Shown: one piece after another, positions 1-45,916 of the stretch
How the letters are laid out: each line of letters begins with the position of its first letter
Numbering within the stretch: position 1 is the first letter of the stretch
Source of the DNA: Bacillota bacterium
GTDB taxonomy: Bacteria; Bacillota; Sulfobacillia; JACIYH01
DNA: 45,916 nucleotides
Assembly (NCBI GenBank): GCA_014360055.1
Contig: JACIYH010000018.1
Coordinates: 1 to 45,916 of the forward strand
Reading direction: 5' to 3'
The notes under the pieces: generated by a model
The model's input: only the letters and a program-made list of their open reading frames with translations
Told to the model about the DNA's origin: nothing
The model's database searches: none
Position numbers and translations under genes: made by a program

Positions 1-165
1 GGCCGCCTTGCCCGTGCCCCCGTACACGATCAGTTCGGCCGGTTTCTCCGCCACTTGCGGGTCCAGGTTGTTCATGAGCATGCGCAGGGCCGCTTCTTGC
101 TGCCAGCCGCGGCAGGAGATGTCAGGCCCCCGCGGTGCGCGCACGACGGGCGCTTCTTGGGACAC
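1..165 (-). CDS. hutU: Urocanate hydratase, N-terminal part (cut by window edge)
   Basis: Urocanase converts urocanate to imidazolone propionate in histidine degradation. The visible 55 residues contain the typical N-terminal block of the family, [20 protein letters not shown] followed by [17 protein letters not shown], and the frame runs off the window at base 1. The start is a GTG at 165-163, preceded by a GGGGGG ribosome site five bases away. No other hut enzyme is visible; a HutP-like regulator lies about 25 kb away and is not in the same transcription unit. Identity is firm; completeness cannot be judged. Confidence 0.85.
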
Positions 166-226
166 GATACTCCCCCCTTGACCTTGTCTGGCTGGTGGCA
201 GCGGCGGCCTGCCCCGGGCGATCTGC

Positions 227-1072
227 TCAGCGGGTTTTCTCCGCCTGTACCACCAGGTAAAAGCCGATGCGCAGGTACTTCTGCCAGTTCTGGCTCTCCG
301 CCAGCAGTTGGGGAGACGGGATCGGCTCCACCACGGCCGTCACCTGTAACCCCGCCTCCCAGGTGGCCTCCAGGTAATCCTGCAGGGGCCGGTGGAAGTG
401 GGGGGTACTGCCGGGCAGGTTGGGATAGACCATCCAGTCCACTCGCTCCCGCTGGAAGTACCGGTCCACCTTCCAGTGCAGCTTGTCATGGTCGCTGCCC
501 GATATCCGCAGGCGATCCCTGGGCTCCCAGGAGGCGCCCGGAGTGAAGAAACAGGGATGGGGAAGGCAGTACACCAGCCGCCCCTTCTTCTTGAGGACAC
601 GGGCCGCCTCCCGCAGGGCCAGCTGATGGTCGATACAATCGGAAAGGGAAAGGTACGCGGTGGCAGCGTCGAAGGTCTCCTTGCCGAACACGGACAGGTC
701 GGTCATATCCCCCAGGCAATAGGTGATCCCCAGGGACCGGCGCGCCTCTTCTTCCTGGGCGAGGCCGATCATGGCCGGCGAGATGTCCACCCCCACCACG
801 TCCGCCTCCCGCCGGGCCATCACCCGGCTGAAGTACCCCTCGCCGCAACCCAGGTCCAGGACGCGGCTTCCCCGGAGATTGCCCAGCAACCTCAGCATCA
901 CCGGGTCGAGCAGGCACTCCCGGTCGGCGTCCCGGCCTGAGCGCACCCACTCGGCCCACTCCGAAGCACAGCGGTCCCAGGCCTCCACCACCACATCGGG
1001 GGACACCTGCCGGCCCCGGGAGCGCGGCGGACGGGGCGCCGCCCTCTGGATGTCACGCACGTCGCCGGCCAA
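227..1072 (-). CDS. Class I SAM-dependent methyltransferase
   Basis: A 281-residue protein with a Rossmann-type methyltransferase core. The SAM-binding motif [12 protein letters not shown] is at about residues 71-82, with GVDIS after strand 2 and an [18 protein letters not shown] segment for strand 5. The C-terminal third ([17 protein letters not shown]) resembles methyltransferases acting on small molecules, but the substrate cannot be read. The start is TTG at 1072, chosen because AGGAGG at 1081-1086 (complement) lies eight bases upstream. It is downstream of cobO on the same strand and upstream of hutU, with about 85-bp and 60-bp gaps, so it may be co-transcribed with either. Confidence 0.8.
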
Positions 1073-1157
1073 CGCTTTCTCCTCCTGTCAGGGGAAGTAT
1101 TCTCTGGTTCGTGGTCAGGGCCCTTTCCCCCTGCAGGTAAATGATACCTCGCCTCTC

Positions 1158-1784
1158 TCAGAACTCGATGCCCGCCCGTGCCGGCACCCCCTGCCGGTAG
1201 TGGTGCTTGATCTCCCGCACCTCGGAAACCATGTCCGCGCGGGCCTGTAACTCGGGGGGAGCATAGCGGCCGGTGAGCACGACATCCACGTCGGGGGGGC
1301 GGTCGTCCAGGAGGTCGAGGACGTCCTTCACCGAGAGGAGGCCGAAATCCACCGCCACGTTGACCTCGTCCAGCACCACCAGTTGATAGCGGCCGGAAAG
1401 CATGGCCCGCCGGGCCAGTTCCAGTCCCTGCCGCGCGAGCTCGCGGTCCTCGGGGGCCGGCTGGTTGCGGTCCACGAACTGGTCTCGGCCCGACTGCACC
1501 ACCGTGAGCCAGTCGGCCAGGAATCTGCGGGCCGCCTCCGCTTCTCCATATGTGCGCTCAGGACCCTTCATGAACTGCACCACGTACACGGCTTCCCCGT
1601 GCCCGATGGCCCGCAGGGCCAGCCCGAAGGCGGCGGTGGTCTTCCCCTTGCCGTTGCCCGTGTAAACCAGGACCAGCCCCCGCCCCCGTGAGCTCCCCTC
1701 TCGCGCGGTGCGGGTCCGGGCGGCCACCTCGCCCTCCAGCTCGGCTGCCACCTCGACCTCTCTGCTCACCGGCATCCCCCCCAC
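1158..1784 (-). CDS. cobO: Cob(I)yrinic acid a,c-diamide adenosyltransferase
   Basis: This enzyme adenosylates the cobalt of corrinoids in cobalamin synthesis or salvage (CobO/BtuR/CobA family). The P-loop GNGKGKTTAAFGLALRA lies near residue 40, followed by VVQFMKGP, VLDEVNVAVDFGLL and VVLTGRYAPPEL, all hallmarks of the family; the length (about 205 residues) is normal. The start is either GTG at 1784 or ATG at 1775; the G-rich stretch just before the ATG could be its ribosome site. A promoter sits directly upstream. The phosphatase at 30961 may act in the same pathway, but no other cobalamin gene is nearby. Confidence 0.9.
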   Translation of the reverse strand: MGGMPVSREVEVAAELEGEVAARTRTAREGSSRGRGLVLVYTGNGKGKTTAAFGLALRAIGHGEAVYVVQFMKGPERTYGEAEAARRFLADWLTVVQSGRDQFVDRNQPAPEDRELARQGLELARRAMLSGRYQLVVLDEVNVAVDFGLLSVKDVLDLLDDRPPDVDVVLTGRYAPPELQARADMVSEVREIKHHYRQGVPARAGIEF

Positions 1785-1807
1785 CCCATTTTGCCCGTAC
1801 TGAGGTT

Positions 1808-1837
1808 ATTGTAGCCTACCGAGGAAAGATGTGTCTA
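1808..1837 (-). promoter_or_regulatory. Predicted sigma-A promoter of cobO
   Basis: On the minus strand TAGACA (1837-1832) and TACAAT (1813-1808) are separated by 18 bases, placing a transcription start about 20-25 bases upstream of cobO. Confidence 0.5.
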
Positions 1838-1883
1838 TGCGCCGGCAGGAAAGCGCCCCCCGGGAGAGAATAGTTCCCATCAG

Positions 1884-1901
1884 TGGTGGCATATTCCACC
1901 A
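1884..1901. promoter_or_regulatory. Inverted repeat TGGTGG-N6-CCACCA
   Basis: Perfect six-base arms around CATATT lie between the divergent cobO and the small membrane protein gene. It could be an operator or a short hairpin; nothing else supports a function. Confidence 0.25.
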
Positions 1902-1934
1902 ATCCGATGTGCCCGGGGGGCAGGGGAACGGCTC

Positions 1935-2303
1935 ATGGGTGTGCCCGGGGGCGATGTGCTGGCCGTATTCGCCGCCCTGGCGGCGGCGGGCGTGGTGGGC
2001 TTCGCCATCGTCTCGTACCGCCGGCTGGCCCGGGAGGCGAGGGGGCTTCCCCCCGTCGTGAAGGGCAAACCGTGGCGGGAACTGACCTGGGAAGAGAAAA
2101 TGGCCTTCGCCGCGCGCAAGCGGGCCTGGGAGATCTTCTTGGTGACCGTCTCGGCCCTGGCCTTTGTGGCAGGCGTGGTCTGGTCCTATGTAGAGTGGAT
2201 GTCCGGTACCATCAGCTGGCAGGAGAGCCTGCTGGTCTCCTCGGCGGTGGTCACCGTCATCGCCCTCTGCGTCCTGGGCTCCGAGCTGGTGTGGCGGCGA
2301 TAA
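1935..2303 (+). CDS. Small membrane protein of unknown function
   Basis: I do not recognise this 122-residue protein. It has three hydrophobic segments (about residues 8-27, 69-89 and 97-117). Between the first and second lies a charged loop with ARGLPPVVKGKPWRELTWEEKMAF. The ATG is preceded by GGCAGGGGAACGGCTC. The G+C-rich third codon positions match its neighbours, so it is probably real. It is divergent from cobO and followed by a tandem repeat rather than a gene. Confidence 0.6.
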   Translation: MGVPGGDVLAVFAALAAAGVVGFAIVSYRRLAREARGLPPVVKGKPWRELTWEEKMAFAARKRAWEIFLVTVSALAFVAGVVWSYVEWMSGTISWQESLLVSSAVVTVIALCVLGSELVWRR

Positions 2304-2314
2304 GGGCGCCGTAA

Positions 2315-2438
2315 AGCGCCGGGGGCGGGCGTGTGCCCGGGGCGCTGCCTCGCCAGCGCCGGGGCGGGCGTGTGCCGGGGCGCTGCCTCCCCAGTGCCGG
2401 GGGCGGGGGTGTGCGCGGGGCGCTGGTTCGCCAGCGCC
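2315..2438. repeat. Three ~40-bp tandem repeat units
   Basis: Units beginning with AGCGCC or AGTGCC start at 2315, 2355 and 2393, and the motif recurs at 2433. Each unit reads roughly AGCGCCGGGGGCGGGCGTGT then GGGGCGCTGCCTCGCC, so the ends GCGCC and GGGGCGC can pair. The array fills the gap between the membrane protein and the L,D-transpeptidase gene and contains no credible coding sequence. Confidence 0.8.
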
Positions 2439-2529
2439 GCTGGCAGGTGCCTGCCGCCCCCGCCGGCGTCGCTCGCCTGGTCAACAGCAGCGGTCACCCG
2501 CGCATAGGTATGGTGCGGGTGACCTCAGC

Positions 2530-2937
2530 ATGTTTCGACCGCGAAACTGGGTCCTGGCGGCGGAGTCCCCCGAAATCGTCATCGACGTGCGGGGCTGCCT
2601 GCTCACCTTCCTGCGCAGGGGTCGCTTCTACAAGGCATATCCCTGCGGTGTGGGGAAGCCTTCCACCCCCTCGCCCCGCGGCCATTGGCGCATCGTAGTC
2701 AAGGACCCCCATCCCACCTGGTCCGTCCTGGGGACACGCTGGATGGGGCTGGACGTCCCCTGGGGGAACTACGGCATCCACGGCACCAACGCACCCTGGA
2801 GCATCGGGCACTGGGTGTCCAACGGGTGCATCCGTATGTATAACCAGGATGTGGAAGAATTGTACGACCTGGCCCCCTTGGGCACGCCCGTGCGCATTGT
2901 CGGGCGCTATCCCGGAGAGCCAGGTACGTCCGGCTAG
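2530..2937 (+). CDS. L,D-transpeptidase (YkuD family)
   Basis: YkuD-fold enzymes make 3-3 crosslinks in peptidoglycan or attach proteins to it, often in the spore. The catalytic signature is clear: YGIHGTN near residue 82, then GHWVSNGCIRMYNQDVEEL with the nucleophilic Cys near residue 99. The protein is only 135 residues, essentially a bare catalytic domain with no LysM domain, signal peptide or membrane segment, as in short Bacillota members. The ribosome site before the ATG is weak (GTGCGGGTGACC). It is convergent with the two coat-F-like genes, which fits but does not prove a spore role. Confidence 0.85.
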   Translation: MFRPRNWVLAAESPEIVIDVRGCLLTFLRRGRFYKAYPCGVGKPSTPSPRGHWRIVVKDPHPTWSVLGTRWMGLDVPWGNYGIHGTNAPWSIGHWVSNGCIRMYNQDVEELYDLAPLGTPVRIVGRYPGEPGTSG

Positions 2938-3170
2938 CTCGGCGGGGTGGTATGGGCGGGCTCTACCTTGTACCAGCCCCGCGCCTGCATGGCGTCGAAC
3001 AGGGTCTTGGCGTAGTTCACCTGGTCGTCGTGGAGCGTGGCCATGGTCTGACGGACCTCATTGTTGGCCGACTCCAGGACGGCCTGGTGGTAGGTGCTGG
3101 ACATGGACTTGATGGTGGACAGCAGGTCCCCTATCATGTCCCGGTCGCTCATTCCCCCCAGGGGCATCAC
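2934..3170 (-). CDS. Small spore coat F-like protein
   Basis: A 78-residue alpha-helical protein resembling the coat-F/YhcQ family of spore proteins. The block SDRDMIGDLLSTIKSMSSTY, the NNEVRQTMATLHDDQ stretch and the terminal ARGWYKVEPA are typical. The start may be the first ATG or the ATG of MSDRD, seven codons on. It ends four bases inside the end of the convergent transpeptidase gene. The same architecture appears as the C-terminal half of the protein at 30220-30747, and its probable partner is the next gene upstream (3340-3576). Confidence 0.7.
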   Translation of the reverse strand: MMPLGGMSDRDMIGDLLSTIKSMSSTYHQAVLESANNEVRQTMATLHDDQVNYAKTLFDAMQARGWYKVEPAHTTPPS

Positions 3171-3339
3171 ATTCCCTCCTTCCCTCGTGACCTACTCAAC
3201 CGAAATGGGACCGCCCGGCGTCGACCCGCACTACCCAGCCGCGCCGGGCGCCACCCCCTGCGCTTCGGGCAGAACCCGTCCGCCGGGGTCGGCCGCGGCC
3301 CGCAGCGGGAGTCAGGCGTGCGGCTGTGCTGACAGCAGG

Positions 3340-3576
3340 TCAGGCGGGCGGCGTGAACCCGCTCTGCTGCAGGAGGTTGCTCAGCGTCTGCACGTGCTCC
3401 TGGCACTGCTGCCCCAGGTTCTGCACGACCTGCCGCAACTGGGGGTCCTGCAACTGGTTGGCGAAAGTGTTGCACTTGGTCAGGCACAGCCGCTCGTGCT
3501 TCAGTTGCTCCTCAATGTAATGCTTCTCCAGGGCGCTCAATCTCGGCCCGCGCATCTGGGCGCTCACGTGACACAC
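3340..3576 (-). CDS. Small coat F-like helical protein
   Basis: A 78-residue protein predicted to be two helices: HYIEEQLKHERLCLTKCNTF and PQLRQVVQNLGQQCQEHVQT. This is the usual layout of small coat-F-like spore proteins of Clostridia. It is transcribed toward the 2934-3170 gene, about 170 bp away, and matches the N-terminal half of the fused protein at 30220. The GTGTGTCACGTGAGC region at its 5' end has a good upstream AGAAGGG. Its spore role is inferred from family and from the paired gene. Confidence 0.6.
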   Translation of the reverse strand: MCHVSAQMRGPRLSALEKHYIEEQLKHERLCLTKCNTFANQLQDPQLRQVVQNLGQQCQEHVQTLSNLLQQSGFTPPA

Positions 3577-3733
3577 CCCCTTCTCACCCTTCTGGAGGTA
3601 GTGTCACCAGCACGCCACCCTTTATCCAGCGCCGCCCCCGGCCCCTCCCCACCGGGTGGCACCGCGGGCCCGTGGGCCCCTCTCCGTTGGCCTCTCTCCG
3701 GTGGCCCCCCCGTTGGACCTCCCGGGTGGCCTC

Positions 3734-4171
3734 CTATGCGTCGGCGGCCAGGGCGACGGCTGCCTCCAGGGCCAGCAGGTATCCCTGTGGGCCCAGTCCT
3801 GCTATCACGCCCCGGCAGGCACCGGCGGTCACCAGGGTGTGGCGCAGGGGCTCCCGGGCCCATAGGTTGCTCAGGTGCACCTCCACGCAGGGAATGGGTA
3901 CCGACCGGATGGCATCGGCCACCGCCAGGCTATAGTGGGCGTAGGCCCCCGGGTTGATCACCAGGGCCCGCGCTTCCCGGCCTGCCCGGTGAATGGCCCG
4001 CACCAGTTCCCCCTCGCCGTCGTACTGGGCGCACAGGACCTCCACCCCCAACTCCCTTCCCCGCTCCACCAGCCTGGCACCGATCTCCTCCAGGGTGGTG
4101 GTCCCGTACACTTCGGGCTCCCTGCGGCCCAGTTCCCCCAGGTTGGGCCCGTGTAGCACCCAGATCTGCAT
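3734..4171 (-). CDS. aroQ: 3-dehydroquinate dehydratase, type II
   Basis: Converts 3-dehydroquinate to 3-dehydroshikimate (step 3 of the shikimate pathway) as a type II dodecameric enzyme. Family marks in order are HGPNLGELGRREPEVYG, with the catalytic Tyr, then the ALVINPGAYAHYSLAVADAI block and VEVHLSNLWAREPLRH. The start was set at ATG 4171 because GGAGGTGCGGGGA is directly upstream and 145 residues is the normal length. A longer open frame reaches 4282 but lacks support. It is the last gene of the aro operon, 135 bp after aroKB. Confidence 0.92.
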   Translation of the reverse strand: MQIWVLHGPNLGELGRREPEVYGTTTLEEIGARLVERGRELGVEVLCAQYDGEGELVRAIHRAGREARALVINPGAYAHYSLAVADAIRSVPIPCVEVHLSNLWAREPLRHTLVTAGACRGVIAGLGPQGYLLALEAAVALAADA

Positions 4172-4306
4172 TCCCCGCACCTCCCGCGCGCAGCCGATCC
4201 GGTCGCCACCGCTCTCCGCGCCACCTTCCCGGCAGTGCCCCCGCACCACTCCGGGCGCACTCCCCCGGGCAGCGGAGGCCACCCCGTACTGCCCCCGGAA
4301 CGGCCG

Positions 4307-6004
4307 TCACCCCTCCAGGCTGCGCAATACTTCCCTGACCCGCCCGGGCTCCACCGGCACCCCCCACTTCACCCGCCCCGGCGCCTCGGGGAGGACGAAG
4401 CGCAGTTCTCCGTGACGCGCCTTCTTGTCCCAGGCCATCCGCCCGGCCACCCGGCCGGCCAGGCCCGGCGGGATGCCCACCGGCAGGCCCAGTTTCTCCA
4501 GCAGGACCCGCACCCGGCAGGCCAGTTCTTCGGCGCCGGCCAACCGGCAGGCTGCCAGCAGGCCCACGGCCACCGCCCGGCCATGGTCCCAGCCCGCCTC
4601 CCGTTCCAGGGCGTGCCCCACGGTGTGCCCCAGGTTGAGTAGCTGGCGGGGGCCCCGCTCCCGCTCATCCTCCTCCACCAGGCGGGCCTTCAGAGAAAGG
4701 CAGCGGCGGACCACCTCGCCCGTGGCCCCGGGGTCGCGGTTCAGCAGCGCCGCCACCCGGGCCTCCAGCAGCCCGAGGAAATCCTCCCCCTCCAGAAGGG
4801 CGTACTTGACCACCTCGGCCATGCCCGAACTCACCTGAGCGTCGGGCAGGCTGGCCAGCACCTCCACGTCCACGTGGATGCTGCGGGGCTGCCAGAAGGC
4901 CCCGGCCAGGTTCTTGCCCTGGGGCAGGTCGATGGCCACCTTGCCCCCCAGGGAGGCATCCACCTGGGCGAGCAGGGTGGTAGGCACCACCACCCACGGG
5001 ATACCCCGCAGGTAGGTGGCGGCGGCGAATCCGGCCAGGTCGCTCACCGCCCCTCCCCCGATGGCCACCACCAGGGCCTCCCGGTCGACCCGCAGGCGCG
5101 CCCACGTCCGCCACAGGCGCTCCAGCCAGCGGGCCTGCTTGGCCCCCTCCCCGTCGGGCACCAGGGTGACATGAGCAGGCAGACCCCCTGCCCGCCACCG
5201 TTCCACCAGGCTCCGCCCGTAGAGGCAGTACGGCAGCGGGGAACTCACCACCAGCAGGGCCGAGGGAGGTTGGAAGCAGGAGAGTTCCAGGGTACCGGCG
5301 CGCACTTCCCCCCGGTGCCCCCGTACCAGGCAGGTCACACCGCCCGCCCGCACCTCCAGCCACCATGGGGACGCGGGAGGCACGGCCAGCGTCCCCGGTG
5401 CTGGCGGCTCGCCCGGCCCGGGGGGCATGGCCGGCGCGGGTGGCGCCGCCGGCACGCCCGCCGCGGACGGCCTGCGTAGCGCCGCCCGTACGGCCGGCGG
5501 CATCCCCAGCAGGTCCAGCAGGCGGTCCACCGCCTGCTCCGGGCTCAGGGAGGTAACGTCGAGGGAGGGACCCAGCCCGGCCGCCGCTGCCATGCGCCGG
5601 GAGAAGGCTTCCGTGGCCCGGTCCACGAATCCGGGTTCGGAGGGATGCGGCAGTCCGGCCCGGGGACAGGCGCGCAGCCTTTCCACCAGCAGGGCGGGGT
5701 CGGCCACCAGGGGCACCACCCGCCCCGTCCGCACCAGCCACTCGCGGACCTCGGCGTCCAGTACCGCCCCGCCGCCCAGTGCGGCCACGCACTTGCCCAG
5801 GTGGGTGAGCAGGGCCACCGCTTCTTTCTCCCGGCGCCGGAAGCCCGCTTCTCCCTCGCGCGTGAATATGGCGCGCACGCTCATCCCGGCACGCGCGGCC
5901 ACCAGCTCATCGGCGTCCAGGAAAGGGATGCCCAGCCGTGAGGCGAGCAACCGCCCCACGGTCGTCTTCCCGACGCCGGTAGGACCCACCAGATAGATCC
6001 TCAT
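4307..6004 (-). CDS. aroKB: Bifunctional shikimate kinase / 3-dehydroquinate synthase
   Basis: A 565-residue fusion of two shikimate-pathway enzymes. Residues 1-165 are shikimate kinase: Walker A GPTGVGKT at 7-14, FLDADELV, GEAGFRRREKEAV and ALGGGAV. A Pro/Ala-rich linker (about 185-225) joins it to 3-dehydroquinate synthase, marked by LVPDGEGAKQARWLERLW, VAIGGGAVSDLAGFAAATYL, VPTTLLAQVDASLGGKVAID and NLGHTVGHALE with the metal-binding His residues. Such KB fusions are known in some thermophiles such as Thermotoga. The ATG at 6004 overlaps the aroC stop as ATGA, so translation is coupled. The longer open frame upstream belongs to the aroC region and was not used. Confidence 0.93.
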   Translation of the reverse strand: MRIYLVGPTGVGKTTVGRLLASRLGIPFLDADELVAARAGMSVRAIFTREGEAGFRRREKEAVALLTHLGKCVAALGGGAVLDAEVREWLVRTGRVVPLVADPALLVERLRACPRAGLPHPSEPGFVDRATEAFSRRMAAAAGLGPSLDVTSLSPEQAVDRLLDLLGMPPAVRAALRRPSAAGVPAAPPAPAMPPGPGEPPAPGTLAVPPASPWWLEVRAGGVTCLVRGHRGEVRAGTLELSCFQPPSALLVVSSPLPYCLYGRSLVERWRAGGLPAHVTLVPDGEGAKQARWLERLWRTWARLRVDREALVVAIGGGAVSDLAGFAAATYLRGIPWVVVPTTLLAQVDASLGGKVAIDLPQGKNLAGAFWQPRSIHVDVEVLASLPDAQVSSGMAEVVKYALLEGEDFLGLLEARVAALLNRDPGATGEVVRRCLSLKARLVEEDERERGPRQLLNLGHTVGHALEREAGWDHGRAVAVGLLAACRLAGAEELACRVRVLLEKLGLPVGIPPGLAGRVAGRMAWDKKARHGELRFVLPEAPGRVKWGVPVEPGRVREVLRSLEG

Positions 6005-7104
6005 CGCCCCATACCGGCCCTGATGTCTTGCAGCCGGTCTCCCCCGTAACGCTCGAGAAGGGCCCGGGCCAGTTCCCAGGCCACCGCCGCTTCCGCCACC
6101 ACCGCCGCCGCGGGCACGGCGCACACGTCGGCCCGCTGGGCCGGTGCCCGGGTCGCCTCTCCGCTGACCAGGTCTACCGAGGGCAACCCCCCGGGCAGGG
6201 TGGGGATGGGTTTCATGGCCGCCCGCACGAGGAGGGGCTGGCCGTTGGTCACCCCGCCCTCCAGCCCGCCCGCGTGGTTGGTGGGGCGGGCGAGGCCGGG
6301 AAGGATGGGGTCGTGCACCCGTGAGCCGGGGAGGGAAGCGGCGGCGAACCCCAGGCCCACCTCCACCCCCTTGATGGCGGGGATGGACATCACCGCTCCT
6401 GCCAGGCGGCCGTCCAGTCGCCGGTCCGCCTGGGTGTAGCTGCCCAGCCCCGGGGGCAACCCCGCCGCCACCACGAGGAAGGTGCCCCCCAGGGTATCAC
6501 CCTCTGCGCGGGCAAGCGCGATCTGCTCCTGCATGAGGGATGCCGCCTCCGGCCAGGGGCAGCGCACGGGAGAAGCCTCGGCCCGGGAGGCCAGGTCCTC
6601 CCAATCGGGGTCTGTGCCCTCCGGGCGTGGCACCTCCACTGCCACCGCACCGATGCCGGTGACCATGCTGAAGACGCGCACCCCCACTTCCTCCAGCAGC
6701 CGCCGGGCCACCGCCCCTGCCGCGCAACGCGCGGCCGTCTCCCGGGCACTGGCCCGCTCCTGAACGGGGCGCAAGTCAGCTGGGGAGTACTTTTGGAAGC
6801 CGGCCAGGTCGGCATGACCGGGGCGGGGGATGCGATAGGCTTCCGGCCCCGCCACCCGCGGGCCCGCCCGGTTGGGGATCAGTATGCCCAGGGGAGCCCC
6901 CGTGGTGAGTCCCCGGTCGAGGCCGCCCCACACCTGCACCTCTTCCCTTTCCACAGCCATGCGCTCGGAACGCCCGTAACCGGCCCGGCGCCGGGCCAGT
7001 TCCCGCTCAATGAAGGCCGGTTCCAGGGGTACCCCGGCGGGCACCCCATCAACGATCACCACCAATCCCGGCCCGTGCGAATCACCCGCGGTCAGGTACC
7101 GCAA
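6001..7104 (-). CDS. aroC: Chorismate synthase
   Basis: Makes chorismate from 5-enolpyruvylshikimate-3-phosphate using reduced flavin. The 367-residue frame starts RYLTAGDSHGPGLVVIVDG and contains GYGRSERM, RPGHADLAG, SARETAARCAAGAVARRLL and THAGG-like NHAGGLEGGVTNGQPL, all conserved in AroC. No ATG or GTG fits the N terminus; TTG at 7104, behind GAGGGGGGCCGAGGA, is the best start and lies 13 bases inside the aroE end, so the two are translationally coupled. Confidence 0.93.
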   Translation of the reverse strand: MRYLTAGDSHGPGLVVIVDGVPAGVPLEPAFIERELARRRAGYGRSERMAVEREEVQVWGGLDRGLTTGAPLGILIPNRAGPRVAGPEAYRIPRPGHADLAGFQKYSPADLRPVQERASARETAARCAAGAVARRLLEEVGVRVFSMVTGIGAVAVEVPRPEGTDPDWEDLASRAEASPVRCPWPEAASLMQEQIALARAEGDTLGGTFLVVAAGLPPGLGSYTQADRRLDGRLAGAVMSIPAIKGVEVGLGFAAASLPGSRVHDPILPGLARPTNHAGGLEGGVTNGQPLLVRAAMKPIPTLPGGLPSVDLVSGEATRAPAQRADVCAVPAAAVVAEAAVAWELARALLERYGGDRLQDIRAGMGR

Positions 7105-7979
7105 TCCTCGGCCCCCCTCTTCTTCGGCTGGCCAGCTTCTATGGAAGCGAAAAGGGCCTCCCGCATGGCCTCCACGGGGGCGGGGCGACCCGTCCACCTC
7201 TGGAACGCCGGCACCGCCTGCCACAGGAGCACGGACAGGCCGCTCACCACCCGCGCCCCCGCCTTCCGGGCACGCCTGAGGAACTCCGTCTCGGGCGGGT
7301 GGTAAACCAGTTCGCAGGCCACCGCATCCGGGGCCGGCACCGCCCCCGGGGGCAGAGGGCAATCGGCGGGCCCCTTCCCCATACCCAGGGGGGTGGCGTT
7401 CACCACCACCGACGCCTGCCCCACCAGCGCGGGGAGCGCACCGTTACCCCAGGGGACGTACTCCCCGCCCGCGCGCGCGGCCAGTTCCCGCCCGCGGCCC
7501 GCGTCCCGGTTTACGATGACCACGGGAAGCCCCATCTCCGCCAGGCAGAAGGCAGCGGCGGCCGCCGCCCCGCCCGCCCCGAACACGACCCCGGGACGCC
7601 CGCCCCGCGGCAGGGCACCCGCACCCACCGCTTCGGTGATGGCCAGCCTCAGGCCGGGCCAGTCCGTGTTGTCCGCCTCCCAGCCGTCCTCCCGAAAGGT
7701 GAGCGTGTTGGCCGCCCCCACCGCCTCCGCCCGGGGGGTCAGGTAGCGGCAATGGGCGACCACCTCCCGCTTCAGGGGCATGGTGACGTTGACGCCCACT
7801 GCCCCCCTGCCGGCCAGTTGCGCGAGCAGTTCGCCCGTCTCCCCGGGCGCGACCGGGAGGGCCTGGTAAGTCCAGTCCAGGCCGAGGGCCCGGAAGGCGG
7901 CGGCAAACATGGCCGGGGACAGGCTGTGGGACACCGGGTATCCGATGAGGAAGCACCTGGTACGCTCCACGCCCCTCAC
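7092..7979 (-). CDS. aroE: Shikimate dehydrogenase
   Basis: NADPH-dependent reduction of 3-dehydroshikimate. N-terminal substrate motif GYPVSHSLSPAMFAAAF, catalytic lysine in VNVTMPLKREV, then GAANTLTF and NTDWPGL, and a Rossmann segment VVFGAGGAAAAAAFCLAEMG followed by NRDAGRGREL. At 295 residues it is of normal length. The start is GTG 7979, overlapping the aroA stop as GTGA. It is the fifth gene of the aro operon. Confidence 0.93.
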   Translation of the reverse strand: MRGVERTRCFLIGYPVSHSLSPAMFAAAFRALGLDWTYQALPVAPGETGELLAQLAGRGAVGVNVTMPLKREVVAHCRYLTPRAEAVGAANTLTFREDGWEADNTDWPGLRLAITEAVGAGALPRGGRPGVVFGAGGAAAAAAFCLAEMGLPVVIVNRDAGRGRELAARAGGEYVPWGNGALPALVGQASVVVNATPLGMGKGPADCPLPPGAVPAPDAVACELVYHPPETEFLRRARKAGARVVSGLSVLLWQAVPAFQRWTGRPAPVEAMREALFASIEAGQPKKRGAEDCGT

Positions 7980-9325
7980 CCCCCTTGCGCCGGGCGGACG
8001 CCGGCACTACCGTCGTCGCCGTCACCGCCGCCGGAGACGCGGCCGCCCAGGGTGACCAGGTGCCCGAAGAAGTCCGGATAAGATACCGCCACCGCCTCGG
8101 CGCCCTCCAGTTCCACCGGCCCGGAGGCGCCCAGGGCTGCCACCGCCCAGGCCATGGCCAGCCGGTGATCGCCCAGCGAGGATACCCTTCCCCCGTGCAG
8201 AGGACTGGGGCCCTCGATCACCCAGCCGTCCGGGGTTTCGGCTATGTGGGCCCCCAGCGCCGAGAGCCCCCTCACCACCCCGGCAATGCGGTCGCTCTCT
8301 TTCACACGCAACTCGCCCGCCCCGCTTACCCTGGTGATCCCGCAGGCGGCACAGGCCGCCACCGCCAGCACCGGCAGTTCGTCGATGAGGCCCGGGATCT
8401 CGTGGGGCTCAATCTCCGTCCCCCGCAGGGCGGAGGCCCGAATCTCCAGGTCTCCCACCGGCTCGGGGCCCGTGCCGGCGCCGGGCGTCACCCGCACGGA
8501 AGCCCCCATACGGGAGAGCACGCGCAGGAAACCCGTGCGACCCGGATTCAGCCCCACCCCCCGCAGCACCACCTCGCTCCCGGGGACTACCGAGGCCGCC
8601 ACCACCCAGAAGGCGGCGGCGGAAGGGTCACCCGGCACCCGCAATTCGAACGGACGGGGCCGGGCGGGACCGCGCACCCCGACCGCCCCCCCGCGGGTGG
8701 CTACCCCGATCCCGGCCAGGGGCAGCAGGCGCTCGGTGTGGTCGCGGGTGGGCAGGGGTTCCTGCACCCAGGTTTCCCCTTCGGCCAGCAGACCCGCCAG
8801 CAGCAGACATGACTTCACCTGGGCGCTGGCCACGGCCAGGGTGAACTCCTTCCCCACCAGGCGCGCGCCCCGGACGGCCAGCGGAGCCAGGTTCCCGTCC
8901 TGCCGGCCGTCGAGGCAGGCCCCCATTTCCCGCAGGGGGTGTACCACCCGGCCCATGGGCCGGCGCCGCAGGGAGTCATCTCCGTCCAGAACCCGGAACC
9001 CGGGCATCCCCGCCAGCACGCCCGCCAGGAGGCGCATGGTGGTGCCGGAATTGCCCAGGTCCAGCACCCCGGCAGGCTCCCCCCAGGCCGGGCCCGGACC
9101 CCTGACCACCAGAACGTCCTCCTCGCGCCGGGTCTCCACACCCATTTGCGCGAGCGCCTCCACCGTGCGGGCGCAGTCCTCACTGGGGGAATACCCGGTG
9201 ATGCGGGACGTACCCTCGGCCAGGGCACCCAGGATGGCGGCGCGGTGGGAAACAGACTTATCCCCCGGCGGCCGCACGGTGCCCCGCAGGGGGCCCTCCG
9301 CCGGGTAGATGGTAACGCGGCTCAC
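7976..9325 (-). CDS. aroA: 3-phosphoshikimate 1-carboxyvinyltransferase (EPSP synthase)
   Basis: Transfers the enolpyruvyl group of PEP to shikimate 3-phosphate. The 449-residue protein shows PPGDKSVSHRAAILGALAEG with the active-site Lys near residue 23, LDLGNSGTTMRLLAGVLAG, DGDDSLRRRPM, and PHEIPGLIDELPVLAVAA with the catalytic acidic residues, then RVKESDRI. The start is GTG 9325 with AGGAGGGG about nine bases upstream, overlapping the tyrA stop (GTGA). A longer open frame upstream is the shadow of tyrA. Confidence 0.94.
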   Translation of the reverse strand: MSRVTIYPAEGPLRGTVRPPGDKSVSHRAAILGALAEGTSRITGYSPSEDCARTVEALAQMGVETRREEDVLVVRGPGPAWGEPAGVLDLGNSGTTMRLLAGVLAGMPGFRVLDGDDSLRRRPMGRVVHPLREMGACLDGRQDGNLAPLAVRGARLVGKEFTLAVASAQVKSCLLLAGLLAEGETWVQEPLPTRDHTERLLPLAGIGVATRGGAVGVRGPARPRPFELRVPGDPSAAAFWVVAASVVPGSEVVLRGVGLNPGRTGFLRVLSRMGASVRVTPGAGTGPEPVGDLEIRASALRGTEIEPHEIPGLIDELPVLAVAACAACGITRVSGAGELRVKESDRIAGVVRGLSALGAHIAETPDGWVIEGPSPLHGGRVSSLGDHRLAMAWAVAALGASGPVELEGAEAVAVSYPDFFGHLVTLGGRVSGGGDGDDGSAGVRPAQGG

Positions 9326-10290
9326 CGGCCATCCCCTCCTCCGCTGCTGGCGGGGGTCCGGTGCCCCGGGTCCACCAGCCTGCGTACGCGTTCGCCTTCC
9401 GCCAGCAGCGAGGGCAATTGGTCCGGCCGGGCGCGGATGGCCTCGAGCAGGAGGGAGAGATCCTGGAGGAAGAGCCCGGCCACCTCGGCCAGGGACGGGT
9501 TGCGCACCAGGATCTCCGCCCACAACCCGGGCGGCGAGAGCGCCACCCGGGTGGTGTCGCGGAACCCCGTGGAAGCCAGGGCGGTAGCGGGCACCCCCGC
9601 GGCCTCCATGGCCCCCAGCGTGCGGGCCAGCGCAACTGCCACCAGGTAGGGCAGGTGGCTGGCCGCCGCCACCAGCCGGTCGTGGTCCCGGGCCCCCACT
9701 CGGAGGGGGTGAGCACCCATCCCCTCCACCAGGGCAGCTAGTTCCTGCCAGGCACGTTCTCCCCTTTCGCCGCCCGGCAGGGGATCGCACAGCACGTAGG
9801 GCGCCCCGCGGAAAAGGCCCGGGCAGGCAGCGTCCAGGCCCGATCTCTCCTTTCCCGCCAGGGGGTGTCCGGGCACGTATACCACCTCATGCTCCTGGAG
9901 CATGGGCACCAATTCCTCCACCACCGTCCCCTTCACACTGCACACGTCCGTCAGGATGGCCCCCTGCTTCATGTGCGGCAGGCACCTGCCCGCCACGCCG
10001 GCCATCGCACCCGGTGGCACGGCCAGCACCACCAGGTCACACTCCCGCAACCAGCTGCCGGGGGCCGCCCATGCTGCTTCCACCAGCCCCCGGCGGCGGG
10101 CTCCCCGCCTGGCGCCGGCGAGCACGTCGCAACCGAGGACGACCCCCACCAGGGGACGCACCGCTCCCGCCCAGGAGCCTCCCACCAGCCCCAGGCCCAC
10201 CACCGCCACCTTGCGGCGGCCCCAGGCGGAAAGCAGATCACCCGCGAAGGGGGGCTCCCCCGCGTCGCCGCCCTGGCCCGCAGCGCCCAT
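9322..10290 (-). CDS. tyrA: Prephenate/arogenate dehydrogenase
   Basis: Oxidative decarboxylation of prephenate toward tyrosine. The 322-residue frame has a nucleotide-binding fold (VAVVGLGLVGGSWAGAV, with DLVVLAVPPGAM after it), ILTDVCSVKGTV, then the substrate motif GHPLAGKERSGLDAA and the C-terminal helical domain with ASHLPYLVAVALA and FRDTTRVA. No ACT domain follows, so allosteric control by tyrosine is not obvious here. ATG 10290 overlaps the aroF stop by one base (TGATG). Confidence 0.92.
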   Translation of the reverse strand: MGAAGQGGDAGEPPFAGDLLSAWGRRKVAVVGLGLVGGSWAGAVRPLVGVVLGCDVLAGARRGARRRGLVEAAWAAPGSWLRECDLVVLAVPPGAMAGVAGRCLPHMKQGAILTDVCSVKGTVVEELVPMLQEHEVVYVPGHPLAGKERSGLDAACPGLFRGAPYVLCDPLPGGERGERAWQELAALVEGMGAHPLRVGARDHDRLVAAASHLPYLVAVALARTLGAMEAAGVPATALASTGFRDTTRVALSPPGLWAEILVRNPSLAEVAGLFLQDLSLLLEAIRARPDQLPSLLAEGERVRRLVDPGHRTPASSGGGDGR

Positions 10291-11360
10291 CAGCTGGCCG
10301 CCTCCCGGGCGGTCACGCCCCGGGCACCCGCGTTGGCCAGGCCCCGTCCCAGGGCCTCCGCCACCGAGCGGCATTCCTCCACCAGGCGCCCGAACTGCTC
10401 GGGGGTCAGCGACTGCGATCCGTCGGAGCGGGCGGTGACCGGCGAGCCGTGCACCTCCACCAGGAGCCCGTCTGCGCCCGCAGCTATCGCTGCCCGGGCC
10501 ATGGGGATGACCAGTTCGGCGCGCCCGGTGCCGTGGCTGGGATCGACCCACACGGGGAGGTGGGACAGCGACTTAACCACCGGAACGGCGCTCAGGTCCA
10601 GGGTGTTGCGGGTATAACCCTCGAAGGTGCGGATGCCGCGCTCGCAGAGGATCACGTTGGGATTGCCCCCGGCCAGGATGTATTCGGCGGCCAGCAGCCA
10701 CTCCTCTATGGTGGCCATCATACCCCTCTTGAGCAACACGGGGCAGCGGGTGCGGCCCACCGCGCGCAGCAGCGGGTAGTTGAACATGTTGCGGGTGCCG
10801 ATCTGGAGCATATCGGCGTAGGTCGCCACCACGGCCACCTGCTCGGGTGCCATCACCTCGGTGACCACGGGCAGCCCGGTTTCCCGGCGGGCGCGCGCCA
10901 GCATGAGCAGGCCCTCGTGTCCCAGACCCTGGAAGCTGTAGGGGGAGGTGCGGGGTTTGAAGGCGCCCCCCCGGAGCATGGCCGCGCCCGCACGTCCCAC
11001 CGCCCGGGCCGTCTCCATGAGGCTGCCCTCGTCTTCGACGGCGCAGGGCCCCGCCGCAAGCACGATCTCCCTTCCTCCCACGGTGAGGCTGCCGCCCTCC
11101 CAGCGCACCGTCACGCGGGTACCCTCCGGTCGCGCCTCCCGGTGAGCGAGGCGGTAAGGCTTCATGACGCGCACCACCCGGTCCACCCCGGGTAAGGCTG
11201 CCAGGTCGTCGGGATCGATTTCTGCGGTGTTGCCCACCACTCCGATGACCGTGCACCTCTCGCCCCGGGAGATGTGGACTTGAAGCCCCCGCTCCCGCAC
11301 CTGCCCGACCACACCCTCCGTCTGCTCCTCCGTCGCTGTCGGCAACATGACCACGATCAC
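10290..11360 (-). CDS. aroF: DAHP synthase, type I-beta with N-terminal regulatory domain
   Basis: First enzyme of the shikimate pathway, condensing PEP and erythrose 4-phosphate. The first ~70 residues ([20 protein letters not shown] to [14 protein letters not shown]) match the ferredoxin-like domain that mediates aromatic amino acid feedback in the Thermotoga enzyme. The barrel follows, with [69 protein letters not shown] and [10 protein letters not shown]. The 356-residue length fits. The GTG start at 11360 overlaps the aroH stop (GTGA). Confidence 0.94.
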
Positions 11361-11749
11361 TGCATCGCCCCCCCTTCTGCTTCGGCCAGATCCGGACGCA
11401 GGCGGGCGGCTTCCCCCAGGTAAACGTGACGGATCTCCTGCGCGCCGCGCGTGGTGTTCCACAGGAGCAACACCCGCAGGCAGCGCGGCGGGTCACCCGC
11501 CCGCACGGGCTGGGCCAGTTCAAACAGCGGCACCCGGTCCCAGCCCATCTCCCGGGCGGCGGCGGCCGCTCGCACCTCAGACATCTCGGGGGGCAGACTG
11601 AAAAGCGCCGCCGCCAGGTCTTCCACCCGGATGTCGTTGGCCTGTACCAGGGCATGCAACAACTCGCGCACGGCTGCTGCCGCCCGCGTGCCGTCCTCGG
11701 GGATCACCGTCGCCCCCCTTATGCCCCGCAAGAAAACGCCTCGCCCCAC
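11357..11749 (-). CDS. aroH: Chorismate mutase, AroH type
   Basis: Rearranges chorismate to prephenate as a small trimeric enzyme. About 130 residues, with [13 protein letters not shown] at the N terminus, the [12 protein letters not shown] and [12 protein letters not shown] segments, and the C-terminal [16 protein letters not shown], which closely follows the Bacillus AroH layout. The start is uncertain: GTG 11749 sits behind GGAGGTG, a more upstream GTG at 11788 has no good ribosome site, and TTG about five codons later is also possible. It is the first gene of the aro operon. Confidence 0.9.
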
Positions 11750-11798
11750 GTCCGCCGTGACACCTCCCGGCGGCGTACGGAGGGCCACCTAACACAAA

Positions 11799-11816
11799 GC
11801 GCCCCACGGGGGGCGC
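11799..11816 (-). terminator. Attenuator-like hairpin in the aro leader
   Basis: On the minus strand GCGCCCC-CCGT-GGGGCGC forms a perfect seven-pair hairpin followed at once by TTTGTGTT. It lies between the predicted aro promoter and aroH, where it could act as a premature terminator. The U tract is interrupted, so strength is uncertain; no T-box or leader peptide was recognised. Confidence 0.5.
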
Positions 11817-11936
11817 AACGTGCTGTCTGCAGCCGGCCCTGCCGCCCTACCGTCCTACCGCCATATGGTCCCGGCCCGGTATGCTGCGCCTGGGAACCAG
11901 GCCGGGGAGGGGAACCTTCCGTCCTCCTTGGCTGGC

Positions 11937-11966
11937 ATTATAGCAGGGAAGGCGCGTCTGGGGCAA
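11937..11966 (-). promoter_or_regulatory. Predicted promoter of the aro operon
   Basis: On the minus strand TTGCCC (11966-11961) and a perfect TATAAT (11942-11937) are 18 bases apart. This predicts a leader of roughly 130-180 bases that includes the hairpin at 11799-11816. The rest of the 11750-12011 gap shows no gene. Confidence 0.65.
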
Positions 11967-12011
11967 TACCTCGGCCCGGCCTCCCCCGCCCTCAGGCCGG
12001 CCCCCCGGGCC

Positions 12012-13649
12012 TCAGCCCCGGCCTCGGCCGCGGCGCCGCAGGATGTGCCCGGGTCGCGCCCCCGTGTGGAAACCTTCCTCCACTACCGGCACGCCGTTCA
12101 CAAACACATACCGGATACCTTCGGGAAAGCGGTGGGGGTCATCGAAGGTAGCCCGGTCGGCAACGCGGGAGGGGTCGAACACGCACAGGTCGGCGGCGCA
12201 GCCGGGGGCGATCACCCCCCGGTCGGGCAATCCCAGCTTGCGGGCAGGCAGGTAAGTCATCTTGCGGATGGCACCCTCCAGGGTGAGCACACCCTCATCC
12301 CGGACGTACCTGCCCAGCACGCGGGGAAAGGTGCCGTAATAACGCGGGTGGGGCCGGCTGCCGGGGTCGGGCCCGTCCGGGCTGGCAGCCCGTCCGTCCG
12401 AGGCCACCATCACCTCGGGGTCCGCCAGTATGGCGCGCACATCGTCTTCCTGCATGGCGCGCGCCACCATCTTCACGTGGGCCCGCTCTTCCACCAGCAG
12501 GTCCAGCACCACGTCGGCGGGCTCCTTCCCCTTCAAGCCCCCGATCTCCTCCAGGGTGAGCCCCTGCAGGTGAGCGTTCCTCTGGCTGCCCACATGGGAG
12601 ATGCGGATGTCCGCCCATTCCAGATCGAGGAGGGGCGCCTGCCACCCGGGATCGGCGGGCTCGCTCCCCTTCATCTGGGCCTTAACCTTTTCCCGCACGG
12701 CGGGCTGCGCGAGCAGGGCGGCCATGCGCTCCACACCTTGGGCGCGCACCCACGGCGGCACCAGATCCTGCAGACCGCTGCCGAAGGCGGTGTAGGGGTA
12801 CTGGTCGGCGTCCACGGGCAAGCCTTCCTCTCGCAACCGGCGCAGGTAGGCCAGCCGCTCCCGCGCCCGGCCCCAACTCCGGCGGCCCTCCGCCTTCAGG
12901 TGGGAGATCTGCAGGGAAACGCCGGTTTCCCGCACCACCGTGACTACCTCGCGCACGGCTTCCTCCCAGAGGATGCCCTCGTCGCGCAGGTGCACGCTCA
13001 GGATGCCCCCCGCTTCGCGCACCAGGCGGGACAGGGCCACCAGCTCCCCGGTGGTGGTGAAGGCGTCCGGGACGTACGCCAGGCCCGTCGACATCCCGAA
13101 GGCCCCCCAGGCTAACTCACGGGAAAGCATTTGCCGCATGAGGTCGAGTTGTGCCTCGTCGGGTGGGCGCCCGGAGAAACCCATGACCGCCACGCGCAGG
13201 GTACCCTGCCCCACCAGCGCGGCCACGTTCACGGAAAGCCCCTGCCTTCCGAGCCAGTCCATGAACTGGGCCAGCGTGGCCCAGGGCAACTCCAGCGGGC
13301 CCCCCTTGACCACGATGGTGTTGCTCAGATAGTCGCGCAAGGCCCCCAGTTGCTCGGTCCGGGTAGGTGCCAGGGTAAACCCGCAATTCCCGACCTCTTC
13401 TGTGGTTACGCCCTGCCGCACCTTGCTGTCGGCCGTGGGCAGGTCGGGCAGGCTCAGGTCGGAGTGGGAGTGGATGTCTATGAACCCGGGGCAAACCACC
13501 ATACCCTCTACAGGCAGCACGCGCCGCGCGGGACCCTCCACCTTCCCCTCGGCCGCGATTACACCCCCGCTGATCGCCACGTCGCCGGCGCGGCCGGGCC
13601 GGCCGGTGCCGTCGACCACCGTACCCCCGCGCAGGATAAGGTCGTACAT
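12012..13649 (-). CDS. N-acyl-D-amino-acid deacylase (D-aminoacylase)
   Basis: A 545-residue amidohydrolase-superfamily enzyme that removes the acyl group from N-acyl-D-amino acids. N-terminal LILRGGTVVDGTGRPGRAGD, metal motif FIDIHSHSDL, EVGNCGFTLAP with the zinc-ligand Cys, ISHLKAEG, WADIRISHVG, VMVASDGRA and the C-terminal GCAADLCVFDP are all diagnostic. Start ATG 13649 has GGGAGGACAGGCAA upstream. It is 25 bases after the peptide transporter permease, so it probably acts on imported peptides or acyl-amino acids. Confidence 0.9.
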   Translation of the reverse strand: MYDLILRGGTVVDGTGRPGRAGDVAISGGVIAAEGKVEGPARRVLPVEGMVVCPGFIDIHSHSDLSLPDLPTADSKVRQGVTTEEVGNCGFTLAPTRTEQLGALRDYLSNTIVVKGGPLELPWATLAQFMDWLGRQGLSVNVAALVGQGTLRVAVMGFSGRPPDEAQLDLMRQMLSRELAWGAFGMSTGLAYVPDAFTTTGELVALSRLVREAGGILSVHLRDEGILWEEAVREVVTVVRETGVSLQISHLKAEGRRSWGRARERLAYLRRLREEGLPVDADQYPYTAFGSGLQDLVPPWVRAQGVERMAALLAQPAVREKVKAQMKGSEPADPGWQAPLLDLEWADIRISHVGSQRNAHLQGLTLEEIGGLKGKEPADVVLDLLVEERAHVKMVARAMQEDDVRAILADPEVMVASDGRAASPDGPDPGSRPHPRYYGTFPRVLGRYVRDEGVLTLEGAIRKMTYLPARKLGLPDRGVIAPGCAADLCVFDPSRVADRATFDDPHRFPEGIRYVFVNGVPVVEEGFHTGARPGHILRRRGRGRG

Positions 13650-13674
13650 TTGCCTGTCCTCCCGTCTTCGTCAC

Positions 13675-14547
13675 TTACTGCTTCATGCGCGGATCCAGGG
13701 CGTCCCGCAGGGCGTCGCCGAACAGGTTGAACCCCAGCACGGTGAACAGTATGGCCAGCCCCGGGAAGATGGTAAGCCAGGGGGCCCGGTACATGAAGGT
13801 GCGGCCGGCATTCAGCATCGATCCCCAACTGGGCAGGGGGGGCTGGGCACCCAGGCTCAGGTAGCTGAGAGTGGACTCCACGATGATGGCGTCCGCCATC
13901 CCCAGCGTGGCCATGACGATGATGGGGGCAAGGGCATTGGGGACGAGGTGCCGAAACAGGATGCGCCACGAGGAGGCTCCCATGGCGCGGCCGGCCTCGG
14001 CAAACTCTTTCTCCCGCAAGCCCAGTATCTGGCCCCGCATGACGCGCGCATACGACGGCCAGGTCACAAGTCCCAGTGCGATCATGGCACTGGTGAGGCC
14101 CGGCCTGAGCACCGCCACCAGGGCGATGGCCAGCAGGATGGTGGGGAAAGACCAGGCGATGTCGATGAGGGCCACCACCAGGTGGTCGACCCAACCCCCC
14201 AGGTAACCGGCGGCGGCTCCCAGCAGGACCCCCAGGCTGGCCCCGATGCCCACCGCCACCGTGCCCACCGACAGGGAAATGCGGCTGCCGTACACAATGC
14301 GGCTGAGCACATCGCGCCCGAAGTCATCGGTGCCCAGCGGGTGGGCCAGCGAAGGCGGGTGCAGCACCAGATCCAGGTTTTGATCGGCGTAGTCATAAGG
14401 TGCCAGCCACGGCGCCGCCACGGCGGTCACCAGCAGGAGAAACACCAGGGCGGCACCGGCCAGGGCAGCCTTCCGCCGCAGAAGCTGCTTCCACACCCGA
14501 CCGAGTTGCCCGTCGCTCGCCAATCTGGTTTCCGAGAGTTCGTCCAT
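13675..14547 (-). CDS. dppC: Peptide ABC transporter permease, DppC/OppC type
   Basis: A 290-residue inner-membrane permease with an N-terminal cytoplasmic segment, one membrane helix (about 30-50), LGTDDFGRDVLSRIVYGSRI typical of OppC/DppC, and the EAA loop EFAEAGRAMGASSWRILFRH that contacts the ATPase. It ends LFGDALRDALDPRMKQ. It follows the DppB-type gene by 12 bases and precedes the deacylase. No ATPase gene is present in the window, so the transporter must borrow one from elsewhere. Confidence 0.9.
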   Translation of the reverse strand: MDELSETRLASDGQLGRVWKQLLRRKAALAGAALVFLLLVTAVAAPWLAPYDYADQNLDLVLHPPSLAHPLGTDDFGRDVLSRIVYGSRISLSVGTVAVGIGASLGVLLGAAAGYLGGWVDHLVVALIDIAWSFPTILLAIALVAVLRPGLTSAMIALGLVTWPSYARVMRGQILGLREKEFAEAGRAMGASSWRILFRHLVPNALAPIIVMATLGMADAIIVESTLSYLSLGAQPPLPSWGSMLNAGRTFMYRAPWLTIFPGLAILFTVLGFNLFGDALRDALDPRMKQ

Positions 14548-14559
14548 GGGATACCCTTA

Positions 14560-15480
14560 CTACCTGTACTTGATGCGGGGGTCAGCCACCGCGTAGAAGA
14601 TGTCGGCGAACAGGTTGCCCAGCATGACACTGAAGGCCAGGATGAGCAGCACACCCTGGACCACCGGATAATCCCTCGAAAGAATAGAGTTCACCAGCAG
14701 CCTGCCCATCCCGGGGCGGCTGAACACCATTTCCAGGGTGACGGCACCGCCCACGGTCCACCCCAGGCGCAGGCCCAGCAGGCTGATGATGGGGATCACC
14801 GCATTGCGCAGCGCATGCTTGTAAATCACCACCCGCTCCGCCAGCCCCTTCGACCGTGCCGTGCGCACGAAGTCCTGCCGGATCACCTCCAGCATGGCGG
14901 ACCTGGTCATGCGGGCCACCAGGGCGGCGCCCCCCAGCCCCAGGGTGACCGCGGGCAGGACGTCGTGGGCCAGCGACCCGTGGCCGGAGATGGGAAACCA
15001 CCCCAGCCGCAGCCCGAACACGTACATGAGTATGAGGCCAAGCCAGAAGGGGGGCACCGATACGAAGACCAGCGCCCCCACCATGCTGGCCTGATCGACC
15101 AGGGAGTTGGACCTCACCGCCGATACGATCCCCACGGGCACCCCGATCAGGTAGGAGAGGCCCAGGCCGGCCAGGGCCAGTCCCAGGGTGACGGCCAGCG
15201 CCTGGCCGACCAGGTCGGCCACCCGCTCTCCGAGCAGCAAGGAACGCCCCAGGTCACCGCGGCCGACCCGGGTCAGGAACAGCAAGTACTGCTCGTAGAG
15301 CGGGCGATCCAGGCCCAGGGATCTCCTGATGCGCTCGTATACTTCGGGGGGCGCGTTCTGCCCGGCGATGAGCAGGGCCGGATCGCCGGGAGCCAGGTGC
15401 ATGAGCAGGAACACCACCAGCGTCACGCCCACCAATACCGGGAGTAGCAGGATGAGACGGCGTAAGAGATACTGGTGCAG
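14560..15480 (-). CDS. dppB: Peptide ABC transporter permease, DppB/OppB type (probable CTG start)
   Basis: A permease of about 306 residues: LHQYLLRRLILLLPVLVGVT, FLLMHLAPGDPALLIAG, and the EAA loop FVRTARSKGLAERVVIYKHA, ending YAVADPRIKYR. The family N terminus (xxYLLRRLLxLxPVLxGV) requires translation to begin near 15480, but there is no ATG, GTG or TTG there. The only candidates are CTG 15480 or CTG 15489 behind AACGGGGGG; TTG at 15435 would delete half of the first membrane helix. It starts within about 35 bases of the end of the binding-protein gene. Confidence 0.85.
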   Translation of the reverse strand: MHQYLLRRLILLLPVLVGVTLVVFLLMHLAPGDPALLIAGQNAPPEVYERIRRSLGLDRPLYEQYLLFLTRVGRGDLGRSLLLGERVADLVGQALAVTLGLALAGLGLSYLIGVPVGIVSAVRSNSLVDQASMVGALVFVSVPPFWLGLILMYVFGLRLGWFPISGHGSLAHDVLPAVTLGLGGAALVARMTRSAMLEVIRQDFVRTARSKGLAERVVIYKHALRNAVIPIISLLGLRLGWTVGGAVTLEMVFSRPGMGRLLVNSILSRDYPVVQGVLLILAFSVMLGNLFADIFYAVADPRIKYR

Positions 15481-15511
15481 CCGCGTCAGGCCCCCCGTTA
15501 CGCCCGCGCGC

Positions 15512-17098
15512 TCACTTGAGCGTCACGTCGTTGAAGATGGTGTAGAGCGGGTGCATGCGGAAGTTGGCCACCTTGTCGGTGCGCACCGCCTGGACCTTCT
15601 CCGGGAACCAGATCGGGCACCACACCGCCTTACTGATCAGATACTCCTGGAGGGCCTTGTATCCCTGCTCCCTCGCCTCCATGGAGGGGGCGTACTCGGC
15701 CGCGTCGATCAACTCGTCGGTCTTCTTATCCACCCACCGGGAGTGGTTCGGGTAGGGGAACTGCGAGCCGTACAGGAACCACTGCAGGATGTCGGCGCTG
15801 GACCAGGAGTACTCCCTGATGAAGAGTTCCTGCTTGCCTTCCTTCAGGAAGGCCGCATAGCTGGCGTTGTCGTACTGGGTTATCTCGGTCTGGATCCCGA
15901 TCTTGGCCAGGGCCGCCTGCACAGCTTCCGCCACGCGCACGTGCTCCGTCTTGTTGAGGGTGGCCAGGTTGCACTTGAACCCGTTGGGATACCCTGCTTC
16001 CGCCAGCAGCTTCCTGGCCGCTTCCGGGTCGTAGCGGTGAGCCTGCCGGTCCTCCACGTACTCGGGCAGGAGGGGTGGCAGGTAACCATAGGCCGGGGAG
16101 GCCACGCCGAAGAACACCGACTTGACGATGGCCTCGCGGTCGATGGCCAGGTTGATGGCCTGCCGCACCTTCACGTTGTTGAACGGCTTTTTGTCGGTGG
16201 CGAACGCCAGGTAACCCAGCCCGAAGTGCGGCTTGCGGAAAACCTCGACGTTGGGGAGCTTGCTGACGCGCTCGACGTCCTGGGGTGCCACTTCCAGGAG
16301 GAGATCCACGTTGCCGGCCTCAAACTCCATGAGGCGCGTGGCCGCATCCGGTATGATGCGGTACTTGATGTTCTTGATGTGGGCGGGACCCTTGTTCTGC
16401 ACGAACTCCGGACCCCACTGGTGATCCGGGTTGGCCGTGACCAGCAGGTGATCCCCCGGCACCCACTCCACAAACCTGTACAGCCCCGTCCCCACCATCT
16501 GCTTGGTCCCGTACTCGTTGCTCCCGTCGGGACCGTATTTGCGGTACGCCTCCGGGCTGATAATCCCCGCGTAGGTGGTGCTCAGCTTGAAGAGGATGTT
16601 GGGGTAGGGATCTTTGAGGTGGAATGCGACGGTGTACTCGTCCGGGGTTTCGATGCGCGAGATGAACGCGTAGTCCGAAGCCGAAGGCGAGGCGTTCTTG
16701 GGGTCAAGGAGGGCCTCGAAAAACCACTTCACGGCCGCTGCGTTGAAGGGGGTGCCGTCGTGGAACTTCACGTCCTTACGCAGCTTGAACGTCCACACCT
16801 TACCGTCCGGGGACGATGTCCAGCTCTCCGCCAGGTGGGGCGTGTACTTGAGGTCGTAGTCCCGCTCCACCAGTCGATCCAACACCGTGTAATGGGCGTC
16901 AGTTGTCCAGGAAGTACGGATATGGTCGAGCGTTTCGCCTTCCCTGGCCAGGGCCACCACGATGGTATCCCGCGCAGGCTTTTCCGCTTCCGGTGCCGGC
17001 TGCTTTGCCCCGCCTGCGCACCCTGCCAGGACCAGGGCCACCACCAGAGCCGCCACCCCACACCAGGCCACAGCCCTGCCGACGTGGTTCCTTCTCAT
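15512..17098 (-). CDS. dppA: Peptide ABC transporter substrate-binding lipoprotein
   Basis: A 528-residue family 5 extracellular solute-binding protein. The signal peptide MRRNHVGRAVAWCGVAALVV runs into lipobox LAGC, so it is a lipoprotein. The mature part shows GETLDHIRTSWTTDAHYTVL, LAESWTSSPDGKVWTFKLRK, VKFHDGTPFNAAAVKWFFEA and VRQAINLAIDREAIV, typical of DppA/OppA. ATG 17098 was chosen over ATG 17107 because AGAGGAGGG sits nine bases before it and immediately abuts the other. It heads the dppABC-deacylase operon. Confidence 0.92.
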   Translation of the reverse strand: MRRNHVGRAVAWCGVAALVVALVLAGCAGGAKQPAPEAEKPARDTIVVALAREGETLDHIRTSWTTDAHYTVLDRLVERDYDLKYTPHLAESWTSSPDGKVWTFKLRKDVKFHDGTPFNAAAVKWFFEALLDPKNASPSASDYAFISRIETPDEYTVAFHLKDPYPNILFKLSTTYAGIISPEAYRKYGPDGSNEYGTKQMVGTGLYRFVEWVPGDHLLVTANPDHQWGPEFVQNKGPAHIKNIKYRIIPDAATRLMEFEAGNVDLLLEVAPQDVERVSKLPNVEVFRKPHFGLGYLAFATDKKPFNNVKVRQAINLAIDREAIVKSVFFGVASPAYGYLPPLLPEYVEDRQAHRYDPEAARKLLAEAGYPNGFKCNLATLNKTEHVRVAEAVQAALAKIGIQTEITQYDNASYAAFLKEGKQELFIREYSWSSADILQWFLYGSQFPYPNHSRWVDKKTDELIDAAEYAPSMEAREQGYKALQEYLISKAVWCPIWFPEKVQAVRTDKVANFRMHPLYTIFNDVTLK

Positions 17099-17263
17099 GA
17101 GCGGCATCCCTCCTCTGGACTGAGCGTACCTTCCCGTGCGACCCGAGAAAGCCCCGTCATGCTGCTACGCACTCTCGCCGACCCTCAGGGCAGGCTCTAT
17201 CACCTCCCCAACCACGCCGTCCGCCAGTGCTGACGGGCACGGCCACCCGGCAGGTGGTGAACT

Positions 17264-17283
17264 GGTAATAACCTGTTACAACC
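17264..17283. promoter_or_regulatory. Palindrome, candidate operator upstream of the dpp operon
   Basis: GGTAATAACCTGTTACAACC is an imperfect palindrome in which seven of ten base pairs match; the inner core is TAACCTGTTA. It lies in the 365-bp gap between the divergent peptide-transport operon and the tepA-like gene, the expected place for a shared operator. The rest of that gap shows no gene or clear promoter. Confidence 0.4.
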
Positions 17284-17463
17284 GTAGTTACCTTCGCGAC
17301 CGACCTGCCATTTTCCTCCCCGGTCCCACGGGAGCGTCACAGGCAGGCGCTGTGCCGGGGATAATAAGCCGTGGCGCGGAGAGGACGGCTTTGCCGCGCC
17401 TGTTGTGCACCGGCACAGGACGCGCGGACGCCCCGCCGGGAGGATGGGCAGCATGAGGCCAGC

Positions 17464-18498
17464 ATGGGGAGTGGTGTGGTGAGCACGAAGGACCCTCAGG
17501 GATCACCGGCACCGGGCACCGCCATCCCGGTACGCGAAGTACCGGGAACTGGCCCCGGCCCCCAGCCGGCGACACCGGCTCCCGCCACCGCCCCCGCGCG
17601 CCCGGCCGGGGGGCGCCGACGGCGGGTACCCGACCGCCCGGCGCCGCCCCCCACGGCCGCCTGGGCGGAGGACGGTTCCGTGCCCGGCGTACCGAGCAAC
17701 ATCCACTGTTTGGTGGTGGTGGGGCAAATCGAGGGGCATATCCTCCTCCCCTCCCAAAACAAGACCACCAAGTACGAACACGTACTTCCCCAACTGGTGG
17801 CAGTCGAGCAGAGCGAGTCCATCGAGGGGCTGCTGGTCATCCTGAACACAGTGGGAGGCGACGTGGAAGCGGGTCTGGCCATCGCCGAGATGCTGGCCTC
17901 CATGAAGAAGCCCCGGGTTTCCCTGGTACTCGGCGGCGGGCATTCCATAGGGATGCCCCTCGCCATCGCCTGCAACCACTCCTTCATCGCCAGCACGGCC
18001 ACCGTCACCGTGCACCCCATCCGCCTGAGCGGCATGATCATAGGGGTCCCCCAGACCTACGAATACCTGGAGAAGATGCAGGACCGGGTGGTCAGGTTCG
18101 TGGTCAGCCACTCCCGCATCACCGAGGAAAAATACCGGGAACTCATGTTCCGCACCGGTGAACTCGCCCGCGACATCGGCACGGTGCTGGTGGGCAGGGA
18201 CGCCGTGGATGTCGGCCTCATCGACGAGGTGGGCGGTTTGCAGGAAGCCCTCGCCAAACTGGAGGAACTGATCGCGGAAGAAAGACGCCGCAGCGCGGCC
18301 CAGAAGCGGCGCGCCGCCGCAGAAAAGCGCCGGGCCGCCGCCGAGAAGCGCCGGGCTGCCGCCGAGAAGGCCGCCGCTGAAAAACACGCAGCGGCCGCGA
18401 AAGGCAAGACCCAGGAGCAATGGCCCTCGGGTCAGCCTGACGAACGGGAAGGTCACCCGGAGGTGGCCGGTGACAGTGAACCGGCCGGGGAGGGATAG
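17464..18498 (+). CDS. tepA: TepA/YmfB-like ClpP-fold protease
   Basis: A ClpP-fold protein of the TepA (translocation-enhancing, YmfB) group. After a Pro/Ala-rich N-terminal ~80 residues comes [60 protein letters not shown] with the probable nucleophilic Ser, [11 protein letters not shown] and [10 protein letters not shown]. The C terminus is a charged repeat (RRAAAEK three times), likely a coiled coil. ATG 17464 is behind GAGG; GTG 17476 is also possible. It is immediately followed by a YlzJ-like gene and, further on, spoIIIE, matching the Bacillus order. Confidence 0.85.
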
Positions 18499-18503
18499 GA
18501 GTC

Positions 18504-18716
18504 ATGCTCTGGACCCCCATGGCCGAAGAGGCCGTCATGACGGACCCGCGCAGCTACGAGCGCGACATCATCGAGATCACGTACCACGGCAAGCGCCTGC
18601 TGGTGGAACCGGTTTCCGCCACCGAGGCGCGCGTGGTGCGCCTCATCTCAACCGACCCCGCCGATTTCCTGCGTCCCGACCTGCAGCCCGGCCGGGTGGT
18701 CCCCCTCTTCCGCTGA
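18504..18716 (+). CDS. ylzJ: YlzJ-like protein
   Basis: A 70-residue protein matching the YlzJ family: MLWTPMAEEAVM at the N terminus, EITYHGKRLLVEP in the middle and STDPADFLRPDLQPG at the end. Function is unknown; in Bacillus the gene lies between tepA/ymfB and spoIIIE. It begins five bases after the tepA-like stop, so the two are co-transcribed. Confidence 0.8.
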   Translation: MLWTPMAEEAVMTDPRSYERDIIEITYHGKRLLVEPVSATEARVVRLISTDPADFLRPDLQPGRVVPLFR

Positions 18717-18757
18717 AGAGACGCCCCCGCCCCAAGGTGCAACTCCGGTAGGACCCT

Positions 18758-18815
18758 GCGCAAAGCCCGTGAGACGGGCCCGCGCACAGCCTGTGAGACG
18801 GGCCCGCGCATAGCC
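18758..18815. repeat. 24-bp tandem repeat containing a hairpin
   Basis: Two adjacent 24-bp units (18758-18781 and 18782-18805) and the start of a third follow the ylzJ-like gene. The first contains a perfect hairpin GCCCGT-GAG-ACGGGC; the second keeps the pairing with one G-T wobble (GCCTGT-GAG-ACGGGC). Confidence 0.75.
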
Positions 18816-18927
18816 GACCGGCGGCCGGCCTACAATCTCGGTGGGCCCCCGGGACGGCCCAGCGGACAGGGGGGAGGGCGCAACGCGCACGCATGCCAAC
18901 CCGCCCGCAGGAGGCACCGGTCCTTCC

Positions 18928-20064
18928 GTGTGGGCGGTGGCGGCCACCTACATGGGGACGGTGGTGGGCGCCGGTTTCGCCTCCGGGCAGGAGGTCCTCA
19001 GGTTCTTCAGCCACTTTGGTGGCCGTGGCACGGGCGGGGTCCTGTTGGCCGCAGTAATCCTCATGGCGGGCGGTGCCGGCATGTGCGAACTGGGGCGGCG
19101 CACCCGGGCCGCCTCCTTCGGCGACGCCCTCGTACATCTGGGCGGGCCCATGGTGGGGCGCCTGCTGGATGTCGCCATGGCCTTCCTGCTCTTCGGCGGC
19201 ACGGTGGTTATGACGGCCGGAGCCGGGTCCCTGTTCCGCGAACACCTGGGACTGGCGGAAACGCTGGGTTCGGCGGTCCTGGTGGGGCTGGCGGTGGTGA
19301 CAGTGGCCTTCGGCCTGCAGGGGGTGGTGGCCGCCAACCGGGTGGTGGTACCCCTGCTGGTCACCGCGGTGCTGACCGTGTCCCTGTCCGGCATCGTCGC
19401 CCGCGGGTTCGGCCACGGCTGGCGCTGGTGGCAACCGGGTGCAGCTGCCCACCCTTCCTGGGCGGTGGCCACAGTCCTGTACGCCTCCTACAACCTGTTC
19501 CTGTCCCTGGGGGTACTGGCCCCCCTGGGGGCGAGCACCGGCTCCGCCCGCACCGTGGCCCTCGGCGGCCTCCTCGGGGGAATGGGGCTGGGAGTGGCGG
19601 CCCTGGCCGTGCACCTCGCCATCCTGAGCAGCCTGCCCGCTTCCTCCGCCCTGGCCATCCCCATGCTGGAAGCCGCCGCTAACCTGCCCCCCTGGGCCCG
19701 GACCGGGTATGCCGTTATCCTGTTCGCTGAGATCTACACCACCGCAGTCGCCAACCTGTTCGCCCTGCAACGGCGCCTTGCCCCCCGGGCACGGGGAGCT
19801 GCGCCCCGCGCCCGCCGCGGCCCGGCCTCGGGTCCGCGCACGTCGGCCCCTGAGGTGAGCCCCCGGGCTGCCAGAGCCTCCCCGGGCGGAGGGGCGCGAT
19901 GGTTGGGGGTAGGGGTGCTGGTCGGTCTGGGCCTGCTCGCCCTGGTGGCCAGCCGTTTGGGTTTCCCCCGCCTGGTGGTGACCGTCTATCCCCTGGCGGG
20001 GTACCTCGGTTTCCTGGTCCTCTTCGCTCTCCCCGTGGCCCTGTGGCGCACGCGGCGGTCATAA
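18928..20064 (+). CDS. YkvI-like integral membrane protein
   Basis: A ten- to eleven-helix membrane protein of the YkvI family, a relative of amino-acid permeases. The diagnostic N terminus is WAVAATYMGTVVGAGFASGQE followed by FFSHFGGRGTGGVLL. An Ala/Arg-rich hydrophilic loop (around 19790-19890) separates the last two helices. GTG 18928 is preferred (AGGAGG 13 bases upstream); GTG 18841 is also open but would add a tail unlike the family. A TACAAT box lies near 18831. Substrate is unknown. The gene interrupts the usual tepA-ylzJ-spoIIIE block. Confidence 0.75.
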   Translation: MWAVAATYMGTVVGAGFASGQEVLRFFSHFGGRGTGGVLLAAVILMAGGAGMCELGRRTRAASFGDALVHLGGPMVGRLLDVAMAFLLFGGTVVMTAGAGSLFREHLGLAETLGSAVLVGLAVVTVAFGLQGVVAANRVVVPLLVTAVLTVSLSGIVARGFGHGWRWWQPGAAAHPSWAVATVLYASYNLFLSLGVLAPLGASTGSARTVALGGLLGGMGLGVAALAVHLAILSSLPASSALAIPMLEAAANLPPWARTGYAVILFAEIYTTAVANLFALQRRLAPRARGAAPRARRGPASGPRTSAPEVSPRAARASPGGGARWLGVGVLVGLGLLALVASRLGFPRLVVTVYPLAGYLGFLVLFALPVALWRTRRS

Positions 20065-20124
20065 GCCGCGTGCCCGGTTGGCAAGCAGGGAAGCCCCCCG
20101 TGGCCCTGTGGCGCACCCGCGGGT

Positions 20125-20130
20125 TATAAT
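20125..20130 (+). promoter_or_regulatory. Predicted -10 box for uppP
   Basis: A perfect TATAAT 27 bases before the uppP ATG. No convincing -35 box was found at the right distance. Confidence 0.4.
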
Positions 20131-20156
20131 GGGGCCGTTGCGAGGGGGGTGCGGAC

Positions 20157-20993
20157 ATGTCCCTCACCTGGGCCGCCATCCTGGGGGCGGTGCAGGGTCT
20201 CACCGAATTCCTTCCCGTTTCCAGTTCGGGCCACCTGGTGATCCTGCAGGGGCTCGCCGGCCTGAAGATGCCGGGGGTGACCTTCGAGATCGCCGTCCAC
20301 CTGGGCACCCTGCTGGCGGTGCTCATCGCCCTGTGGAGGGACGTCAGGAGCCTGCTGGTCGGCCTGTGGCGCCCCTCCCCGGGGCGCAGGAGGGGCGGCC
20401 GGCAGGGTAGCGAGCGCCAGTTGCTGGCGGCTCTCCTGGTGGCCCTCGTGCCCACCGGGGTAATCGGCCTGGCCGGGAAGGACTTTTTCGTGAGGTTGTT
20501 CGACTCGCCCCGGGCGGCGGCCCTGGCCCTGCTCCTCACCGGCCTCATCCTGGTGGCGACGCCCGCCCTCTCGCGGGGGCACACCGGTCTCTTCCGGGTG
20601 AAGGGACGCCAGGCCCTGGCCGTGGGCAGCGCGCAGGGGCTTGCCATCGTCCCCGGGTTATCCCGCTCCGGCCTCACCATCGCCGCCGGCCTGGCCTGCG
20701 GGCTGGAGCCCGACGCCGCCGCCCGCTTTTCCTTCCTGCTCTCCATACCCGCCATCCTGGGTGCCGCAGGCGTGGACGCCCTCGATGCCCTGAAAGGCGG
20801 CCCCTCTCTCGCGCCCACGAACCTGCTGCCCGGCCCCCTGCTGGTGGGGGCGCTGACCGCCACCCTGGTGGGTGCGGTGAGCGTGCGCTGGATGCTGGAC
20901 CTGGTGCGGCGGGGGCGGCTGCGGCCTTTCGCCTACTATTGCTGGGCAGTAGGGCTGCTCACCCTGGTCTTCACCTACCTGGGGCAGGTCTGA
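20157..20993 (+). CDS. uppP: Undecaprenyl-diphosphatase (BacA family)
   Basis: Membrane enzyme that recycles the lipid carrier for cell-wall synthesis by dephosphorylating undecaprenyl diphosphate. The two active-site motifs are intact: GAVQGLTEFLPVSSSGHLVI near residues 10-29 and VPGLSRSGLTIAAGLACGL near residue 163. The length of 278 residues and about eight membrane helices are normal. The ATG follows GAGGGGGGTGCGGAC. It lies between the ykvI-like gene and spoIIIE. Its stop codon region is repeated downstream (20988-21060). Confidence 0.93.
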   Translation: MSLTWAAILGAVQGLTEFLPVSSSGHLVILQGLAGLKMPGVTFEIAVHLGTLLAVLIALWRDVRSLLVGLWRPSPGRRRGGRQGSERQLLAALLVALVPTGVIGLAGKDFFVRLFDSPRAAALALLLTGLILVATPALSRGHTGLFRVKGRQALAVGSAQGLAIVPGLSRSGLTIAAGLACGLEPDAAARFSFLLSIPAILGAAGVDALDALKGGPSLAPTNLLPGPLLVGALTATLVGAVSVRWMLDLVRRGRLRPFAYYCWAVGLLTLVFTYLGQV

Positions 20994-21062
20994 CCGGACG
21001 CGCCCGGAGCACCTGTACCCGTCTGACCGGCGCGCCCCACCTGCACAGGTCTGACCGGGCGC
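20985..21062. repeat. Degenerate repeat around the uppP stop codon
   Basis: GTCTGACCGG with flanking CGCGCC occurs at 20988 (covering the uppP stop TGA), 21021 and 21049, giving 33- and 28-base units. Confidence 0.65.
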
Positions 21063-21163
21063 GCCGGGAGCAGGGGCCCTTGCATCTGGATACAACTGGG
21101 ATGGGAGCCTGCCGGTGGCAGGAATCGGCCGACGGACTGCGAACATATATTGGGGGGAACAGC

Positions 21164-23617
21164 TTGAGTCGCCGCGCGGTCAGCAAATCCCGCACCGGCA
21201 GGGGGAAGCCGGAGAAGCCCGAGGAAAGGCGGCGGGACGCCCTTTACTACGAACTGTGGGGGATAGCCTCCCTGGTGGCGGGGGGATTGGTGCTCCTGGC
21301 CCTCCAGGTCCCGTCTTCGGCGGGACCGGTGGGTATGTGGTGCAAGCGGGTCCTGCGCCTGCTGCTTGGCGATGCTTCCTACGGCCTGGGTGCGGCCCTG
21401 CTCGTGCTGGGTGCCGGCCTGGTGGGGCGCCACCGCGGATTTGCGGGGGCCAGGAGGTGGCTGGGTGCCACCGGGCTGCTCCTCCTGGGCGCGGCCGCCA
21501 TCCACAGTTGGGCCGTGTCGGGGGGGCTTTTCACCGACGGGTGGGATGCCGCGCGCCGGGGCATGGGCGGCGGCATACTGGGCCGCGCCGTCTGGCTGGC
21601 CCTCACCCGGGCCTTCGGCAGCGCCGGTGCCTGGGTGGTGGGTTGCGCGGGTGCCCTGGCAAGCGCGCTGGCCCTCACCCACGCCACCGTGGCGGGTTGC
21701 CTGCGGCTGGCGGTGCGGGGTGGACGCCTGGTCCTGAGGGCCTGGAGATGGCTCGGGCGCGTGCTGCGCCGGCTCTTCTACGTGGAAGTGCCCACTGCGG
21801 TACCGGAACCGCTCGAGGATGAGGTGCCCGCCGCGCCGCCTCCCCGCGCAGCCGGCCCCACACCCCTCCCCACCACCGGTGCTCCCGCACCCACACCCGC
21901 GGGAGGGGGGCCGGTAACCACTCCGCGTCCGCCCGGAGCGCCGGGCGGTCAGGCCCTGACGGCCGGCCCCGCTACCCCTGCCGGGGCGGGCGCGCCCGCA
22001 GCGGTGGCCACGGGCGTGCCACCAGGCGTGGGCACGGGCACGCCGCCGCTGCTGGGCGCGGGCACTCCGCCGGCGACGGGCACGGGCGTGGCGGCGGTGG
22101 GCACGGGCACGCCGCCGGCGGTAGGGACGGCCACGACCCGGCGGCCCGGCAAGGGGCTGGACGACCGGCAGTTGACCATGGACTGGCAACTCTACCAGCT
22201 TCCCCCCCTCTCCCTGCTGGAAAAGGGGAAACGCGACCGGCTTCCCCGCACCGATCGCGAGATCGCCGACAAGGCCCGCCTGATCGAAGAGACACTGGCC
22301 TCCTTCGGCGTGCAGGCCAAGGTGGTGGAGGTCAGCCGCGGACCGGCCGTCACCCGGTTCGAGGTGCACCCCGGCCCCGGGGTCAAGGTCTCGCGCATCA
22401 CGGCCCTCGCCGACGACATCGCCCTGTCTCTGGCGGCTGCAGACGTCCGTATCGAGCCCCGTATCCCGGGGAAGTCGGCGGTGGGGATCGAGGTCCCCAA
22501 CCGCCAGGTGTCCATGGTCACCCTGCGGGACGTGCTGGAGACCCCCGAGTTCACGCAGAGCCCCTCGCCCCTCACCATCGCCCTTGGTAAGGACGTGGCG
22601 GGCAGACCGGTGGTACCCACGCTGGAGAACCTGCTCCACCTCCTCATCGCGGGGGCTACCGGGTCCGGCAAGAGCGTGTGCCTGAATGCCATCATCTCCA
22701 GCATCCTGTTCAAGGCCCGGCCCCATGAGGTGAAGTTCATCCTCGTCGACCCCAAAGTGGTGGAACTGAGCGTCTTTGACGGCATCCCCCACCTGCTGGC
22801 TCCCGTGGTGGGAGATCCCAAGAAGGCCGCGGGCGTGCTGCGCTGGGTGGTGGAGGAGATGGTGCAGCGCTGGCGGCTATTCGCCGACGCCGGGGTGCGG
22901 GACATCGGACGGTACAACCAGGCCGTAATCCGGGACGGCAGGCCCGGGTCTGCCCTGCCCTTCGTGGTGGTGGTGATCGACGAACTGGCCGACCTCATGA
23001 CCGTGGCTCCGGTGGAACTGGAGGAAGCCGTGCAGCGCCTGGCCCAGATGGGCCGGGCCGCCGGCATCCACCTGGTGATGGCCACCCAGCGGCCCTCGGC
23101 AGACGTGGTGACGGGGACCATAAAGGCCAACATCCCTTCGCGGGTGGCCTTCGCGGTGGCATCCCAGGTGGACTCCCGCATCGTGCTGGACATGCCCGGG
23201 GCCGAACGCCTGGTGGGGCGCGGGGACATGCTGTTTCTGCCCATAGGCGCCTCCAAGCCCATCCGGGCTCAGGGCGCCTACATCTCCGAGGGTGAACTGG
23301 AGGCCCTCGTCCGCCACTGCTCCGGACAGGCCAGTCCGCGCTACGACGACCGCATCCTGCAGGTGGAGGCGGGCGAGGAAGGTGCGGAGATGGAGGACGA
23401 CCTCTTCCCCCGGGCGGTGCGCGTGGTGGTGGAAGCCCGGCAGGCATCGGCGTCCCTGCTCCAGCGCCGGCTGAGGGTGGGGTACACCCGCGCCGCCCGC
23501 CTCATCGACATGATGGAGGCCCGTGGCTTCGTGAGCGCCTACGACGGCACCCGCCCGCGCGAGGTTTTCCTGACCATGGAAGAGTACCACCGCCTCTTCC
23601 CGCAAGACAGGGATTGA
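21164..23617 (+). CDS. spoIIIE: DNA translocase SpoIIIE/FtsK
   Basis: ATP-driven DNA pump that moves the chromosome across the sporulation or division septum. The 817-residue protein has an N-terminal domain with four or five membrane helices, then an Ala/Pro/Gly-rich linker with degenerate GTGTPP repeats (about 21850-22140). The motor follows, with Walker A AGATGSGKSVCLNAI near residue 497 and Walker B VVVVIDELADLM near 601, and MATQRPSADVVTGTIKANIP after it. A winged-helix gamma domain (RLRVGYTRAARLIDMMEARG) ends the protein. Start TTG 21164 is preceded by GGGGGGAACAGC. The longer open frame upstream overlaps uppP and is not used. Confidence 0.93.
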   Translation: MSRRAVSKSRTGRGKPEKPEERRRDALYYELWGIASLVAGGLVLLALQVPSSAGPVGMWCKRVLRLLLGDASYGLGAALLVLGAGLVGRHRGFAGARRWLGATGLLLLGAAAIHSWAVSGGLFTDGWDAARRGMGGGILGRAVWLALTRAFGSAGAWVVGCAGALASALALTHATVAGCLRLAVRGGRLVLRAWRWLGRVLRRLFYVEVPTAVPEPLEDEVPAAPPPRAAGPTPLPTTGAPAPTPAGGGPVTTPRPPGAPGGQALTAGPATPAGAGAPAAVATGVPPGVGTGTPPLLGAGTPPATGTGVAAVGTGTPPAVGTATTRRPGKGLDDRQLTMDWQLYQLPPLSLLEKGKRDRLPRTDREIADKARLIEETLASFGVQAKVVEVSRGPAVTRFEVHPGPGVKVSRITALADDIALSLAAADVRIEPRIPGKSAVGIEVPNRQVSMVTLRDVLETPEFTQSPSPLTIALGKDVAGRPVVPTLENLLHLLIAGATGSGKSVCLNAIISSILFKARPHEVKFILVDPKVVELSVFDGIPHLLAPVVGDPKKAAGVLRWVVEEMVQRWRLFADAGVRDIGRYNQAVIRDGRPGSALPFVVVVIDELADLMTVAPVELEEAVQRLAQMGRAAGIHLVMATQRPSADVVTGTIKANIPSRVAFAVASQVDSRIVLDMPGAERLVGRGDMLFLPIGASKPIRAQGAYISEGELEALVRHCSGQASPRYDDRILQVEAGEEGAEMEDDLFPRAVRVVVEARQASASLLQRRLRVGYTRAARLIDMMEARGFVSAYDGTRPREVFLTMEEYHRLFPQDRD

Positions 23618-23641
23618 ACCACGGACGGCGAACATTCCGGT

Positions 23642-24880
23642 ATGCGTTACTTCTCTCTTCTCCGGCCGCGGGCCGCACGCGCGCCCGGTGCCGTCGGCGG
23701 CCTCGGCGGCGAGTTCCGCACTGTAGCGCTGGCCACCCTGGCTCTGGAGTTTGCCCTGGGAATTCAGCGCGGCGTGTACCCCAACTTTGTGGCGGAAGTG
23801 CTCGGTATCGCCCCCGACCAACTGGGGGCCGTGGAGAGTATCCGGGAGATACCGGGCCTGCTCACGGTGGTGCTGGGGGCGGCAGCGGTGTTCTTCCGGC
23901 AGTCCACTTTTACCGCCCTCACCCTGCTCGTCACCGCCCTCGGCCTGGGCCTCTACGCGCTCACCCACACCCTCTGGCAACTTGTTGTCGCCACCGTGGT
24001 GGTGTCCATCGGGTTCCACCTGTTTTATCCCCTGCAGTCAGCCATGGTGCTGCGCATCGCCACCCCGCAGGAAAGGGCCACCCGCCTGGGCCAGGTCAAC
24101 TCGGTGACCGCAGCCGCCTCCCTCCTGGCCATGGGCACCGTCCTTTTCCTCACGCGGGGCCTGGGTTTCTGCAACTACCCGGCCTTCTTTGCCCTGGCCG
24201 CCGGAGCCTCCTGTGCCGGGGCACTGGTGCTCCTCTCCAGGCGGGGCAACGGTGGGGGACGTTTGCGCCGCCCTCTGGTGTTCCGCCGCGCCTACATGTC
24301 GTATTACCTGCTCACCTTCCTGGCCGGATCCCGCCGCCACATGTACATGACCTTCGCCGCCTTCGCCCTGGTCAAGATCTACCACACGCCCCTCACCGTG
24401 ATGATGACGCTGCTGGCCATCTCCAACGTGGTGGCCATCCTCACCCGACCGCTGCTGGGGCGGCTCATCGACCGCTGGGGCGAACAGCGCAGCCTCATGC
24501 TCAACTACGCCCTGGTCGTCCCCCTCTTCCTGGCCTACGGCTTTCTCCCCTATCCGCGCATCCTCTACGGCGTTTACATTCTGGACAGCGCTCTGTTCGG
24601 ATTCGAAATAGCGATCTCCAGCCACCTGGGCAAGATCGCCCGGCCGGAAGAACTGCCCTCCACCCTGGCGGCGGGAGGTACCGTCAACCACATCGCAGGA
24701 GTACTGGTCCCCTTCCTGGGGGGATTGCTCTGGGCGGCCTGGGGCCCCGGGGCAACCTTTCTGGGGGGTGCGCTGCTGGGGCTGGCTTCCCTGTGGTACA
24801 GCGGCGGCCTTTCGGCGGTGCAGGCCCGCAGCGCAGCCGGACTGGCCCCTTCCCCGCCCACAACCGCGCTGAGGAGGTGA
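23642..24880 (+). CDS. MFS transporter
   Basis: A 412-residue major facilitator with twelve predicted helices. EFALGIQRGVYPNFVAEVLG is the first helix region; FYPLQSAMVLRIATPQERAT resembles the cytoplasmic loop after helix 4, and LLGRLIDRWGEQRSL is the loop 8-9 type motif. The substrate is not evident. It ends in the ribosome site of the HutP-like gene (GAGGAGGTGA), so the two are translationally linked. It starts 25 bases after spoIIIE. Confidence 0.85.
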   Translation: MRYFSLLRPRAARAPGAVGGLGGEFRTVALATLALEFALGIQRGVYPNFVAEVLGIAPDQLGAVESIREIPGLLTVVLGAAAVFFRQSTFTALTLLVTALGLGLYALTHTLWQLVVATVVVSIGFHLFYPLQSAMVLRIATPQERATRLGQVNSVTAAASLLAMGTVLFLTRGLGFCNYPAFFALAAGASCAGALVLLSRRGNGGGRLRRPLVFRRAYMSYYLLTFLAGSRRHMYMTFAAFALVKIYHTPLTVMMTLLAISNVVAILTRPLLGRLIDRWGEQRSLMLNYALVVPLFLAYGFLPYPRILYGVYILDSALFGFEIAISSHLGKIARPEELPSTLAAGGTVNHIAGVLVPFLGGLLWAAWGPGATFLGGALLGLASLWYSGGLSAVQARSAAGLAPSPPTTALRR

Positions 24881-24888
24881 CACATGCC

Positions 24889-25311
24889 ATGGCCGCCAAG
24901 CCGGACAACCTGACCGTGGCCCGCGCCGCCCTGCGCATGGCCATGTCGGCTTCACGTGAAGAAGAGAGCAGCCTCAAGCAGGCGGCGGCGGAAGTGGGCG
25001 TGCGCACGGTAGCCGTGGACTTCGGCGGCGAGTACTACGCCACCATCGCCAAGGCCGTGGAAAGGGCGCTCGTGGCCTCCAAACGGGAGGGAGTGATCCG
25101 CGACACGCACCTGCACCTGGGTGCGGTTGCGGGGGCCACCCGCGAGGCCATGGTGCAGCTGGGTTCCCGCGCAACCGGGCTCAACGTGGGCGGCAAGATC
25201 GCCGTCGCCAGAGGGGGCGAACATCTGGCGGTGGCGGTGTTCGCCGGGGTCGGGCTCCTCCACCTCGACGACGTGGCGGTGGGGCTGGCCCACCGCGCCA
25301 TCCCCGAGTAG
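24889..25311 (+). CDS. HutP-family protein
   Basis: A 140-residue protein resembling HutP, the histidine-dependent RNA-binding antiterminator. Matches to the family pattern include AIAKAVERALVASKREGVI, HLHLGAVAGATREAMVQLGS with paired His residues, and the C-terminal VAVFAGVGLLHLDDVAVGLA. The ATG at 24889 has GAGGAGGTGA nine bases upstream, overlapping the MFS stop. HutP homologues in Clostridia are often found away from hut genes and may have other roles; here the neighbour is a transporter. The 3' end is four bases from the convergent exchanger gene. Confidence 0.8.
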   Translation: MAAKPDNLTVARAALRMAMSASREEESSLKQAAAEVGVRTVAVDFGGEYYATIAKAVERALVASKREGVIRDTHLHLGAVAGATREAMVQLGSRATGLNVGGKIAVARGGEHLAVAVFAGVGLLHLDDVAVGLAHRAIPE

Positions 25312-25315
25312 CGAC

Positions 25316-26548
25316 TCAGGGGAGCCTGGCCTGATCGGGCTGGAGTGCTCCCCCTTCCTTCTCCTCGACGGCAACGGGCACGGGACGCAGGATGTTCCCC
25401 ACCGCCATGGCCACTCCGACCAGCCGCTGCCTCTGCACGATGAGCAGACCCACCGTCAGCACCAGATACACGATGCTGAAGAACAGGTGCAGGTGGGGCG
25501 TGAACAACTGGCTGAGGAACAGCACCATCAGGGCCACCGCCGCGCCAACGGTGTAGTCCATCTTGGCCAGTACCGCGATGGCGAAGGCGCTCTGGGCCAC
25601 GGTGAGCAGGACCTCCTGCACCTGGCGGTGGTCGAGCACCATGGCGTGTATGCTCCCGCTCGAGATGGCATAGCACAGGGGGAGCATGCCGATGAGCAGG
25701 GTCCACTGGTTGACCTTCGAGGATATCATGGCGCGCACGCCCAACTGGCCCCGGCCCTGCAGGGCAAACAGGGCCGCCACGATGAACTCGGGTGCCTCTG
25801 AAGCCAGGGGCGCCAGCCACTGTACCAGGAAGAACTCGTCGATGCCCAGCATGGTCCCGGTGTGGACCAGGCCCTCGGCGAAGGGTTCGGCGGACACGAG
25901 GATGGCCAGCGCCGCGTACAGGAACATGGCCACCGTGGCGGTGCGGCGGGACCTCCTCGCCAGTGTGGACAGCGCCTCGGCCGGACCGATCAACTCGGGC
26001 TCCTCTACCCCCTGCTTGGATGTGGCCCGGATATACATGACGAAGACGGCGATGAGGACGACGGTGTCCAGCAGGGAGAGGGTACCCTTGATGGGTAGCA
26101 GGAAACAGTAGACGGTGGCGATCACCAGGGCCCCCAACTCCACAGCGTCTTTCCTCTCAAAGTGGAGCACGGGCCGCTTCGTCTTCCACCAGTAAAGCAG
26201 GAGCACGCTGCTCCAGCCCAACCCGATGAGCAGCCGGTTGGCCCCCGTCATGTTGGCAGCCGCATACTGGGTGTAAGAGGGATCCTTGCCCGCCATCCAG
26301 GCGAAGTACATGTCCACCGAGTATTCGGGGAGCACCGCGATCAGGGCCAGGATGGCCACCGCCAGGGCGGCCGAGATCTCCAGCTGCGCGACCTCGGCGG
26401 CCCAGGAAAGCAGGAAGGCGGCACCCAGGATGGCCATCCCGGAAAGTGCCGCCGTCACCGGTGGGATGAAATGCAGGCCGAGCAACCGACACACCAGCCA
26501 CGGAAGAGCCGCCAGCACTGCCAGGATGACCGGTAAGAACCTCTTCAA
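25316..26548 (-). CDS. Sodium/calcium exchanger-like membrane protein
   Basis: A 410-residue CaCA-type antiporter-like protein. Two internally related blocks are visible: ILALIAVLPEYSVDMYFAWM with AAANMTGANRLLIGLGW, and WLAPLASEAPEFIVAALFAL with SSKVNQWTLLIGMLPL. These match the two alpha repeats that bind cations. Start TTG 26548 sits eight bases after GGGGGAGG; GTG 26560 overlaps that site. It is preceded by a yybP-ykoY (Mn2+) riboswitch, which suggests that it exports manganese or calcium. Confidence 0.85.
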   Translation of the reverse strand: MKRFLPVILAVLAALPWLVCRLLGLHFIPPVTAALSGMAILGAAFLLSWAAEVAQLEISAALAVAILALIAVLPEYSVDMYFAWMAGKDPSYTQYAAANMTGANRLLIGLGWSSVLLLYWWKTKRPVLHFERKDAVELGALVIATVYCFLLPIKGTLSLLDTVVLIAVFVMYIRATSKQGVEEPELIGPAEALSTLARRSRRTATVAMFLYAALAILVSAEPFAEGLVHTGTMLGIDEFFLVQWLAPLASEAPEFIVAALFALQGRGQLGVRAMISSKVNQWTLLIGMLPLCYAISSGSIHAMVLDHRQVQEVLLTVAQSAFAIAVLAKMDYTVGAAVALMVLFLSQLFTPHLHLFFSIVYLVLTVGLLIVQRQRLVGVAMAVGNILRPVPVAVEEKEGGALQPDQARLP

Positions 26549-26605
26549 ACCGTACACCTCCCCCGATAGTGGTGCCCCCCTACGCAGTAGTCCCAGCGGG
26601 CACAT

Positions 26606-26643
26606 AACAAAAAAGCCTCCCGGGCGCAACCACGCCCGGAAGG
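26606..26643 (-). terminator. Intrinsic terminator of the riboswitch expression platform
   Basis: On the minus strand CTTCCGGGCG pairs with CGCCCGGGAG over ten base pairs, followed by GCTTTTTTG. The 5' arm begins inside the 3' edge of the yybP-ykoY aptamer (GAGACCTTCCGGG), so aptamer folding can compete with it. Confidence 0.85.
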
Positions 26644-26725
26644 TCTCGCCTCTTACCGCCGCGACCGGGATAAACTCCGTGCTGACGGCCGCGGCGCCCC
26701 GCTCCGCGGGGGGCTACTCCCCTTC
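26641..26725 (-). ncRNA. yybP-ykoY manganese riboswitch
   Basis: On the minus strand the conserved 5' segment AAGGGGAGTAGC (26724-26713) and the 3' segment GGCGAGACCTT (26650-26640) enclose the CGTCAGCACGG internal segment, as expected for the yybP-ykoY aptamer that senses Mn2+. A terminator hairpin follows directly. It controls the exchanger-like gene. The middle helix is unusually G+C-rich, which is normal for this genome. Confidence 0.85.
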
Positions 26726-26732
26726 TTCGCAA

Positions 26733-26762
26733 TTGATACCACATTATGTACTCCACCGTCAA
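26733..26762 (-). promoter_or_regulatory. Predicted promoter for the riboswitch transcript
   Basis: On the minus strand TTGACG (26762-26757) and TATCAA (26738-26733) are 18 bases apart, just upstream of the aptamer and overlapping the Rrf2 gene end. Confidence 0.5.
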
Positions 26763-27181
26763 GGACCCAAAAGGGAACGCGCCCGGGCAAGGTCGGCTAT
26801 GGTCGTCCCCTCCAGCACCTCCAGCAGGCGCGCCTGGGCGCGCGCCCACACCCCGCGCAGGGGACAGTGAGGCTGATTCTCACACACTCCCTCGCTCACC
26901 AGGCACCGTGTGACACCCAGGGGTCCCTCAAACATCTCGAGGACGTCGCGCACGGTAATGCTGGCGGGGTCCCGTATCAACGTCACCCCGCCCCGGCGAC
27001 CCCGTGAGGCCTCGACCCACCCGGCCCGGCGCATGGGACCCAGCAACTGCACGACCAGGTTCTCAGGAATACCCTGGCGGCGGGCGATGTCCCGGGAGGG
27101 CACCCGTCGTCCCCCGTTCCCGTACAGCGCCAGGTCCACCAGGGCGGAAACGGCATACTCAGCCTTCCTGGTGACCAGCAA
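26759..27181 (-). CDS. Rrf2-family transcriptional regulator with Fe-S cysteines
   Basis: A 140-residue DNA-binding regulator: MLVTRKAEYAVSALVDLALY, winged-helix segment IPENLVVQLLGPMRRAGWVE, wing RGRRGGVTLIRDPASITVRD, then a C-x6-C-x5-C cluster motif (CLVSEGVCENQPHC). Members with three such Cys residues, for example IscR and NsrR, bind an Fe-S cluster and sense iron, oxygen or nitric oxide. The TTG start follows AGAGGGG. It is divergent from the zinc-ribbon/ferredoxin pair, its likely target. Confidence 0.85.
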   Translation of the reverse strand: MLVTRKAEYAVSALVDLALYGNGGRRVPSRDIARRQGIPENLVVQLLGPMRRAGWVEASRGRRGGVTLIRDPASITVRDVLEMFEGPLGVTRCLVSEGVCENQPHCPLRGVWARAQARLLEVLEGTTIADLARARSLLGP

Positions 27182-27356
27182 CAGCCCGACCCCTCTTTCC
27201 TAACCTTCCCGGTCAAATAATAGCCCGCCCCCGGCTTCCCCGCAATCAGGGCGGTGGCGGGCCCCCACCAGCCGCGACGGGCCCATGCAGGCCTGCGCAG
27301 GCTGGGGCGAGCGGGGACCGGCCCCCATACCTGCCGGATGGACCCCGGCCTTCCGC

Positions 27357-27386
27357 TTGACAACCGACGCAGGGCAGATTTATAAC
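27357..27386 (+). promoter_or_regulatory. Predicted promoter of the zinc-ribbon/ferredoxin operon
   Basis: TTGACA (27357-27362) and TATAAC (27381-27386) are 18 bases apart. This is one of the best promoter matches in the window, and a candidate operator overlaps its -10 box. Confidence 0.7.
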
Positions 27387-27397
27387 TTAATTGGTTA
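27383..27397. promoter_or_regulatory. Candidate Rrf2 operator
   Basis: TAACTTAATTGGTTA is an inverted repeat with TAAC/GTTA arms (five of seven pairs match) overlapping the -10 box of the divergent operon, so a bound regulator would block transcription. Confidence 0.35.
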
Positions 27398-27421
27398 GCA
27401 TTTGCGGGGGGGCGATTGACC

Positions 27422-27739
27422 ATGTCCGTGCGGTGCCCGGGACAGGATACCCGCTTCTGGAAACCCAGTGACGTCTTCGAAAAACCATGCCCGCATTGCG
27501 GTCACGTGCTGGAGTTCTGGAGGGACGACATCTCCGTCCGGTGCCGGCAGTGCGGCAACCGTGTCTTCAACCCCCGCTTCGACCCGGGCTGCGCAGCCTG
27601 GTGTGCCTACGCCGAACAGTGCGTGGCCGAGATTGCCCGGGGCCTGCCGCCGCGCCGCGAGCGGGAGGGATCCTCGTCACCGCCGGAGGGCGGACCTGGA
27701 GCGCTTGATAGTGGTAACGACAGGGAGGACGTAAAGTGA
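27422..27739 (+). CDS. Zinc-ribbon protein of unknown function
   Basis: About 105 residues. A four-cysteine zinc ribbon (CPHCG and CRQCG, 19 residues apart) is followed by FDPGCAAWCAYAEQC, giving three more cysteines. The C-terminal third is polar and probably disordered. Similar small proteins sit beside ferredoxin genes in anaerobic Bacillota, but I know no function. ATG 27422 is preferred (GGGGGGGCGATTGACC upstream); TTG 27416 is in frame. Its stop overlaps the ferredoxin start by four bases (GTGA). Confidence 0.7.
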   Translation: MSVRCPGQDTRFWKPSDVFEKPCPHCGHVLEFWRDDISVRCRQCGNRVFNPRFDPGCAAWCAYAEQCVAEIARGLPPRREREGSSSPPEGGPGALDSGNDREDVK

Positions 27740-28431
27740 GAAGACTGATCGTCAAGATCGACGAGGAGAAGTGCGACGGTTGCGGGCTTTGCGTCCCCGC
27801 CTGCGCGGAGGGTGCCCTGCAGATCGTGGACGGCAAGGCCAGGCTGGTGGCCGACAACCTCTGTGACGGCCTGGGAGCGTGCCTCGGGCATTGCCCCAAG
27901 GGAGCGATCACCGTGGAAGAACGCGAGGCAGAGCCCTTCGCTGCTGCCCCCCGTGAGGTAGCACCGTTCGCTGCTCCCTCCCCCGCCCCCCACGAGGGCA
28001 CGGCTTCGCCAGAGCCACCGCTTCCATGTGGCTGCCCGGCGTCGGCGCTGGAGGAGCAGACACTGCCGTCGCTGGGAAACTGGCCGGTGCAGATCCGCCT
28101 GGTACCGCCCGGCGCATCTTTCCTGAAGAACGCCCACCTGGTGGTGGCCGCCGATTGCACGGCCTTCGCCTGCCCCGATTTCCACCGGCGCTTCCTCCCC
28201 GGCCGCGCCCTGCTGGTGGGCTGCCCCAAGCTGGACGACGCCCGGGCCTACATCGACAGGCTGGCTGCCATGATCTCCACGGCCGGGCCGCGGGCGATCA
28301 CCGTGGTCCACATGGAAGTGCCGTGCTGCTACGGCATGACGTACGTAGTACAACAGGCCCTGGCGCGGGCGGGTGCCACCCTCCCCGTAGACGACGTCGT
28401 CATCACCCCAGCCGGCGAGGTCAGGACATAG
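27736..28431 (+). CDS. 4Fe-4S ferredoxin-like protein with Cys-rich C-terminal domain
   Basis: The N-terminal ~60 residues form a two-cluster ferredoxin fold: CDGCGLCVPAC and CDGLGACLGHC, each followed by the usual Pro/Lys-Gly-Ala-Ile. A Pro/Ala-rich linker leads to a second domain with more cysteines (PCGCP, DCTAFACPDF, VGCPKLDD, VPCCYGM). The 231-residue architecture recurs in anaerobic Bacillota, but its partner is not known to me. It is coupled to the zinc-ribbon gene and probably controlled by the divergent Rrf2 protein. Its last 11 bases overlap the convergent aldolase-like gene. Confidence 0.8.
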   Translation: MRRLIVKIDEEKCDGCGLCVPACAEGALQIVDGKARLVADNLCDGLGACLGHCPKGAITVEEREAEPFAAAPREVAPFAAPSPAPHEGTASPEPPLPCGCPASALEEQTLPSLGNWPVQIRLVPPGASFLKNAHLVVAADCTAFACPDFHRRFLPGRALLVGCPKLDDARAYIDRLAAMISTAGPRAITVVHMEVPCCYGMTYVVQQALARAGATLPVDDVVITPAGEVRT

Positions 28432-29506
28432 GAACCTGACGGAGGATCTTGCCTTCGATCCGGCTGAAGATCTCGGGGAGGCTGCGCCCCGTAATGGTGA
28501 GGCCGTGGTTCTTGAGCCCGACCACCGCGCAGGCGGGATCGGGGCTCCTGTTCACCAGATCGGCCACGGCGCTGGCCAGTTCGTAGGTGCCGCAGGGGTA
28601 GTTCACCTCGGTCGAGGGGACACCCTCCATCCAGGCGTGCACGTGGACGATGGCCTTCACCTCGGGATGGGTGGTGTAAATCATCCAGTGCTCGATGGCA
28701 TCGACGGACACGCGGCGGGGTTCCACGTGGGGGGGTACACTCAGAATCATGGCGTTCTTCTCCGGGTCGTACCCGGTCACCAGGAGGATGTCGCGCCCGA
28801 TGGTTTCCAGTCGGGCCTTGTTCACCCCGCTGGCAGACATCCAGTAGCTGCGCGGCCCGTGGCGGGCGCTCAGGTTGCCGTAGCTGAGGCCCCCGATGCC
28901 GTAGAGGTGCTGCACGTGCCGGAAGTCCCGCTCGGAGAGGATCTCCTGGATGGGGAAGGGCGCCGGCAGGAGGTCGAGTTCCTCCAGCTTCTTACTCGCC
29001 CAGCGCAGTTGCTCGGTGACCTCGTCTCCTTCCCACAGTTCCCGGGGCAGGTCAGGGACGAACTCGTTGCGGATGACCAGGCGCGAGGAGGCCAGCGGAG
29101 CGAGCCTTTCATACATACGCGCGAAGTAGGCCTCATCGCCGGGCTCCACCGCCAGCGTGTAGTACCCGCGCTCCAGGGTGACGAAGTAGGTCTCCCGTAT
29201 GGCCCGCTCATCCCCGACCAGGAAGATGAGCAGGTTGGAGAGCGACTTGACCAGCAACGGGTAGGCCGTGCGCAGGATGTCGTCCGGCCGCTCGGGCACC
29301 TGGATCACCGAGACCACGAAGGTGGCCTGGGACCGGCGCCGGTGGGGCTCCGGTTTGTCCGCCCCGGTGAAGTTAAGCACCAGGCGTACATCCTCGGTAC
29401 CCGGGTCCACCGGTCGGTATCCGTGCTGGCGCAGTACGTCCTCCAGCCCGTCCGCCAGCCACTGCAGCGCGGGCGTGTTCCTCTCCCCCGTGAAGGCGAA
29501 ATTCAC
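28421..29506 (-). CDS. Class II aldolase/adducin-family protein with N-terminal extension
   Basis: A 361-residue protein. The C-terminal ~190 residues match the class II aldolase/adducin fold: [35 protein letters not shown] with the metal-binding His pair, and [20 protein letters not shown]. The N-terminal ~165 residues ([20 protein letters not shown] onward) are not recognised and form a separate domain. The GTG start at 29506 overlaps the arsC stop (GTGA), so the genes are coupled; why is not clear. Substrate unknown. Confidence 0.75.
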
Positions 29507-29928
29507 GAGTCCACCTCCTTGAGAAGTTCACCGACCAATTCCCTTATCCCGTCCCGGACCCGCCGGAACACTGCCATGATCTCCTCCTCCGTCCCCTCCG
29601 CCCGGGCCGGGTCGGGAAGGGCCCAGTGCAGGCGGCGGACGTGGGGCGGCGTGACCGGGCAGCGGTCGCGGGCGTCACCACACAGAGTAACCACCAGATC
29701 TGCGGAGCGCAAGAGTTCGGGGTCGATGGGCTTGGAAGACTGCCCCGAAATGTCGATCCCCACTTCCTTCATGACCTCCACCGCCCGGGGGTTGACTCCG
29801 GCAGGCTCCAGGCCGGCGCTGTGCACCTCCCACTTTTCGCCGCCCAGGTGGCGGGCGAACCCCTCTGCCATCTGACTGCGGACGGAGTTGCCCGTGCACA
29901 GGAACATCACGCGCTTCTTCACTGCCAC
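29503..29928 (-). CDS. arsC: Arsenate reductase, thioredoxin-coupled (LMW phosphatase fold)
   Basis: About 141 residues with the P-loop [16 protein letters not shown] (nucleophile Cys near 11) and [18 protein letters not shown] carrying the two redox Cys residues (near 83 and 90) that distinguish ArsC from ordinary LMW tyrosine phosphatases; [13 protein letters not shown] follows as in Bacillus ArsC. Position 16 is Val where Bacillus ArsC has Cys. GTG 29928 behind GGAGGGG is preferred; ATG 29952 is open but poorly spaced. No arsR, acr3 or arsB gene is visible. Confidence 0.85.
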
Positions 29929-30005
29929 TTGCGTCCCGCCCCTCCGTGCCATCCTGCCAGCGTCGGGGCTACTACCTTAGGCTGCCTGACAATCTACGCC
30001 CACCA

Positions 30006-30076
30006 CCCCCGCAATTCCTGCCATGGCACCGCCTCAATTCCTACCGTGCTGCCCCCGCAATTCCTGCCATGGCACC
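30006..30076. repeat. 25-bp repeat in an intergenic region
   Basis: A 25-bp sequence containing GCAATTCCTGCCATGGCACC occurs exactly twice (30006-30030 and 30052-30076), with a degenerate copy between them. The rest of the gap 29953-30219 holds no gene that I can see. Confidence 0.8.
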
Positions 30077-30219
30077 CCCGACAGCCCCGCAGGTAGCAGC
30101 TCGGTGCTGTCGCGGCAAGACGGTGTGCCTGGCAACCCTGCCGGGGCAGCCGGCGCATAAACCGGCGCCTCCGGGAAAGATTAACACACGGTATCACCAC
30201 GGGAAAGGAAGGTGGGGAA

Positions 30220-30747
30220 ATGCCAACCCAGAGGGAACTCACGGAACTGAGCGAGATGATCAGGGAGCAGCAGGACGCGGCCCGGAAGCTGACCATCCTG
30301 TCGGATCAGTGCCAGGACTCGCGCCTGCGCAGCATGATCGACAGCCATTCCAACCGCTTCCGCAACAACGTCCGTAAGCTGGAGGGGCACCTGGGCGTGC
30401 ACGGGCGCCTGGGCGGCACCGACGTCGAGGTCGGCACGATCGGTGGCCAGGTCGCCCGCGAGTTCGGCGGTCGCACCGCCGAGCGCATCTTCTCCGACCG
30501 GGACATCGCCAGCGACTGCCTCAAGGACTGCAAGTACTTCGCCACCCGGGCCACCATGGCGGCCGGCGAGGCGTCCAACCCCAACCTGCGTAACGACCTC
30601 CTCTCCCAGGCCTCCGAGCACCTCGGCATGGCCTACGAGCTCTACAAGTTCATGGAGGACAAGGGCTGGTACAAGCACCCCGCGGCCCGGCCCGAGGACG
30701 TTAGCTCGGTTACCCAGTGGCTGCAGGGCACTGCGCCCCGCGCCTGA
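30220..30747 (+). CDS. Two-domain coat F-like spore protein
   Basis: A 175-residue alpha-helical protein. Residues 5-57 (LTELSEMIREQQDAARKLTI to RKLEGHL) resemble the small protein at 3340-3576. Residues 92-156 (SDRDIASDCLKDCKYFATRA to DKGWYKHPAA) resemble the one at 2934-3170. A Gly-rich segment (GRLGGTDVEVGTIGGQVARE) links them. The ATG has GGAAGGTGGGGA upstream. It probably belongs to the coat-F group of spore surface proteins. A strong bidirectional hairpin ends the unit. Confidence 0.7.
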   Translation: MPTQRELTELSEMIREQQDAARKLTILSDQCQDSRLRSMIDSHSNRFRNNVRKLEGHLGVHGRLGGTDVEVGTIGGQVAREFGGRTAERIFSDRDIASDCLKDCKYFATRATMAAGEASNPNLRNDLLSQASEHLGMAYELYKFMEDKGWYKHPAARPEDVSSVTQWLQGTAPRA

Positions 30748-30849
30748 CCTGCCGGTGCCCACGCGCCGCGCCAGCGCGGGCGGCCTGACCTGAGGGTACT
30801 ACGTCCGGGCCTGACAGTCTGAGCGGCCGGGTCCCAGCGCGCACGACTG

Positions 30850-30879
30850 AAAGAGCGGCAGCAACGTCTGCCGCTCTTT
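30850..30879 (+). terminator. Strong hairpin terminator
   Basis: AAAGAGCGGCAG-CAACGT-CTGCCGCTCTTT is a perfect 12-pair stem. The A/T ends make it usable as an intrinsic terminator, though the U run is only three bases long. It lies between the coat-like gene and the phosphatase gene. Confidence 0.75.
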
Positions 30880-30910
30880 GTCATGCCATGCCGCACCCCC
30901 GGTAAGCTGG

Positions 30911-30916
30911 TATAAT
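30911..30916 (+). promoter_or_regulatory. Extended -10 promoter of the histidine phosphatase gene
   Basis: TGGTATAAT gives an extended -10 element (TGnTATAAT) 45 bases before the GTG start. No -35 box is evident, which is common with extended -10 promoters. Confidence 0.5.
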
Positions 30917-30960
30917 AGCGGCGGGGGCGGCGTCGTGGACGTGCCCCTGGAGGCCCGATC

Positions 30961-31605
30961 GTGAGTGGTTTGACGAGAGTTTACCTGGCGAGGCACGGGC
31001 GTACGGCCTGGAACCGGGAAGAAATTTTCCGGGGGCGGACGGACGTCCCGCTGGACGACCTCGGGCGGGAGCAGGCCCGCGCGCTGGGGAAGCACCTGGC
31101 GCGAACCGGCATCGGAATCATCGTTTCCAGCCCCCTCGCGCGGGCCCTGGAGACCGCCCGCATCGCCTGCGCCTGCTGGGATGGCGACGACCCCCGGGTG
31201 GACGCCGCCTTCACCGACCTCAGCTTCGGAGAATGGGAGGGCCTGTCCCGGGGGGAAGTCGAGGAGCGCTATCCCGACCTGTACCGGAGGTGGGCCACCG
31301 ATCCCGCGTCCGTCACCTTCCCGGGCGGTGAATCCCTCGCCCGGGTCGAGGAGCGGGCCTGGCCGGCCCTGCAACGCCTGGCGGAAGCGCACGCCGGCGA
31401 AGCGGTGCTGGTGGTCACCCACCGGGTGGTATGCAAAGTGCTGCTGGCCCAAGCGCTGGGCGCAGGGCCGCAGGCGTTCTGGCGCATCCGCCAGGACACG
31501 GCCTGCCTGAACGTGCTGGAGTGGCGGGGCAACCGGGTGGAAGTCGTGACGATAAACGACACCTGTCACCTCCGCTCCCTGGAGGCGGACCGCACCGACT
31601 TCTAG
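30961..31605 (+). CDS. cobC: Histidine phosphatase, probable alpha-ribazole phosphatase
   Basis: A 214-residue histidine phosphatase (phosphoglycerate mutase superfamily). RVYLARHGRTAWN carries the catalytic His (residue 12), SSPLARALETARI follows, and VVTHRVVCKVLL holds the second His. LSFGEWEGLSRGEV and the length fit CobC, which dephosphorylates alpha-ribazole phosphate in cobalamin assembly, but other small-molecule phosphatases look alike. The GTG start at 30961 is only two bases after GGAGGCCCGATC. Its final codons are repeated in tandem after the stop. Confidence 0.75.
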   Translation: MSGLTRVYLARHGRTAWNREEIFRGRTDVPLDDLGREQARALGKHLARTGIGIIVSSPLARALETARIACACWDGDDPRVDAAFTDLSFGEWEGLSRGEVEERYPDLYRRWATDPASVTFPGGESLARVEERAWPALQRLAEAHAGEAVLVVTHRVVCKVLLAQALGAGPQAFWRIRQDTACLNVLEWRGNRVEVVTINDTCHLRSLEADRTDF

Positions 31606-31760
31606 CACGCCTCCGTGCACGCACCTGACCGCACCGACTTCTCTCCCTGGAAGCGCCCCACCGCACCGAGTTCTGACACCCCTCCCTGGAAGCGCCCCAC
31701 TGCACCGAGTTCTGACACCCCTCCCTGGAAGCGCCCGACCGCACCGACTCTTGCCCCCCC
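31575..31760. repeat. Tandem repeats starting inside the 3' end of the phosphatase gene
   Basis: Units beginning CTCCCTGG or CTCCGTGC start at 31575 (inside the gene), 31611, 31643, 31682 and 31721. The last three are exactly 39 bases apart and highly similar. Each carries a version of GACCGCACCGACTTCT, the final codons of the gene, so the array looks like repeated copying of the gene end. Confidence 0.8.
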
Positions 31761-31785
31761 TCATAAGCTGGACGGGGGGGTATCG

Positions 31786-33402
31786 TTGTCCCTGTATGCG
31801 CGAACCAGCAACAGCCGGGGGGCGGACTCCGCCCACCCGGCTGATCGCTTCCTGGGCCTGGGGCAGGTGGTCCTCCTGGTGATGGGAGGGACCATAGGCG
31901 CCGACGTGTACGTGGCGTCGGCCCTGGGGGCTCACCTGGGCTCGTCTGGCCTGTTCGTCTGGGCGGCGGGGGCCGTGATGGCCATGGCGGTGATCATGGC
32001 CTTCGCCGTCTGCGCCCTGGTGGTCCCGGATACGGGGGGACCGTACCTGTACGCCCGCCGGGCCTTCGGGCCCCTGGCCGGTTTCCTGGCGGGGTGGGCC
32101 GTGCTGGCGGCTCAGTGGGCGGCCCTGGTAGCCCTCCCGGTGGCTTTTTCGGGGTACCTGCAGACCATCGTGGGCCAACATGCCTGGCTACCCTGGTACG
32201 GGGCAGCCACCAGGGTCATGTTCCTGGCGGCCGTGGCACTGGCGGTCTGCCACGGACCGCGGCTCACCGCGCTCATCAACGACATCCTCACCGTGGCCCG
32301 GCTGGTGCCCCTGCTGCTGGTACTTGTAGCAGGCCTCACCTGGGCCGCCCTGCACCCGACCCAGGCCCTCGACCACCTCTCCCCCCTGCGGCCTCCCCCC
32401 CTGCGGGCGGGATGTGCCATGCTGGTCCCGGTGTTCTGGGCGTACGCCGGCTTCGAGGTGGGCAGCATCCCCGCCGGCCAGGTAAAAGAGCCACGCCGCA
32501 CCATCCCCCTGGGCCTCATTCTGGGCATGGCCGCCGCCTCGGCCATCTACCTGGTCGTCAACTTCACCACCGCACTGGTGGTGCCCCCATCGGAACTGGT
32601 GGTCAGCCCCGCCCCCCTCATGTCATGCGCCCGCGGGGTGGCCGCCGGTCTTCTCCCCTTCTGGCCACAGGCCCCCGGCGCAGCGGAACTGCTTCTCGGC
32701 ATCGGGGTGCTGGTGTCCATCCTGGGCACGGCCACCGCGGTCGCCTTCGCCGTCACCTATCTGGTGGCTGCCATGGCCTCGGCCCGACTGTTGCCCCCCG
32801 CTCTCGGGCGCGTCCATCCCCGCCTGGGCACCCCCGTAACCGCCCTGCTCGTCCTCACCGTCCCCGCCGCCCTGGCCAGCATGGCCAGCGGCCTGCTGTC
32901 CATCGTGAGCACGGCCGTAGTGTGCTCCGCCTTCGCTTACCTGGCCACCGCCCTGGCGGCCTGGCGATTGAATCCCACCCTCGCCGGTCGGCTCCTGGCT
33001 GCACTGGCCACAGCCGCGTGCCTGATCCTGCTTTCCCTGACCGAACTGGGGGTCCTCGCCGCTGGTGCGGGGTTGCTGGCCCTGGGCGGGCTCCTCTACG
33101 CCCTGCGTCGCCACCTCCCCGCTCCCGCTCCCGGGGTATGGGTGGAAACCTTCACCCCCCTGGTGGCCCTCGCCCCCGAGATGGGGGCAGCCCGCACCCC
33201 CGCCATGGGGGTACTCCGCGCCCCCGCCATAGGGACAGCCCACGCCCCCGCCACCCCGGGCTTCGTGACCCCAGGTCTCATAGCTCCCCCATCCTGGCAG
33301 ACCAGATTCTGGCAGACGAGGTTCGTCCCCGCCGCAGCATCCTTCTTCTCGCGGCTCCGTCCCCTCCCTCGCCCCCGTCGGCGCCTCCGTATCCCGGGGT
33401 AG
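31786..33402 (+). CDS. APC-family amino-acid permease
   Basis: A 538-residue permease of the amino acid-polyamine-organocation superfamily with about twelve helices. GQVVLLVMGGTIGADVYVAS is the unwound first helix; DTGGPYLYARRAFGPLAGFL, PVFWAYAGFEVGSIPAGQVK and ARLLPPALGRVHPRLGTPVT are family signatures. TTG 31786, six bases after GACGGGGGGG, is the start; the open frame upstream is the 39-bp repeat array. After the last helix (about residue 450) comes a low-complexity tail with repeated TPAMGVLRAPAIGTAHAPAT, encoded by degenerate DNA repeats that lead into the 32-bp array. Substrate unknown. Confidence 0.85.
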   Translation: MSLYARTSNSRGADSAHPADRFLGLGQVVLLVMGGTIGADVYVASALGAHLGSSGLFVWAAGAVMAMAVIMAFAVCALVVPDTGGPYLYARRAFGPLAGFLAGWAVLAAQWAALVALPVAFSGYLQTIVGQHAWLPWYGAATRVMFLAAVALAVCHGPRLTALINDILTVARLVPLLLVLVAGLTWAALHPTQALDHLSPLRPPPLRAGCAMLVPVFWAYAGFEVGSIPAGQVKEPRRTIPLGLILGMAAASAIYLVVNFTTALVVPPSELVVSPAPLMSCARGVAAGLLPFWPQAPGAAELLLGIGVLVSILGTATAVAFAVTYLVAAMASARLLPPALGRVHPRLGTPVTALLVLTVPAALASMASGLLSIVSTAVVCSAFAYLATALAAWRLNPTLAGRLLAALATAACLILLSLTELGVLAAGAGLLALGGLLYALRRHLPAPAPGVWVETFTPLVALAPEMGAARTPAMGVLRAPAIGTAHAPATPGFVTPGLIAPPSWQTRFWQTRFVPAAASFFSRLRPLPRPRRRLRIPG

Positions 33403-33422
33403 GCACCACAATCCAGGCGAAC

Positions 33423-33723
33423 ATCCGGGCGTGGGCGCCACGATCCGCGGGGAGATCCGGGCGCAGGCACCCCGGTCCGGGGGGCAATCGGGGCGTGGGC
33501 GCCACGATCCGTGGGGAGATCCGGGCGCAGGCGCCCCGGTCCGGGGGGCAATCGGGGCGTGGGCGCCACGATCGGGGGAAAGACCGGGGCGTGGGCGCCA
33601 CGATCTGGGGGGCAATCGGGGCGTGGGCGCCACGATCCGCGGGGCAATTGTGGCGTGGGCGCCACGATCGGGGGAGAGACCAGGGCGTGGGCGCGCCCCA
33701 ATCCGGCGGACATCCCCGCGTGG
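33423..33723. repeat. Nine exactly phased 32-bp tandem repeats
   Basis: Nine units start at 33423, 33455, 33487, 33519, 33551, 33583, 33615, 33647 and 33679, each exactly 32 bases, with a partial tenth from 33711. Six carry the inverted repeat CGTGG-GCG-CCACG; two (33455 and 33519) are a second type with GCAGGC in its place. There are no spacers, so this is not a CRISPR array. All frames are open here only because of the base composition. Confidence 0.9.
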
Positions 33724-33783
33724 TGAGGCGGGTGCGGGCGAGGCGTGCAGTGGCAGGGGATTCCTTCCGCAGGTGTAGGGCGA

Positions 33784-33853
33784 GGCGGAGGGCGGATGGT
33801 GGGGAGGTTGCGGATGGTGAGGCGGATGGTGGGGAGGGCGGATGGTGGGGAGG
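33784..33853. repeat. Purine-rich GGCGGATGGTGGGGAGG repeats
   Basis: GCGGATGGTG followed by GGGAGG or AGGCGG recurs four times in 70 bases directly before the promoter at 33854. Confidence 0.7.
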
Positions 33854-33882
33854 TTGACAAGGTCGGGCTGGCACCTTAGCAT
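33854..33882 (+). promoter_or_regulatory. Predicted promoter of the lipoprotein-like gene
   Basis: TTGACA (33854-33859) and TAGCAT (33877-33882) are 17 bases apart, 41 bases before the ATG at 33924. Confidence 0.6.
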
Positions 33883-33923
33883 GGCATGGGAGTCCATTCC
33901 GGGAGCGGGCGGGGAGGTTCGCC

Positions 33924-34607
33924 ATGCGAGTTGGGGTCCTGCGTTGGTCTGTGCTGGTGCTGGCAGTAGCGACGGTGGTTTCCCTTACCGTGGGGCCGGG
34001 GTGCTTCCGCCGCCAGACACGGGAGCCCGTCCCGCCCCCGCAGCCCGGTCCCGCCCCGGAAACCACGCCGGCCGAGGAGAAACGCGCGTGGCCGGTGCTT
34101 CAACCCGGGCTGAAACTCATCTACCGGGACGAGAAGACGGGTCAGGAAACGTGGAGCGAGCAGTGCGCTGCCAGCACCCTGGACGACAAGGAGGTCATCC
34201 CCGTGGTCACGGAGGACGGCGAATACGTGTCCTACGTGGCCGAGCAGGACGGCTGGCTGGTGGAGGTGGGAGCGCGCGACCCCAACGGCCGGAGCGCCTG
34301 GCCGGAGCCCCTCCGCTGCTACCCCCTTGAGCCCGCCGTGGGGATGAAGTGGGAAAGCGAGGAAGAGGGTGGCATCCTCCGTCACGAGATCGAGGCTATC
34401 GAGGAGATCTCGGTCCCGGCGGGTGAGTTCCGGACTGCCCGCGTGGTGATCAAGGTGGTAGATCCGGCCTCGGGGAAAGAAGAGGCCGGGTCAGAACAGC
34501 GCTTCTGGTACGACGTCGAGACGGGCATCGTGGTCAAGAACGGGGACCTGGTTCTCATCAAACAGGAGCAGGTGGAACCGCGCCCGGATCCGGGCCTGCC
34601 GCACTGA
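33924..34607 (+). CDS. Exported, possibly lipid-anchored protein of unknown function
   Basis: A 227-residue protein with a signal peptide (MRVGVLRWSVLVLAVATVVS) ending near GPGC; the lipobox is imperfect. A Pro-rich spacer follows, then a beta-rich domain (LKLIYRDEKTGQETWS, PVVTEDGEYVSYVAEQDGWL, EEISVPAGEFRTARVVIKVV, RFWYDVETGIVVKNGDLVLI) of the kind seen in exported beta-sheet lipoproteins. No specific function is recognised. The ATG has GGGGAGG upstream and a promoter lies close by. The stop region is repeated downstream. Confidence 0.7.
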   Translation: MRVGVLRWSVLVLAVATVVSLTVGPGCFRRQTREPVPPPQPGPAPETTPAEEKRAWPVLQPGLKLIYRDEKTGQETWSEQCAASTLDDKEVIPVVTEDGEYVSYVAEQDGWLVEVGARDPNGRSAWPEPLRCYPLEPAVGMKWESEEEGGILRHEIEAIEEISVPAGEFRTARVVIKVVDPASGKEEAGSEQRFWYDVETGIVVKNGDLVLIKQEQVEPRPDPGLPH

Positions 34608-34690
34608 TGCTCCGCTCCACCCACCGGGCCCGCCCCGCTGATCCCTTGCCTCACCCGCCGAGGCTGCCGGACTGATCCCGCACCTCACCC
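34590..34690. repeat. 34-bp degenerate repeats across the lipoprotein gene stop
   Basis: CTGATGC/CTGATCC with similar flanks occurs at 34604 (covering the stop codon), 34638 and 34672, spaced exactly 34 bases. Apart from this and the next array, the gap 34608-35000 shows no gene. Confidence 0.7.
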
Positions 34691-34900
34691 ACGGGGTCCG
34701 TGGGCACGGCCGGGCAGAATCGGGGGGACGGGGGGCCAACCAGGAAGGATTGGCGCGCGGCGGGGCGAAACTTCTGGAGTAATTCGATGGGCGAAGGATC
34801 GCCCGCGGCGCCAGGGAGGTGCCCCGGCCCTGTCCAGCGCATCCCCAAAATCGGGCAGCACATCCGCGCCGCCGGGGTCCGTCCGGGGGGAGGGCACGCC

Positions 34901-35050
34901 GGCGGAGCAAGCGCGGCCGGCGGTCGTGTCGGCGGAGCAAGCGCGGCCGGCGGTCGTGTCGGCGGAGCAAGCGCCACCTGGGGTCACGCCGGAGGAGCAA
35001 GTGCGGGCTCCCGTCGCGCAGGCGGAGCAAGTGCGGCCCCCGGTCGTGCA
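34901..35050. repeat. Five 30-bp repeats running into the MFS gene 5' end
   Basis: GGCGGAGCAA or GGAGGAGCAA starts at 34901, 34931, 34961, 34991 and 35021, exactly 30 bases apart. In the frame of the downstream gene each unit encodes ten residues such as SAEQARPAVV and contains possible GTG start codons. Confidence 0.85.
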
Positions 35051-36536
35051 GGCCCAGGCAGCGGCGGCGGGGACGCCCGGGCGGTGGCGGGCGCTGGTTG
35101 CCCTGCTGGCGGGGTCCATCATGGGTCCCATCGACGCCAGCATCGTGAACATCAACCTCCCCGTCATCGCCGCCGACCTGGGGGCGACACCGGACCGGGT
35201 GGGCTGGGTGTCCATGGCTTACCTCCTGGTGCTGGGTACCCTGCTGTTGCCCTTCGGCCGCCTGGGCGACATCCTCGGGCTGAAACGCGTCTACCTGGCC
35301 GGGCTCCTCACTTTCGTCGCTACCTCGGCCACCTGTACCCTGGCGTGGACCCTGGGAACCCTGATCTCCTTCCGGGCCCTCCAGGCGCTGGGGGCCGGCA
35401 TGACCATGGCCATGGCCCCGGCCATCATCACCGCCCTTTTCCCTCCGCAGGAGCGCGGGCGAGCCCTGGGTCTCAATGGCATGACCGTAGCCCTGGGCCT
35501 CAGCCTGGGGCCCACCCTGGGAGGATGGCTGGCAGACGCCTTCGGCTGGCGGTCCATCTTCCTGGTCAACGTACCGGTGGGCCTGGTCGCCTACTTCCTC
35601 TGCCGACGGATGCTACCCCCGCTCCATCCGCGTGAAGCCAGCCGCTCCTTCGATGCCGCCGGGGCCCTGCTGGCGTGCGTCAGCCTCTCGTGCCTGCTGG
35701 TATCCGCCACCCGGGGTCCCGCGGGCGGCCAGCCTCTCCCGTTCCTGGCCCTGGGCGCGGTCGGCGTCGCCCTGGCCGCTCTCTTCATCCGGGTGGAAAA
35801 GAGCGCAGACCACCCCATGCTCGACCTTTCCCTATTTGGGAACCGCATCTTCTCGGCGGGCGTCGGGGTGGCCTGGCTGAACTTCATCACCCAGTACGTG
35901 ATCGTGTTCGTGACCCCTTTCTACCTGCAGCAGGTGGCGGGCCTGCGCCCGGGACACGCCGGCACCATCATGACCGCCTTCCCCCTGACGATACTGGTGG
36001 TGGCTCCCCTGGCCGGAGCCCTCTCCGACCGGGTGGGACACCGCTGGCCCGCTCTGGTGGGCCTCACCCTGTGCGGGGTGGGGGCCGCTGCCATGCTCGG
36101 CCTGGAACCCTACGGCGGCGGTGCCGTGGCATGGCGACTTTCCCTTTTCGGACTGGGGACGGGACTCTTTCAATCCCCCAACAACAGCGCCATCATGGGC
36201 GCCGTTCCCCGTTCCCGCCTGGGCGTGGCAGGCGGCACCCTGGCGACCGCTCGCAACGTGGGGATGACCTTCGGCATCGCCCTGGCCAGCACTGTCCTGG
36301 CGGTGCGACACCCCGTCCACGCGGCGGCGGGCGTCCCCCAGCCCTTCTTTGCAGCCGTGCGGGATGCCTGGCTCGCCGCCGCCGGGGTGGCCCTGATCGC
36401 CATCCTCCTGCAGTTCTGCCTGGTCTCCGTCCCCCTCGCCGGCCTGTGCCCGCACCGCGGGACAGGCATCTCGGGGACCTCTGGGGGAGGGGTGCACACC
36501 CGGGGCACTCTGAAGAAGGAGAGACACGAGCGTTGA
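35001..36536 (+). CDS. DHA2-type MFS drug transporter
   Basis: A fourteen-helix drug:H+ antiporter of the EmrB/QacA type. Motif C-like LGLNGMTVALGLSLGPTLGG, motif A-like FGRLGDILGLKRVYLAG, the opening LLAGSIMGPIDASIVNINLP and DRVGHRWPALVG are characteristic. About 511 residues from GTG 35001, which follows GGAGGAGCAA; the open frame also allows GTG 34926 and others inside the 30-bp repeats. It overlaps the next MFS gene by three bases (TTGA), so the two are coupled. Confidence 0.85.
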   Translation: MRAPVAQAEQVRPPVVQAQAAAAGTPGRWRALVALLAGSIMGPIDASIVNINLPVIAADLGATPDRVGWVSMAYLLVLGTLLLPFGRLGDILGLKRVYLAGLLTFVATSATCTLAWTLGTLISFRALQALGAGMTMAMAPAIITALFPPQERGRALGLNGMTVALGLSLGPTLGGWLADAFGWRSIFLVNVPVGLVAYFLCRRMLPPLHPREASRSFDAAGALLACVSLSCLLVSATRGPAGGQPLPFLALGAVGVALAALFIRVEKSADHPMLDLSLFGNRIFSAGVGVAWLNFITQYVIVFVTPFYLQQVAGLRPGHAGTIMTAFPLTILVVAPLAGALSDRVGHRWPALVGLTLCGVGAAAMLGLEPYGGGAVAWRLSLFGLGTGLFQSPNNSAIMGAVPRSRLGVAGGTLATARNVGMTFGIALASTVLAVRHPVHAAAGVPQPFFAAVRDAWLAAAGVALIAILLQFCLVSVPLAGLCPHRGTGISGTSGGGVHTRGTLKKERHER

Positions 36537-37885
36537 GAACCAGCGAAGCAAAGCCGGCTACGAGACCGGCTACGAGACCGGCCCTGTGGACGCGCGACTT
36601 CATCCTGGCGAGCCTGGCTAACCTGGCGGTGTTCACCGGCTTTCAGATGCTCATGCCCACCATGCCGGTCTACGTCGAATTCCTCGGGGGACGGGAGACC
36701 ATCATGGGCGTAGTCACCGGCCTCTTCACCCTCTCCGCAGTGGGCGTCCGTCCCGTCGTGGGATGGGCGCTGGACGCGCTGGGGCGCAAGGCAGTGTTCC
36801 TCTTCGGACTGGCCGTTTTCGTGGTGTCGGCCCTGTCGTACGCCTGGGCCCCCTCCATCGCCGTCCTCCTGGCCATCCGCGTGTTCCACGGCCTGGGATG
36901 GGGCTGCTCCACCACGGCAGCCGGAACTATCGCTGCCGACGTCATCCCCAGGGAGCGCCTGGGCGAGGGCATGGGATTCTTCGGTCTGGCCGGTACCATC
37001 GCCATGGCGGTGGCCCCCGCCCTGGGCCTGTTCATCATCCACCAGTCGGGTTTCACGGCACTCTTCGCCACCTCGGCGTCCCTGGCCCTGGCCGCGCTTG
37101 CCCTGGCCGCCGCCATCCGGTACGACCGCTACCGCCTCCTGCCGGCATCGCCGGGAACGAACCCCGCCACAGGGCCGGCCGGGGGATCAGCAGGGGAACT
37201 GGCCGAGGGATCACGAGGAGGGCCGGGCGCGCCGCCTGCGACAACACCGGTGGGCGGCGGCACACGGGCAGCGGGGTTGGCGGCGAGGGCGGCCTTCCTG
37301 GAGCCCCGGGCGGTGCGGCCGGGCGTGGTGATGCTGCTCTGCAACACCACGTACGGCACCATCGTCACCTTCCTCGCCCTTTACGCCCTGCAACGAGGGA
37401 TTGCCAACATCGGGCCGTTCTTCACCGTATACGCGGGGACCCTCGCTCTCACCCGCCCGCTGGCCGGGGTTCTCATCGACCGCCGCGGCTACGACGCGGC
37501 AGTGGTCCCCGGCCTGCTGGCGGTGGCCGCCACCATGTTCGTCCTCTCGCGGGCGGCCACCCTCCCCACCTTCCTGGCGGCTGCGGTGTGCGCCGGGATC
37601 GGCTTCGGCGCCGTGGGACCGGCCATGCAGGCACTGGCCGTGCGCGGCCTGCCTCCCTACCGCCGGGGCGCCGCCAACAGCACCTACTACATCGGATTCG
37701 ACCTGGGCATCGGCCTGGGCGCCATGCTGTGGGGGAGTGTCTCGCAGGCGGTGGGGTACGCCGCCATGTACCTGACGGCAACGATACCCGCGGGCCTGGC
37801 CCTGCTAGTTTACGTCATCATCGGCCGTCACCAGGGCGGCCATCCGGGCGGGCCTCACCCACCCCATGCCTCCGCCCCCCGGTGA
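36533..37885 (+). CDS. MFS transporter, twelve helices
   Basis: A 450-residue major facilitator. Notable segments: FILASLANLAVFTGFQMLMP (helix 1), GVRPVVGWALDALGRKAVFL (motif A), FHGLGWGCSTTAAGTIAADV and a central hydrophilic Gly/Pro/Ala loop (about 37140-37290) before helix 7, with RPLAGVLIDRRGYDAAVV in the second half. TTG 36533 overlaps the previous stop and has AAGGAGAG nine bases upstream. Substrate unknown; pairing with a DHA2 pump suggests efflux of a shared compound. Confidence 0.85.
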   Translation: MRTSEAKPATRPATRPALWTRDFILASLANLAVFTGFQMLMPTMPVYVEFLGGRETIMGVVTGLFTLSAVGVRPVVGWALDALGRKAVFLFGLAVFVVSALSYAWAPSIAVLLAIRVFHGLGWGCSTTAAGTIAADVIPRERLGEGMGFFGLAGTIAMAVAPALGLFIIHQSGFTALFATSASLALAALALAAAIRYDRYRLLPASPGTNPATGPAGGSAGELAEGSRGGPGAPPATTPVGGGTRAAGLAARAAFLEPRAVRPGVVMLLCNTTYGTIVTFLALYALQRGIANIGPFFTVYAGTLALTRPLAGVLIDRRGYDAAVVPGLLAVAATMFVLSRAATLPTFLAAAVCAGIGFGAVGPAMQALAVRGLPPYRRGAANSTYYIGFDLGIGLGAMLWGSVSQAVGYAAMYLTATIPAGLALLVYVIIGRHQGGHPGGPHPPHASAPR

Positions 37886-38087
37886 AACGAAACACCCGCT
37901 ACAGTTCCAGCGAGATGTTCTCCAGTTCAGCCCGGCCCTGGCGTCAGCGGAAGAGGCGGCGCAAGATCCGAGCCGTTGCCCGGCCAGCCGCCCGCCGCAC
38001 CACCCTCTTCCCCACCGCGCCCGGGCCCCTGGATACCGCCTGGACGTCCCCGAGAATCCGTGCCCTCGCTGGCCGGAGACCCGGCGG

Positions 38088-38786
38088 TCAGATGGCCTCG
38101 ATGACCGGGCGCATCTTCACCGTGATGTAGATGGCCAACGGGAGCATCACCAGGGTGAACAGCGCATAGTGGACCACGTTGAACAGGGAGTGGCTGAGCA
38201 TCAGCGCCAGCACCACGAAGATGGCCGTCAACACCCACTGCAGACCGGTATACAGGCGGAGGCGCGGCAGGAAAGAGAGGCAGGTCTCCTGCCGGAGGGC
38301 CGCCCGGCCCAGCACGACAAAGTAGATCCCATAGGCAAGGTAATCGGCGGCGCCCAGCAGGCTCCCCACCACTCCGGGTATGTGCAAGTTCGCCCACAGG
38401 TTCACCGTGCTGGGCAGACCCAACAGCCCCAGCGGCCACAGCAGATCCACCCCGCTGAACCAAACCGCCACGTCGACCAGATCGTGCAACACCATCCCTG
38501 CAGCCAGGCCCAGTGCCAGCCCAGGGCGCCTGCGTGCGGCAAACACAAGGTACACCGCCGCCGCCATCAGCAGGCTGTGGGTGAAGGTACGATGCATACT
38601 CATGGCCAGCCTGCTGTCGTACAGGTAGAGGAGCACCAGCGGCAGCAGGTCCACATCCGGCACAATGTTCCCCAGCACGAACCCGAACTTGAGGTCCCCC
38701 TTCTCCCTGGCGCTGGCAGCGCCGCTCCCCGCCAGCGCCCTGCTGCCATACACCCCGATGATACCGTGAAAGCCCGACTGTGCCAT
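38088..38786 (-). CDS. YdjM/DUF457-like membrane-bound metal hydrolase family protein
   Basis: A 232-residue membrane protein with about five or six helices. FVLGNIVPDVDLLPL, MSMHRTFTHSLLMAAAVYLV and LGLAAGMVLHDLVDVAVW carry the acidic and His residues typical of the YdjM (inner-membrane, predicted metal-dependent hydrolase) family. The ATG has GCGGAGGAGGGAACGC upstream. The flanking gaps (37886-38087 and 38787-39005) hold no gene. Biological role unknown. Confidence 0.75.
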   Translation of the reverse strand: MAQSGFHGIIGVYGSRALAGSGAASAREKGDLKFGFVLGNIVPDVDLLPLVLLYLYDSRLAMSMHRTFTHSLLMAAAVYLVFAARRRPGLALGLAAGMVLHDLVDVAVWFSGVDLLWPLGLLGLPSTVNLWANLHIPGVVGSLLGAADYLAYGIYFVVLGRAALRQETCLSFLPRLRLYTGLQWVLTAIFVVLALMLSHSLFNVVHYALFTLVMLPLAIYITVKMRPVIEAI

Positions 38787-39005
38787 GCGTTCCCTCCTCC
38801 GCCCGGCAGAGTACGGTCACTGAGTTCCCGCTCCACCGGTCAGCCTCCTGCCGATCCCGCCGACCCCTGACAGCAGAGTTGTGGAAGGCGGTCGCCAGGT
38901 TGCGGGAGTTGTCCGGTACCAAACCTGAACGGGGGGAAAGCGGGTCCGCACTGCAGCGATGTCACACGTTCCTGAAATCAGGGTTGTTGACCTTCTCGGC
39001 GCACC

Positions 39006-39881
39006 CTAGCGTAGGGACCTGCTCTGGTCCCGCACCGCCTGTAGATCTATGACTTCCGCCAACTCATACTCAGGGGGAGCCTGGCTGACCCGGCGTCTCC
39101 GGATCACTGTGGGAAAGTATCCCATGCGTCCGTGAAGCTCCGCGAGGACCACGGCCGTAATCTCAGCCAGGCTCGGCAGGACTATCACCAACGGCAAAGT
39201 CTGCCACTGACGCGGCGTCAATCCCACGCTGTCGACAAGCTCCTGAGCTTGCGGGACGAACGGTCTATCGTCCTGGAAGTGCACGCGCACGTCTCTGACC
39301 TCTTCCACCAGGCAGTTGAGCTCCAGTCTAAGGGACTCGCGTTGTCCGTCTGTCAAGGGGTGCGAAAAGTTCAGCACTATGACCCGGCGCTGCGCCCGAA
39401 CCATCTCCTCTATCTCGTGTCTGTTGGCGCGCCGGCAACAGGCACCGCGCCTGACCCACACGTCATGCTCCTCGACCGACCCGCTCGTGCGCTTGATGAC
39501 GTGTGGCCGCGCAAAGGATTTGGCCACTACCACCACTCCAAGGGGCAGCCCGGTGGGTGGGTGGATGACCTTCTGAAAGCTCACCCTTGGCGGGGGATCG
39601 CAGAAGGTGTTGAGGCACTCGCCGATCTGACGGCGGAACTCATCGGGGTCGTCGGGCCAGAAGCCAACCACCGGCTGCGTTGACGCACTCCGCTTTCTGG
39701 CGTCAAGCACACCGATTACAAGGTAGCCGTCTCCACCAGGGGTGTTGGCGATCGCCGCAATGTCGCGGGCGAATTCGGCCCGTTCAGGGCGGGCCTCCAG
39801 GGAAACGGCCTGCTTCAGTTCGACTTTGTCGTTTTCCTCCCCCGACTCCACGTAAGGCTCCAAGACCCGCCACAAATCCAT
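39006..39881 (-). CDS. AlbA_2 (Schlafen-type) domain fused to a Csx15-like domain
   Basis: A 291-residue two-domain protein. Residues ~15-160 match the AlbA_2/divergent AAA-4 nucleic-acid binding domain: DKVELKQAV, FARDIAAIANTPGGDGYLVI and HDVWVRRGACCRRANRHEIE. Residues ~167-285 resemble CRISPR-associated Csx15: VIVLNFSHPLTDGQ, RPFVPQAQELVDSVGLTPRQ, QTLPLVIVLPSLAEITAVVL and ELHGRMGYFPTVIRRR. Csx15 has been discussed as a cyclic-oligoadenylate binding or cleaving factor of type III CRISPR; I recall this and could not check it. ATG 39881 has GAGAGGGG upstream; a longer frame reaches 39926. It follows the CARF gene by 144 bp. Confidence 0.7.
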   Translation of the reverse strand: MDLWRVLEPYVESGEENDKVELKQAVSLEARPERAEFARDIAAIANTPGGDGYLVIGVLDARKRSASTQPVVGFWPDDPDEFRRQIGECLNTFCDPPPRVSFQKVIHPPTGLPLGVVVVAKSFARPHVIKRTSGSVEEHDVWVRRGACCRRANRHEIEEMVRAQRRVIVLNFSHPLTDGQRESLRLELNCLVEEVRDVRVHFQDDRPFVPQAQELVDSVGLTPRQWQTLPLVIVLPSLAEITAVVLAELHGRMGYFPTVIRRRRVSQAPPEYELAEVIDLQAVRDQSRSLR

Positions 39882-40025
39882 TGGCTCACCCCTCTCAGGT
39901 AGTCGCCCGTCCTGGGTCACCGTCAACTCGATTCACGCTGCCGCGGGGATCAGCCGGCCAGAGGTTCGAATTCACGGGTTCTCGCAGGCCCAGCCGGAAA
40001 AAAGCCACTTCTTCGTCGGGTTCGC

Positions 40026-41036
40026 TCACAAGGGATTCTGCTCAAGCCACAGATCGATGTCGGCCGCTGCCCAGCGGATCTGGTGCGGGGCGGCCGCCGC
40101 GATCTCCACCCGGAAGTCCGCCCACATGTCCGCGACGGGAACACGCAAGCGGACAAACTCACGACCGGTGACGGGGTCGGGCATGACCCTGCATCCGGCC
40201 CTGCCCGTGCGTTCGAAGCCGGCATCGGTGATGGCACCGACGTAGTCCTTCTCGGTCTGCAGGCGATTGAGCCAGGCCTCGAGGCGGGCACGCTGCCCCC
40301 GCCAGTCGTGGTCCTTAAGGCGCACTCTCGGCCTGGGGCCCGGGTAGGCCGGCGGCCGCAGGCTGGCGACACCCGGGAGATCCGTCTTGAGGCGTTCGTG
40401 GAATATCTGCCCCACCGGCGTCAGTTCCAGGTAGTAGGGCCCATCGATAGAGACGCGCTGTATGAGCGGCTCAAGGGCTTCCTCCCATGCCGGCCTGTAC
40501 TCCTCGTATGCCACCAGGTCGCCCCGGTCAAGGGCGAAGAAGAGGTCGGAATGCCGGAGCCACAGCTGAAAGTCAAACGAAACGGGCATGGGCGGGAAGT
40601 CGATGATGTCGTTGAAGCGCTCGTGCTTGTAGTAGACCGTGGTGCCCATGGCCTGCCCCAACAACACGGCGATGGCCACCTGCGCCTTGTACCCACCTGT
40701 GGCGTTGATGATCGTAAGTTGAGGACCGCGCTGCCGCACTATGGCGGCCATCTCGCGCGCCAGTCGGCGGAGCCCCTCGGAGCGAAACTGCCCGGGCTTG
40801 TCATCGCGCAGCCCCTTTATAAGCCTCGTTTCGGCATACCACCTCTTCGCCTCGTAGTACCTCTTCAGGACCTCAGCAGTCCGCCGGCCCTGGTCGGTCT
40901 CCGAGTGCAGGAAGTAAACGGAGCGCCCGGCCGGAGCCATGCGGCGCTCAATCAGGAGTATGGAATTGATCTCGGCCCCGCACAGCCTGTCGTCGGGATC
41001 CCTGCCCAACAACGACCTCAGCACTTCGTCCTGCAA
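40026..41036 (-). CDS. CARF-domain CRISPR-associated protein (APE2256-like), N terminus lost
   Basis: A 336-residue frame of the APE2256-type CARF group. The nucleotide-binding loop IINATGGYKAQVAIAVLLGQ is at ~109-128, followed by TTVYYKHERFNDIIDFPPMP. Segment CGAEINSILLIERRMAPAGR and FLHSETDQGRRTAEVLKRYY fit the family, but the opening STVGTSLLxN strand is missing. Reading back from TTG 41036 gives QLLGREEADLKRSG and then a stop created by the end of a CRISPR repeat. The C-terminal ~90 residues are unrecognised; no HEPN RxxxxH motif was seen. Confidence 0.75.
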   Translation of the reverse strand: MQDEVLRSLLGRDPDDRLCGAEINSILLIERRMAPAGRSVYFLHSETDQGRRTAEVLKRYYEAKRWYAETRLIKGLRDDKPGQFRSEGLRRLAREMAAIVRQRGPQLTIINATGGYKAQVAIAVLLGQAMGTTVYYKHERFNDIIDFPPMPVSFDFQLWLRHSDLFFALDRGDLVAYEEYRPAWEEALEPLIQRVSIDGPYYLELTPVGQIFHERLKTDLPGVASLRPPAYPGPRPRVRLKDHDWRGQRARLEAWLNRLQTEKDYVGAITDAGFERTGRAGCRVMPDPVTGREFVRLRVPVADMWADFRVEIAAAAPHQIRWAAADIDLWLEQNPL

Positions 41037-41079
41037 GCCGGAGCGCTTGAGGTCTGCCTCTTCGCGTCCCAGCAGTTGA

Positions 41080-41256
41080 TTTCAGTCCCGTCTACGTCCG
41101 GGTTGGCGTTGGTGGGGGCCGAGGAGTACCCCGAGAAGCCGCGCACGAAGGCTTTCAGTCCCGTCTACGTCCGGGTTGGCGTTGGTGGTAAGGTTCGTCG
41201 TCGGCACCGTAACGCGCATCGCTCCTTTCAGTCCCGTCTACGTCCGGGTTGGCGTT
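41080..41256 (-). CRISPR. CRISPR remnant: two full repeats, one truncated repeat, two spacers
   Basis: TTTCAGTCCCGTCTACGTCC followed by GGGTTGGCGTTGGTGG is the 36-base repeat at 41080-41115 and 41153-41188; a third copy at 41226 keeps 31 bases and then joins the transposase remnant. The two spacers (41116-41152 and 41189-41225) are unrelated to each other and both 37 bases. On the minus strand the repeat ends GACTGAAA, like type III/I 5' handles, so the array is probably read on the minus strand. No leader, cas1, cas2 or effector genes are in the window. Confidence 0.9.
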
Positions 41257-41812
41257 CAAACTCGTCATTGGTGACGGTTCCCTGGGGCTCTGGGCTGCTG
41301 TGAGTGAGGTATTCCCGGAGGCCAAGCAGCAGCACTGCTGGTGCCACAAGATGACCAACGTGCTGGACAAGCTGCCCAGGCCGGTGCAACCGGATGCCAA
41401 GGTCTTGCTGCGCGACATCTACAACGCCCCCACGCGGGAAGAGGCGGAGGCCCGGATTGAGGCGTTCAAAAAGGAGTTCTGTGGCCGTTACCCGGCCGCG
41501 GTGGCCTCCCTGGAGCGGGACAAGGACGCGCTACTGGTGTTCTACGACTTCCCCCAAGCCCACTGGAAGAGCATCAAGACCACAAACCCGATAGAATCCA
41601 TCTTCGACTCGGTGCGCCTGCGCACGCGGGCAACGAGGCGGATGAGGTCAGCCCGTACGGGTCTGTATCTAGTCTTCCAAATAGTAAAGCGCTCCCAAAG
41701 CAGGTGGCACAAGCTCGATGGTGCTGATCTCCTAACAAAAGTTGCCAATGGGGTGAAGTTCGTGAATGGGAAGGAGGTGGTTCCCTCGAAGGAACGGGCG
41801 GCTGCCGACTAA
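41249..41812 (+). pseudogene. Truncated IS256-family transposase
   Basis: C-terminal ~187 residues of the transposase; there is no proper start because the 5' half was deleted. The frame runs intact to TAA at 41810-41812, ending KEVVPSKERAAAD, so the deletion is probably recent. Confidence 0.85.
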
Positions 41813-41845
41813 GCGATTTTCCACACCTCTTGACATGAGCTCCAT
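41249..41845 (+). mobile_element. IS256-family element, 3' half only
   Basis: Carries the last ~187 residues of an IS256 (mutator-type) transposase: AFKLVIGDGSLGLWAAVSEV, QHCWCHKMTNVLDKLP and WKSIKTTNPIESIFDSVRLR, which includes the catalytic Glu region. The N-terminal half and left end are missing, joined directly to CRISPR repeat 3 with shared GCGTT. The right end is intact: 41816-41845 reads GATTTTCCACACCTCTTGAC and on to GAGCTCC, the usual terminal repeat form. The element therefore arrived whole and was later truncated by a deletion. Confidence 0.85.
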
Positions 41846-42009
41846 CGCGGACGAGCACCGCGGTGAACGCATAAAACACGCATAGTAGCAACGATTTACG
41901 GCGAAGGCCAGGTCTCCGTCCTGGAGTCCCGGCCTGCAGACGCCACCGCCCGCTCTGCCTTCTGGAGCCAGTAGCCAATCAGGGCCTCCCGGTCGCGTGG
42001 GTCACTCAC
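41846..42009 (-). pseudogene. HEPN toxin-like gene, frameshifted and cut by the IS right end
   Basis: The GTG at 42009 overlaps the end of the MNT gene. It encodes SDPRDREALIGYWLQKAERA, the usual N terminus of HEPN proteins paired with MNT antitoxins. The reading frame then stops at TAA 41898-41896, but other frames continue the family sequence: DLAFAVNRCYYACF and then YAFTAVLVRDGAHVK. The coding sequence ends at the IS256 terminal repeat. It is thus a multiply frameshifted, truncated HEPN domain. Confidence 0.7.
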
Positions 42010-42353
42010 ACCGCCACGCCCTCCCGCTCCACGTCCGGGCGAATGGGGACAAAAAGAGGACCCTTCTGCCACTGGTCTTCACCAACGCAGACGACACTGA
42101 GACTCGCCCCATACCGAAAATTCATGTCGAAGACGAGATCATAGATTTCGTGCTTGACGGACGTGGGGAGGGTACGGTCCGTGAGCAACAGCAAGTCCAC
42201 ATCGGACTCCGGGCCAGCGTTACCCCTTGCCGCAGACCCGAACAGGATCAGCTTCTTCACCTGCAGAAAGCGGCTTCTCAACTCGCGCTTCAGCTCCAGG
42301 ATGGCCTGGCGTTCCGCCGCACTCAATCTAACACTCTCGAGCGTCCGGCTCAT
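42006..42353 (-). CDS. MNT-type nucleotidyltransferase (antitoxin of a MNT/HEPN pair)
   Basis: A 115-residue minimal nucleotidyltransferase. KKLILFGSAARGNAGPESDV shows the GSxxRG loop and the DxD metal pair (residues 51 and 53), followed by DLLLLTDRTL. In MNT/HEPN toxin-antitoxin systems this enzyme modifies and neutralises the HEPN ribonuclease encoded next to it. Here the HEPN partner downstream is broken. ATG 42353 has GGGAGGTCGGGAA upstream; the longer frame to 42392 is not needed. It overlaps the preceding antitoxin-like gene by 26 bases. Confidence 0.85.
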   Translation of the reverse strand: MSRTLESVRLSAAERQAILELKRELRSRFLQVKKLILFGSAARGNAGPESDVDLLLLTDRTLPTSVKHEIYDLVFDMNFRYGASLSVVCVGEDQWQKGPLFVPIRPDVEREGVAV

Positions 42354-42693
42354 TTCCCGACCTCCCGCCACGCTGGCCACACGAGGCGCCATCTTCCGCG
42401 ACCGCGGCCTGGCCGCCCGCCGCCCTATGCAACTCGAGCAGTCTCTCCCGCCGCCCCTCGAGGCCTTCCCACTCGATGAGGTCCTCCCACGCCGGATGTT
42501 CCCCCACCGAACGTTGGCCGATTAACTATTCCAGGCCCCCAGCCTGCTTCACCCCGTACCGGGCGACCTGGGCCATGATTCGCTCATCCACGCTTCGGAG
42601 TTCCGCCTCCAGGAACGTCTTGAGGGCCTTCCGCCCAAGCTCGGGCCTCGGAGTCCTCAGCTGTTCGGCAATGGTGGCAAACGAAACGCCCAC
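42328..42693 (-). pseudogene. Small antitoxin-like gene with an in-frame amber codon
   Basis: GTG 42693 behind GGAGGGTAGCAAG opens a frame with FATIAEQLRTPRPELGRKAL and FLEAELRSVDERIMAQVARY, then VKQAGGLE and a TAG at 42528-42526. The same frame continues LIGQRSVGEHPAWEDLIEWE and GLEGRRERLLELHR. This resembles small helical proteins with an FLExELRxxxxEIxxxxxRYGV pattern and a downstream WEDLxxxxxLExRRxxL pattern, often encoded beside toxin genes. The intact frame on both sides suggests a single nonsense mutation. Confidence 0.6.
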
Positions 42694-42751
42694 CTTGCTA
42701 CCCTCCGCTCCGATTCTACCCGACCCCGACCCGCGGCACAACCGTGGGGTC

Positions 42752-43270
42752 TTATGCACGACGCGGGGGTGAGGTACGTCGCCCCCTGCCACTGCCCCTT
42801 CGTATGTCGGCCAGGAGATCCCGCGTCGCCTCCATCGTCTCCGCATCCGCACCCCCACCGGGGCCAAGCGGCGAAACCAGCACCTCCTCGGCCTCGGGAG
42901 CCCTCCCCTGCTGGTACAGGAAACGAGCGTACCGGTACCGCGTTTCTTCTCAACCGGTATCCCCAGCACCCGCGCCGCCGCGCCGTGGAAGCGCTCTCCC
43001 ACGGGCGGCGCCGGGGCTCGATATACCGGGACCTTCCTTCCAAAGAGTTCTGTGCTCACCGTGGAGAAATGTGTGTCGAAGTTGGTGGTAACCAACCTGA
43101 CCATTTCGGGGGAACGGAAGAGGGACAAGAACCCCTAATGCAGCTTGTTTGGCTTGGAGCCTGGAGGATTAAGGATTTCTTGTACTATCTTGTGCGCTTT
43201 CGGCCCCGCCTTTTCTAACCTGCCCGGGAAGCGATCGAGGACGGCGTTTCGGCCTTGGCCCGCTGTGTCT
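42752..43270 (-). pseudogene. Chimeric debris: SIR2-like fragment joined to a TPR-like C terminus
   Basis: Minus-strand frames give VLDRFPGRLEKAGPKAHKIV, then KPNKLH, a stop, then SLFRSPEMVRLVTTNFDTHF and VYRAPAPPVGERFHG. The VTTNFD and PxGxxFHG elements are typical of SIR2-family defence proteins. Right after FHG the sequence changes to ARVLGIPVEKKR and, in another frame, RYRYARFLYQQGRAPEAEEV, which looks like the end of a TPR-type protein and stops at TAA 42754-42752. So a deletion has joined two gene fragments, with stops and frameshifts. Confidence 0.55.
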
Positions 43271-43408
43271 GAGCTGTAGCACGTCTCGCCTGTCCGTGCT
43301 TCCTGCACAGGATAACCCCGCGCTCAGCACGATCCAAACCGGCGAAGTCCAGGATCTCCCACGCCCCCTCCACCAGGGCAGCAATCTCAAACGTGCTCGC
43401 CCCGGGCG

Positions 43409-45817
43409 TCAGCGCACGCTGCTGGCCGGCCTGAGTATGGTCTTGTTCCCGGCAAAGCGGGTCCGGATTTCCTTCTCGTCGAACCACATCGTCTTGTAGC
43501 GTCCGGTGAGCCACAGCTGCATCTGGTCCTGATAGTGGGGACTGGCGGGCTGTCCCGAGATGCCTATGGCCAGCACATCGCCCCCGTGGTCGAGGTCAGC
43601 CAGGTCCACGGCATAGCGCCAGGGAGCGGCCACTTTCACGGCAAAGGGATCGGTCAGGCTGTAGGAGGCAGCCCCAGCCGTGATCTTGCTGCCTCCGTAC
43701 GGGAACGGCCCGCGATTGAAGAGCCGGTCAAGCGGCTTGACCCTGCCCAGGGGATGGGCGAAGGTGATGGTGTGGAGGCGCCCCCACTCCCACTTCTCCG
43801 GGTCCTTCCCGAGCTTGCCGGCCAGTTCGGCCACCGTATCGCGAAAGGCCAGGCGGATGATCCCGTCCCTGGTCTCCTTCTCGGGGGTGGTCACGTCGTC
43901 AAACCACGGCGAATCCGTCCGCAGCATGGTATCGAAGACATTCATGGCAGAGCCATGTTCCAGGAAGCGGGGATAGAGTTCTCCCAGCTCGTCCTGGAAG
44001 GTGCGCCAGAGCATTTTCAGATAGAGGGTGTGAAAGATGGCCGGTCCGGCTGCGTCGGGTAGATCGCGAGGATCCGCGGACCAGCGGGCCAGCACCTGCC
44101 GGGCCCGGTTTTCCTCGGGGGACCATTGCCCCCCTTCCAGAGCCCGGCCAATAATTGGATAAAGGATGGCCGCCTGGAGGTTCTTCCAGTCGGTCTGAAT
44201 CTTCTCCATATCGGCCAGAGTCAGCCCCTTCTTGCCCTCAAGTTCCTGCCGGATGCTCATGGCGCGATAGGGAAGGGCCCACTGATGGCTGAGGAAATAC
44301 GGGTAGTCGTCGCCAACCACTCTGTTGTTCGCCGTGACGATGAATCCCTCCGGCGGATTCATCACCTGGGGCACCTCGTCCCACGGTATCCAGCCCTTCC
44401 ACTCGTATTCGTCCGTCCATCCGGGCACCGGTAACAGCCCGTCGCCCTTGTTGCGCACGGGAAAGAGGCCGTTGGCCCGGTAGGCTATGGTGCCGTCGAT
44501 ATCGGCAAAGACGAAGTTCTGGGCGGGAGCCATGAAGTGTTCCAGAGCCTTTTTGAAGTCATCCCAGTTCCGGGCACGCATGAAGCCCAGCACGGCTTCT
44601 AACTCCCGGGTACGTTCATAGGCTGTCCAGCGCAGGCTGAGCGGCTGGCTTACACCCGTGACCACGTCCGAGATGATGGGACCGTGCCGGGTGATGACCA
44701 CCTCTTTGACCACCGGTTCTTTCCGTCCTTTGACACGAATCTCTTCCCTTATGACCGTCGCATTCTCCCACCGGCCGTTGTATTCGAATTGATAGGGGTT
44801 CGCCGGATTGGGCCTTTCCACGTACAGGTCCTGCACGTCGGGACCCACGTTGGTGACCCCCCAGGCGACCCGTTCATTGTGACCCACGATGACCCCCGGC
44901 ACTCCGGGAAACATGACGCCCGTGACATTCAGGCGTCCAGGCACGACCAGGTGGTTCTGGTACCAGATGGAAGGCGCTCCCATTGCCAGGTGCATGTCGT
45001 TGGCCAGCATGGGGCGACCGGAAGCGGTCATCTGCCCCCCAACCACCCAGTTGTTACTGCCGAGGTCTTCCCCCGATATGCCCAGAACGCGGCCCAGGTC
45101 CGCCAGTTCCAAGAGTTGCGCCAGGGCCCACCAGGGGCCTGGGACCGGCGTACCGGCGCTCTGGATGATGGTCAGGTCCTCGGGGGAGGCTGCGGGAAAA
45201 AGGGTGCGTGCCCTTTCGGGCCCCAGTTTGTCTACCAGGGCCAACAGGAAGAGTTCCGTCTGCATGTTGCCACCCAGTTCCCAGGCCATGTACTTGCCAA
45301 TGGCCAGGGAATCGGTGGTCGTCCAGGGATCCGGCTGGTAACCGAGGATGGTGAACTCAATGGGCAAATTGCGCCTGTGCCCGGCGATGTAGTCGTTTAT
45401 CCCCCGCGCAAACGCCTCCAGGGCCTGCTTGGCTTCGGGAGTCAGGAATGCCTCGGACTCTCGGGCCGCCCTCACGAAGCCGATGGTGCGCAGGAACTGG
45501 TCGGCAGCCGCGAAGTCCGGGCCAAAGATCTCGGCCAGCCGGCCGCTCACGGCGCGTCTGGTCAGGTCCATCTGCCAGAGGCGGTCCTGGGCCATGACGT
45601 AACCCTGGGCGTAAAAAAGATCTTCCTCGGTTTGGGCGAATATGTGGGGGACGGCGTAGTCGTCACGGTAAATCTCCACCACTGCCCGGACACCGGCAGC
45701 CCGCTCTCCGGCCAGGGCGGGAACACCCCGCCGGTACACCCACCAGGCGCCGGTACCGGCGGCCACCAAGGCCAGAACCAGGAACAGCACCAGGGCCAGC
45801 ACTAGCTTACGCCGCAT
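43409..45817 (-). CDS. Penicillin acylase family protein (Ntn hydrolase)
   Basis: An 802-residue precursor of the penicillin/acyl-homoserine-lactone acylase family. A membrane anchor or signal (RRKLVLALVLFLVLALVAAG) starts it; the alpha chain has VEIYRDDYAVPHIFAQTEED and YVMAQDRLWQMDLTRRAVSG. The autoprocessing site is GISGEDLGSNNWVVGG with the nucleophile Ser near residue 254, and the beta chain shows MLANDMHLAMGAPSIWYQNH and GVPGVIVGHNERVAWGVTNV. ATG 45817 follows TAGGAGGGGGTAGTC. Length is normal. Likely substrate classes are beta-lactams, N-acyl amino acids or acyl-homoserine lactones; the sequence does not decide. Confidence 0.9.
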   Translation of the reverse strand: MRRKLVLALVLFLVLALVAAGTGAWWVYRRGVPALAGERAAGVRAVVEIYRDDYAVPHIFAQTEEDLFYAQGYVMAQDRLWQMDLTRRAVSGRLAEIFGPDFAAADQFLRTIGFVRAARESEAFLTPEAKQALEAFARGINDYIAGHRRNLPIEFTILGYQPDPWTTTDSLAIGKYMAWELGGNMQTELFLLALVDKLGPERARTLFPAASPEDLTIIQSAGTPVPGPWWALAQLLELADLGRVLGISGEDLGSNNWVVGGQMTASGRPMLANDMHLAMGAPSIWYQNHLVVPGRLNVTGVMFPGVPGVIVGHNERVAWGVTNVGPDVQDLYVERPNPANPYQFEYNGRWENATVIREEIRVKGRKEPVVKEVVITRHGPIISDVVTGVSQPLSLRWTAYERTRELEAVLGFMRARNWDDFKKALEHFMAPAQNFVFADIDGTIAYRANGLFPVRNKGDGLLPVPGWTDEYEWKGWIPWDEVPQVMNPPEGFIVTANNRVVGDDYPYFLSHQWALPYRAMSIRQELEGKKGLTLADMEKIQTDWKNLQAAILYPIIGRALEGGQWSPEENRARQVLARWSADPRDLPDAAGPAIFHTLYLKMLWRTFQDELGELYPRFLEHGSAMNVFDTMLRTDSPWFDDVTTPEKETRDGIIRLAFRDTVAELAGKLGKDPEKWEWGRLHTITFAHPLGRVKPLDRLFNRGPFPYGGSKITAGAASYSLTDPFAVKVAAPWRYAVDLADLDHGGDVLAIGISGQPASPHYQDQMQLWLTGRYKTMWFDEKEIRTRFAGNKTILRPASSVR

Positions 45818-45916
45818 GACTACCCCCTCCTAAGTCAGACTTCAAGCGAGGGGATTGAATTTCGGCATTGGTAATCCAGAAAGGAGCAGTGCTGGAGTGA
45901 AGGTGAAGGTGCAGCA

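Follow-up and report, generated by a model that had tools for sequence, protein, structure and literature searches.

An amino acid permease gene and a lipoprotein-like gene of a Bacillota bacterium are separated by a run of repeats that recur every 32 bases, and this locus raises the questions (i) whether the array serves the gene whose promoter lies downstream of it, (ii) whether related arrays occur elsewhere, and (iii) whether the regular spacing is inherited from copying or is kept because something recognises it. A reading made from the sequence alone had described nine units, six of them with an inverted repeat, within the window (the whole stretch of 45,916 nucleotides that was analysed), and had suggested either recent copying or selected helical phasing. 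The features of the locus are as follows.

31786-33402, plus strand: amino acid permease gene (PF13520), upstream
33391-33412, plus strand: first palindrome unit, degenerate, in register, score 18.6, overlapping the permease stop codon
33423-33444, plus strand: palindrome unit 1, A type
33455-33476, plus strand: palindrome unit 2, B type, CGCAGGCACCCCGG
33487-33508, plus strand: palindrome unit 3, A type
33519-33540, plus strand: palindrome unit 4, B type, identical with its linker to unit 2 at 31/32 bases
33551-33572, plus strand: palindrome unit 5, A type
33583-33604, plus strand: palindrome unit 6, A type
33615-33636, plus strand: palindrome unit 7, A type
33647-33668, plus strand: palindrome unit 8, A type, ATTGTGGCG/CGCCACGAT, arms pairing at 9/9 positions, counting one G-T
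33679-33700, plus strand: last unit, degenerate, in register, score only 2.4
33854-33882, plus strand: sigma-70-like promoter, kept in the sister species G002, where the array is absent
33924-34607, plus strand: lipoprotein-like gene, downstream, no Pfam family, with an 85% identical orthologue in G002

The array occupies positions 33391-33700, between the two genes. An array walk placed ten registers from 33391 to 33679, with nine of nine spacings exactly 32 bases and with degenerate first and last units. The 32-base repeats and their invariant spacing were thus confirmed, and TRF gave the same period for 33402-33694 (9.2 copies, 76% matches, 1% indels); only the start had been misplaced, as the array begins one unit earlier, at 33391. 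The inverted repeat was likewise recovered in six units: CGTGGGCGCCACG is present in 6 copies in the window, all inside the array, where 0.02 would be expected from shuffles. The form first proposed for it, CGTGG-GCG-CCACG, is indeed an inverted repeat, with a centre off by half a base and arms that are nine rather than five bases long. The true unit is a 22-base imperfect palindrome (9-base arms, 4-base centre) followed by a 10-base linker, a typical palindrome of the window being ATCGGGGCG-TGGG-CGCCACGAT with a G-rich linker after it. Units 33423 and 33487 agree at 30/32 bases, and adjacent A and B units have only 22-24 bases in common. Since units 33455 and 33519 differ in just one of 32 bases, the array also holds a 64-base two-unit repeat, which TRF reports for 33423-33644 (period 64, 3.5 copies, 88% matches, 0% indels).

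Other tandem repeats of the window have different periods. A 30-base repeat at 34898-35053 (5.2 copies, 81% matches, no indels) lies just before or overlaps the start of an MFS transporter gene and, its period being a multiple of three, may encode a repetitive N-terminus. A 39-base repeat immediately 5' of the permease (31643-31747, 2.7 copies, 95%) reads through in one frame as a repetitive N-terminal extension, and a 24-base repeat in the 3' end of the same gene (33166-33253, 3.7 copies) yields a degenerate repetitive C-terminal tail. The 73-base repeat at 41080-41256 (2.4 copies) is intergenic and unlike the 32-base family.

The genome from which the window comes is a 2.72-Mb draft in 141 contigs. 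A blastn search with the window array identified five further places in it (66-75% identity), which have the same 22 + 10 layout with other arm sequences. We aligned 21 two-unit stretches, in which the arms pair in 83.6% of cells at the true register vs 33-52% when slid by one to three columns, and built on them a 54-nt covariance model of two units (R1). In the own genome R1 gave 86 matches (E<=10), which correspond to about ten arrays; some places were matched on both strands and so count twice. Looking for the unit elsewhere in the genome and in relatives, as the sequence-only reading had proposed, thus uncovered a dispersed family in three sister species: our catalogue contains 131 units, about 50 of them in the own genome, in 22 intergenic arrays (9 in the own genome, 10 in G002 and 3 in G001), which fall into 16 families at unrelated places after related arrays are merged. 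The family consensus is approximately ATYGSGGYG-YRGG-CRCCSCGRT, repeated every 31-32 bases. Within an array, one orientation gives the best score for most units, and near-symmetry leaves some ambiguous. Several family arrays lie near contig ends or contain N runs (L138:7426-7525, L144:6-27, L134:157-400 and L136:10998-11304), so that copy numbers in these draft assemblies are probably underestimated.

Among the 113 spacings in the catalogue, 79 are 32 and 31 are 31 bases, with one each of 29, 33 and 35; the 110 of 31 or 32 average 31.7 bases, or 10.6 per turn over three turns. The array walk accepted any spacing of 28-36, departures from 32 being mildly penalised, and the matrix and model behind the unit positions were themselves built from 31/32-spaced units, which biases these counts. 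We checked for this bias with a spacing-blind pattern of one palindrome with at most three mismatches, which was run over the three genomes and counted for the own genome, where the list was complete. The scan found 65 places, of which 22 are isolated; as the read-backwards control gave 33 matches, the isolated places are at chance level. The 34 neighbour distances below 1 kb were 31 (5), 32 (24), 63 (3), 64 (1) and 20 (1), so that 33 of the 34 fit the period, and 31 of the 32 places with at most two mismatches lie inside arrays. The original observation was therefore right but understated, as phasing is a property of the whole genus. What did not hold is that the helical phasing is exact: spacing is fixed at 31-32 bases genus-wide, and over its nine steps of 32 the window array slips about 4.5 bases out of register with a helix of 10.5 bp per turn; other arrays mix 31 and 32.

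By simple codon-usage gene calls, the spacers that hold arrays are flanked by genes in tandem, convergent or divergent order. We scanned 30 proteins encoded beside or near arrays and found no common function (permease, cytochrome c552, UbiA, MarR regulator, metallo-beta-lactamase fold, S-layer proteins, DeoC/cytidine deaminase, RibD and M24 peptidase were among the products), and the arrays showed no clustering near particular genes among them. The replication-related role that had been considered for the array found no support, since no replication-origin context was present among the flanking proteins scanned.

We also determined how far the family extends. In the search of relatives, R1 matched 3 of 41 genomes, namely the own genome and two other species of its genus. 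Across the class it matched 4 of 154: the three members of the genus and G085, with one isolated match (E 6.9e-5) around which no obvious array was visible by eye. No array was detected in the 151 other class members and, in a phylum sample of 398 genomes, the own genome was the sole match, with none in the 397 others (both under a stricter filter and with few candidates scored per genome). Relatives of the permease (80 kept, 28-40% identity) include Limnochordaceae, other Bacillota and many archaea, and five genomes reached via permease loci had no R1 match. An origin from plasmids, phages or viruses was rejected, as the array had no blastn match among plasmids and phages and the palindrome pattern no exact match in IMG/VR contigs. 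The array family thus looks like a genus-specific, dispersed intergenic repeat.

Comparison with one or both sister species was possible at six sites, and at four of these the array is missing from at least one sister.

Window array: absent in G002
C102 array: absent in G001 and G002
C131 array: absent in G002
G002 C12:53.2 kb array: about 260 bases in G002, where the own genome has just a few, between flanks of 93-95% identity
C64/C12 array: shared, with 3 vs 5 units
C76/C17/C2 array: common to three species, with 5, 6 and at least 10 units, the third of these copies containing an N run

At the window site, where the comparison covers G002 alone (the G001 contig ends inside the permease gene, and no lipoprotein-like orthologue was found in G001), the permease (76%) and lipoprotein (85%) genes of G002 are adjacent as in the window, and their spacer holds no unit above threshold. 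Nor does it hold a remnant unit: its best local match was no better than shuffles, which reached it in 34 of 200 cases with the window units and in 116 of 200 with all good units, and a candidate noted by eye after the G002 permease stop was dropped. Unit copy number, whose comparison had been suggested from the start, differs at both shared sites. Arrays have thus been gained or lost, and their copy number has changed, between sister species; the direction of each change is something that we infer. Of the two outcomes that the sequence-only reading had regarded as signs of neutral slippage, a relative without repeats at this place exists (G002), and variable unit length is not seen across the family.

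The G002 spacer instead contains two other tandem arrays, one of 11 bases x 4.2 (L148:11594-11639) and one of 34 bases x 3.5 with the inverted repeat GGCCGGA...TCCGGCC (L148:11763-11881), as if the spacer itself favoured tandem duplication. In the three-species array (L138:7243-7679, L140:7044-7222, L142:8343-8490), units of 31 and of 32 bases follow each other in turn with two different linkers, giving a 63-base higher-order unit, and many of its interspecies differences are CG-step transitions within the palindrome arms. In two species (L141:8900-9110, L135:12690-13000), a further family array lies about 20 bases before a TTGACA element that precedes a MarR-family regulator gene, with two extra units in one of them.

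Comparing palindromes with linkers, and leaving out units without a full 10-base linker, we obtained identities within arrays of 0.76 for palindromes vs 0.51 for linkers (379 pairs). Between the 16 families they were 0.63 vs 0.42 (7441 pairs), with 0.37 for random linkers. The early remark that spacing is kept though the sequence between units drifts is thus true of the family at large, whose linkers are close to random at a spacing of 31-32. The best conserved columns are symmetric (A1, T2, G6, G7, G9 and C16, C17, T22), and no linker column carries more than 0.46 bit. Covariation between the arms is modest, with 663 Watson-Crick cells among 113 distinct units vs 637 (s.d. 8.6) in shuffles and, with one unit per family, a mean z of 1.3 that stems mostly from pairs 5-18 and 8-15; pair 1 is A-T in 115 of the 131 units, and at pair 2 T-G stands in 75 units and T-A in 20. 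We also simulated neutral linkers on a simple star tree at the observed identity, with 300 runs per indel:substitution ratio. At least 97% of lengths fell into two adjacent values in 29 runs at a ratio of 0.02 and in none at 0.05 or 0.1, and neutral evolution thus reproduces the constant linker length only at very low indel rates. Because palindromes are more conserved than linkers and linker length is fixed, both the palindrome and the three-turn spacing look constrained, a conclusion that is supported but not proven, and the constraint probably comes from a putative recognising factor.

We favour, with moderate confidence, the interpretation that the window array belongs to a genus-specific, REP/BIME-like dispersed tandem-palindrome element with such a putative factor. 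Its arrays would arise at, or vanish from, spacers between unrelated genes and would expand and contract through tandem duplication in steps of 32 or 64 bases (one or two units). The dyad and the three-turn spacing would be kept because dyads so spaced are what the factor, perhaps a mobilising enzyme or else a DNA-binding protein, would recognise. Counting against this interpretation are the lack of any PF01797 match in the own genome, where no mobilising enzyme was found, and the modest covariation of the arms.

The main alternative to this REP-like element is neutral copying, which we judge to be unlikely, if a serious contender: GC-rich palindromic DNA would slip or duplicate in 32- or 64-base steps as minisatellites do, and the period would be inherited from copying. 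The main argument for it is that tandem duplication is common in the lineage, the genus and class being rich in unrelated tandem arrays. The window has 20 distinct TRF arrays of period >=9, or 4.4 per 10 kb, vs 1.8 in six other own contigs, 0.9 in four sister stretches, 1.45 in ten class members and 0.54 in 80 permease loci of other organisms. Neutral copying also fits the clear 64-base duplications of the window array and the copy-number changes between species, as well as the three-species array, in which the palindromes, judged by eye, change at least as fast as the linkers, against palindrome constraint. However, it accounts poorly for the recurrence of one palindrome and one period in 16 array families at unrelated places, for the symmetry of the conserved columns, and for linker lengths that stay constant at an identity of 0.42, as the simulations show.

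A more specific proposal is that a lineage-specific DNA-binding protein sits on phased dyads every three turns, on one face of the DNA, in about ten dispersed intergenic arrays per genome, whose spread and turnover would resemble those of mobile elements, with dyad and spacing alone being kept. We put this forward tentatively, as an unlikely conjecture.

Rather less probable still are chromosomal protein-binding arrays under direct selection, in which a dimer on every dyad, along one helix face, would polymerise or bridge as in partition or nucleoid-organising arrays. The mean spacing of three turns, the symmetric conserved bases with free linkers, and the near-confinement of good matches to arrays in the own genome are as such binding would predict. 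Against it, the array is missing in a sister at most of the sites compared, no candidate protein was found, and the 32-only window array drifts relative to a 10.5-base helix.

We consider it improbable that the arrays act as RNA, with hairpins in read-through transcripts serving as terminators or as RNase or stability elements. The minus strand of the array does fold better than shuffles (z -3.4), and in the chosen orientation T-G pairs outnumber A-C mismatches (141 vs 64 of 1179 cells). However, the plus strand, that of both neighbour genes, does not fold better than shuffles (z -0.24), and T-G at the two main pairs is near the expectation from column composition (75 vs 71 and 30 vs 26). There are no U-tract terminators (no rho-independent terminator, i.e. 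a G+C-rich hairpin with a T run, in 33300-34000), arrays also lie between divergent genes, and a known RNA family was rejected, as the window array had no Rfam match. Finally, that the array is an operator or upstream activator of the lipoprotein-like gene is scarcely credible and was rejected: the expected promoter some 130 bases downstream is present and good (TTGACA-17-TAGCAT, 10/12 consensus positions, starting at 33854, 131 bases after 33723), but G002 keeps both promoter (TTGACA...TAGCAT) and gene without any array, and other family arrays are flanked by convergent or divergent genes whose functions are unrelated.

Descriptions of small palindromic repeats usually concern singles or pairs linked to a REP transposase. 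Here we have an untagged family, transposase-less in the own genome, that lies nearly entirely in head-to-tail arrays with a near-invariant three-turn period and near-random linkers. If the spacing is selected, the family offers a clean natural test of what fixes repeat spacing in bacteria and points to a recognising protein; if it is not, the family is a clearly delimited example of tandem duplication driven by palindromes between genes.

A CRISPR array was rejected, since the linkers are 9-10 bases long and partly common within arrays, and no cas was present among the 30 proteins scanned. In sopC of plasmid F, tandem units span a whole number of helical turns and each contains an inverted repeat. 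The present arrays resemble such partition or iteron arrays in both respects, but unlike sopC they are dispersed over the chromosome at positions that are not conserved, with no replication or partition gene in the flanks examined. They resemble minisatellites and VNTR loci such as MIRU in that copy number differs between relatives at one site, whereas here palindrome and period are common to unrelated sites and the linkers are free.

The closest known kind is that of REP/BIME-type palindromic repeats. REPs and BIMEs are short extragenic palindromes of 20-40 bp, and the palindromes described here, of 22 bases, lie in gaps between called genes. RAYT-driven REPs were rejected, as the REP transposase family PF01797 (RAYT/Y1) had no match in the own genome (the control matched in 5 of 14 named genomes). 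The tags GTAG, CGTC, TGTC and CCTC together, of which TGTC and CCTC are variants of CGTC, were present in 0 of the 131 units on one strand and 1 of 131 on the other. The literature searched, including the available portions of PMC12306157, contained no description that we recognised as this palindrome family. According to PMC2817692 and PMC3733652, the family shares with the GTAG REPs/BIMEs that have RAYT extragenic palindromes, regularly spaced clusters and species-specific dynamics, and differs from them in being without the GTAG tag, in units that mostly appear to keep one orientation, and in numbering about 50 rather than more than 100 units. The CGTC REPs, as described in the accessible part of PMC3733652, have stems of 8-9 and loops of 4-5, with A-T pairs at the stem base and without a dedicated transposase; including the neisserial dRS3, they form large clusters in Neisseria and Wolbachia and are mostly head-head dimers. 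Our family is like them in its short intergenic palindromes with 9-base arms and a 4-base centre, and unlike them in its strict 31-32-base head-to-tail arrays, a fixed-period layout that differs from the REP organisation set out in that part of the paper. The family thus looks like, and would work like, a REP/BIME-type repeat, without being classed as one.

Follow-up and report, generated by a model that had tools for sequence, protein, structure and literature searches.

A single reading frame in the DNA analysed here joins a Schlafen-type AlbA_2 domain to a Csx15 domain, and this fusion is genuine and intact, far beyond anything expected by chance. The frame lies in a window of 45,916 nucleotides, by which we mean the whole stretch of DNA that was analysed. 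By analogy with known proteins, we regard the encoded protein, with somewhat better than even confidence, as a type III CRISPR effector of the Cash type that would respond to cyclic tetra-adenylate (cA4), with stacking of its Csx15 domains activating the Schlafen nuclease. The features of the window to which we refer are the following:

39006..39881, minus strand: AlbA_2-Csx15 fusion gene (Cash-like), 291 aa
39426..39836, minus strand: AlbA_2 (Schlafen) domain, from Pfam and alignment to rSLFN13
39009..39380, minus strand: Csx15 domain, from NCBIfam profile, genome search and alignments
40026..41036, minus strand: CARF7-DUF2103 (APE2256-type) gene, 5'-truncated
41080..41256: remnant CRISPR array of 36-nt repeats (two complete, a third broken off at 31 nt) and two 37-nt spacers
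41249..41812, plus strand: IS256-family transposase gene, of which a 3' fragment is left (match to model positions 188-335)

The fusion frame and its two domains

The fusion gene starts with an ATG at 39881, preceded by GAGAGGGGTGA, a good ribosome-binding site. A TTG at 39926 is a possible alternative start, which would give a frame of 306 aa. The frame contains no stop, and its matches to AlbA_2 and Csx15 do not overlap (residues 31-167 and 183-306 in the 306-aa frame, about 16-152 and about 168-291 in the 291-aa frame). The sole family matched in the Pfam search was SLFN_AlbA_2 (PF04326; E = 2.2e-12, 48 bits vs a gathering score of 25.3), and the sole family matched in the NCBIfam search was Csx15 (NF040560; E = 5e-44, 149.5 bits vs a cut-off of 35, model positions 1-125 of 125). 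PADLOC called Csx15 in the same frame, in agreement with NCBIfam. The first-pass annotation had read both domains in one frame, and these matches, each above its curated cut-off and that of the C-terminal half highly significant, bear it out. The same two-domain protein is found in four other genomes and also in a PDB entry, so that the fusion is neither a frame accident nor confined to one genome.

Csx15, from which one CARF strand is absent, holds cA4 between head-to-tail dimers and forms filaments by stacking on it (PMC13148439). CliCsx15 is a slow cA4 nuclease that requires H13 and H90 for cleavage; PfCsx15 is a sponge, with R116, R120 and R123 lining the cA4 site (PMC13148439). The Csx15 half of the window protein keeps these cA4-contact and catalytic histidines and the C-terminal arginines: in alignments, H174 and H250 correspond to H13 and H90 of CliCsx15, and R284, R288 and R291 to R116, R120 and R123 of PfCsx15. 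The window protein shares the whole Csx15 domain and the cA4-contact residues with these ring nucleases and sponges (CliCsx15, 9TEU; PfCsx15, 9TET), which stand alone, whereas it has an additional Schlafen domain. Classical Csx15 is a small stand-alone protein; here an AlbA_2 domain is fused upstream, and the window protein is better described as containing a Csx15 domain than as a Csx15 in the classical sense.

In the AlbA_2 half, alignment places E16, E21, K23 and D60 at the positions of rSLFN13 E205, E210, K212 and D248. SLFN13 is an RNase acting on tRNA and rRNA that needs E205, E210 and D248 (PMC5862951). A profile of AlbA_2 halves matched the chains of SLFN14 (E = 4.4e-7), SLFN13-type 5YD0 (E = 1.3e-5) and SLFN11 (E = 3.1e-5). 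What these Schlafen RNases share with the window protein is a single AlbA_2 lobe with acidic active-site residues; in mammals they are two-lobed and lack Csx15, and the sequence likeness seen by profile is low (E = 4e-7 to 3e-5). Mammalian SLFN13 requires two lobes, and dimerisation would be needed for one AlbA_2 lobe to form a nuclease. The SLFN13-like residues would allow nuclease activity in the window protein but are no proof of it, because they are also common to unrelated, ordinary bacterial AlbA_2 proteins.

A PDB sequence search ranked CbCash (9YLU, 9YLV and 9YLX; 297 aa) ahead of the stand-alone Csx15 entries 9TEU and 9TET, with residues 18-302 of the 306-aa frame aligned to CbCash residues 4-290 (E = 1.9e-62). 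Domain order is identical, length is nearly equal, and identity to the window protein is 41% over 283 residues. The presence of 28 chains across the three entries suggests that CbCash is an oligomer. A literature search found no paper on CbCash. The AlbA_2-Csx15 architecture is already known and solved structures exist for it. The initial proposal of a new way to couple cyclic-oligoadenylate signalling to a nucleic-acid domain therefore loses its newness to CbCash, for which three PDB entries already show this architecture. The coupling itself is reasonable, as Csx15 binds cA4 (PMC13148439), and is well supported as a hypothesis. CbCash has glutamine at the positions of H174 and H250 and aspartate where the window protein has E21; its sequence was taken from HMMER alignments and could be that of an engineered construct. 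If the glutamines occur in nature, the Cash proteins may include both self-limiting members and members that only sense.

An AlphaFold model of the window protein was confident only for the Csx15 half (residues about 150-291). For the AlbA_2 half pLDDT was mostly below 50, because no aligned relatives were supplied for the N-terminal half. A Foldseek search with this model (structures to 2026-04-08) returned nothing below E = 0.001. CbCash was missing from the top 50 matches; its entries may have been released after that date, or the poorly modelled N-terminal half may be the reason. The best fold match was the CalpL SAVED filament, with a weak E of 0.014, which agrees with the sequence evidence and adds little to it. 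In the CARF/SAVED effectors Cat1, CalpL and Cap4, the ligand drives stacking and thereby switches on the effector domain fused to the sensor, which is the mode expected for the window protein as well, although their effector domains differ from its own.

Distribution and type III loci of the fusion

Besides the window genome, the fusion was found in G534 (Anaerolineae), in G845 and G895 (both of the window's phylum) and in G939 (of the same class as G845), in each case beside type III CRISPR genes. The four proteins are 36-44% identical to the window protein. The fusion is rare and stand-alone Csx15 is widespread, much as the first-pass annotation had assumed for Csx15: the window protein as query matched 129 of 396 Anaerolineae genomes, nearly all of them at a stand-alone protein aligned to the Csx15 half only and one of them at a fusion. 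Searches at the threshold used did not find the fusion in 291 Armatimonadota genomes, and it was absent from both other genomes of the window genus. Plasmid and phage collections gave no match to the window protein. Four matches were found in viral contigs, all to the Csx15 half only, and a search of viral contigs with fusion queries found no relative. A tree of the Csx15 halves was not resolved and neither supported nor rejected a single origin of the fusion (AU p = 0.65).

Several sets of candidates were rejected. Eighty loci kept from genome contigs have stand-alone Csx15 and no fusion, to the extent that they were checked; frames of more than 175 aa read among them were spurious upstream readings or contained no AlbA_2, and at the single locus with an AlbA_2 match (L080) AlbA_2 is a separate gene. 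Other matching AlbA_2 proteins have C-terminal parts that are HATPase, TPR or of unknown type, not Csx15. At L079 (9113-10414), a gene for a CARF-like protein similar to a CARF-nuclease precedes a Csx15 gene in the same frame, separated from it by one stop codon.

The loci of the four relatives differ in detail. In G845 and G939 the fusion gene immediately precedes the cas10-cmr genes; in G845 its other flank has a stand-alone Csx15 and a CARF protein. In G895 it follows cas10 and Csm3-type genes, in a locus that also contains a CARF-HEPN Csx1. In G534 it adjoins Cas7-type genes of the III-D kind, and a second Csx15-like piece lies at the contig end. The three readable Cas10 proteins (G845, G939 and G895) have a GGDD cyclase motif and no clear N-terminal HD motif, so that these type III systems probably rely on cyclic oligoadenylate signalling. 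The argument that the fusion acts as an effector, or in some other role tied to the signal, depends chiefly on this linkage of the relatives to type III genes with a GGDD Cas10.

A position immediately before cas10 in two genomes would also suit a regulator that binds DNA in response to cA4 and controls the CRISPR locus, the more so as AlbA_2 is frequently annotated as a DNA-binding domain. We consider this quite improbable, given that the catalytic Schlafen residues are kept and that the Pfam search of the fusion frame found no regulator-type domain.

The loci bear on a further alternative, in which the protein is a brake: the Csx15 half would remove or sponge cA4, and AlbA_2 would do no more than tether the protein, either to nucleic acid or to Cas10 and its partners. 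Stand-alone Csx15 is just such a slow ring nuclease or sponge (PMC13148439), the equivalents of both catalytic histidines, H174 and H250, are kept in the window protein and all four genome relatives, and the G895 locus has its separate CARF-HEPN protein as effector. Against this, another brake seems superfluous where a separate Csx15 (G845) or a second Csx15-like piece (G534) is already present, both histidines are missing from CbCash, and the acidic Schlafen residues are kept; we judge a pure brake unlikely. The second Csx15 or Csx15-like genes beside the fusion in two of the four other loci (L162:10024-10404 and L164:1-438) could tune the fused protein.

Surroundings of the gene in the window

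The first-pass annotation placed the fusion beside a CARF gene. The neighbour is indeed a CARF gene (CARF7-DUF2103) but not an intact one: its 5' end is missing, and with it the N-terminal strand and the TxGTS motif that are both present in its relatives L188 and L011. A CRISPR repeat occupies the expected place of the TxGTS segment. The remnant array is enclosed by the truncated CARF gene on one side and IS256 on the other, with no visible leader, and its third repeat ends after 31 nt at the 5'-truncated IS256 gene. An identical 36-nt repeat is found on contig C17 of the window genome (G000; L165:52-530), where seven copies lie adjacent to a Cas4/Csa1 gene.

Neither a Cmr2-type Cas10 nor a Cas10 palm domain nor a RAMP protein turned up when all 141 contigs of the assembly (99.76% complete) were searched; control genomes were positive in the same searches. 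The window genome thus has no evident source of cA4. Its contigs break at the CRISPR array, and the type III genes are either lost or hidden in an assembly gap; likewise, the fusion is either an orphan here or its cas genes lie in such a gap. A chimeric assembly join at the CRISPR repeat is a possible alternative.

Beyond the IS256 fragment lies a gene for an MNT-type nucleotidyltransferase (42006-42392, minus strand; region 41780-42392). Next to it comes a HEPN-like partner with a frameshift, so that WLQKAERAVASAG and DLAFAVNRCYYACF are read in different frames; further on, close to the IS256 fragment, the partner is interrupted. From 43396 to 45916, starting just before a penicillin acylase gene, the window is 94% identical in DNA to G031 of the same genus, and to the left of 43396 nothing matches within the G031 stretch compared, which places the CRISPR remnant in a variable region. 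Elsewhere in the window, eight tandem copies of a 32-bp unit (33359-33729) cover the 3' end of a transporter-like frame (31615-33402) and the sequence downstream, and keep several frames open.

These surroundings raise the possibility that the fusion is the leftover of a decayed type III locus and functionless in the window organism, which would be compatible with any mechanism for its relatives. The lack of Cas10 and RAMP in a nearly complete assembly, the truncated CARF gene, the repeat and IS256 cut into each other, the frameshifted HEPN partner and the absence of the fusion in both other genomes of the genus all favour decay. The fusion frame, however, is intact with all its key residues, the array continues on C17 beside cas4, and repeat-associated contig breaks could hide cas genes. 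We take decay in this organism as a serious possibility that falls somewhat short of an even chance.

Proposed mode of action and significance

Our preferred reading of the protein as a Cash-type effector builds on the domains, the conserved residues and the recurrent type III linkage computed in this analysis, and on published findings for cA4 binding and stacking of Csx15 and for the catalytic residues of SLFN13. The Csx15 domain would dimerise and bind cA4 made by Cas10, and by analogy with stand-alone Csx15 the dimers would stack head to tail around it. We infer that this stacking would align the N-terminal AlbA_2 domains into an active nuclease, the target of which would most likely be tRNA or rRNA, so that the infected cell would be arrested. 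As both Csx15 histidines are kept, we further infer that slow cleavage of cA4 may switch the effector off.

Such a self-limiting timer would not be general, because CbCash has glutamine at both histidine positions. For the subgroup that keeps the histidines, and unlike CbCash, we tentatively suggest a Schlafen RNase that is activated by cA4 and also degrades it, and so times itself, with or without tuning by a separate Csx15 partner; we regard this more specific scheme as possible but less likely than not. The five genome members that keep the histidines and CbCash, which is without them, provide a ready comparison for the question of self-timing. The fusion would link the Schlafens, known in mammals as antiviral tRNA nucleases, to cyclic-oligoadenylate signalling in bacteria.
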